Positions 1 through 36,092 of a stretch of DNA of 36,092 nucleotides are shown one piece after another. The notes below the pieces were generated by a model, which saw only the letters and a program-made list of their open reading frames with translations, was not told where the DNA came from and did no database searches. Origin of the DNA: a virus. The translations under genes were made by a program, and so were the position numbers. The DNA lies in the IMG/VR virus record IMGVR_UViG_3300010885_063454, positions 1 to 36,092 of that record; one strand, written 5' to 3'. Position 1 is the stretch's first letter. Every line of letters begins with the position of its first letter.

Positions 1-3000
1 AGGCCCCTGAGGGCAAACCTTCGGCAGAGGTCAAACAGCAAGCTCAGAAGAAGCTAGATGAGGTCCTCAAGAGCAGCCCTGAGATCAAAAAAGCCTATGA
101 AGCCGTCAGGGCCGCTGAGGCCCTTAAAGCTCCCCTGGATCCTCAAAAAACAAAAGAATTTTTATACAAAGCAGAAGAGAGAAGAAACGCTAAAGTAAAA
201 GACCTTAAGGCACAAATAGTAGAGGCGGCCAAGACTCCTGAAGGACAAGATAAAGAGGCCCTTAACGAAACTGTAGAGAAAAGACTCATAGATACTGGAA
301 TTGTCTCTAAAGAAGAGCTACCCAAGCTACGCGACGACCACGGAAAACTAGATACAGCTAAGGTCAAAAAGGTTGTGGAGACTTGGGAAAAAACGGGAGC
401 CTCCACCTCAGCCGATGAAGGGTTAGATCAAACAAAAATCAGAAATCGTATAGCCAATAAAAAGGTGGAAGCCACCAGAATGACCACAGACTTAGAGAAT
501 ATATCAAAAGCCACAGATGACGATATACGTAAAGCGCTGGAAGAAAAGTTCAAGAAGCAGATCACAGAATATGGGGTAGACGCCAACGAGGTTATAGATA
601 AAAAAACAGGCAAAGTAGACCTCAGTAAAGCAAAAGATCTAGTCGAAGACTATGCAAAACCTGACGAATTTGAGCAGGAGTACCAGAGGACGAAGACAGC
701 GAAAGAGGGAGGGGGGCGTTTCAAAGAGTACAACTTTGAAGTTAGTAGAGGGTTCAAGTTGGAAGATTTCCAACAAGCCTTCAACAAGGGAGCAGAGCTG
801 CGTATGTTCGGTAATAGCCGAGGTAGAGGAATAGCTGACACGATGGACAGTTTCTCAAAAAACGCAGGAGGATCCTTATCTGCAGCCAGAACAGTTTTCG
901 GAGATAAACCCACAGGTGAACTAATGAGCAATATGAGCTCTCTCGTAGGAACTTCCTCAGTAGATCTAACCTCAACGGAAGGTTCAGAGAAGATGGAGAT
1001 GCTTTTACGTAGAGTAAAAGCCACAACCAAGGTAGCGGGTGTGAGCATAAAAGCTCTGCTAAGTATCATAGATTCCACAAAAGAGCTATTTTCCCAGAAC
1101 CCTGATCTTCAGTACGCTAACACAGAAGCGACAACCAATATGGCCCTTAACGCTGTACAAAAAGCAGCCAAGCTAGGCTCCGTCATGAGCGCGGCTGAGT
1201 ATAGGCAGTCTGGGGGCGACAGAGCCTTGGTATCTGAGGAGATACAAGGACAAGCCTCCTACATGCAGTCGGGGTTCGGCCAAACCGTGGCCGGCATGCT
1301 GGCCCTATCTAAGTCTAATGTAGATACCACCAAACGACAGGTCGGCGATAAAATGCTCACAAAACATGAAGAGTTTCTAGAGCTAGTCAAGTCAGGAGCG
1401 GTCACTCCAGAATATCTCGCCAGCGGTGAAGGACATAAAAAAATAAAAGAGCTTACAGGTATGAGTGGCGGACAAATAACCATGGCGCTCCATAATCCTG
1501 ACATAGCCAGGAATGCCTTAAAGCAGAAAGATATCATGGAAGCGTTAGAGGAGTCATATCATCCGGCTGCAGCCAAAACACTGTTTGACAGAATGGAGCG
1601 CCAAGGAGGATACGTAGACGCAGAAGGGAAATATACAAAGGGTAAAAGCTTTGAGCAGTTTAGGGAAGAATTCGAAAAGTCAGGGAAGACATTCGACGAG
1701 TATTTCCCTCAAATGCAAAAGGATGTAAGTCCAGAGATGGGGAAGGATATGCAGACCCATTACACCGTACTTAAGACAGCTATGCTCGAGGAACGCGATC
1801 CTGAGAAGCGAGATAGTCTAAAGAAGCGTATAGCCGAACAGGCGAAGCGCGACCAAGAGCTAGAAAAGGAATACGCAGGCATACGCTCACCACTAGCTAC
1901 ACAGTTCATAAACAAGATGTTCAAAGGAGAAAAAATAAATGCAGACTCAGCTATCGACGCCATGGCTAGTCTTTTTTCAACCGATAAAAGCCCGGACGAA
2001 TCGACAACAGCCATAATGACGCAAGCTCAAAAAGCCGGAGCTTCCCTAGCAAGCCTAGCCTCTAGAAAAAAACTGAGCGACAAGGAGAAGCAGGAGGCGG
2101 TGGTCGGTATAAATGATGTACTACTAGCTCGAAAAGCTCAGGCACTCGCTGCTGGCGACAACGTACTAGCCGGGAAGATAGATACTGTGACAGAACAGGA
2201 AATGGATGAAGCCTCCGTGGTGCTAAAATCTGAAGGTTCCCTGGAAGACGCAAAGACAGATTTAAGAGAGTTGAGAAAACAAAGAGACGAAGGAAAAGTA
2301 CCCCTGCTCGAAAAAGATCAAGCTAGATTAAAGGCGTTAGAGACAGCAGAAAAAGCAACTTGGCTAGAAAGCGATAAGGCCTTCAGCATGGCTGCAAAAG
2401 GAGGACCAGCAGCCTATGCCGCCGCAGTAATGCAGTCGAGCATGGATGCGCAGCTAGAACAGTTTAGCGCTAAGCAAAAAGCAGGAATTATAGAAAAAGG
2501 CGGATACCGTGTAAAAGCAGAGGCAGAGAGGGAAGACAAAGCACTTAGAGTTAAAGCAAAAAACGAAGCTAAGGACCAGGCATTAAAGGACGGTAAGTCA
2601 GAAGAAGAGGCTGAAGCCATTGGAAATGAAGCGGCAAAAAATGCCGCTCCTGGGCTAACCACACAGGCACTCGATAGTGCAGGAGGTGATGTTGGGGTAG
2701 TTCTAGAGCAGCGAAGCAAGCGTAAAGGTTTTTTTGCTGATGAGGAGCTACGCAAGAAATTCGATAAAGGGGAATCAGCGGCATTATTAAACAGTGTTCA
2801 GGATGATATAAATACATCCGAGAATGAGATAAGAAGCAAGGCAGAGACTGAATCAGATAATCCTTACATTAAAAAAGCCGACGAACTCAAAACAGCCATA
2901 GACAACCTAACCAACACAGTGAATACAGGAGGGCCTATAGGCGAAGCTCTAAGGACGCTAGCCACGAGTCTCACAAACGGAACAGCCTTGGATAAAACAT

Positions 3001-3026
3001 ACTCAGGTTCTACTGGAGACTGGTAA
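1..3026 (+). CDS. Probable tape measure protein, 3' part (5' end outside window)
   Basis: The frame is open from position 3 to the TAA at 3024-3026, about 1007 residues, and no start is needed inside the window. A GTG at 375 lies in the middle of continuous coding sequence and is not the start. The product is very rich in Ala, Lys, Glu and Asp, with long helical, coiled-coil-like stretches (for example codons near 1660-1900 and 2220-2640) and no obvious catalytic motif. The C-terminus has the short helical repeats and Gly/Thr-rich tail seen in tape measure proteins. Known from the family: these proteins span the tail lumen, set tail length, and are encoded just before hub and baseplate genes, as here. 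The call rests on composition, size and position; another large virion or ejected protein is possible. Confidence 0.6.
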   Translation, partial: APEGKPSAEVKQQAQKKLDEVLKSSPEIKKAYEAVRAAEALKAPLDPQKTKEFLYKAEERRNAKVKDLKAQIVEAAKTPEGQDKEALNETVEKRLIDTGIVSKEELPKLRDDHGKLDTAKVKKVVETWEKTGASTSADEGLDQTKIRNRIANKKVEATRMTTDLENISKATDDDIRKALEEKFKKQITEYGVDANEVIDKKTGKVDLSKAKDLVEDYAKPDEFEQEYQRTKTAKEGGGRFKEYNFEVSRGFKLEDFQQAFNKGAELRMFGNSRGRGIADTMDSFSKNAGGSLSAARTVFGDKPTGELMSNMSSLVGTSSVDLTSTEGSEKMEMLLRRVKATTKVAGVSIKALLSIIDSTKELFSQNPDLQYANTEATTNMALNAVQKAAKLGSVMSAAEYRQSGGDRALVSEEIQGQASYMQSGFGQTVAGMLALSKSNVDTTKRQVGDKMLTKHEEFLELVKSGAVTPEYLASGEGHKKIKELTGMSGGQITMALHNPDIARNALKQKDIMEALEESYHPAAAKTLFDRMERQGGYVDAEGKYTKGKSFEQFREEFEKSGKTFDEYFPQMQKDVSPEMGKDMQTHYTVLKTAMLEERDPEKRDSLKKRIAEQAKRDQELEKEYAGIRSPLATQFINKMFKGEKINADSAIDAMASLFSTDKSPDESTTAIMTQAQKAGASLASLASRKKLSDKEKQEAVVGINDVLLARKAQALAAGDNVLAGKIDTVTEQEMDEASVVLKSEGSLEDAKTDLRELRKQRDEGKVPLLEKDQARLKALETAEKATWLESDKAFSMAAKGGPAAYAAAVMQSSMDAQLEQFSAKQKAGIIEKGGYRVKAEAEREDKALRVKAKNEAKDQALKDGKSEEEAEAIGNEAAKNAAPGLTTQALDSAGGDVGVVLEQRSKRKGFFADEELRKKFDKGESAALLNSVQDDINTSENEIRSKAETESDNPYIKKADELKTAIDNLTNTVNTGGPIGEALRTLATSLTNGTALDKTYSGSTGDW

Positions 3027-3042
3027 CGATATAGATTATAAT
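3014..3042 (+). promoter_or_regulatory. Candidate promoter before the 3048 gene
   Basis: TATAAT lies at 3037-3042 with a weak -35 (TGGAGA, 3014-3019) 17 bp upstream. The -10 ends 5 bases before the ATG at 3048, so a transcript from it would be leaderless or start inside the codon. It could be a chance A/T-rich match. Confidence 0.3.
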
Positions 3043-3047
3043 AAATC

Positions 3048-3488
3048 ATGCCAGCAACATTTTTAAAATTAGTTAAGCAGGACATCTACAGAAGCGCCGG
3101 CGTACCTTCAGGTCTAGTTATTCCAAAGGTAGACGAGGTCGTAAAGCCTGACGTTATAGCTATGTACGATAGTGTAGGTACCCAGTTAGGAGAAGTATGT
3201 CAGTTCTTTCTAGCCTTTGATGATGTTATAAAATTTATTCATTTCGGGAAGGCTCTCGGCAATATTCAGATAGAAGGAACGATGTACGCCAACTGCGACT
3301 ATGGAATACCTGCTTTTCCTAAGTATAAAGACGCCTTTAGTGCCCTAAGAGGAATACCTCAAACCATTCAAGTCTATGATGTGGTCATGGAAGCCGTTAT
3401 GACGAGCTCATCTGTAACGGTCATAGGAGATCCTGATACACTAGCCAAATTCTCGTTCCAGTTCGCTGTGATAGATCACCAAATGTAG
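3048..3488 (+). CDS. Small tail/baseplate-associated protein, unknown family
   Basis: A 146-residue protein with no signal peptide or membrane segment. It alternates beta-type hydrophobic stretches with short polar turns, and its central part (roughly residues 65-110) contains Tyr, Pro and Gly around 'NCDYGIPAFPKY'. I do not recognise the family. It sits between the probable tape measure gene and the hub-like gene, where myoviruses encode hub-proximal, LysM-type or tail-tube-extending proteins, so a baseplate or tail-tip role is likely by position. The ATG at 3048 is the only sensible start, 21 bases after the previous stop and following a TATAAT box. No SD sequence is present. Confidence 0.6.
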   Translation: MPATFLKLVKQDIYRSAGVPSGLVIPKVDEVVKPDVIAMYDSVGTQLGEVCQFFLAFDDVIKFIHFGKALGNIQIEGTMYANCDYGIPAFPKYKDAFSALRGIPQTIQVYDVVMEAVMTSSSVTVIGDPDTLAKFSFQFAVIDHQM

Positions 3489-3490
3489 TT

Positions 3491-4462
3491 ATGGTAAATC
3501 ACTTCGCCTCGCTACTCTGCAACCTCAATTTATCTTACCTAGATATAGAGAGAGATGAGTATTTGCTGGCTGGAGATTCTCCAGACTCGCCAGACTTCCT
3601 CTTAGTTACACAAGGAGGCTACTACATATACCTTGATGGGTCTGTAGCACAAGAGGCATCTAAAAGTTACAGTGTGCTGACCAATAGAAATTATAACCCT
3701 ATAGAGCTCCCTCCGGAGTTGGGAAATTTCCATAGTCTTCTTTTTTCAGAAAAAGGTTCCAAATATTATCAGCAGTTTTTATTGTACTGCTACCTACGGG
3801 TGGTCGCAGCCACAAATCTAAAAGATCATGTAAAAACTTTCGATAATCGAATAACCTACAACCTTGAGGAATTCTCTGAATATTTCAGATCTCCCAGACT
3901 ATCACCAACAACCACCAACGATATTAATTTTAAGCTTCTTGTTTCTGGAGGGATGGACACGTCCGAAGGTACCGAGTCTTTCTCTAATCATATAGCTATA
4001 AACCAGCTTCAGAATACCTCAAAAGTAGCCATATACTCGATTACTCAACGAGAGTACTACAGACCAGGGGAATTTTCCTCCAAGACCCTTACAGGTATGG
4101 AGGTGGACCTTTCAGAGTTCATAGACCCAGCCAGACCACAAGTCACAAAACCCATAGCCCTTAGCGATACAGGACTAACTATAAGTATTACAGGACCATT
4201 TGCCCGGTTTACAGACACACCAGGGAAAGTATGGACATTCTCTACAGAAGCTCCCTTTGTTTTTGACTTCAGCTCAAAACTAGCTTTAATTAAAAACAGC
4301 GATAGTAAAGTCGACGAAATGCTGAATTACGCCAAGGATATCACCAATCCAGTTTTTGAAAAAATATGGCGCTCACACCACAACTCGGTATATAGCTTAG
4401 CTGGACTGCTAGTTGCCTACGTGGAAAGAATGAATTTAATATGGGAAACAAGACGAACGTAA
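3491..4462 (+). CDS. Hypothetical baseplate-region protein
   Basis: A 323-residue protein starting two bases after the preceding stop and overlapping the next gene by 22 bases, so it is in the same transcription unit as the hub gene. It is mixed alpha/beta with many Tyr and Ser and no membrane segment or recognisable enzyme motif. The last 50 residues look helical. No family is recognised. The tight coupling to the gpD/gp27-like gene suggests that the two products assemble together at the tail tip, but that is inference only. Confidence 0.6.
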   Translation: MVNHFASLLCNLNLSYLDIERDEYLLAGDSPDSPDFLLVTQGGYYIYLDGSVAQEASKSYSVLTNRNYNPIELPPELGNFHSLLFSEKGSKYYQQFLLYCYLRVVAATNLKDHVKTFDNRITYNLEEFSEYFRSPRLSPTTTNDINFKLLVSGGMDTSEGTESFSNHIAINQLQNTSKVAIYSITQREYYRPGEFSSKTLTGMEVDLSEFIDPARPQVTKPIALSDTGLTISITGPFARFTDTPGKVWTFSTEAPFVFDFSSKLALIKNSDSKVDEMLNYAKDITNPVFEKIWRSHHNSVYSLAGLLVAYVERMNLIWETRRT

Positions 4463-6165
4463 AATTAAAAGTTAGTAATTTACCTCAAAACGCCACACCT
4501 ATAGGCGTGACAATAACCCACCAGGAGGGAGCCATACCTGTAGCTGTTGTGAGCATAATACCCGAATCAGCCAAGAATGGTAAGATCACCAAGACTTTTG
4601 GAATGATAGAGACTATAAAGCGTAAAAAAGATCTGGTTATAGATATAGAGGTAGACTCATATTTCACACCTAAAAAAGAATGGCTTAACAAGAAACTTAG
4701 ATTTGTTGGGTTCCTTGACGGCCTATCCGTACATCACTCGGTAGGACACAATACATATCAGGCAATAGTTAAAAATAAAGCTCAGGTCTTACTGGAACTT
4801 ACAACTCTAGGGCCTGGCCTTTACCCTACGTCTGTCAACATATATAGAAATCCAACCCACAGCATATCAAAGCAAACAAAAGACGATAATTTGGCAGCCG
4901 AAACATGGGGGTTATTCACTGAAGGTATAAACTTCAACGAGCTATCACCCATTGAATTCTATACAAAAATCATGACGAAGATACTCAAAAACCAGGCAAA
5001 CGAGGGAGACGGAGGATGGAGAGATTTTGCAGGGATAGAGAAAATGACTACAGGTAAAATACCATTTGAAAAAATATTCAAAGACGAGAGATACAAAAAA
5101 GCCCTAAAGACAGGTTTAGCGTTATTTGAAAATATAGACCTTTCCTGTGTGAATGAAGGAAGCAGCAAAAACAAAGACTGTAGTGCCGCAAAGCCAAACA
5201 TCAACGCATCTCTAAAAGACCTGTTCACCAGTGCACCTTCTACAGTGCTTGAGAATTATCTCCATTTTCTAGCCTTCATGGGGTGTACATTGATAATTAA
5301 CAACTACCGGATGTTTGTAGTTCCAGGCAATTCCGTCATAAAAAGAGTCACATACACTCCGGAGCATCAAGCTATAGGCGGAATAAACGAAGCCTATCCT
5401 TCAGACTTCAGCAGCTATTCTTATAATGACAACGGCTATAGAGATATAGCTCATGTTGTAGTAATCCCCAATAACAGCATAAGCGGAGCCAATATAGGCA
5501 CACCTACATACGATCCGAGTAATATTGCACACTACACAGACCCAGCCGAAAAAATATCCGAAGCCACAGGTGTGCTCGTTATTCGCTCACACCCATTCAT
5601 GGATATGGGTCCTTTGGCGAGGGCTGTAAAAGACACAGCCATACCTCCACAAGCAGACAAAACAGCTACTCCATTGCATTCGGAGAAGAAAGACCTGAAG
5701 GGCGCAGCCTCCGAGTCTGAGGACGGGGAAAAGAAAATTAATAAGCAAAGGAAGGAGACGTACTCGAAGACTGTAGGTACAGGAGACGGAAGCAAAGACA
5801 GTGGGCCAGCACCTCTAGCCAACTTCGCTCAAGTAAGACTTTTTCAAGAAAAATACCACGATCGTACCGGAAGTATCACACTAGAGTTTAACCCTGACTG
5901 GGTGCCAGGCACTGGAGGTGTGCTGTGTGTTCGTCACGGAAACAAAGAGGGCGGCGTCATATTCGTGTCGTTTAATGTAACAAGCGTCACACACCATGTA
6001 TCAACGGGAGCTCCCAACAGCGGACAGGCGATCACCACAATTTCGTTTAACTGCGGACGTATAGGTGACGGTCCAATAGGTATTGATAGCTATGATTACT
6101 TCGGGTACGACCTCAAAAAAGAAATGGATGTTCAAGAAGCTTACCTAAGAGGTATAACAGCATAG
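4441..6165 (+). CDS. Baseplate hub protein, gpD/gp27-like
   Basis: A 574-residue protein. The first 140 residues are a beta-barrel-type sequence with a pattern typical of late-control gpD, VgrG and gp27 hub domains: conserved hydrophobics in 'VVSIIPESAK', then 'LRFVGFLDGLSVHH' and 'YQAIVKNKAQVLLEL'. The middle (about residues 395-450) is a Lys/Glu/Ser-rich linker, and the last 110 residues are again beta-rich ('GSITLEFNPDWVPGTGG'). Hub proteins form the trimeric ring that joins the tail tube to the puncturing spike. Its place after the tape measure gene and before the gp25-like and gpJ-like genes supports this. The start overlaps the upstream gene; no SD is visible. Confidence 0.55.
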   Translation: MGNKTNVKLKVSNLPQNATPIGVTITHQEGAIPVAVVSIIPESAKNGKITKTFGMIETIKRKKDLVIDIEVDSYFTPKKEWLNKKLRFVGFLDGLSVHHSVGHNTYQAIVKNKAQVLLELTTLGPGLYPTSVNIYRNPTHSISKQTKDDNLAAETWGLFTEGINFNELSPIEFYTKIMTKILKNQANEGDGGWRDFAGIEKMTTGKIPFEKIFKDERYKKALKTGLALFENIDLSCVNEGSSKNKDCSAAKPNINASLKDLFTSAPSTVLENYLHFLAFMGCTLIINNYRMFVVPGNSVIKRVTYTPEHQAIGGINEAYPSDFSSYSYNDNGYRDIAHVVVIPNNSISGANIGTPTYDPSNIAHYTDPAEKISEATGVLVIRSHPFMDMGPLARAVKDTAIPPQADKTATPLHSEKKDLKGAASESEDGEKKINKQRKETYSKTVGTGDGSKDSGPAPLANFAQVRLFQEKYHDRTGSITLEFNPDWVPGTGGVLCVRHGNKEGGVIFVSFNVTSVTHHVSTGAPNSGQAITTISFNCGRIGDGPIGIDSYDYFGYDLKKEMDVQEAYLRGITA

Positions 6166-6168
6166 CTT

Positions 6169-6801
6169 ATGAACGACATAGAAAAACTTATAAGCGACAA
6201 TAAAAAGCTCATAGAGCTTGAGGCGTCGAGGTATGCCACGAATCTACCCACCATCACTGTACAGATTGAAGCTTACCGGTTAGCCAGAGAGGCTGCCAAG
6301 TCTTACAATCCAGACTCAGGCTATAAGTTCAGTACCCACCTAGTGAACAGTCTGAAGAAGCTTTCAAGAATGTCTACACGCTATGGGGGGGTTATTCGTG
6401 TACCTGAAAATACACAGTTTGGAGTTAATAAGATACAGAAAGTAGAAAAAGATCTCGAGCATGCCTTGGGCAGAGCCCCGACTATCGAAGAGATCTCTCA
6501 CCACAGCGGGTTTAGTGTTAAATCAACTGTGAGTATGTTGAAGACAAAGAAGGCCAGCACAGGATTATCCTCTTTGTTTGAAGCTCCTGTACTCTTAAAC
6601 AGCGAGAACGATGAATGGGTCCAGTTCGTGTATCATGATTTATCAGATATAGATAAACAGGTATTTGAACATATGACCGGCTTTGGAAACAAAAAGATAC
6701 TAGACAATGCTTCAATTGCCAAGAAATTAAATTTGTCTACGAGTACATTAAATAATAGAATAAGGTTAATGAACTCTACACTATCTAAAGGCTGGAAATA
6801 A
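6169..6801 (+). CDS. Phage-encoded sigma-70 family RNA polymerase sigma factor
   Basis: A 210-residue protein with sigma regions in order. Region 2 is at about residues 36-70, with 'YNPDSGYKFSTHL' equivalent to the usual Y-D-P-x-x-G-x-K-F-S-T-Y motif and a following helix. A region 3-like segment at 76-125 has the IRVP motif, then 'LGRAPTIEEIS' and 'SGFSVKSTVSML'. A region 4 helix-turn-helix lies at 157-208 ('NASIAKKLNLSTSTLNNRIR'). Region 1 is missing, as in short alternative sigmas. It would bind host core polymerase and redirect it, most likely to phage late promoters. It lies 3 bases after the hub gene and 1 base before the next gene, so it is expressed within the tail operon, an unusual place for a regulator. 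Confidence 0.8.
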   Translation: MNDIEKLISDNKKLIELEASRYATNLPTITVQIEAYRLAREAAKSYNPDSGYKFSTHLVNSLKKLSRMSTRYGGVIRVPENTQFGVNKIQKVEKDLEHALGRAPTIEEISHHSGFSVKSTVSMLKTKKASTGLSSLFEAPVLLNSENDEWVQFVYHDLSDIDKQVFEHMTGFGNKKILDNASIAKKLNLSTSTLNNRIRLMNSTLSKGWK

Positions 6802-6802
6802 T

Positions 6803-7237
6803 ATGAGCATTCGAACTCTAAAAGATCTACTGGAAGACAAATACCCCAAATGGCTTGATAAGGATATCCCTGAAAGGCGACTCGATAACGATGCCCAAGG
6901 ACGCAAGTGGTTCTTGAAATCCATAGATTACGGAGAAGACCTAAAGCAGAAAAGCCTTCGTGACTATGTAAACCGCGAACAACTGAATCAAGAATTTGCA
7001 CAACGGTTCAAGGAGAAGAGGGTAAAACAGAGAAAGGGTATAAGTGCTCTTAAAGTAGAGATTACAGCTCTTTACGCTTTCAGTAAATGTTTTGTACAGC
7101 GCTACAGAGGTAGGATGTTATACTATAAGGATGACTTATCTCAGAAAGGCGCAAGAAATCCTCACGTAATAGGACAAGCGTACGGCTTATTCAGAGCTTT
7201 CAAGAAATACTTAGATAAAGACAATAGTGGTTCGTAG
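6803..7237 (+). CDS. Small basic protein of unknown function
   Basis: A 144-residue, Lys/Arg-rich and mostly helical protein. The basic stretch around residues 68-80 ('RFKEKRVKQRKG') and the C-terminal aromatic/basic segment would suit nucleic-acid binding or contact with acidic virion proteins. No family is recognised. It begins one base after the sigma stop and is followed 14 bases later by the gp25-like gene. Because it is paired with the sigma factor, it could be a sigma partner or co-regulator, but a baseplate assembly factor is equally compatible. Confidence 0.6.
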   Translation: MSIRTLKDLLEDKYPKWLDKDIPERRLDNDAQGRKWFLKSIDYGEDLKQKSLRDYVNREQLNQEFAQRFKEKRVKQRKGISALKVEITALYAFSKCFVQRYRGRMLYYKDDLSQKGARNPHVIGQAYGLFRAFKKYLDKDNSGS

Positions 7238-7251
7238 GGACACAGCTAATA

Positions 7252-7731
7252 ATGAGCATAAGTAGAATAACCTCGGACTATACAGGGAGAACAAAGGATA
7301 TTAGTATCCTGCAGTATCCTGATGCCTCTATAATAGACACACAGACTGTTCTTCCTCAGTTTGGTAAAAACGCAAGGTTCTGCTCTGGCGTGCAAAAGCT
7401 AGTGCAGCGTTATACCATAATACTCTTAACCAATATAAACTCACAACCTGAGTTCCCAGACTTTGGCACCTCGCTACTTTTTACGCTGAGTGCTGGCATA
7501 TCTCCTGTAGATAAGATAATGGCTGCGCAGATATTTAATTTTGCAAGCTACACAGCAGTACAGACCTTAAGGAACTACCAGTCAGGTAGACCAAACATAT
7601 TTATTGACGAGAAGATAGTAACTGCCACCTTACAAAATGTAGGACTGTATGGAGGTTTCGCTGCGTTCGATGTTCAAATAACTACAGAGGCAGGTGTGTC
7701 TGTACCGTTCCTAGTACCATTACCTAAATAA
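7252..7731 (+). CDS. Baseplate wedge protein, gp25-like
   Basis: A 159-residue protein. Residues about 55-80 carry the gp25-family signature: a 'QRYTIILLTNINSQPEFPDFGTSL' type segment, that is, a beta-strand, a polar turn, then P-D-F-G-T-x-L. The C-terminal half has two beta strands separated by a Gly-rich turn. In T4-like and P2-like phages the gp25/gpW protein joins the sheath initiator to the wedge ring and is encoded next to the gpJ/gp6 protein, which is exactly the neighbour here. The length is slightly above the usual 110-140 residues because of an N-terminal extension of about 40 residues. Confidence 0.6.
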   Translation: MSISRITSDYTGRTKDISILQYPDASIIDTQTVLPQFGKNARFCSGVQKLVQRYTIILLTNINSQPEFPDFGTSLLFTLSAGISPVDKIMAAQIFNFASYTAVQTLRNYQSGRPNIFIDEKIVTATLQNVGLYGGFAAFDVQITTEAGVSVPFLVPLPK

Positions 7732-7735
7732 TCTT

Positions 7736-9352
7736 ATGGCCGAATCTTTTCAAGATACCGTAGACAGACTCACAGCTTTCATCAACCAGAGCTATGCCGA
7801 CATAGAAACTGGACCAGGGTCAGTAATCAGTGAGTTGCTGTTAAAATTGGCTGCTAAGGTTCAAAATCCTCAGTACAATAAAATCTCCGAGTTGGAGCAG
7901 GGATCAGCCATCACGAACGCCTTGAGCGCTACCACGGATGTGTATTCTCCTGTAATTGATCTTATCGCATCAAACTATAATACAACCAGAAGTCTAGGTT
8001 TGACGGTTACCGGTAGGTTAAAGATAACTGTGAGCTCTGACAGTGATAAGCGTATAACAGCAGGCACGGTATTTATTCAACCGTCTTTAAACTTAAATTA
8101 TATATGTTCGGCGGACACCGCAGCCAGTATAAGCCCTTCAGTCATATTGGAAGAAATACAGTTATATGGTAATCAAGGACTATATTATTTTATAGTGCCT
8201 GTAGAGGCTGTAACAGCAGGTCCTGAATACCAGGTACCTTCCGGTACAGTATTCACAACAGAGACGATTGGGACGATCACTGATCTTGTAGGCATAGAAG
8301 CGTATGGAAATTTTTCATCAGGGGCAGCACCAGAAACAGACAAAGAGCTTGTGGCTAAGCTTAAATCAAATTTAGGAAATTCCAGACTAGAATCATCTGC
8401 AGGTATAAGCAAAAGGTTCAGTGCAGAATTTCCAGGATTTCAAGGATTGTCTGTATGCGGTGCAAACGACGCAGAGATGAGAAGGTCTAGAGAGAATGCC
8501 TTAGGTATATCTACTTTCGGTAAAGTTGACGTGTATGTACGCTCTAGTGTGGGACCTGAAGTAGCCTCCATCACAAAGACAGCCAAGCGACTCGCCGCAG
8601 ATTTGTGGGAGATAGATATCAGGAATAGTGATGTGCCGGGCTTTTATAACGTAAAAGCTATTATTCCCGTTATTCCTAACGTGAATCTTGGAGGGACACT
8701 CGTAGTAACATCTACCGAGTACTACACAGCGTTCTACACAGGAGAGAGAAACAACGAGCTAGCAACGATGGCCGATTCCAGGTTCACAAAATACCAAGCA
8801 GCCAGAATAAAGTTTAATTACACATACACACCTACATCCTCCTCAGACACAGCTCCTATTTTTGATTTATTATTAAACTACCAGCCAAACATACTAGAGA
8901 TGCAGAATCTCTTATTGTCGGACACCGAAAGACTGGCTTGCGCCGACTATCTTATTAAGGCTGTTGTGCCCTGCATGGTCTCGCTAGACATCAATCTAGT
9001 CAAAAAAAGATATACAGATACGTTTGAGTCCCTAAAGCTGCAGAAATTAAAACAAGATATTTTCACATACATTAATACTATCCCGTTCGGAGGAGTACTT
9101 CAGGCCTCATCTATAGTTAATATTTGCCACAACTACGATATACGCCGAGTAGATCTTCCTATAAGTATGACTGCTAATATCCTGTGTCCAGACGGCACTA
9201 CACTAACTTTAACGGATAGCGACATCATCGAAATACCTAATCTACCTCTCAAGGGAGTTACCCCCAAGACTGCAGCTTATTTTATAGATTATTACAGGGT
9301 AGATTCAGGCTCAGCTAATCCGATAGACAACATAGGATTGAACATCGCATAG
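7736..9352 (+). CDS. Baseplate J-like / gp6-like wedge protein
   Basis: A 538-residue protein. The first 50 residues resemble the helical gpJ/gp6 N-terminus ('ETGPGSVISELLLKLAA'). A beta-domain follows with 'AGTVF' and 'VPSGTVFTT' strands (about 100-175), then the typical 'GGAAPETDKELVAKLK'-like stretch (seen here as SGAAPETDKELVAKL, about residues 200-214) that marks the Baseplate_J family. The C-terminal part contains the second wedge domain. This protein forms the inner baseplate ring that triggers sheath contraction. It starts 4 bases after the gp25-like stop and ends 2 bases before the next gene. Confidence 0.75.
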   Translation: MAESFQDTVDRLTAFINQSYADIETGPGSVISELLLKLAAKVQNPQYNKISELEQGSAITNALSATTDVYSPVIDLIASNYNTTRSLGLTVTGRLKITVSSDSDKRITAGTVFIQPSLNLNYICSADTAASISPSVILEEIQLYGNQGLYYFIVPVEAVTAGPEYQVPSGTVFTTETIGTITDLVGIEAYGNFSSGAAPETDKELVAKLKSNLGNSRLESSAGISKRFSAEFPGFQGLSVCGANDAEMRRSRENALGISTFGKVDVYVRSSVGPEVASITKTAKRLAADLWEIDIRNSDVPGFYNVKAIIPVIPNVNLGGTLVVTSTEYYTAFYTGERNNELATMADSRFTKYQAARIKFNYTYTPTSSSDTAPIFDLLLNYQPNILEMQNLLLSDTERLACADYLIKAVVPCMVSLDINLVKKRYTDTFESLKLQKLKQDIFTYINTIPFGGVLQASSIVNICHNYDIRRVDLPISMTANILCPDGTTLTLTDSDIIEIPNLPLKGVTPKTAAYFIDYYRVDSGSANPIDNIGLNIA

Positions 9353-9354
9353 TT

Positions 9355-11268
9355 ATGTTGATTAATTTTTTATCGGGTAATTTTCCAGCCGGTGACGCAA
9401 CCGACGGCCAATACCTATACAGGTCCCTCGGGTCTTTTTGGACCAAGATTTTCCATGACAGAAATGTGCTTAAAGGTTACACCCTAGGCATGGCGGAGGA
9501 GTTGATTCAATCTTACTATAAGCTTGAAGAAGCGGTGATGCAGTATTCCATCAAAACCATACCCCTGTACACTAGGGAAAAATGGAAACCTATAGTCATA
9601 AAAAAGTCTGAATTTAATAAAGCTCCTTTTAAATTTGAAACTGATGGTGTCGTATTCGGCATACAACCAGACACAGATAGCTATTATAACGGACAGGTTT
9701 TTCGTTTTGGTTTTCCTAAAGAAACAGGAAGCAACCATACCTACAGCTTCACACCAAAAGATAAGATAGCTAAATTTGGAGCCGTAGCGAATAGACTGAT
9801 AGATCCCTCAATTCTACTAATACCTGGCGGTGATGTGGTGCTTAAGCAAGGCACCCTATTTTTTAACACGGACCTTTTTAATAACGATTATATACCTAGA
9901 GCCAAGTTGATAGGAGAGCTGAACGAACCCTCCTTATACGTTGACGATAATGGCAATACACAGGAAGATGAATTCATTATTCTGTGGATGTATCACGCAG
10001 AAATAGATAACGATACACTATACGCTAATTTCGGTACTGTACTAGACATCTATTTACCAACAACCGAAAGCTACAAGCTTGTGCTGCAGGCTATATTTAA
10101 TCTAGCTGTCGAAGGTCCCACGATCACCGCATTACGTACAATTTTCTCAGCTTTCGCTAATGCTCCTGTAGTAATTGAATCAAGGGAAGTGGTGGAGGAT
10201 ATCTATAATGACGCTCACTATAACTACGTTATTACAGATAAAAACGTATACAAACTTGCACTGGACAGAAAAGTTAATCCAGTTATAGAGATCAATGCCG
10301 TGCTATACGCAGGCGACCCTATAACCCAGGACGTTAAGATCGTGGACTCGACCATTGACCATGCATGGTGGCATTCGGAAGTAGCCACAAATAAAGTGGC
10401 GTTTGCTTCGCATGTCTTCGCCGCCAACGTAAAAAGCCAATTATTCTTCGAGAACGCCCTACGTCAAGTATCATTGGACGTCACCACCACATACACAGAT
10501 GCAGGTCCTGTACTATCGCGCAAGCTCACCTTCCCTGTATTAGGTACCCCTGAAGACGTAGAGGCATTTCAGAAATACATAAATCAAGAAGACTACACGT
10601 CTACTGAAGGGAAATTGGTCAAAGGCAATAAGAGTACTCTTATAGAAAAAATGCAATTCAATAAGAATGTCACAGCCTCAACCACTATAAATCCTTTAGA
10701 TTACGTGTTCGGAAACTTGTTTAAAAACAATACACTATTACTGAAGCTTGATTTTTATTCTAACGACGAGCTGCAGCTTTTCTTCAGTTTGTTGCCGAAT
10801 GTTAGAGAGTACCTGCCTCCTCATGTCTATCTAATCATTTACCTTAAGCTCAACCTAGATTCAGAAGAGCTTCAGGACTTCAATAAAGGTCTAACCATCC
10901 CCGGTTTCGGAAATACAAAGTTTAGCTTTGACGGATCTGTAAGATTAACCGGAGCCCGTCCAGGAAATCCCAACACAGACACTGAGTACTATAAGGATTA
11001 TAAAAATAGGATATTCTGCATCGCTCAAGGACCCTACAGAAATCCCACACCACCCCACGAGTCTGGTGCCAATAACCAGCCGCTACACACATACGACAAT
11101 CTAGACGAGCTAGCTGTAGACAACTCTACAACCTCAAGCTCATCATCAGGCATCCGTTGCGGAACAATGCGCACAGAGATACCGGAGTATATAACCTTAC
11201 CAGGAGACACACAGCTTGTGAGACCCTCAACAAGAGAGATACCCGCCATCTTATTAATAGACTTTTAA
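9355..11268 (+). CDS. Large baseplate wedge or tail structural protein
   Basis: A 637-residue protein directly after the gpJ-like gene, in the slot occupied by gp7/gpI-type wedge proteins. The N-terminal 70 residues are helical ('FWTKIFHDRNVLKGY', 'MAEELIQSYYKLEEAV'). The remainder is beta-rich with many Tyr, Asn and Asp, and a Ser/Thr run near residues 592-600 precedes a Pro-containing C-terminal tail. No enzyme motif is seen. The role is inferred from size and gene order; I cannot assign a named family. Confidence 0.55.
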   Translation: MLINFLSGNFPAGDATDGQYLYRSLGSFWTKIFHDRNVLKGYTLGMAEELIQSYYKLEEAVMQYSIKTIPLYTREKWKPIVIKKSEFNKAPFKFETDGVVFGIQPDTDSYYNGQVFRFGFPKETGSNHTYSFTPKDKIAKFGAVANRLIDPSILLIPGGDVVLKQGTLFFNTDLFNNDYIPRAKLIGELNEPSLYVDDNGNTQEDEFIILWMYHAEIDNDTLYANFGTVLDIYLPTTESYKLVLQAIFNLAVEGPTITALRTIFSAFANAPVVIESREVVEDIYNDAHYNYVITDKNVYKLALDRKVNPVIEINAVLYAGDPITQDVKIVDSTIDHAWWHSEVATNKVAFASHVFAANVKSQLFFENALRQVSLDVTTTYTDAGPVLSRKLTFPVLGTPEDVEAFQKYINQEDYTSTEGKLVKGNKSTLIEKMQFNKNVTASTTINPLDYVFGNLFKNNTLLLKLDFYSNDELQLFFSLLPNVREYLPPHVYLIIYLKLNLDSEELQDFNKGLTIPGFGNTKFSFDGSVRLTGARPGNPNTDTEYYKDYKNRIFCIAQGPYRNPTPPHESGANNQPLHTYDNLDELAVDNSTTSSSSSGIRCGTMRTEIPEYITLPGDTQLVRPSTREIPAILLIDF

Positions 11269-11285
11269 GTCAAAAACAATATAAT
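11258..11285 (+). promoter_or_regulatory. Candidate promoter before the 11293 gene
   Basis: TATAAT lies at 11280-11285, with a 4/6 match to TTGACA (TAGACT, 11258-11263) 16 bp upstream. This 24-base gap is one of the few in the cluster. The predicted start of transcription falls at the ATG (11293), giving a near-leaderless message. A short inverted repeat (GACTT/AAGTC) sits in the spacer. Confidence 0.35.
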
Positions 11286-11292
11286 ATAAGCT

Positions 11293-11877
11293 ATGTCAAC
11301 TATTGAAACATTGAGTGCAGGTAACTCTTTAGCCGGATTCGTAAAAATCTGGAAAAATGATCCATGCACTGGAGAGTCTACCTTGCTTGTAGACAAACAG
11401 AATATGATTTTGAAGGGCGGAGCCAAGCTGATAGCTCAAGCCTTGGGAGGCAAGCCAGAAGCCAAGATATGGGGGATGTATATAGGTTATTACACCGGAG
11501 AAGGAGACTTCCAGAAAAAGACCATAGATATCGACTACTCTGTACCATTTCTGGGTTACGCTACACCTTTCGGTTATCTCAGAGAGCCTTTAACCTTCTC
11601 TCCAAACTATCTGTCATCTGTAGGTTATGAGGAGAATGAAAACACTGTACTGTTCTCCACAATGATCACCACAGCCACCAAGGCTGGAGGGCTGGCTTCC
11701 GCAGACTTTAACGAAACCAGCCAAATATACGAGGTTGCTTTGATATCTGTGCCGGACACGAATGTATTGGCTAGAGATGTAGTCTTCTCGAGAACAAATT
11801 TTAATCCTATTCAATACAACTCCAACTACAATTTCACTATAACCTGGGGAGTCAGGATTTTGGTACCTGAAGTATAA
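11293..11877 (+). CDS. Hypothetical virion structural protein
   Basis: A 194-residue beta-rich protein. A motif of small residues and a conserved-looking helix ('NMILKGGAKLIAQALGG', residues about 37-53) is followed by strands with many aromatic residues and a C-terminal strand ending 'TITWGVRILVPEV'. No known family is recognised. It separates the wedge genes from the fibre-like genes, so an adaptor or fibre-attachment role is plausible by position. It follows a candidate promoter and lies 3 bases before the next ATG. Confidence 0.6.
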   Translation: MSTIETLSAGNSLAGFVKIWKNDPCTGESTLLVDKQNMILKGGAKLIAQALGGKPEAKIWGMYIGYYTGEGDFQKKTIDIDYSVPFLGYATPFGYLREPLTFSPNYLSSVGYEENENTVLFSTMITTATKAGGLASADFNETSQIYEVALISVPDTNVLARDVVFSRTNFNPIQYNSNYNFTITWGVRILVPEV

Positions 11878-11880
11878 TAT

Positions 11881-14289
11881 ATGAGCTTAACACCCTGGCT
11901 GCCTATAGTGCGTAGAATAAAAGACGGTGAGTCTGTTGACCAAGCCACTGTAAATGTCCCGATTGATCAGCTCACACAAAGAGAACAACATCTCTATGAG
12001 AAGTTTCAAGAGCTTACAGGTAAATCGGTACTTATAAGTTTTGGTCAGCCATTACACCCTAGAGAATCATACACACCTGACGAGCTTAAGATTGTCTACT
12101 TCAAATCAGACGACCACGGCGACGGCTTGGCTCCTGCAGTGACAGGCTTTTCCTCAGACAAGTCGTCGTCGATGTTCAGTCCAAACAATTCAAATTATGT
12201 TTTCGGGTTAACCAAGACACTGTATTTAAAATCAAAAACAGCAGATATATACACGGAAGGTTTGTGTGAGTTTCCGTTCGATATGGATGACTCTGCCCTT
12301 GGGTTGATACAGAAAAGATCCGACGGTACAGTAGAACCTTTCGCCATAGGTCCTTACTATTTATCAGGTAAGACACCAGGCAAAATAACGAACGACCCTT
12401 CAGGCATTCCTGTTTACGTAGGCTACGCACTGAGTAAACGTAAATTTTTACTACACACCAGTGTAGATGAGTTTTCACAGTTTTTTATAAACTACAGATA
12501 TCACCTATTGGACCGAGTGGCAGGTATACCCAAATTAGATAACGACACCTGGAGTATAAGCACAAAAAACTATAGTAATGACCCATCGTATTCTATAGGT
12601 ACAGGTAATGTGGATGGCATAGCAGTGGCAAACGTGTCCACGAATTATGTAGGCTATCCAGCTACGACTGTCAGAGATCGTATAGAATCGGATACCTACA
12701 ACATTACAGTCACCTCCGGGACAACCCTAGGTACAGCGGCCTTTTCAGTAGCTTCAGACAGCGAAGCCTTCACCACCAAAACAAATGTCATGCTTATAGC
12801 AGGCAATATTCTTTTGGTAGATGTGTTTAATAACAATGCTGTTAAGTTAGATTTCACAGGGTCCACAGACTTTGTCGTCGGTACCGTGTGGACGTTAGAA
12901 GTCATAACGTTTGCAGGTAAACTCGGCTGGATACCCGCAGGTGAGTCAGGTGTAGCAAAACCTGAAGGAGCTGTGTTTTTCTATAACATACCGGCTCCTT
13001 CAATTATATCCGGAGACATAGGCTTGGACTATCACGAGATTTTGCATGCAGGTCAACCCAACGAGATAGTTCAGTACGAAAGAGCTGAAGCCACAGAGCT
13101 GGCTAAATATCTGCCACCAATACCTGCTAACTTTGTCCAGCTGTATGTCAACGGCACACTTGTACGCTACAACGACGCATTCGACACAGAAGGTTGGGTT
13201 TCCGTTAATGAATACGGTATATGGTGGCATACAGCAGCCGACGGAGAGCAGCCGTGGTCAGCGAACTATCCTCAGGATACAACAGCCGACCCGGTCAATT
13301 GGCGAGATAGCATCAAGGGAACGGTGGCTTCAACCAGGAAAAGAATCTTTATAAGCTTCTCTAAATTTAATCCTGCTCTAAGAACACAGCTTGTAAGTTC
13401 TATCAACCCCTTCAAACTAACCACAAACAGAGCAGATAATTTTATAAAGTTCTACAATCAGCAGGGGGATATTTATGAACCAGCCTCTACTGGAGATATT
13501 TTTGTCGATGTAGACCCGAAGTTCCATAGCCTAGGTTATGGAGCAGTCCCTTTAAATTATCCCGTACCCGAGCCGGCCCCCACCTACACAACGAATAGAG
13601 CTCTAGCAGATCTGCGCTACTCCAAGGCTGACGGCGAGTTCAAGGCTGTCATTACTCCTGTGGTGGCTAAGATACAAGGACATGGAGGCATAAAGGTAAC
13701 CGAGCAAGTTTCAGGTACAGGTATATGGGATATTTCTTACTTATCCCAAGGAGTCACTGGTCAGGTAGATTCCATAGAGCCTATCAACGCTAGGTTGGAG
13801 TTTAGAGAATTGACGTCGTATATTAAATTACCTCCTCCTTCCACAACACCATACGGGCTTATAGGAAAGATTGTAATCCCTCGAGGTTATATCATAAATC
13901 AGCCGCTAAATTTAGCCTTCCATGTATTTGGAGACACCCTGGTCGAGAATTCATCCACAAACAGGAATATCGCCTTCCAGTTCCAATATTCGGCAATATC
14001 GGCAATCAACGGACTTACCCCAACAATACACAACTCGATAGATACAGTTAAATACTATCCCGCAGTCAACCCTGTAGAGTTTTCCTTGTTCCCTTCAGGT
14101 TCAGCTTACTCAGCATACACCTCGGTAAGAATAAGCAACACCTACCTCAGTGTACCTGCAGACTTTATAAGCCAGGACACCGTAGTTAATTTTAAAATAC
14201 TTAGGGTGGCTACAGCAAACTCAAGTGATAGTTATACGGGCAATATAGGGTTGGTTGCCACATACTGGGAGATAGCGGCACCTGTGTAG
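11881..14289 (+). CDS. Large tail/fibre-type structural protein
   Basis: An 802-residue, beta-rich, Thr/Ser/Gly-rich protein. The N-terminus ('MSLTPWLPIVRRIKDG', then 'PIDQLTQREQHLYEK') looks like a baseplate-attachment segment with one helix, a layout common in large phage fibres and collar proteins. About residues 235-315 are Thr/Val-rich beta repeats. The final 190 residues, after 'RALADLRYSKADGEF', form a separate beta-domain. No peptidase, lyase or chaperone motif was identified. It is most likely a fibre or an outer baseplate plate contacting the cell surface. The exact role is unknown. Confidence 0.55.
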   Translation: MSLTPWLPIVRRIKDGESVDQATVNVPIDQLTQREQHLYEKFQELTGKSVLISFGQPLHPRESYTPDELKIVYFKSDDHGDGLAPAVTGFSSDKSSSMFSPNNSNYVFGLTKTLYLKSKTADIYTEGLCEFPFDMDDSALGLIQKRSDGTVEPFAIGPYYLSGKTPGKITNDPSGIPVYVGYALSKRKFLLHTSVDEFSQFFINYRYHLLDRVAGIPKLDNDTWSISTKNYSNDPSYSIGTGNVDGIAVANVSTNYVGYPATTVRDRIESDTYNITVTSGTTLGTAAFSVASDSEAFTTKTNVMLIAGNILLVDVFNNNAVKLDFTGSTDFVVGTVWTLEVITFAGKLGWIPAGESGVAKPEGAVFFYNIPAPSIISGDIGLDYHEILHAGQPNEIVQYERAEATELAKYLPPIPANFVQLYVNGTLVRYNDAFDTEGWVSVNEYGIWWHTAADGEQPWSANYPQDTTADPVNWRDSIKGTVASTRKRIFISFSKFNPALRTQLVSSINPFKLTTNRADNFIKFYNQQGDIYEPASTGDIFVDVDPKFHSLGYGAVPLNYPVPEPAPTYTTNRALADLRYSKADGEFKAVITPVVAKIQGHGGIKVTEQVSGTGIWDISYLSQGVTGQVDSIEPINARLEFRELTSYIKLPPPSTTPYGLIGKIVIPRGYIINQPLNLAFHVFGDTLVENSSTNRNIAFQFQYSAISAINGLTPTIHNSIDTVKYYPAVNPVEFSLFPSGSAYSAYTSVRISNTYLSVPADFISQDTVVNFKILRVATANSSDSYTGNIGLVATYWEIAAPV

Positions 14290-14304
14290 TAAGTAACCAA
14301 CTGT

Positions 14305-15192
14305 ATGCCCTGGATCGACAGCTTAGATTGGTCATCTATAAACGCTCTGAGGAGGTATCCTCTAAGAGAGGGTACTAGTCTATTAAGTACAGACGGCAAC
14401 TTCAGTATACCTGATACCTTGATAGTAGATTTCACATTATGCGCCACTAGCGATGTGACAGCCAGGTTCAATATATCAAAGATATTTAATAAGATAGACG
14501 CACTGACGTTGGAGTTTAGCGATAACTTGGGTGTAGTGGTGGGTACAGTAGATGTCGATGGAGTTACACACGCGCAAGATAAAGATTATTATCTTACCAT
14601 CACCAACAGCTACGTCGGAGCCAACGGCAAAATAACTATAGGCAGCTTAGATGACTTGAGATATCAACCCGCAGGAGTATTCATGTTTGATTTCTCCAGT
14701 ACAGAGTTTGAACCTAGAACAGTCGTCCCAGGCCTACACGGCATAGACAGAATTCAATTCATCGACGAGGTTAACGGTATAAATAGTCTTAGCGGTAATG
14801 TAGTACTATCCTCCAGAAGCAATCTGTTATTCACATACCGAGACAGTGAGGTTATCTGGGACGCTGGAGATAACCTAGGCTTAAACAAGGATTGCGCTAT
14901 AACAAACTGCGTAAAAAGCATAAATGGCGTTGTACCGAATCCCTCCACAGGGGACATAGGACTTCTAGGTATAAACTGTATCACTGTATACAGCCCGCAG
15001 GCATATACACTTAATTTTGAGGACACCTGCTGTACACCATGCTCTGGATGTAACGATCTAGAAGAGCTCACCACAAGGCTTACATCGCTAGAGAATAAGT
15101 TCTTAACCCTTAAAGACGACTACAATGGGGTAAACGCACAATTAACCACATATCTGGCTACAATAAACTCTAATTGCGCCTGTCCTGCTTAA
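14305..15192 (+). CDS. 'W..N.L..YP' family tail protein 1
   Basis: A 295-residue protein, the first of five neighbours that share an N-terminal pattern: W (Leu in one copy), a few residues, N-A-L-R-R-Y-P-L, then 'IPDTLIVDF'. A second shared motif, 'VKSINGVVPNPSTGDIGL', occurs near residue 209. After it comes a Cys cluster ('CCTPCSGC', near residue 243) and a heptad-like helical C-terminus ('LEELTTRLTSLENKF') suggesting a trimeric coiled coil. This is a fibre-like architecture: attachment domain, beta-domain, trimeriser. The Cys cluster could bind a metal or form cross-links. The function is not otherwise identifiable. Confidence 0.6.
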   Translation: MPWIDSLDWSSINALRRYPLREGTSLLSTDGNFSIPDTLIVDFTLCATSDVTARFNISKIFNKIDALTLEFSDNLGVVVGTVDVDGVTHAQDKDYYLTITNSYVGANGKITIGSLDDLRYQPAGVFMFDFSSTEFEPRTVVPGLHGIDRIQFIDEVNGINSLSGNVVLSSRSNLLFTYRDSEVIWDAGDNLGLNKDCAITNCVKSINGVVPNPSTGDIGLLGINCITVYSPQAYTLNFEDTCCTPCSGCNDLEELTTRLTSLENKFLTLKDDYNGVNAQLTTYLATINSNCACPA

Positions 15193-15210
15193 TTGCTAGA
15201 ATACAGTGAT

Positions 15211-18200
15211 ATGGCATCTCTGGAGTATCTGACAGACAATAGCTTGACAGCCTATCCGTTTAAAACACGGAAAGCTGTCTATAGCTTTTCTGCCAATCCA
15301 ATACAAGATGATTGGTTTTATGATATACTGTTTGCATCATTTGCTGTGCACATAAGAAGCGTTTATTTAAGTTCTGTAGAGAAGTCACCATGGGGGGACT
15401 TAAAATTAGTGTTCAGTAACGCTGAGACAGCAGAAGCACTCAATGAAATCAATGTTTCCTCTACAGATCTCGTAAACCATCTAGGGAATAAAGAAGTTAG
15501 TTTTTTTGGCTATAGCTGTACAGACTTTGCAGTTAAGATCCTTTTTGGTCCCGGTCTGTTAGAAGCCCCTGAGTTTAATCAAACCTACACAGTTATTGAA
15601 TCTGAATTGGCGTCCTCTGCAGTAATACTTCCTCCTCCACGGGTACAGAAAATAACCTTCGCTTCTTACCTACCAAGCTACACGGTAGTTAAAGAATATA
15701 GCTACCCTGAGGTACCTACAGTTCGACCCAGTCATAACACAGCCTTTGTACTAGAGTCACTTAATGCAGGGGGTTTGTTTGTGGATAGTGGACTGGGTGA
15801 TGGACTCTACGATAATTGTCCTACACCAGGAGCGATCACCGATGTATACACCCTCAGTACAGTCGCACCAAACGACATAGGAGCCATATTCCTGACCGCC
15901 TCGAGTTGCTATAGCGTAAACACACTGAGCGAGAATGACACAATACTGCTAGGTAGTGACGATCCTGCAGGCTATTTATACAAATACCATTACTTCAATA
16001 CGAACAGAGAAGACGTCCCGGTATTTGATGCTGTGGTACCCGACCACTCGTTATTTATTCAGAACTACTGTAAGCCTAAGTGTCCTCCTGAAAATTTAAA
16101 TGCTTTTGCTTATTACCTGAACCGTATTACTGACGGAGTTGCTGAGCTGGATAAGATAGTTTCCGGCAACACAGAGATACGAGGAAGAGGCTCACCAAGA
16201 GACAGCGATCCTACACTTTTTGATTGTTATAACTTTTGTGTGAGTGTACATAACGGCGAGGTTGATCCGTTTGATAGATGCAGCGACCCTGCAGACGAAG
16301 GTTCATACATACAGTGTGGGACACAATTCGATGGATACTTCCATGAAGGCAGAACGCTACGTATACACTATAGTGCTCTAGTTGTACGAGACTACACCAT
16401 ACTAGAAGTCGTTAGCGGTGAAACCGTAAGGCTAAATATACCTCCTACGATTACCGGAGCAGACCTATGGTTCAAGGTTTTTGATAACGGGGTCATCAGC
16501 AACATGAACTGCGCAGCCAGCTACTATAACGCAATAGCGGCCACGTATACAAAACCGTATTTTAAAGTAAAGTACACCACTTCAGAAGCCTTCAATACCG
16601 AAGGTAACTATGTTACGTATGCATCTGTGGTAGTAGCTGTATTCAATCCATCACCGGAAAGAACAACGATACGTGTAGACTTTAACGCAGTGAACCTAAC
16701 AAGGGAAGGTAGCTTTAAAATACGCACAGAAAAGGACGTTAATATAGTAAGCATCCCAGCCGTAACTTTAGAGTGTAGACAATACGCCTTCATTGAAGGT
16801 GTCTATTTCATAGCCTGCGGGCTCGCAGGAGCTCAACTGACAGCCACCGTATTTTTGGTTGATGGTACGACGGAGACTATTATAGGCCAACCGTATGTTA
16901 TTCAAAACATCAGCGGGGTCCCTTGTCCAGGAACGTTAGCTGGAAGCGCCAGCTTATTCAGAACCACCGAAAGTACAATAGCTTCCTTTCAAGCAGGCAT
17001 ACCTTTATCTGCAGCAGTTACTTCAGCTTCACTATACGGCGACATACCCTTTTGGCTGGTGTTCAGAGCAGATTACACGGTATCCGTAGCCTACATGACT
17101 TCTCGTGCCGGTGTGCCTCCTGGATCTATAAGCAAGCGTAGCACTATGTACATCAAGAGTTACGGAGGCATAGATGGAGCCATTTCCAAAGTATCTCTAG
17201 ACTACGTAGCATATCCAAGGATAACCTCACCTCTAGCACCAGGGTTCACAGCCCTTACACCTCTAGCTATGATTAGAGGTGTACTGTACACAGAGAGCCT
17301 GCCAATTATTCGCATAATTGCCACAAACATGACACTGGTCTCGGGGGACTTCCCTGAAGACCCTGGTAATTTTAAATATAGCATCACTAGGTTAGGGTTA
17401 GACCCTGCATTGCCGGAAGGACTTATCTTGAATGAAGCCACAGGCGTGTTGTATGGGCAAATACCCACCAACTCTACAGACGACTACATCCAGCTATCTA
17501 TCACAGCCCAAAACTCAGCAGGAGGAGCAGTCAATCCTCAGGAAATATTTGTTGTCGTGGTAACACACAACGCTCCAGAAGTGTCCATAGTATCACCACC
17601 TCAAAATAATTTATTTTCGGTGAGTAATCTAGACATCTTCAACTCCTCGTCTCCTCTATTTTTAGTAGAGGCAACCAATCCCCCGATACGTGGTTACTCT
17701 CTGCTGGGAGATTTGCCTGCAGGGTTACATTTCAATCAAGCCTCAGGTATAATAACAGGCAGAATAACAGAAACCACTTCAGGCCAAGCCTATCACCTCG
17801 GACTTTCGGCCATTAACGCTTACGGAGAGTCGTCGTCGGTATATTTCACAATAGACTATATTGCGTACCAGCAGCCTAGTATTTTATATCCAGCAAACGC
17901 TAGTATGGTTTATGGTCTCTCGGACGCCACCACAACGTTAAGCGCTCCGCTATTTACCATAACCGCCCTGCAGGGGTTTGGAGGCACAGACAACTACGCA
18001 GACGGCCTCACCGACACCACAAGAAATAAATACACAGCTTCCGGTTTACCTGCAGGGCTGGTTGTTGCTTTGTATACAGGCAAAGTGTATGGAAAACTTC
18101 GGGGAGATCCAGGAGACTGGTACAATCAGTACGCTGTACGTATTTATGCCACCAACCCAGCAGGACGACAAACATCTGATATTACATTAGTGAGGAGTGT

Positions 18201-19530
18201 CTCGGTTACCCCGTCAATCAATAATGTAGCCTCAGGCCGTGTACTGGATGTAATTAAGAATAGGCTATACACAGCGAACGCCTCATTGCTAAAAATAGGG
18301 GCAACCAACAGTCCTTTGAATTTTTACGCTTCAGGGTTACCTGCAGGACTTACTTGCTTAACCTCTGGAGAAATAATAGGAGTCATACCCTCCTCGGCTG
18401 CTTCAGCAGACTACACTGTAGCGCTTACAGCCAGTAATAACATAGGCACATCCGACCCTTTAAACTGCATTGTACGTTCACCTGTAAGTATACTGTCACC
18501 TTATATGGGTCAATCTTTCAATGTATCCATGACAGAAGAGCAGCCTGTTTTCACTATAGATATTTGCGACCTCCCGGCAGAAGAGCTTTTGACAATAACC
18601 ACGTCAACACTGCCTGCAGGATTAACTCTTACAGGAAACACTATTTCAGGTAAGATAAACACACCAGGCACCTATAGTATAGAGGTAGCCGCAAGTACAG
18701 TAAATCATGGGTTCGACAAAGTCTCAGTTATACTAGCGACTGCTGCTGTTACATACAGCATTACGGGAACCGTAACAAACGCCACCACAGAGGCTCCCAT
18801 AGCCAGTGCACTTGTCTCAACCCTAGGGAAAAGCTACACAACAATGACCGACTCCTTTGGGGTATACACATTAACAGGTCTTTCAACCACCGGTTCATAC
18901 GATGTTTCAATACAAAAGACCAACTACCAGTTTTCCCCTGCCCTTAAATATGTGAACGTTACAGCGGGAGAGGTTTACGTAGCCGACTTCACAGGCACAG
19001 GTCCTTATATCTCACTTTCTGGCAAAATCCGGTCAGCTGAAGGACAACCCCTTCCAAGTGTGCTTGTAAGTACAAGTACAACCACAGCTACAACAAACGC
19101 TAATGGCGAATACAGCCTACTAACCTTACCTAACAGTAGCCTCACGATAACTCCAACAGCACCAGGCTACGGGTTCTCCCCACCCAGTCTTACAGTGGCA
19201 GTAGGGGAAATCCAAATCGTAGAAATAAACTTTACGAGTTTTCCAGCAACAGCCCCCGGCCTACCAGGAATAGTGGAAGTCATACCAGCATCAGAGGCAC
19301 TTATTGTCAGTTACGAGCCTCCTGCAGATAATGGCGGTGCAACAATATCCTCCTATCAATATAACCTCGACGGCACGGGTGCTTGGCTGTCAGGTTTGAT
19401 AAACTTTGAAACGCAGTATATAACAATACCCGATTTAATATCTGGAGTATCTTATAGTGTACGTATCCGTGCTGTTAATTCTGCAGGCGCAGGAGAACAA
19501 TCAATAGCTGTAACAGCCATACCGCTGTGA
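15211..19530 (+). CDS. Giant multi-domain adhesin-like tail protein (Ig, regulatory-like and FN3 modules)
   Basis: The product is 1439 residues from ATG 15211 (an in-frame TTG at 15193 gives 6 more residues but lies against the previous stop). The N-terminus has the local family pattern ('NSLTAYPF'). From about residue 700 it carries tandem putative-Ig modules with the repeated core 'LPAGL...G...G': near 734 (LPEGL), 835, 948, 1042 and 1134. Two carboxypeptidase-regulatory-like beta-sandwiches follow at about 1181-1266 and 1267-1345, each with a 'G.Y.L' core. A fibronectin type III domain ends the protein (about 1349-1439). Such chains bind glycans or proteins on the host surface and are common in phage fibres. 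It is the longest gene in the window and probably a receptor-binding or surface-docking fibre. Confidence 0.7.
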   Translation: MASLEYLTDNSLTAYPFKTRKAVYSFSANPIQDDWFYDILFASFAVHIRSVYLSSVEKSPWGDLKLVFSNAETAEALNEINVSSTDLVNHLGNKEVSFFGYSCTDFAVKILFGPGLLEAPEFNQTYTVIESELASSAVILPPPRVQKITFASYLPSYTVVKEYSYPEVPTVRPSHNTAFVLESLNAGGLFVDSGLGDGLYDNCPTPGAITDVYTLSTVAPNDIGAIFLTASSCYSVNTLSENDTILLGSDDPAGYLYKYHYFNTNREDVPVFDAVVPDHSLFIQNYCKPKCPPENLNAFAYYLNRITDGVAELDKIVSGNTEIRGRGSPRDSDPTLFDCYNFCVSVHNGEVDPFDRCSDPADEGSYIQCGTQFDGYFHEGRTLRIHYSALVVRDYTILEVVSGETVRLNIPPTITGADLWFKVFDNGVISNMNCAASYYNAIAATYTKPYFKVKYTTSEAFNTEGNYVTYASVVVAVFNPSPERTTIRVDFNAVNLTREGSFKIRTEKDVNIVSIPAVTLECRQYAFIEGVYFIACGLAGAQLTATVFLVDGTTETIIGQPYVIQNISGVPCPGTLAGSASLFRTTESTIASFQAGIPLSAAVTSASLYGDIPFWLVFRADYTVSVAYMTSRAGVPPGSISKRSTMYIKSYGGIDGAISKVSLDYVAYPRITSPLAPGFTALTPLAMIRGVLYTESLPIIRIIATNMTLVSGDFPEDPGNFKYSITRLGLDPALPEGLILNEATGVLYGQIPTNSTDDYIQLSITAQNSAGGAVNPQEIFVVVVTHNAPEVSIVSPPQNNLFSVSNLDIFNSSSPLFLVEATNPPIRGYSLLGDLPAGLHFNQASGIITGRITETTSGQAYHLGLSAINAYGESSSVYFTIDYIAYQQPSILYPANASMVYGLSDATTTLSAPLFTITALQGFGGTDNYADGLTDTTRNKYTASGLPAGLVVALYTGKVYGKLRGDPGDWYNQYAVRIYATNPAGRQTSDITLVRSVSVTPSINNVASGRVLDVIKNRLYTANASLLKIGATNSPLNFYASGLPAGLTCLTSGEIIGVIPSSAASADYTVALTASNNIGTSDPLNCIVRSPVSILSPYMGQSFNVSMTEEQPVFTIDICDLPAEELLTITTSTLPAGLTLTGNTISGKINTPGTYSIEVAASTVNHGFDKVSVILATAAVTYSITGTVTNATTEAPIASALVSTLGKSYTTMTDSFGVYTLTGLSTTGSYDVSIQKTNYQFSPALKYVNVTAGEVYVADFTGTGPYISLSGKIRSAEGQPLPSVLVSTSTTTATTNANGEYSLLTLPNSSLTITPTAPGYGFSPPSLTVAVGEIQIVEINFTSFPATAPGLPGIVEVIPASEALIVSYEPPADNGGATISSYQYNLDGTGAWLSGLINFETQYITIPDLISGVSYSVRIRAVNSAGAGEQSIAVTAIPL

Positions 19531-19558
19531 TGGTGTATAGATCGAACAAACCGTAGTT

Positions 19559-20875
19559 ATGGCTATACTGTCCTTACATCCAAACAATAAAAACCAATAT
19601 AGGAAACTTCCCTTAAAGAGTTCCTGTAATTTCATATCGGATGACGGCTACGTTATACCGGACGACCTCATTGTAAATTGCTCAATAACTACAATATATG
19701 GCAGACATAAAATATACATCAAACAAGTCTTCTTTAAAGATACACAGGTCAGAATAACAATCTCAGCGGCCTCCCAGGAGCCAGAAGGCGCAGACGTACC
19801 GCTAGGAGTCTTTACAGGAACCGTTAACGAAGACTTCACCACAATAACGTTGACGCCCTTTGTCAGAAATGTGTCAGGTTTTTTAACTATAGGCTCACGT
19901 GCATCTCTCCTCAAAATAAACAGAACTCTTAACTTTGATAAAGCGGAGTCAGGAATAGAAGAGTCTAAAATATTTTGTTATATTCCTCCTGCGGTATCCA
20001 GCATCACAGACAAGAAGAATAACGAGCTGCGAGCCTTTGTAAATTTTGGAACTCTCATAAATTTAACAAAAACCACAGTAACAGGGATATCTAAATTTAC
20101 AGCCACATCCCCAGAAACTGTACTGAACATAGCAGATCATTCCTCGTATCTAGGGACTTGCCTACACCCCGTTATAAAAGATATTAATGGAGTACTCCCC
20201 TCACCTATAGGGCAGGATGAGCACCCTCAAAATGACGCAAACATTTATATAGTAGGTGTGAAGCCTATTGTGTTTTACGGAATACCCGGCACCCCAGGCA
20301 TTTTGAATGTCGAGACTGCTGGAGTTACACTCAACAGCCTTTGCACACAGCGACATAAACTGCTTCCTCCTGTAGACATTAGAGGGTTCACGGAAAACTC
20401 AGAGGAAGCAAAAAATATGTACTACAACAAGCCTGCCCTTGTAGACAACCAGAACATTCCTAATTATCCCTACGAGATACCTGCAAGGCTAGCTAGCAAT
20501 TTTAACGCATCCACGAGACCAGAATTTTACTACTGGCCTCAATTCGTAAAGAAAGAGTACTATGCTTATTGGGCCCTCATAGCCCCGTCGGCTCCTGTGA
20601 TCATAACTACAACACCCGGACATACCAACACAGTCATAAGTTTCAGCCCTCCTATAAATAAGGGCGAATACGGTATAAATAATTACGAGTACTCTTTGAG
20701 TATGGATGGTAACACATTCGGTGATTTTACACCATTCCTCGACACATTGAACCAGCTAACCATTGAGGGCTTATCAAGCGGTACAAAATACTGGATAGTT
20801 ATCAGAGCCATAGATACTGCATCCTTTGCTGGGCAGACATCGATGGCTGCCTATTTCACAACGCTAACTTCTTAA
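19559..20875 (+). CDS. 'YP' family tail protein 3 with C-terminal fibronectin III domain
   Basis: A 438-residue protein. The N-terminus is a diverged copy of the family start ('NQYRKLPLKS', then 'IPDDLIVN'). The mid-region repeats the family motif 'IKDINGVLPSPIG' near residue 206. The last 95 residues (about 343-438) form an FN3 domain ('APSAPVIITTTPGH', 'INNYEYSLSMDG', 'LSSGTKYWIVIRAID') resembling the FN3 that ends the 1439-residue protein just upstream. This suggests shuffling of the same surface module between neighbours. It is probably a fibre or baseplate decoration. Confidence 0.6.
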   Translation: MAILSLHPNNKNQYRKLPLKSSCNFISDDGYVIPDDLIVNCSITTIYGRHKIYIKQVFFKDTQVRITISAASQEPEGADVPLGVFTGTVNEDFTTITLTPFVRNVSGFLTIGSRASLLKINRTLNFDKAESGIEESKIFCYIPPAVSSITDKKNNELRAFVNFGTLINLTKTTVTGISKFTATSPETVLNIADHSSYLGTCLHPVIKDINGVLPSPIGQDEHPQNDANIYIVGVKPIVFYGIPGTPGILNVETAGVTLNSLCTQRHKLLPPVDIRGFTENSEEAKNMYYNKPALVDNQNIPNYPYEIPARLASNFNASTRPEFYYWPQFVKKEYYAYWALIAPSAPVIITTTPGHTNTVISFSPPINKGEYGINNYEYSLSMDGNTFGDFTPFLDTLNQLTIEGLSSGTKYWIVIRAIDTASFAGQTSMAAYFTTLTS

Positions 20876-20881
20876 AATAAT

Positions 20882-21598
20882 ATGGCCTGGTATAACCCGC
20901 TAAGCTGGCAGAACGAAAACGCTTTATCAAGCTATCCGTTCGCTTTCGACATAGACCCTCAGGACTTGGTAGTGGACGCAAGTTTTGTACAGTTCGACGG
21001 CTTTATACCTACACTAAATAGTATACAGATAAATGCAGACAGTATTGTATTCAAGTTTACGTTTGACTCAGGAATCAGGGATGGTGTGGTTTACCTACGA
21101 TCCACATATAATCTAGGTATCGCCTATAGAAACCTCCGGGTATACACAAAAGACAACTCCAGATATTTAGGTGTGATAACCATAGGACCAGGAGCAGCTG
21201 CCTTATGGGATAACTACATAGGTAGAGAATTCGTATTAAACTCACAGTTTTGCTCAGATAGCGTCAGAAGCATACCATCAAAAGATGCAGTCTACCTATT
21301 CGACAGCAACTACGGGGACGTAGAATTAAGTAGAACGGTGAATGATAAAACAATATTTTATAACGTTTCTTTAGATTTAAACTCTATTACGTTTAACGCT
21401 GTTACTGGACACTCAGTTGAGAACCAGCAGCCCCAGGGACTCAGAAGAATAAACCTAGTCCCACCGTTCAACAACAACATCAACCTAGCCTCCAACGATA
21501 CTATAAAATTTTCGACATTGAATAATACTTCGTTAAACGTAGATCTGGTGTCTGGTACCGCCAGCTCGGCTTTTGTTCTACCTACACTCATATCATAA
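20882..21598 (+). CDS. 'W..N.L..YP' family tail protein 4
   Basis: A 238-residue protein with a clear family N-terminus ('LSWQNENALSSYPF', then 'DPQDLVVDASF'). The rest is beta-rich and ends in a Ser/Thr/Asn-rich segment. The INGxxP motif of copies 1, 3 and 5 is not present in recognisable form; 'SVRSIPSKDAVYLFDSNYGDVEL' occupies the equivalent place. It starts 6 bases after copy 3 and ends 1 base before copy 5. It is the shortest family member and may represent the minimal attachment domain. Function unknown. Confidence 0.6.
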   Translation: MAWYNPLSWQNENALSSYPFAFDIDPQDLVVDASFVQFDGFIPTLNSIQINADSIVFKFTFDSGIRDGVVYLRSTYNLGIAYRNLRVYTKDNSRYLGVITIGPGAAALWDNYIGREFVLNSQFCSDSVRSIPSKDAVYLFDSNYGDVELSRTVNDKTIFYNVSLDLNSITFNAVTGHSVENQQPQGLRRINLVPPFNNNINLASNDTIKFSTLNNTSLNVDLVSGTASSAFVLPTLIS

Positions 21599-21599
21599 C

Positions 21600-22547
21600 A
21601 TGGAACAAGTAATTGATTGGCTTAACGAAAACGAATTGCGGGCATATCCATTGCTAGACGACCCGAATAAGACAGCTGTCTACGGAGGGTTTTCATGGAC
21701 CATGCCAGATAATTTTTTGCTAGATCTGCAGTTGAGGGTACCATTCTCTTTAAAAGAAACTGTACAATTAGGTGATGCGGTGACGACGGTCAGCCTACCT
21801 GTATTCTTGAAAACCCTAAGGTATAGTCAAACACTAGGTGTAAACACAGTAGATATAACCTTTGGCACCACAGAGCAGGATGTTACAGTATTTAGTGTGG
21901 TCGACGTTGACAATCTCAACTATCCGTACTACCTTAGACAGCCTGATGGTTGCTTAGCTGTACTAGGAGTAGGTATACTAGATTTCATTTCAACAGTACC
22001 CGTAGACAGCGAAGCTTCGCCTAATATCCCTACAGAACCAGCGACCTGTGTGCAGTTCAATGACGCGTGGTTGGGTGTAAACAGCCTACACACTAACCCA
22101 GAGAAAAACAGCAAAGACCCGACCAGTACTCCACTGTACGATAGATTTCAACCTGACCTACCAATAGAAACATCCGATACAACCCACAGCCTCTCAGGAG
22201 ACGTGAAACTGCTCGCAGGCTATAATTTTAGAGTAGATATCGCTGAAAATTTAATTGACCTAGAGATAAGCTCACGCTACGGTTTAGTTATGGACTGCAC
22301 GACGTCCTTCATACCCGAAAGATATTTAGACTGTTCAGAGCTCGTATCATATATAAACGGAATACCTCCAGACGCTAAAGGAAGTTTCAGATTAGTGCCA
22401 GGCTCCAACATAATCATAACCCCAGGAGCTGCCTTACCAGCTTTCGACGACGAATATACAGAAGAAGCTAATACACACTCATTATTCATAGGACTCACAT
22501 TCAAAGCCACAGACCTGTGCGCTCCTGTAGATCTGATACCCAACTAA
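21600..22547 (+). CDS. 'W..N.L..YP' family tail protein 5
   Basis: A 315-residue protein from ATG 21600. A TTG at 21573 is in frame but would overlap the previous gene, and the family alignment begins here. It opens 'IDWLNENELRAYPLL', the clearest form of the motif, followed by 'MPDNFLLDLQL'. The second family motif appears near residue 257 as 'VSYINGIPPDAKGSFRL', followed by 'GSNIIITPG'. It ends in a short beta segment with a Cys. No enzyme motif is seen. It is presumably a fibre or baseplate peripheral protein. Confidence 0.6.
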   Translation: MEQVIDWLNENELRAYPLLDDPNKTAVYGGFSWTMPDNFLLDLQLRVPFSLKETVQLGDAVTTVSLPVFLKTLRYSQTLGVNTVDITFGTTEQDVTVFSVVDVDNLNYPYYLRQPDGCLAVLGVGILDFISTVPVDSEASPNIPTEPATCVQFNDAWLGVNSLHTNPEKNSKDPTSTPLYDRFQPDLPIETSDTTHSLSGDVKLLAGYNFRVDIAENLIDLEISSRYGLVMDCTTSFIPERYLDCSELVSYINGIPPDAKGSFRLVPGSNIIITPGAALPAFDDEYTEEANTHSLFIGLTFKATDLCAPVDLIPN

Positions 22548-22552
22548 ACTTT

Positions 22553-22921
22553 ATGGACCCCACAACAACACCAGCAGCACCATCCCTTAGTCTAGCCCCA
22601 AGCAAACCTGTCAACAAACGCCTAGTGTTAACTAGTGTGAATCAGTTGCTGGTATTAATTAAAACAAATCCCCAGTTAGCTGAGGCTGTACCTAGACTAG
22701 CCCAACTAGCAGGAAACAACCTCAGCGAAACACCAAAGAAGTCTTGTAACTGCGGATCTAAAAACAATGTAACTACCACAGACGTGAACAAGCAGATTTC
22801 TGAAAATGTCTTGTCTGCCCTGACACCCCAGGACTTTTCAAAAATTAAAAACGTTTTAGGTTTAAACGAATTGTGTTATTATAAGAGGGAAGACAAACAG
22901 TTAAAGATGATTTGCGTGTAA
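22553..22921 (+). CDS. Small Cys-motif protein at end of tail cluster
   Basis: A 122-residue protein from ATG 22553 (an in-frame start at 22517 overlaps the preceding gene and is less likely). It has a Pro/Ala/Thr/Ser-rich N-terminus, a helical middle ('SVNQLLVLIKTNPQLAEAVPRL'-type amphipathic segment), a 'SCNCGSK' motif near residue 64, and two more Cys in the C-terminal part (near residues 107 and 121). The family is not recognised. It might be a minor virion or assembly factor. It sits 4 bases before the next gene. Confidence 0.5.
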   Translation: MDPTTTPAAPSLSLAPSKPVNKRLVLTSVNQLLVLIKTNPQLAEAVPRLAQLAGNNLSETPKKSCNCGSKNNVTTTDVNKQISENVLSALTPQDFSKIKNVLGLNELCYYKREDKQLKMICV

Positions 22922-22925
22922 TATT

Positions 22926-23609
22926 ATGGATGATGCAGTGCCTCAATTTTTTACCCCGGCCTCACAAGGAGACAGCCAGGCTGTATATAAGACCCTGGTA
23001 GATAATCTTGAAGCATTGCAGTCTTCACAGATAAAAGCGAGAAACAGGCAGTTTGCCCAGACGACTACATCTACACTAGCCATAGACGGCGTACCAGGCA
23101 TCCCCTTTGAGAGAGGTACACCCAACCCAGATCTCTTCTATCAGGGAGAAGACATAGTCTATGACCTGTATCTACACCATAACGGTAAGCCTGTAGCTAA
23201 AGAAGACTATTCTGTGAAGGTACTCATAAAGGCGTCACCTAGGGCCTACAGGGTCAACTGGGAAGGCGAGCTGAATAGTGGTGTATACCCATCGCAACAG
23301 GGAGCTGGCTACTACGAGCTGTGGATACCCTCTACAGCCACTGAAGCACTATACGCAGGTACCTACTACTTGAATGTCCTGATACAGGAAAGAGTGGGTG
23401 CAGGCAAAGGTAGGTTTGACCGCAAGTATATGCTCTTGCAGACCTACCTGAATATAGCTTATAGCAACTTTTCCGAGCACCCAGAATCAAGAGGGAGCTA
23501 TCCTGGAGGACTGAGCAGAGGTGGAATAGAGACCGTCTGGCCAAACACCCCAGACACTATAGGAGCTAAACCTGGACCTTCTGACGTATTTTATTTATCT
23601 AAAGCTTAA
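22926..23609 (+). CDS. Beta-sandwich virion protein, last gene of tail cluster
   Basis: A 227-residue protein. Residues about 60-175 look like a single Ig-like or BppU-type beta-sandwich ('FYQGEDIVYDLYLHHNGK', 'DYSVKVLIKASPRAY', 'GYYELWIPSTATEALYAGTYYLNVLIQ'). Such domains occur at the N-terminus of upper baseplate or receptor-binding proteins. A Gly/Pro/Ser-rich tail follows. The tmRNA promoter -35 begins at the last base of its stop codon (23610 is the next base), so this is the end of the structural cluster. No terminator is visible between the two. Confidence 0.5.
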   Translation: MDDAVPQFFTPASQGDSQAVYKTLVDNLEALQSSQIKARNRQFAQTTTSTLAIDGVPGIPFERGTPNPDLFYQGEDIVYDLYLHHNGKPVAKEDYSVKVLIKASPRAYRVNWEGELNSGVYPSQQGAGYYELWIPSTATEALYAGTYYLNVLIQERVGAGKGRFDRKYMLLQTYLNIAYSNFSEHPESRGSYPGGLSRGGIETVWPNTPDTIGAKPGPSDVFYLSKA

Positions 23610-23639
23610 TTGAATTTAAGGGTCTTTTTATGGTATAAT
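23610..23639 (+). promoter_or_regulatory. Promoter of the tmRNA gene
   Basis: TTGAAT (23610-23615), an 18-bp spacer, and TATAAT (23634-23639) preceded by the extended -10 dinucleotide TG (23631-23632). This is the best sigma70-type promoter in the window. Initiation near 23646 would give a 5' leader of about 40 bases, removed by RNase P at 23688. Confidence 0.7.
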
Positions 23640-23687
23640 ACTATGAATACCCTCAAAGGTTTGCTTAGCAAATTTTTGTTAGTTTTA

Positions 23688-24094
23688 GGGCCCGTACTGG
23701 TTTCGACTGAGAGTTGGAATTATAGACAGCATGCCGAGGAAGTCTGGTTGGCCTCGTTAAAACATCTGGACAAACAAATAAATGCAAACGAAAATTCGTT
23801 CGCTATGACGGTGGAAGAAGCTGACGCGCTATTGAACTCTTTCGAGTTTGAAGACGCTGAAGCCCTCGCTGCTTAGTCTACCTGAAATGGACACTATTAA
23901 AGTTTCAGGAAAAAAATCAATAGGTTGAAAGCTATGCTGTAAAGCTTTCATAGAAAGAGTACAGTAAGAGTCGATACTTATATATCGAACGGTTGGCTGC
24001 TAGCCTTGATGACTGTAATATTCTAATCCAGCTAAGCATGTAGAAGTTTATAGTGAAAGCGTTCAGGACAGGGGTTCGACTCCCCTCGGGTCCA
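23688..24094 (+). ncRNA. ssrA: Transfer-messenger RNA (tmRNA), one-piece, phage-encoded
   Basis: A 407-base RNA. The acceptor arm GGGCCCG (23688-23694) pairs with CGGGTCC (24087-24093), and A 24094 is the discriminator. The T arm is GGGG-TTCGACT-CCCC (24071-24085 region). The 5' domain carries the conserved 'CTGGTTTCGAC' block and the 'GCATGCCGAGG...GGTTGGCCTCGT' pseudoknot 1 sequence, closely like bacterial tmRNAs. The resume codon is GCA at 23784 and the tag ends at TAG 23874. The region 23880-24060 holds several helices expected for pseudoknots 2-4. CCA is not encoded (the bases after A are CTT). Function: rescue of stalled ribosomes by trans-translation and addition of a degradation tag. 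A 88-codon frame across this locus is not a protein gene. The form is one-piece, not permuted. Confidence 0.95.
23784..23876 (+). other. tmRNA tag reading frame, 30 codons plus stop
   Basis: Reading from the GCA resume codon, the tag begins ANENSFAM and ends EALAA before TAG. It is 30 residues long, about three times the E. coli tag (10 residues). The ALAA end matches the ClpXP-type degron, and the ANENSFA start is like ordinary tags, so the extra length is an acidic internal insert of roughly 20 residues with Glu, Asp, Leu and Phe. The alanine charged on the tmRNA precedes these 30. Confidence 0.85.
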
Positions 24095-24107
24095 CTTTTT
24101 TAGTGGA
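24091..24107 (+). other. Hairpin overlapping the tmRNA 3' end
   Basis: TCCACT (24091-24096), loop of five T, AGTGGA (24102-24107): a perfect 6-bp stem that uses the 3' strand of the tmRNA acceptor arm (TCC and the discriminator A). In the precursor it competes with the mature acceptor pairing. No U-tract follows, so it is not a terminator. Confidence 0.55.
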
Positions 24108-24236
24108 GAATCTCATTGCGAACCGTTCCCAGTTACGTTAAACTGGGTGGTGGAGGTGTAAGAGAAATCTTACACCCTAGACGACCAGGCGTCTTTAAAA
24201 ATCCTGGACCTTTTGGTGTTGGGTGTTCATGGTTAG
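24108..24236 (+). ncRNA. Structured trailer between tmRNA and terminator
   Basis: No reading frame of note lies here. Two perfect hairpins stand out: CCCAGTT/AACTGGG with a 6-base loop (24128-24147), and GGTGTAAGA/TCTTACACC with a GAAA tetraloop (24155-24176, 9 bp). A weaker CCAGG/CCTGG stem is at 24185-24207. The run may be a processed 3' trailer of the tmRNA transcript or a separate small RNA. No tRNA cloverleaf or T-loop was found in it. Confidence 0.4.
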
Positions 24237-24277
24237 CCTCTCCTCGTACATTCGTGTACGGGGAGAGGTATTCTTTT
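24237..24277 (+). terminator. Strong intrinsic terminator of the tmRNA unit
   Basis: A 14-bp stem (24237-24250 with 24255-24268; one G-T pair) closed by a TTCG tetraloop, followed by a T-rich tract TATTCTTTT. The T-tract reaches the stop codon of the convergent gene at 24276. On the minus strand no U-tract follows, so it works for plus-strand transcripts only. Confidence 0.85.
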
Positions 24278-25562
24278 ATACGCCCTTTTCTTTAGCTATT
24301 ATCTTAACGTCATGACAGGTGAGCTGTATCATGGTAACTAGCTGTCTGACGTATTTCTCATTAATGAACGGAATGCCCAGACCCATATTTAAAAACAACC
24401 TACGAATACCTTTTGTAAACAGAAAACATGAAGTGAAGTACCGGTCCTCCAGCTCAAAGGGAACCGCGTTCTCTTCAAAATATATCATACCACACCAAAC
24501 AAACTCATCTTCATTTTTTTTACGTATCTCTTTAATATCTATAGTAAAATTAGTGAGCTGCTCTTCATCATTCTTTTTTATAATAAAATAAGACTTATCT
24601 CTTTTGATGTACGTTCTTCCCTGCACATTGAATTGCTGTTCTCTACACTTCATCCAATGAGTCATGAGATCCTGGTTGCTGGTTTTCTCTAGTGCCTGTA
24701 CTTGATTGTAGTTCAGCATTGCAACATGATTCCTAAGATCATCGTTACCTTGCTTACCAAGCATTAAGTCTGTAACACTTTCAGTAAACTTAGCATCACC
24801 AGCCTCACTCCAGATCTTGATCAACTGCTCTGTAGTAAGCATCTCAGAGAGTTTGACAGGTGAAGTGTTCCAATAAGCAGCTTTATAATTCCATGTACTA
24901 CCAGGCTTTACTTTTAATTCATTAATATCTCGAACTATCTCAACACCGTTATGCCCGTACCAACCATATTCACTATTAAGAAACACTGTTTCTCTAGTAT
25001 GTAGATCATGCAGCTTTGCAACCTCTAGCGAGCATATGTGTTTTGGAGAACAGAAGGAAGGTAGTAGCACAGTCTTCTTGTATCTGTATTTATTCTCTAA
25101 CTCTAGGTTAGGGAAAACATCCATTACTTTCTGTGTTAAATAACCCACTTTATTCGTCATGAGCTCAGGCATACCCAGCTCGTTCAACATATCTTTAAAG
25201 TAAATTATCTTATCATGAAACCTAGCTCTGCTTTCTTGAGCCTCCTGAACGCTCAACAGCCACACAGACTGGAACTGCATTATTCTGGCCTGGTCTCTAA
25301 AAAGACTCTTTTCAGCATACTCGCTGTATGGTAGGCTAAAGTCGAAGCAGTCATTAAAATCCCTGCAGATGATTCGATACAGTTTTTTCCAGTCAGTGAT
25401 AGGGAAGAAATCAAAGATGTTCCCCACAAAACCGCTAGTTTTAGACTTAGCGTACCAACCAAACAGAGGCACCCTAACAAATTCATATTCTGAGGTATTC
25501 ATTCCCAGCTTCGAGACAACGCTAGGAAGATTTATTTTGGAGTTGAAGCTGTTTAAAAGCAT
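24276..25562 (-). CDS. Hypothetical protein, 428 residues, minus strand
   Basis: The only long minus-strand gene besides the terminase. It has no membrane segment or signal peptide, and is rich in Lys, Glu, Phe, Trp and Tyr. A central stretch ('VLLPSFCSPKHICSLEV', then 'LNSEYGWYGHNGVEIV') has a Cys/His pair and beta-strand pattern that loosely recalls the core of phage primase-like or replication-associated proteins, but no catalytic motif can be named. The C-terminal 110 residues alternate charged helices and strands. It starts at ATG 25562, only 16 bases from the divergent gene at 25579, and converges on the tmRNA terminator. Unknown function; the opposite orientation suggests different (perhaps early) expression from the tail genes. 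Confidence 0.65.
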   Translation of the reverse strand: MLLNSFNSKINLPSVVSKLGMNTSEYEFVRVPLFGWYAKSKTSGFVGNIFDFFPITDWKKLYRIICRDFNDCFDFSLPYSEYAEKSLFRDQARIMQFQSVWLLSVQEAQESRARFHDKIIYFKDMLNELGMPELMTNKVGYLTQKVMDVFPNLELENKYRYKKTVLLPSFCSPKHICSLEVAKLHDLHTRETVFLNSEYGWYGHNGVEIVRDINELKVKPGSTWNYKAAYWNTSPVKLSEMLTTEQLIKIWSEAGDAKFTESVTDLMLGKQGNDDLRNHVAMLNYNQVQALEKTSNQDLMTHWMKCREQQFNVQGRTYIKRDKSYFIIKKNDEEQLTNFTIDIKEIRKKNEDEFVWCGMIYFEENAVPFELEDRYFTSCFLFTKGIRRLFLNMGLGIPFINEKYVRQLVTMIQLTCHDVKIIAKEKGV

Positions 25563-25570
25563 AGTATAAT
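25543..25570 (+). promoter_or_regulatory. Promoter of the 25579 gene
   Basis: TTGAAG (25543-25548), a 16-bp spacer, TATAAT (25565-25570). The -35 lies inside the first codons of the divergent minus-strand gene. The expected start, about 25577, is one or two bases before the ATG at 25579, so the message would be leaderless. Confidence 0.5.
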
Positions 25571-25578
25571 TAAAAAAT

Positions 25579-26634
25579 ATGAGTATTTATAACTTTGACG
25601 CAAGCACCGATTATTCGGGGAAAGAAATGCACCGCATGTTTATGGACGTAGAACTTCCTGAATATGTAAAGACTGCTGAACTCGACGACTTCACCGAGCT
25701 CAGAAAGCTACCCAAGGCCGCTTTCGCAGACCCTGAAAGAATGATATACCCAATCAATACTCCTGCCAGGGTATATGTATCTAATGCGTACTTCATAGGT
25801 AAGAAAGCTGATATCTCCAAACTATACGGAGAGGACTACACAAGTCAACTTGAATCAAATATTCAAAAGGCCGCTGAGGTGTTCGACATCGCTGAAGACC
25901 TAGAGAACTACGATAAAAATTTAAACGTAAAGCAAGCAGCAGACTACTCAGCCAGACACATGGTTGATTTTGATGTGGCAGGCCTGGATACTGTACAGCT
26001 CTATCCTGTCAAGACAGCTTCAGATCTCTCGTCCGCCGCCGAGAGCTTCACGAACAATATTAACAATTTCCCCTTTAGCGTAAGAATCAAATCTGCTGAG
26101 ACCTTTGTAAAGGCCGCTGCAGCATTAGGGGTAGATGACTTGCCAGAGCTTCTGATGAAGTATGCTGGTTTGTACTACCCTGACCTCAGCAATATTAGCT
26201 TTGAACTGTGGCGCAGAAGCACCAAGCTCGCTAGCGCAGAGCATAAAGAGATCTACAGCAAGATCGCTGAAGATGTCAAAAACATGACTACTCTTGAAGA
26301 GGTCATGAAGATCGCCGAAACCTGTTTCAATATAGAGAATATGGAAGGGCTTTACGACAACGCTAAAGTTGCACATATCCTGGGTGATGCTGTAGATCAT
26401 CTATTCACAGAACAAATCACAAAAGTCGCTAGTGACCTCAGCTATGTAGAGGTTCATGGAGACAAGTATAATCTTTCCGACCTCACAAAGATCAGCAAAG
26501 ACAAATACGAAGAAGCCTTCGGAGATAGCGGGATTGACCCAGCTGACCCTGAAAAGATCGCTGAGATTCTCCCCACCATGCCTAGAAGCGACATGAAGCT
26601 TCTGGAAGAAATCACTGGACTCCGTCCTATTTAA
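25579..26634 (+). CDS. Hypothetical protein, 351 residues
   Basis: An acidic, Ala/Lys/Glu/Asp-rich and mainly helical protein with a low-complexity feel but a regular, well-coded sequence. Residues 1-90 contain the more beta-like part ('RMIYPINTPARVYVSNAYFIGKK'). From about 125 it is helical, with repeated K-x-A and A-A-E patterns. No catalytic motif, membrane span or Cys cluster is seen. It is a single-gene unit bounded by its own promoter and an intrinsic terminator, an arrangement often used for abundant phage proteins such as internal virion or scaffold-type proteins. That role is inference. Confidence 0.65.
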   Translation: MSIYNFDASTDYSGKEMHRMFMDVELPEYVKTAELDDFTELRKLPKAAFADPERMIYPINTPARVYVSNAYFIGKKADISKLYGEDYTSQLESNIQKAAEVFDIAEDLENYDKNLNVKQAADYSARHMVDFDVAGLDTVQLYPVKTASDLSSAAESFTNNINNFPFSVRIKSAETFVKAAAALGVDDLPELLMKYAGLYYPDLSNISFELWRRSTKLASAEHKEIYSKIAEDVKNMTTLEEVMKIAETCFNIENMEGLYDNAKVAHILGDAVDHLFTEQITKVASDLSYVEVHGDKYNLSDLTKISKDKYEEAFGDSGIDPADPEKIAEILPTMPRSDMKLLEEITGLRPI

Positions 26635-26661
26635 GCGTTACATTCAGTTTAATTAAACAAC

Positions 26662-26704
26662 ACCTCCGACGCCTCTCCCTGAAGCGCACCAACGGAGGTT
26701 TTTT
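26662..26704 (+). terminator. Intrinsic terminator after the 25579 gene
   Basis: ACCTCCG (26662-26668) pairs with CGGAGGT (26693-26699) across a 24-base loop, followed by six T. It lies 28 bases after the stop and just before the start of the next gene (26715), so that gene needs its own promoter or readthrough. Confidence 0.75.
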
Positions 26705-26714
26705 GTGCCATTAT

Positions 26715-27263
26715 ATGAAAACGCCCAAACAAGTATTTGAAGACGAAAAAGCACCTGCCTCTGTATTGCTTGTGCTGGCTACGAAGAATTATACACCTGA
26801 GTGCTACGGTTGGGAGCCAGCTGTGTTAAAAGCCGAGATACATAGAGACTTCGATTGTGAACTATCAGACCTACAATCTGACAAGCTCCAAGCAGCTATC
26901 ACCATACTTACCACAGATCTGTATGAGAGTAATATCAAGGCTTTTGAAACCATGAATTATTTACTCAACCACCAGCCAGATAACCTAGATGAGCTTAATC
27001 CGCTAGAAGCAGAAGAATTGATCTGTGGGCTTACAGAAGCCTATATGATTAGAGGTGAGCAGATGCAGTTCTCTCCTGAGGTACGTGTGTACGCAGGCTT
27101 GATATTCCATGAGTATGGGATGCATCAGCCTCCAGTATTATTCAATCAGGCCATCATGGACGAGCGTGAAGGTAACGACGACGAGAAGAATGAAGCACTG
27201 CATGAAATATTCAGTGCAAAGATTAAAATCACAGAAGAATACCTTAAAAAATGCACCCATTAA
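26715..27263 (+). CDS. Hypothetical acidic protein, 182 residues
   Basis: The start at ATG 26715 is preferred; an in-frame TTG at 26703 lies in the terminator T-tract. The protein is acidic and helical, with many Glu, Leu and Ala and no cofactor or nucleic-acid motif ('NPLEAEELICGLTEAYMI' and 'KIKITEEYLKKC' are typical segments). It overlaps the following AAA ATPase by 13 bases, implying translational coupling and probably a shared function. It may be an adaptor or substrate-delivery subunit of that ATPase. Family not recognised. Confidence 0.6.
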   Translation: MKTPKQVFEDEKAPASVLLVLATKNYTPECYGWEPAVLKAEIHRDFDCELSDLQSDKLQAAITILTTDLYESNIKAFETMNYLLNHQPDNLDELNPLEAEELICGLTEAYMIRGEQMQFSPEVRVYAGLIFHEYGMHQPPVLFNQAIMDEREGNDDEKNEALHEIFSAKIKITEEYLKKCTH

Positions 27264-28393
27264 ATAGTCGTTACACTATAACTAACGAGTTCTTCAGCAA
27301 GCCTGGCAGTCTAGGCCAGACAAAACTAGAGTACATATTCAATAAGATTTACGGCGTTATCCCTACAACATTGAGATGTACAGAACCTTTCGAACAGTCG
27401 TGTCTTGCAGAAGTAGCAAATAACTTTGATTTGTTATTCTCTCAACTCACAAGCAGCTACGGTAAACTTATAGAAGAAGCTGTGTTCGCAGGGAAGCCAG
27501 GTACGGTCTATGAGGATATTCTATTAGAGGTCAGCCACAGCGGCAATGATGGTCGTCACAATTATCTAGGAGAGCAAATAAATATGCTACTGCTGGACGC
27601 TCCAGACAAAGCAGCTGTAGATATTCATGTCAGTGTAAATGCGGTTTTTTCAGATAGAGACAAAGCGCAGTTTATCCTAGACTTTCTAGCTCCTCACAAG
27701 CATACGAAGAAGAGTAAGATCTATATGCTGGCGAGTAACTACGGAGACTTAAACTTCACAGCTTTACCGCTTCCTGAAACAGAAACAAATCTGACCTTAA
27801 ACTATGGTGAAAACTTCCCAAAGTTTCACGAAGAGTTGATAACCAGTCTTAACGAGAAGCCCTCAGGTCTATACTTGTTTTACGGTCCTCCAGGAACAGG
27901 CAAGTCATCCTATATCAAACATCTTCTCACAGGAGAGTTGAAAAGGAAAGTGGCTTATATCCCTGTAGGTATGATCAATAGTCTTGTATCCCCTGACATG
28001 CTTCCTCTTCTTACGGATAATAAGAATATAATTCTAGTACTAGAGGACGCAGAGAAGGCCTTGGTATCTCGTGATATTGCAGAAAACTCAGCCATTGCAT
28101 CCACGATACTTAATCTCACTGATGGCTTTATTGGACAAGCCTTGAACATCACAGTCATTGCCACGTTCAATACAGCAAAAGAGAAGATTGATGAGGCGCT
28201 ACTAAGAAAAGGCAGACTTCGTATGAGTTATGAGTTCGGTAAGCTCAGTAAAAAAGACAGCAAGAAGCTAGCCGAGCATCTTGGCACAGATCCAGATAAA
28301 ATCACAAAAGAAATGTCACTTGCAGACATTTATAATTATGAAGACGATACAGGCTATGAGGAGCCTGAAGAGAAGCATGTAGGCTTCCGTTAA
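27251..28393 (+). CDS. AAA family ATPase (BCS1/proteasomal-like module)
   Basis: A 380-residue protein: a 190-residue N-terminal domain of unknown fold followed by one AAA module. Walker A is GPPGTGKS at residues 212-219. Walker B is 'IILVLEDAE' near 259-267, where the usual catalytic D-E reads E-D-A-E, so the acidic residues are shifted. Sensor 1 is 'VIATFNT', and arginine-finger-type 'RKGRLRM' lies near 320. The lid is short. Such proteins form hexamers that unfold or remodel proteins or assemblies. It is coupled to the upstream acidic gene. Its TAA shares TTAA with the stop of the convergent terminase gene, with no room for a terminator between them. Confidence 0.85.
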   Translation: MHPLNSRYTITNEFFSKPGSLGQTKLEYIFNKIYGVIPTTLRCTEPFEQSCLAEVANNFDLLFSQLTSSYGKLIEEAVFAGKPGTVYEDILLEVSHSGNDGRHNYLGEQINMLLLDAPDKAAVDIHVSVNAVFSDRDKAQFILDFLAPHKHTKKSKIYMLASNYGDLNFTALPLPETETNLTLNYGENFPKFHEELITSLNEKPSGLYLFYGPPGTGKSSYIKHLLTGELKRKVAYIPVGMINSLVSPDMLPLLTDNKNIILVLEDAEKALVSRDIAENSAIASTILNLTDGFIGQALNITVIATFNTAKEKIDEALLRKGRLRMSYEFGKLSKKDSKKLAEHLGTDPDKITKEMSLADIYNYEDDTGYEEPEEKHVGFR

Positions 28394-30111
28394 GCGCCGG
28401 ACTCGTCTTTGGCTGTGGAGCTAGGACCCAGCAGACCTGCGTCTCCTATAGCCATGTAGGCTGCACAAACAGAGAAAACAAGACTATGCATAGCATCGTC
28501 AGGCTGCTTTGGATGATGATCATATATAAGCTCCTGCCCATATATACCGTCACGTATCTCAATAAACACATTCAGCAAATCCTGCATGTATTCAGATACG
28601 TCTTCCCATTGAGGGAATAGTATTCTACCAGCCTTAAGCTCTCTAATTACTAGAGAGATAACATCAGAGCGATGCAGAACCCACCGACTCTGTCTCCAGT
28701 CGTATGCCCCAGGCTCATAATGTTGAATCATTTTGGTCCTTCTGTAGGCAGCCAACTGAGAGTTCTTGTTGATAGACAATTCACACAGCTTGATACCTCG
28801 TATAGGGTCGGGCCCAGAGTCAGACACACAAGGAGCATACACAGCATTAGCCATGTTAGCTATGTCTGTGATATGTGCCTCGTGATCAAAACCTCGATAT
28901 ATTTTAGCGAAAAATATCTCGTACACACCGTCTGCTCGCATACCACCCATGGTCGCGACGGTTCTAGACTGAGCCATGCTAACCCCCCAGTCCACACCCA
29001 TAGCATAATACAAATACTTATTTTTATTCTTTTCAAGGATTGGTAGCGCTTTGTCATTACCTTCCACGAATTGAGGACCCAAAACACAGACCTTCAACAA
29101 CTCTTCTTTCGTTATGGGCTTAGCGCCCACATCGTAGGTTATCCCAAATGTCTCATTCATCACTGTCCTGAGTTCATATTTACCACTATGGACTTTCTCG
29201 TAGATCTCTTTCCACTCCTTGGGATCTTCATTGAAATGAGGCAAGATAGGCTGAGCTAGGTGATAACCTGTAAGTAAGCAGTTGCTTGTATTCATACTAA
29301 CCCACTCACCAAGCCTAGAATTAATCCTACTCCCACATTTGCTACAACTCAACCCGTGAGCACGAACCATCTTTAAAGGTTCGTTACCTTCTGTAAGGCT
29401 GTTCCAATGATTGCAGCTAGCACACTTCATCATCCATTCAAGCTGACTAGAGCTTTGCCATATCCTATGAATCGTATTAGTCGAATCTAGTGGGGTACCG
29501 GCAAAAATTTCCCTTTTGTAGGGAGACATAGCCATAGTCTCTTGAATGATAGGCAGCTGATCGTATTGTATATCTTGAACTTCATCATATACAACACAGT
29601 CAATAGCAGGCCCACGGGTTCGAGTAGCGTCATCCTTAACATATCTAAATAATACACTACTATGAGTATCATCCAATATCTTCTCAAACACATCGTTCTT
29701 AAACCATCCCTTAACTAATAATTCTTTTATTTTAGGGCTTTCAAACCTAGGCGGCAGATAGTTACTTGAAAAATATTTAGTAGTCAGCTCCTGGGGCCCG
29801 ACATACATCATCTTGAAATAGTTCCACCTGATTAAATTAAGACATATAAAATTACTTAGCAGTGTAGACTTCAGTGTTTTACGACTGCACTTCAGAATCA
29901 GTTTCTGAGGCATATTGTCATAGATATGCTTCAGCATCGGGAATGCTTCTAGCTTCTGTAACCTGCCTTCGTTATCGTATAGGTAGTTCTCTACAAAATG
30001 TGAAGGAGGTAGTACCGAGAACATCAATTGTCTAGCGAGAAACGTAGACTTCGGATTTTTCTTCCGTAGTAGTTTTTCGATAGTGTCCTTAATTTTATCA
30101 TGGGCCGTCAT
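28390..30111 (-). CDS. terL: Terminase large subunit (DNA-packaging motor)
   Basis: A 573-residue protein from ATG 30111 (an upstream in-frame TTG at 30153 would add 14 residues). The ATPase domain has a Walker A-like CSRKTLKST at 75-83 and Walker B 'CVVYDEVQ' at 172-179. The C-terminal RNase H-like nuclease has acidic residues in 'GVDWG' (D374), 'SDSGPD' (D431) and 'QPDDAMHS' (D538/D539). Between them is a four-Cys zinc-ribbon-like insert (C230, C233, C256, C259) that many TerL proteins lack. TerL cuts concatemeric DNA and pumps it into the prohead. It is transcribed opposite to the tail genes and divergently from the AT-hook gene, and no small terminase is recognisable beside it. Confidence 0.93.
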   Translation of the reverse strand: MTAHDKIKDTIEKLLRKKNPKSTFLARQLMFSVLPPSHFVENYLYDNEGRLQKLEAFPMLKHIYDNMPQKLILKCSRKTLKSTLLSNFICLNLIRWNYFKMMYVGPQELTTKYFSSNYLPPRFESPKIKELLVKGWFKNDVFEKILDDTHSSVLFRYVKDDATRTRGPAIDCVVYDEVQDIQYDQLPIIQETMAMSPYKREIFAGTPLDSTNTIHRIWQSSSQLEWMMKCASCNHWNSLTEGNEPLKMVRAHGLSCSKCGSRINSRLGEWVSMNTSNCLLTGYHLAQPILPHFNEDPKEWKEIYEKVHSGKYELRTVMNETFGITYDVGAKPITKEELLKVCVLGPQFVEGNDKALPILEKNKNKYLYYAMGVDWGVSMAQSRTVATMGGMRADGVYEIFFAKIYRGFDHEAHITDIANMANAVYAPCVSDSGPDPIRGIKLCELSINKNSQLAAYRRTKMIQHYEPGAYDWRQSRWVLHRSDVISLVIRELKAGRILFPQWEDVSEYMQDLLNVFIEIRDGIYGQELIYDHHPKQPDDAMHSLVFSVCAAYMAIGDAGLLGPSSTAKDESGA

Positions 30112-30256
30112 AATCGCAGAGTAAAAATCAACCCAAAAAAATCGAATGATCAAGAATCAGCATTAAGCTTATTCAATTTCTTTGATGCCTCTTTGAGCGC
30201 ATTAATGAGTATCTTTAATACAAACCCCAAAGGCAAGATAAAAAAACATTATAGAG
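30112..30256. other. Divergent intergenic region, terminase side
   Basis: No convincing gene is present. A minus-strand 28-codon frame (30236 down to 30150, TTG start, mostly amphipathic helix) ends over the possible TTG start of terL, but it is too short to call. A minus-strand TATAAT (complement of 30248-30253) may belong to a terL promoter, without a good -35. Confidence 0.3.
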
Positions 30257-30292
30257 TCTACAAAGTAAAATAGCTATGATATAATCATAGCT
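30257..30292 (+). promoter_or_regulatory. Promoter with 9-bp inverted repeat over its -10 box
   Basis: A -35-like TCTACA (30257-30262), a 17-bp spacer, and an extended -10 TGATATAAT (TATAAT at 30280-30285). Arms AGCTATGAT (30272-30280) and ATCATAGCT (30284-30292) form a perfect inverted repeat separated by ATA and centred on the -10. This is the layout of a repressor operator that blocks polymerase. The repeat ends 2 bases before the next ATG. Confidence 0.55.
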
Positions 30293-30294
30293 GT

Positions 30295-30465
30295 ATGAGT
30301 AGAACTATACGTAAATATCAAGTCAGGGATAGACGCAATCAGTATAAGAGAATCGAGAATGAAAAGCTCGAAGACAGATATTATACAGACGTAGCCAAAT
30401 CACATGACAGGAAAATTAGAAAAAAAGGACTCAGAGACGACTTTGAGCCAGGCGGCAATCAGTGA
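30295..30465 (+). CDS. Small basic protein, 56 residues
   Basis: ATG 30295 to TGA 30463-30465, directly behind a promoter with an operator-like dyad. The product is very basic and hydrophilic ('MSRTIRKYQVRDRRNQYKR' opens it; 'DRKIRKKGLRDD' near the end), so it is likely nucleic-acid binding. It overlaps the following AT-hook gene by 62 bases in another frame. Composition is consistent and the start is well placed, but the size leaves some doubt. Family not recognised; it may be a regulator acting at the palindrome beside it. Confidence 0.5.
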   Translation: MSRTIRKYQVRDRRNQYKRIENEKLEDRYYTDVAKSHDRKIRKKGLRDDFEPGGNQ

Positions 30466-30985
30466 CCCGTATGTAAAGCGAGCGAGAGGTAGGCCTAAAG
30501 GAGCTAAAAATAAGGTACGTAGTCTTCTGACTCCTGAGGATACCCTACCCAAGCGGGGAAGAGGTAGACCTAAGGGAGCAAAGAATAAGGTAAAACTTCC
30601 GGAGGTGGAAGGTGATCTTGTCGTCGTTAAATACAAGATAAAGGAAGAAGAGCCCTCGCCAGTTACAGGTAAAAAGAGAGGCCGTCCTAGAAAGCTCCCG
30701 ACGCAAGACGCCCCGGTAAGTGAACCTAAGGTTATTGCCCCAGCGGAATCATTAGATTCGCTAGAGAACCATCCACTACTTCAGGTTGTAAAATGGTTGG
30801 AGAAGACCATGCACCAGACAGAGCTGGATTATTATCGCAGAAGAGCCAGTCGGAACAGTGTGTCTCTACAATGCTCGAAGGCGTTAGACATCCTAGGATT
30901 CTTTAATGTACAGAATTCTGAGATTTGCAAACAGATCAAAAAAAACAACTTCATAGCATCTAATTCAAATGGACTTCATAACTAA
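30404..30985 (+). CDS. AT-hook DNA-binding protein
   Basis: A 193-residue protein with three AT-hook motifs: 'RARGRPKGAKNK' (26-37), 'RGRGRPKGAKNK' (51-62) and 'KRGRPRK' (91-97). AT-hooks insert into the minor groove of A/T-rich DNA. The first two are near-perfect repeats at protein and DNA level. The last 70 residues are a helical domain of unknown fold ('ENHPLLQVVKWLEKTMHQ', 'YYRRRASRNS'). It starts inside the 56-residue gene and overlaps the following ATPase gene by 17 bases. It might organise phage DNA, or act in packaging beside terL; that is unproven. The ATG gives the full three-hook protein and no better start is seen. Confidence 0.75.
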   Translation: MTGKLEKKDSETTLSQAAISDPYVKRARGRPKGAKNKVRSLLTPEDTLPKRGRGRPKGAKNKVKLPEVEGDLVVVKYKIKEEEPSPVTGKKRGRPRKLPTQDAPVSEPKVIAPAESLDSLENHPLLQVVKWLEKTMHQTELDYYRRRASRNSVSLQCSKALDILGFFNVQNSEICKQIKKNNFIASNSNGLHN

Positions 30986-31985
30986 AGTAAAAAACTACCA
31001 CAAGGCCAGCTATTCAGGGCTGTTTGTGTTAACTCACGAAGAAACACGGCTCACTAAAGAGTTACTTGAGCTTCGACAATTAGACCCGAGCGTATCCGTT
31101 CACGAATGGGATACACAGAATGGTCTGGTGTTCAGAGCAGGTCCTCACGAGATCTCCCATCCTACGGAAGATACCAAGGTGACCACAGACCTCCTCAAAT
31201 ACATCCAAAGCTACAGACATGGGAATACTGTGTTTGTACTAAAGGATTTTCATCTACACTTCGATAAAGTGATAAACATCCGGATGCTGCGTAATGCTTG
31301 GAATAGCATGAAGCGCTTACGGAATATGATTATATTTGTAGGTCATAAGTTTCTTGTTCCTGGTGAGCTTCAGAAGGAGATTCAGTTATTAGATTATGCG
31401 TTGCCTGATGAAACAGCCATTGCAGAACGTCTAGTCTTCATTAAAGACAGTATTAATAAAGAGCTGGGAGAAGCATCTAGACCCTTGCTGGAGATTGAAG
31501 AAGCGGTCGCTGAGTCTGCTGTAGAGGCAGCTAAAGGTATGACCTATTTCGAAGTCGAGAATGCCTTTTCCGTGGCGTTAATCACAGCCAGGAAATTTGA
31601 CAACAACTTCGTAGAATCAGTGTTCCAGGAAAAAATTGCCCAGCTCAAAAAGAATGGGTTGCTGACCTACATGGAGCCGAATATCAGCTTCGATAATGTG
31701 GGAGGCATGCAGGGGCTGAAGAAGTGGTTAACGGCTCGCAAGAATGCGTATAGCAAAGATGCGCGAGATTATAATCTGCCGATGCCAAAGGGCATGTTGC
31801 TGGCTAGTGTTCCAGGTACAGGCAAAAGTCTTATTTGCAAGGCTATTGCCAAAGAGTTCGACTGTCCGTTGTTCGCCTTGGATATTGGCAGCATCTTCGA
31901 CTCGCTTGTAGGCAACAGCGAACGAAACATGCGCGAGATGATCAAGACTGTAGAGAGTATTGGTAAGTGTGTCATTCTGATCGAT
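30969..31985 (+). CDS. Ycf46-like AAA ATPase, exon 1 (residues 1-339)
   Basis: First exon of a 529-residue protein completed at 32825-33397. The N-terminal 220 residues ('SGLFVLTHEETRLTKELLEL', 'NTVFVLKDFHLHF', 'IIFVGHKFLVPGEL') resemble the N-terminal domain of Ycf46/SpoVK-type AAA proteins of cyanobacteria, plastids and phages. The AAA module begins at 'SFDNVGGMQGLKKWL'. Walker A is SVPGTGKS (280-287), whose first Gly is replaced by Ser. The exon ends '..VILID', the first part of Walker B. The TAA right after it (31986-31988) is the first base-triplet of the intron, not a real stop. Confidence 0.85.
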
Positions 31986-32824
31986 TAAATTTAGTTGATC
32001 TAAAATTCAGTTAATTGCTGGGATATCCTTAGAGCCTGTACGACTACAACGTAACAAGTAATTGTAAGCGTGAACGTTTGAAAACATACAGGATTGGGCA
32101 ATCAGCAGCCGAGCCTCCTAACGGAGGAAGGTTCAACGATCAGTCGCAAGACGTAGAAGTTAGCAACTTCGAAAAACTGAAAGTTTCTCTTGAAAAGCTT
32201 TTCAACTCTAGGTAGATTATAACTATGAAACCTTGGAGTAAAAAAGCAGATAAGTGCGTAGTTTGCAACACAGTTGAACGTAGACATATGGCAAAAGGGT
32301 TATGTGTGTATTGCTATTTAAAACAGCATCACAGTAACCCTGCGAATAAGACCAAGGTAAAGGAGCAAAAAAACAAACACTACCTAGATAAGCAGAAGCC
32401 TATAGCTAAAGAAAAACGAGAATTACGTTATTTCAGCGGCTATCGGCAGTCTGTGTTATCTAGGGATGGTGAGACTTGCCGTAACTGCTCTAAATTTGGT
32501 AATATTGTACATCATATTGACGGTAATGGGAGAAACAGCAAAACTCCGAATAACAATATGAATAATTTAATTACCTTATGTCGCACCTGTCATGCACAGG
32601 AACACAGAGAACAGTTACTCTCTAGTAGGTTTAAACCTGGAAGAGATGGCTGGGCCAAAAATCATGAGGCGTGCGTTCTGTGTGGTAAGTCAGACAGTAA
32701 GCATAACTCCTCAGGACGTTGTGCTAGATGTGTTGCAAGAATTAGAAGAGAAACTAAGATATGATCTGAACTGTATGGAGACATACAGAGAATATACGGA
32801 AGCGGTATATTCGTAACATTATTG
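31986..32824 (+). mobile_element. Group I intron in the AAA ATPase gene, with HNH endonuclease
   Basis: An 839-base intron. The 5' splice site follows T 31985, and the last intron base is G 32824, as group I requires. P1 is visible: exon GATCGAT (31979-31985) pairs with GTTGATC (31994-32000), with the U-G wobble at the splice site. P10 is possible between AATTT (31988-31992) and exon 2 AAATT (32826-32830). The core shows CCTGTA/TACAGG (32035-32040 / 32087-32092), 'CAATCAGCAGCCGAGC' (32099-32114), a CCTCC-TAAC-GGAGG hairpin (32114-32127) and 'GGTTCAACGATCAG'. Removing it joins GAT to GAA and restores the reading frame and Walker B. Confidence 0.88.
32225..32764 (+). CDS. HNH homing endonuclease inside intron 1
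   Basis: A 179-residue protein. The HNH core is at about 79-127: C85/C88, H96-H97, N114, C119/C122-H123 and H127, with 'VHHIDGNGRN' and 'LITLCRTCH' as landmarks. It is flanked by two extra zinc-finger-like Cys4 units (C11, C14, C27, C30 and C150, C153, C166, C169), which may help target recognition. Such enzymes cut the intron-less allele so that the intron is copied in. The gene lies after the intron core and ends 60 bases before the 3' splice site, leaving room for the P9 region. Confidence 0.85.
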   Translation: MKPWSKKADKCVVCNTVERRHMAKGLCVYCYLKQHHSNPANKTKVKEQKNKHYLDKQKPIAKEKRELRYFSGYRQSVLSRDGETCRNCSKFGNIVHHIDGNGRNSKTPNNNMNNLITLCRTCHAQEHREQLLSSRFKPGRDGWAKNHEACVLCGKSDSKHNSSGRCARCVARIRRETKI

Positions 32825-33397
32825 GAAATTGAGAAGTCACTCAGTAATAGTGCAGTCAGTGGAGGTGGAGATAGCGGCGTCAGTAGCCGTATCTTTGGTA
32901 CATTCCTCAGCTGGTTAAATGACCGAAAGAATCCTGCATTCATTGTAGCCACAACAAACGATCATACAAAGCTGCCTGCTGCACTAATCCGCAAGGGTCG
33001 CTTTGATCAGTTGTTCTGGGTAGACCTACCTACCAGTGAAGAACGTAAAGAAATCTTCAATGTGGTTATTAAAAAATATAACCGCGAACCAAAAGACTTC
33101 AGCCTCAACACACTCGTGAGCGGCTCGAAAGACTTTACAGGTGCGGAGATTGAAGAAGTGTTCAAGGATGCCTTATACAAGGCTTTCGATAGCGGGCAGG
33201 AGGTTAACGACAGTCATGTAATGGAGGTGCTTGCGGAATTCATTCCGTTCGCCACAAGTCATGAAGAAGAGTTAAAGATCATGCGTAGACAAGCACAAGG
33301 AAAGCTTGTGATGGTTACAAGTAAAGGAGATCCAATTGCAGATGTTCAAAAGAACATGCGCAAACTCAGTATCGCAATCGGTAACGACGAAGAATAA
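32825..33397 (+). CDS. Ycf46-like AAA ATPase, exon 2 (residues 340-529)
   Basis: This exon continues Walker B with 'EIEKSL'. Sensor 1 is 'FIVATTNDHTKLP', the arginine-finger segment is 'IRKGRFDQLF', and the lid contains 'KDFTGAEIEEVFKDALYKAF'. The C-terminal 50 residues are a charged helical tail. Spliced to exon 1 it gives a complete, standard single-AAA ATPase. A TTG at 32822 is intron sequence and not a start. The next gene begins 13 bases after its stop. Its neighbours (DUF3150-like and Ycf35/DUF1257-like) indicate a functional module, probably a hexameric remodelling machine with an unknown substrate. Confidence 0.85.
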   Translation, partial: EIEKSLSNSAVSGGGDSGVSSRIFGTFLSWLNDRKNPAFIVATTNDHTKLPAALIRKGRFDQLFWVDLPTSEERKEIFNVVIKKYNREPKDFSLNTLVSGSKDFTGAEIEEVFKDALYKAFDSGQEVNDSHVMEVLAEFIPFATSHEEELKIMRRQAQGKLVMVTSKGDPIADVQKNMRKLSIAIGNDEE

Positions 33398-33409
33398 AAC
33401 AAACTATAT

Positions 33410-33475
33410 ATGAGTCAAGAATACAAAATCACAGAGACCCTTCAGAAGTATTACGACAAAGTGTTTCAGGACGGT
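33410..33475 (+). CDS. DUF3150-like gene, exon 1 (first 22 codons)
   Basis: ATG 33410 begins 'MSQEYKITETLQKYYDKVF' and runs open for 26 codons to a TAA at 33488 that is in the intron. Exon 2 resumes in the same frame at 34563 with 'KLVNIHIGMWGM'. The T that ends exon 1 is 33475 (after GGT) or 33478 (after AAT); both keep frame, so the joint is uncertain by one codon. Too short to be a gene on its own. Confidence 0.65.
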
Positions 33476-34562
33476 AATATTGTATTGTAAGTTGTGAAGA
33501 ACTATGGCGTATTTCATATATGCCAGCTAAAAAAATAATAGACCTAGAAAAACTCAAGAAAGACTACGCCTGTGGAAAGTCACTAAACTCTTTACAGGTG
33601 GAGTATGCTTGCACACGACCCACTTTATCTAAATACCTAAAGAAGGCTGGTGTGGAAGTTAAGTCAAATAACTACAGGTATAGTTATAATACCGAACTAT
33701 TTAAGTGTGTTGACGACGAACAACAGTCTTATTGGTTAGGTTTTCTATATGCTGACGGTTATGTACAGAAAAGAAAACGTATAGAGTTAGCGTTAGCGAT
33801 GAAGGATGTCAAACATCTGGAAAAATACAGAGACTTTGTTTGCCCTGAATTACCTATCGAGACGAGGAAGATGACTGCTAGAGGTAAGCAATACTTGTGT
33901 GTTCGTGTTATTGTTTTTAACAAATTCTTACACGCAAGCATTGTATCCTTAGGATGCACAAACGCTAAGTCTAAAACACTAGTGTTTCCTAACACCTCAC
34001 AGGTACCTGAAAATTTACTACATCACTTTATTAGAGGTTACTTTGATGGTGATGGTAGTGTAAGCCTGGATGTTGCCAGGAATAATCTACATGTAGGGAT
34101 TGCAGGCACTGAGAAGTTCCTGGAGGCCCTTAACATCGTGCTTTTTCAGAATATTCCTAACTACACTCTGACAAAACTGTACAAACCAGCTAACTGTGAA
34201 ATGCACCTATTACAGAAAGGTGGAAATAAGCAGCTTAAAGGTTTGTATGATTATCTGTACAAAGACGCAACTGTGTTTCTCGAGAGAAAGAAAGAGGTCT
34301 TTAGCCAGTTCTACAACGAGCAATCTTGCCGCTCAATAGAGCAATCTATTGATGACAATCGAGGAAAAAATCTGGAAGGCTGAAATGCTAATCAGAGGTG
34401 AAGGTGCAGCAGAGCTGCCCCAGCCGCAACGCATAGGGAGTGAAAAGATATAATCTCCCCACGAGGCCTCGACACCCCTACGGGGTGAAAAGATATGCTG
34501 AGCTATACTGAAAAACAAGGTATAGAACTACGGGATAAAAAGCCTGTAGGATAACAACACTG
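33476..34562 (+). mobile_element. Second group I intron, carrying a LAGLIDADG endonuclease
   Basis: About 1087 bases; the 5' end is 33476 or 33479 and the last base is G 34562. A short P1 can form between exon '..GGTAAT' and GTTGT (33491-33495). A 7-bp hairpin, GGCGTAT/ATATGCC (33506-33524), follows and covers the endonuclease ATG. Most of the catalytic core must lie after the reading frame (34384-34562), where a GCAGC/GCTGC stem, two 'GTGAAAAGATAT' elements (the second like the S strand of P7) and a CTATAC/GTATAG P9-type hairpin (34503-34526 region) are seen. The exact splice sites and subgroup are not settled from sequence alone. Confidence 0.7.
33520..34383 (+). CDS. LAGLIDADG homing endonuclease inside intron 2
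   Basis: A 287-residue protein with both dodecapeptide-type motifs: 'YWLGFLYADG' (71-80) and 'HFIRGYFDGDGSVS' (169-182), each with the catalytic Asp (D79 and D176/D178). Two motifs in one chain make it a monomeric enzyme. The N-terminus has a helix-turn-helix-like segment ('SLNSLQVEYACTRPTLSKYLKK', about 21-42), likely a DNA-recognition extra. Basic residues are frequent. It is unrelated to the HNH enzyme in the first intron, so the two introns were invaded separately. Confidence 0.88.
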   Translation: MPAKKIIDLEKLKKDYACGKSLNSLQVEYACTRPTLSKYLKKAGVEVKSNNYRYSYNTELFKCVDDEQQSYWLGFLYADGYVQKRKRIELALAMKDVKHLEKYRDFVCPELPIETRKMTARGKQYLCVRVIVFNKFLHASIVSLGCTNAKSKTLVFPNTSQVPENLLHHFIRGYFDGDGSVSLDVARNNLHVGIAGTEKFLEALNIVLFQNIPNYTLTKLYKPANCEMHLLQKGGNKQLKGLYDYLYKDATVFLERKKEVFSQFYNEQSCRSIEQSIDDNRGKNLEG

Positions 34563-35501
34563 AAACTAGTAAATATTCATATCGGAATGTGGGGCATGAG
34601 CTACAACCTCACAGAAGAAGACATCAAGCTAGATAACAAGCTTCCAGAGACTATCAAGCTCGGGAAGAAGATGCTTATCAAGCCTGCCGTTTACAATAAG
34701 TTCAAGAGTTTTGAGCAGCGTGTACGGAAATATCTATATGTTAACTCATTTGATTTCCCTCTCGTCTCTCAAGCTCACTTTGTACCTAAAGCGAAATACC
34801 TAGATGTGTACAAAAAGCTGGACGAAATGCGTGAGGAGTATGCCCTCATGGTTGCCGAGTTCGTAGAGAAATACGAAGATTACAAAAAAGAAGTGCTTGA
34901 ATACTACCAGGACCACAAAGACACTGTGAGTGTTGAAGATCTCGAGGCCTATTATCCCTCACTCGCAAATATTAAAAAGAAATTCTATTTTGATATTGTG
35001 AGTTTTGAGATTGCTCTGCCGGCTCAGTTTGGTGAGTTAAACCTTCAGGATGAAATCCATCGTGAAACGGTTAACAACGAAGCCAAGCAAACAGCTATGG
35101 ACAGCTACAAGGCTGAGTACAACAAACAAATTGAGTTGCATACCTCAAAGCTGAGTTCGTTCATGGAAGAGGTGACGGCCACAGTTCGAAGCAAGGTAGC
35201 TGAACACTTCAGTGTTGTGCTAAGCAAGGTGAATAAAAAGGAGGTAGTCTCTCCTGTTAGTATTCAAACCTTGTACAAGCAGATCGAAGAGTTCAGGACA
35301 GCCAACATCGCAGACGATAAGTTCATTGAGGCAGAACTCAACAAGCTTGAAAAATTGCTGGATGGTAAACCTAACTTCAGGGATGATAGGGACGCCATCG
35401 GCCTATTGAAGCAGCACCTAGGAAACGTGGTAAAGGCGGCAGAGGATGTCACCGATGTCGCCAATGTCAGCGGAGAGTACTTCAGGAAACTAAGCATCTA
35501 A
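34563..35501 (+). CDS. DUF3150-like protein, exon 2
   Basis: 312 residues plus stop; with exon 1 the protein is about 334 residues. The start region 'KLVNIHIGMWGMSYNLTEEDI', followed by 'LPETIKLGKKMLIKPAVYNKF', fits the DUF3150 pattern as I remember it ('LVNL.I..W..RKKL..EDL' then 'LGSKK...'). The rest is long charged helices, probably a coiled coil. DUF3150 genes usually stand beside AAA ATPase genes in phages and bacteria, as here, and may be partner subunits. An ATG at 34587 is internal to this frame and is not the true start. It ends at TAATG, overlapping the next start by one base. Confidence 0.65.
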   Translation, partial: KLVNIHIGMWGMSYNLTEEDIKLDNKLPETIKLGKKMLIKPAVYNKFKSFEQRVRKYLYVNSFDFPLVSQAHFVPKAKYLDVYKKLDEMREEYALMVAEFVEKYEDYKKEVLEYYQDHKDTVSVEDLEAYYPSLANIKKKFYFDIVSFEIALPAQFGELNLQDEIHRETVNNEAKQTAMDSYKAEYNKQIELHTSKLSSFMEEVTATVRSKVAEHFSVVLSKVNKKEVVSPVSIQTLYKQIEEFRTANIADDKFIEAELNKLEKLLDGKPNFRDDRDAIGLLKQHLGNVVKAAEDVTDVANVSGEYFRKLSI

Positions 35502-35806
35502 TGTTCTACGATAACGACGATCAGGGTTTAACAGACCCGCCAAACTACGACATGCTGGGAATACAGTTCCGAGGGGATGAGTTCACTGTGTTCCTACCCT
35601 ATTGTGAAGTAGCAAATGGTAATATAATCAGCGCAAAAGACGACACAGTAGAAATATCTGTAAATACCGACGCCGGTAAAACTGATACAGTAAAAATGGC
35701 CTACAAGGATTTTGTAGAGGTCATGGAAAAAACGTTCGATATTAAAGAAATCACGAGCCTGGCAGTGCAGCTAGCTGGAAGCTACGACACAATTACAATA
35801 CTATGA
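35501..35806 (+). CDS. Hypothetical small acidic protein, 101 residues
   Basis: It starts in the TAATG junction with the DUF3150-like gene and ends in an ATGA overlap with the next gene, so it is translationally coupled within the ATPase module. It is acidic and beta-rich, with no Cys cluster or membrane span and a short N-terminal Asp-rich segment ('DNDDQGLTDPPNYD'). No family is recognised. By position it should be an accessory of the AAA/DUF3150/Ycf35-like group. Confidence 0.6.
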   Translation: MFYDNDDQGLTDPPNYDMLGIQFRGDEFTVFLPYCEVANGNIISAKDDTVEISVNTDAGKTDTVKMAYKDFVEVMEKTFDIKEITSLAVQLAGSYDTITIL

Positions 35807-36092
35807 GCCACAGTGTAAACATCAAAACACAGTTCAAAAACATCCAAACGCTCTTGAATCAGTTCAAGAAGCTTGGATGGTCTATAGATACGGATATTAA
35901 ATGCAACACATACTATAGTGACCCTCGAAAAGAAGAGGTGCACCAGTACGTGGCAAAGAACCCCTCTCCTGGAGGTTTTGACGTAGGCGTCAATACAGAT
36001 GCAGACGGTAATACATTCTTTGTATGCGATTTCTACGACCGCAGCATTGAAAAACAGCTTGGACCTAACTTGAAGAACGTCAAGCAAGGCTA
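35803..36092 (+). CDS. DUF1257/Ycf35-like protein, 5' part (cut by window end)
   Basis: ATG 35803 opens 'MSHSVNIKTQFKNIQTLLNQFKKLGW', which matches the DUF1257/Ycf35 pattern of 'MSHFS.IKTQ.......L...L..LG', followed by the 'GFDVGVN..ADGN.FFVCDFYD' core. About 96 codons are visible before the window ends. Ycf35 and Ycf46 are conserved cyanobacterial/plastid reading frames of poorly known function, and DUF1257 also occurs in phage gene clusters with AAA ATPases. It overlaps the previous stop at ATGA. Confidence 0.6.
   Translation, partial: MSHSVNIKTQFKNIQTLLNQFKKLGWSIDTDIKCNTYYSDPRKEEVHQYVAKNPSPGGFDVGVNTDADGNTFFVCDFYDRSIEKQLGPNLKNVKQG

Follow-up and report, generated by a model that had tools for sequence, protein, structure and literature searches.

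The DNA analysed here (hereafter the window) is a complete 36,092-base viral record from IMG/VR (IMGVR_UViG_3300010885_063454), and its sole tmRNA gene lies on the plus strand together with the following features:

23610..23639, plus strand: sigma-70-like extended -10 promoter candidate (consensus scan)
23654..23678, plus strand: terminator-like hairpin, downstream of the promoter candidate and upstream of the tmRNA (consensus scan)
23688..24095, plus strand: one-piece tmRNA gene, ssrA (ARAGORN; Rfam RF00023; G3-U70 pair and T-arm read directly)
23784..23876, plus strand: tag reading frame, 30 codons from the resume codon GCA plus a TAG stop (ARAGORN, RF00023; frame kept in relatives)
23799..23849, plus strand: conserved inner module, tag residues 6-22, FAMTVEEADALLNSFEF (codon diversity, pN/pS)
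23811..23840, plus strand: predicted helix, tag residues 10-19, VEEADALLNS (AlphaFold2)
23865..23873, plus strand: C-terminal Leu-Ala-Ala, a ClpX-type end (ARAGORN; such ends correlate with ClpX/Lon in Omnitrophota)
24236..24269, plus strand: downstream intrinsic-terminator-like hairpin (15 pairs, 8 of them G-C, with a T-rich tail)

A sequence-only reading of this locus had described a complete one-piece tmRNA, and ARAGORN and RF00023 agreed on this. The covariance model, which that reading had proposed as a check, matched positions 23688-24097 with 149.8 bits (E 4e-59; gathering score 47) over its full length (1-374) and aligned the resume region with high posterior. The acceptor stem, as read from the sequence, is GGGCCCG/CGGGTCC with a G3-U70 pair, which is the alanine identity pair of the tRNA-like domain, and it is followed by A73, while the full CCA end is absent from the encoded sequence. 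The predicted fold is more stable than that of shuffled sequences (z = -3.2). Upstream, the promoter candidate consists of TTGAAT-18-TATAAT with a TG ahead of the -10 element and matches 10 of 12 consensus positions, in a scan that found 3 sites when 1.3 were expected by chance. Since the hairpin at 23654-23678 separates this candidate from the tmRNA, the gene is only possibly transcribed on its own: of the extended -10 promoter and terminator initially attributed to it, the consensus match and the downstream hairpin were both found, the former with the other hairpin between it and the gene.

ARAGORN confirmed the previously noted 30-codon frame, which runs from GCA at 23784 to 23873, is followed by TAG at 23874-23876 (gene positions 97-189) and encodes the tag ANENSFAMTVEEADALLNSFEFEDAEALAA. 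As that reading had also noticed, the head (ANENSFA) and the tail (ALAA) of the tag look normal and flank an acidic block, and we can add that this block is conserved, selected at the peptide level and probably helical. Indeed, AlphaFold2 run on an alignment of 12 tags predicted a short helix at residues 10-19, with a mean pLDDT of 86 over residues 11-20, which suggests that the inner module is helical, as far as a prediction for an isolated peptide goes; the S/T-x-x-E start of the module is compatible with a helix N-cap. The tag ends with EALAA and thus carries the C-terminal LAA of ClpXP-dependent ssrA degrons. Compared with a canonical one-piece tmRNA (RF00023, for example that of E. coli), the architecture, the G3-U70 stem, the resume codon context and the LAA end are the same, whereas the tag has 30 residues with a conserved, predicted inner helix instead of about 10.

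Related phages were then selected by their terminase, blind to the tag, which gave 43 loci (70-100% identical), and a tmRNA above the RF00023 cut-off was present in 22 of 39 such records. With one exception, their tags had 30-33 residues and were of the same kind as that of the window (for example AKSEFDFAPSVAEADAFLKAAGFVDAELLAA, VNNIDFAPSVEEADAVLATFGYADADAILAA, AASNETLAPSLAEADAILAKFGYADAELLAA and ANIEMAPSLAEADAILEATGFVDSEQLMAA); the exception (L041/L172) was long but divergent (AEDNTSALLAEATYIINNADEFLVEEVYEMAA). Several tags of relatives were missed or misplaced by ARAGORN, for which the correct frame still yielded a long tag; ARAGORN calls were corrected where the frame had been called downstream or shortened (L175, L208, L226 and several Omnitrophota). 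The resume codon was not placed elsewhere and no relative showed a frameshift, the terminase-located relatives retaining the frame in 19 unique cores. When the 12-tag alignment was used as a query, 70 viral-contig loci were retrieved, and translation of each gave the tag motif within a short frame that soon meets a stop; of the 20 that were scanned, 18 were RF00023 matches, and in the other two (L243 and L247) the available sequence ends shortly after the tag. Shared flanking proteins linked 59 of 71 loci, the remaining ones lying in other neighbourhoods, so that the trait appears to be inherited largely vertically within one large phage group and to have spread beyond it to some extent. The closest cultured terminase relatives, Salmonella phage Arash and Vibrio phage D69, had no tmRNA above the cut-off. 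SmpB was encoded in none of 27 related phage records and ClpP in only two, which argues that the host machinery, including host SmpB, would be needed. The two carriers of a ClpP-family protease among the long-tag phages are L284 and L285 (the records of L208 and L202).

The 56 unique cores of 17 codons, including that of the window, follow the pattern hydrophobic-A-[PM]-[ST]-[VL]-[AES]-E-A-[DE]-A-[ILVF]-L, and positions 2, 7, 8, 10 and 12 (A, E, A, A and L) are invariant. Gene diversity at the three codon positions was 0.25, 0.23 and 0.59, respectively, and the serine of the module is encoded by both AGY and TCN codons. In the 19 terminase-located cores, a set free of tag-search bias, pN/pS was 0.34 in frame but 1.35 and 1.81 in the two shifted frames. 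The inner module is therefore under purifying selection at the protein level and, since the signal is lost in shifted frames, it is the peptide that is conserved and not the RNA alone. A separate start of translation at the Met that is frequent in the module was also considered, and rejected because 25 of the 56 unique cores have F, Y or L there instead.

Long phage tags as such are already known. A search of viral contigs with a tmRNA 3'-end pattern, also blind to the tag, gave 37 loci with ordinary short tags as well as further families of long ones (the types AEDNTDAILAEAEYIFNNASEFLGGVEEEYLLAA and DNVFNVSENFLNEASVFSTRELAAA, together with AKAITNAVESVKSFVTNMAESFFGCEDELCLMAA). Among cultured phages, the Bxz1-type (cluster C) mycobacteriophages carry a tag of 25 residues (ATDTDATVTDAEIEAFFAEEAAALV), Phabba one of 26 (ANDNDATVTEADFAEIEAFANDSVLV) and Gordonia phage GodonK one of 25 (AEADVVVSDSDIAEIEAYANEAALV, frame read by eye), and GenBank records already annotate the 25-residue tag. 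Like the tmRNA of the window, these are phage-encoded and their 25-26-residue tags contain a core, A-E-I-E-A-[FY]; unlike it, they have a distinct sequence, an LV end and an unrelated host group. Tags of 9-15 residues were found in Streptomyces phages, phage G, cluster M phages and permuted two-piece phage tmRNAs. In the annotated phage records that were searched, the conserved A-E-A-D-A module did not turn up, a tblastn search of cultured phages with the tag returned nothing but one chance primase match, and a tag profile had no meaningful match among solved structures. The tmRNAs of Melnitz and pelagiphages are also phage-encoded and were proposed to aid takeover, but they are two-piece permuted molecules under a glutamine riboswitch (PMC9004378), and in phage Wildcat the tmRNA is the most highly expressed lytic gene (PMC7474061). 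Two further observations concern phage tmRNAs with other tags. At L301 and L320 (249-689), the tmRNA, whose tag is of the DNxFxVSENFLNE type, is directly followed by an HDV-like ribozyme (RF02682, 46.2 bits, above cut-off) that would cleave at its 3' end. In GodonK, the tmRNA is an unannotated molecule of 529 bases (L268, 145-673), in which an annotated tRNA-His (224-285) separates the 5' domain from the tag.

For comparison, a matched sample of bacterial genomes was searched with the same 3'-end pattern, and 103 of the 105 ARAGORN tags obtained had 9-16 residues. Of the two others, a 32-residue tag (L355) is probably an ARAGORN misplacement, and the one credible long tag, of 24 residues (ANNSYDVVAEAEAILAGAEAPALV), belongs to Candidatus Omnitrophota UBA10174, whose tmRNA, the only one above the cut-off in the genome, has an SmpB-like ORF close by on a chromosomal contig. 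Omnitrophota tags turned out to be mostly long and of several kinds, with at least 20 residues in 43 of 53 unique tags; they are very diverse and reach about 50 residues. The tag of the window, previously called exceptionally long, is thus exceptional against bacteria at large but not within its own phage group or next to Omnitrophota, and it is not a one-off: long tags are a group-wide trait of many phages and also occur in the Omnitrophota's own tmRNAs.

Many Omnitrophota tags have the core in the form A-E-A-E-x-I. The core was held by 14 of the 53 Omnitrophota tags (0.10 expected in shuffles) and by 4 of 4 actinophage tags (0.04 expected), and 11 of the 53 Omnitrophota tags scored at least 5 bits with the phage profile (0.38 expected), counts that are not independent because tags within a set are related. 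Judged from the sequences, the similarity between phage and Omnitrophota tags exceeds what composition gives. Chromosomal Omnitrophota tags such as ANDNYDVVAEAEAILAGAEAPALV resemble the phage tags in being long and in their inner core V-A-E-A-[DE]-A-I-L-A, but they lack P-S/T before the core and F-G-[FYW] after it; those sharing the core end in LV, VA, LN and others, whereas the tag of the window ends in LAA, and their tmRNA is chromosomal (near smpB in UBA10174) instead of phage-encoded. Outside the tag, the nearest neighbours of the tmRNA backbones of the phage group were Verrucomicrobiota in 28 of 41 cases and Omnitrophota in 12, a weak tree signal that supports only a PVC-like backbone. 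The Verrucomicrobiota tags that were read are themselves short, with 9-18 residues in 52 loci that were nearly all Verrucomicrobiota and included the longest of 253 listed tmRNAs.

We also looked at the proteases of Omnitrophota genomes with known tags. ClpX was above cut-off in 6 of 55 and Lon in 5 of 55, in bins that may be incomplete, and most of the sampled Omnitrophota (G057-G342) were without both above the curated cut-offs. A tag ending in LAA or VAA was found in 8 of 8 genomes with ClpX or Lon compared with 1 of 47 with neither (Fisher p 7e-9, an overstated value, since related genomes are not independent and absences in metagenome bins may reflect incompleteness). Conversely, the A-E-A core was confined to genomes with neither protease (15 of 47 versus 0 of 8). 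Length alone does not follow the loss of ClpX, since three ClpX-bearing Omnitrophota have long tags. In a single-contig Omnitrophota genome of 1.43 Mb with the tag ANYNPVAEAESILAEDALHVPVITGTAPLVSILGY, ClpX, Lon and HslUV were not found, whereas ClpP, a ClpC-type ATPase and two FtsH-like genes were; this ATPase (827 aa) falls under the ClpA and ClpB cut-offs, and we read it as ClpC-type from its N-terminus and UVR-like middle. A precedent exists in Mollicutes, which lack ClpXP and have a longer tag that is read by Lon, and the E. coli tag is itself read weakly by ClpAP, Lon, FtsH and Prc (PMC9382460). The Mollicutes tags (Mesoplasma florum, mf-Lon) share with the present case their length, which in Mollicutes goes with a protease switch once ClpXP was lost (PMC9382460), while their sequence and end differ from those of the window tag. 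Lon is missing too from most core-sharing Omnitrophota, again in bins that may be incomplete, which argues against Lon as the reader there.

Considering these results together, we propose that the phage is a large, tailed one infecting uncultured bacteria, and that it brings along a tmRNA of its own, which would be charged with alanine through G3-U70, be loaded by host SmpB, release stalled ribosomes during infection and append the 30-residue tag to the broken protein. This tag would be bipartite, with an inner acidic helix built on an A-E-A-D-A-hydrophobic-Leu core and a C terminus of the LAA type (of the LV type in some relatives). The inner helix would be a recognition element kept by selection, most likely a handle for a route other than classical ClpX binding, with FtsH or ClpC-ClpP, the latter alone or helped by an adaptor, as candidate readers, and the LAA end would preserve ClpX-type recognition, so that the tag could be read by more than one AAA+ protease through two addresses. 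That the insert is a handle for a non-ClpX protease or adaptor, combined with an LAA end, is the best explanation overall, and we hold it with middling confidence; we infer the role of the helix, its reader, the benefit for the phage and the host, and it is by analogy that we extend the Omnitrophota protease findings to the phage tag. The idea that a longer tag may alter the choice of protease or adaptor, already put forward by the sequence-only reading, thus becomes the best supported one by way of the Mollicutes analogy and the Omnitrophota correlation, while an effect on host proteins during takeover, which that reading had also suggested, left no sign in the present results. A more general proposition, possible but on the doubtful side, would make A-E-[AI]-[DE]-x-hydrophobic, as a short acidic helix, a hitherto undescribed address for degradation in trans-translation, read by ClpC-ClpP or FtsH. 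Bacteria that have lost ClpX and Lon would use it as their principal address, and phages of several host groups would have inserted it between a normal head and tail to obtain a two-address tag. Our literature search found no paper on Omnitrophota tags, their loss of ClpX or phage tag inserts.

Other explanations have to be weighed against such a handle. The insert could be a mere spacer, a longer flexible tail helping AAA+ proteases such as FtsH to engage or an adaptor and ClpX to bind together, its sequence hardly mattering. Head and tail do look ordinary, other phage groups have tags of up to 25-34 residues that differ in sequence, and in DAS+4 tags a spacer at this very position, between the SspB and ClpX sites, accompanies adaptor-dependent degradation (PMC8138137). 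A spacer would however drift, whereas 5 of 17 core residues are invariant over the 56 unique sequences and amino-acid changes are strongly suppressed, making this explanation unlikely. We also see little probability in a tag that does not accelerate degradation but marks or stabilises truncated proteins, or shields them from host ClpXP, ribosome rescue then supplying no substrates to host proteolysis. Acidic helical tails could have a binding partner other than a protease and several relatives end in ELV or ALV, but most tags, that of the window among them, end in LAA or VAA, and the same core is used by the Omnitrophota chromosomal tmRNA, for which degradation is the default expectation. Another improbable explanation is that the tag was inherited from an Omnitrophota-like or other PVC host with the same long tag and has no special role in the phage. 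Such an origin would fit the core shared with Omnitrophota chromosomal tags and the Verrucomicrobiota- and Omnitrophota-like backbones; against it, the 12-tag query retrieved nothing related to the phage form A[PM][ST][VL][AE]EADA from the genomes of 84,980 bacterial and archaeal species, the backbones are closer to the short-tagged Verrucomicrobiota, and a search of 384 Omnitrophota genomes for the phage terminase was negative, a weak argument where a lytic phage is concerned. Finally, a constraint on the secondary structure of the tmRNA instead of the peptide is hardly credible, for although the fold is stabler than shuffles and the end of the tag frame sits in a helix in tmRNAs, the codon test (free third positions, two serine codon families, no signal in shifted frames) largely refutes it.

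As to why some phages carry tmRNAs, a selected, conserved peptide within the tag means that the tag itself counts for these phages, beyond ribosome release. The inner module of 17 residues can be put to the test with ClpC-ClpP and FtsH as named candidate readers, and Omnitrophota tag ends that track ClpX or Lon would add to Mollicutes another example of a tag changing with the protease repertoire.

Elsewhere in the window, a sigma-70-family factor (Pfam Sigma70_r3; 6169-6801) is encoded amid structural genes, and an RpoS-like sigma factor occupies a comparable place in Salmonella phage Arash. An AAA+ ATPase gene (30969-33397) breaks off in its Walker B motif (VILID) and apparently resumes at 32822 (EIEKSLSN); the interruption contains an HNH endonuclease ORF (32225-32764) and is probably an intron or a similar insertion. 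A LAGLIDADG ORF (33520-34383) comes after the interrupted gene.
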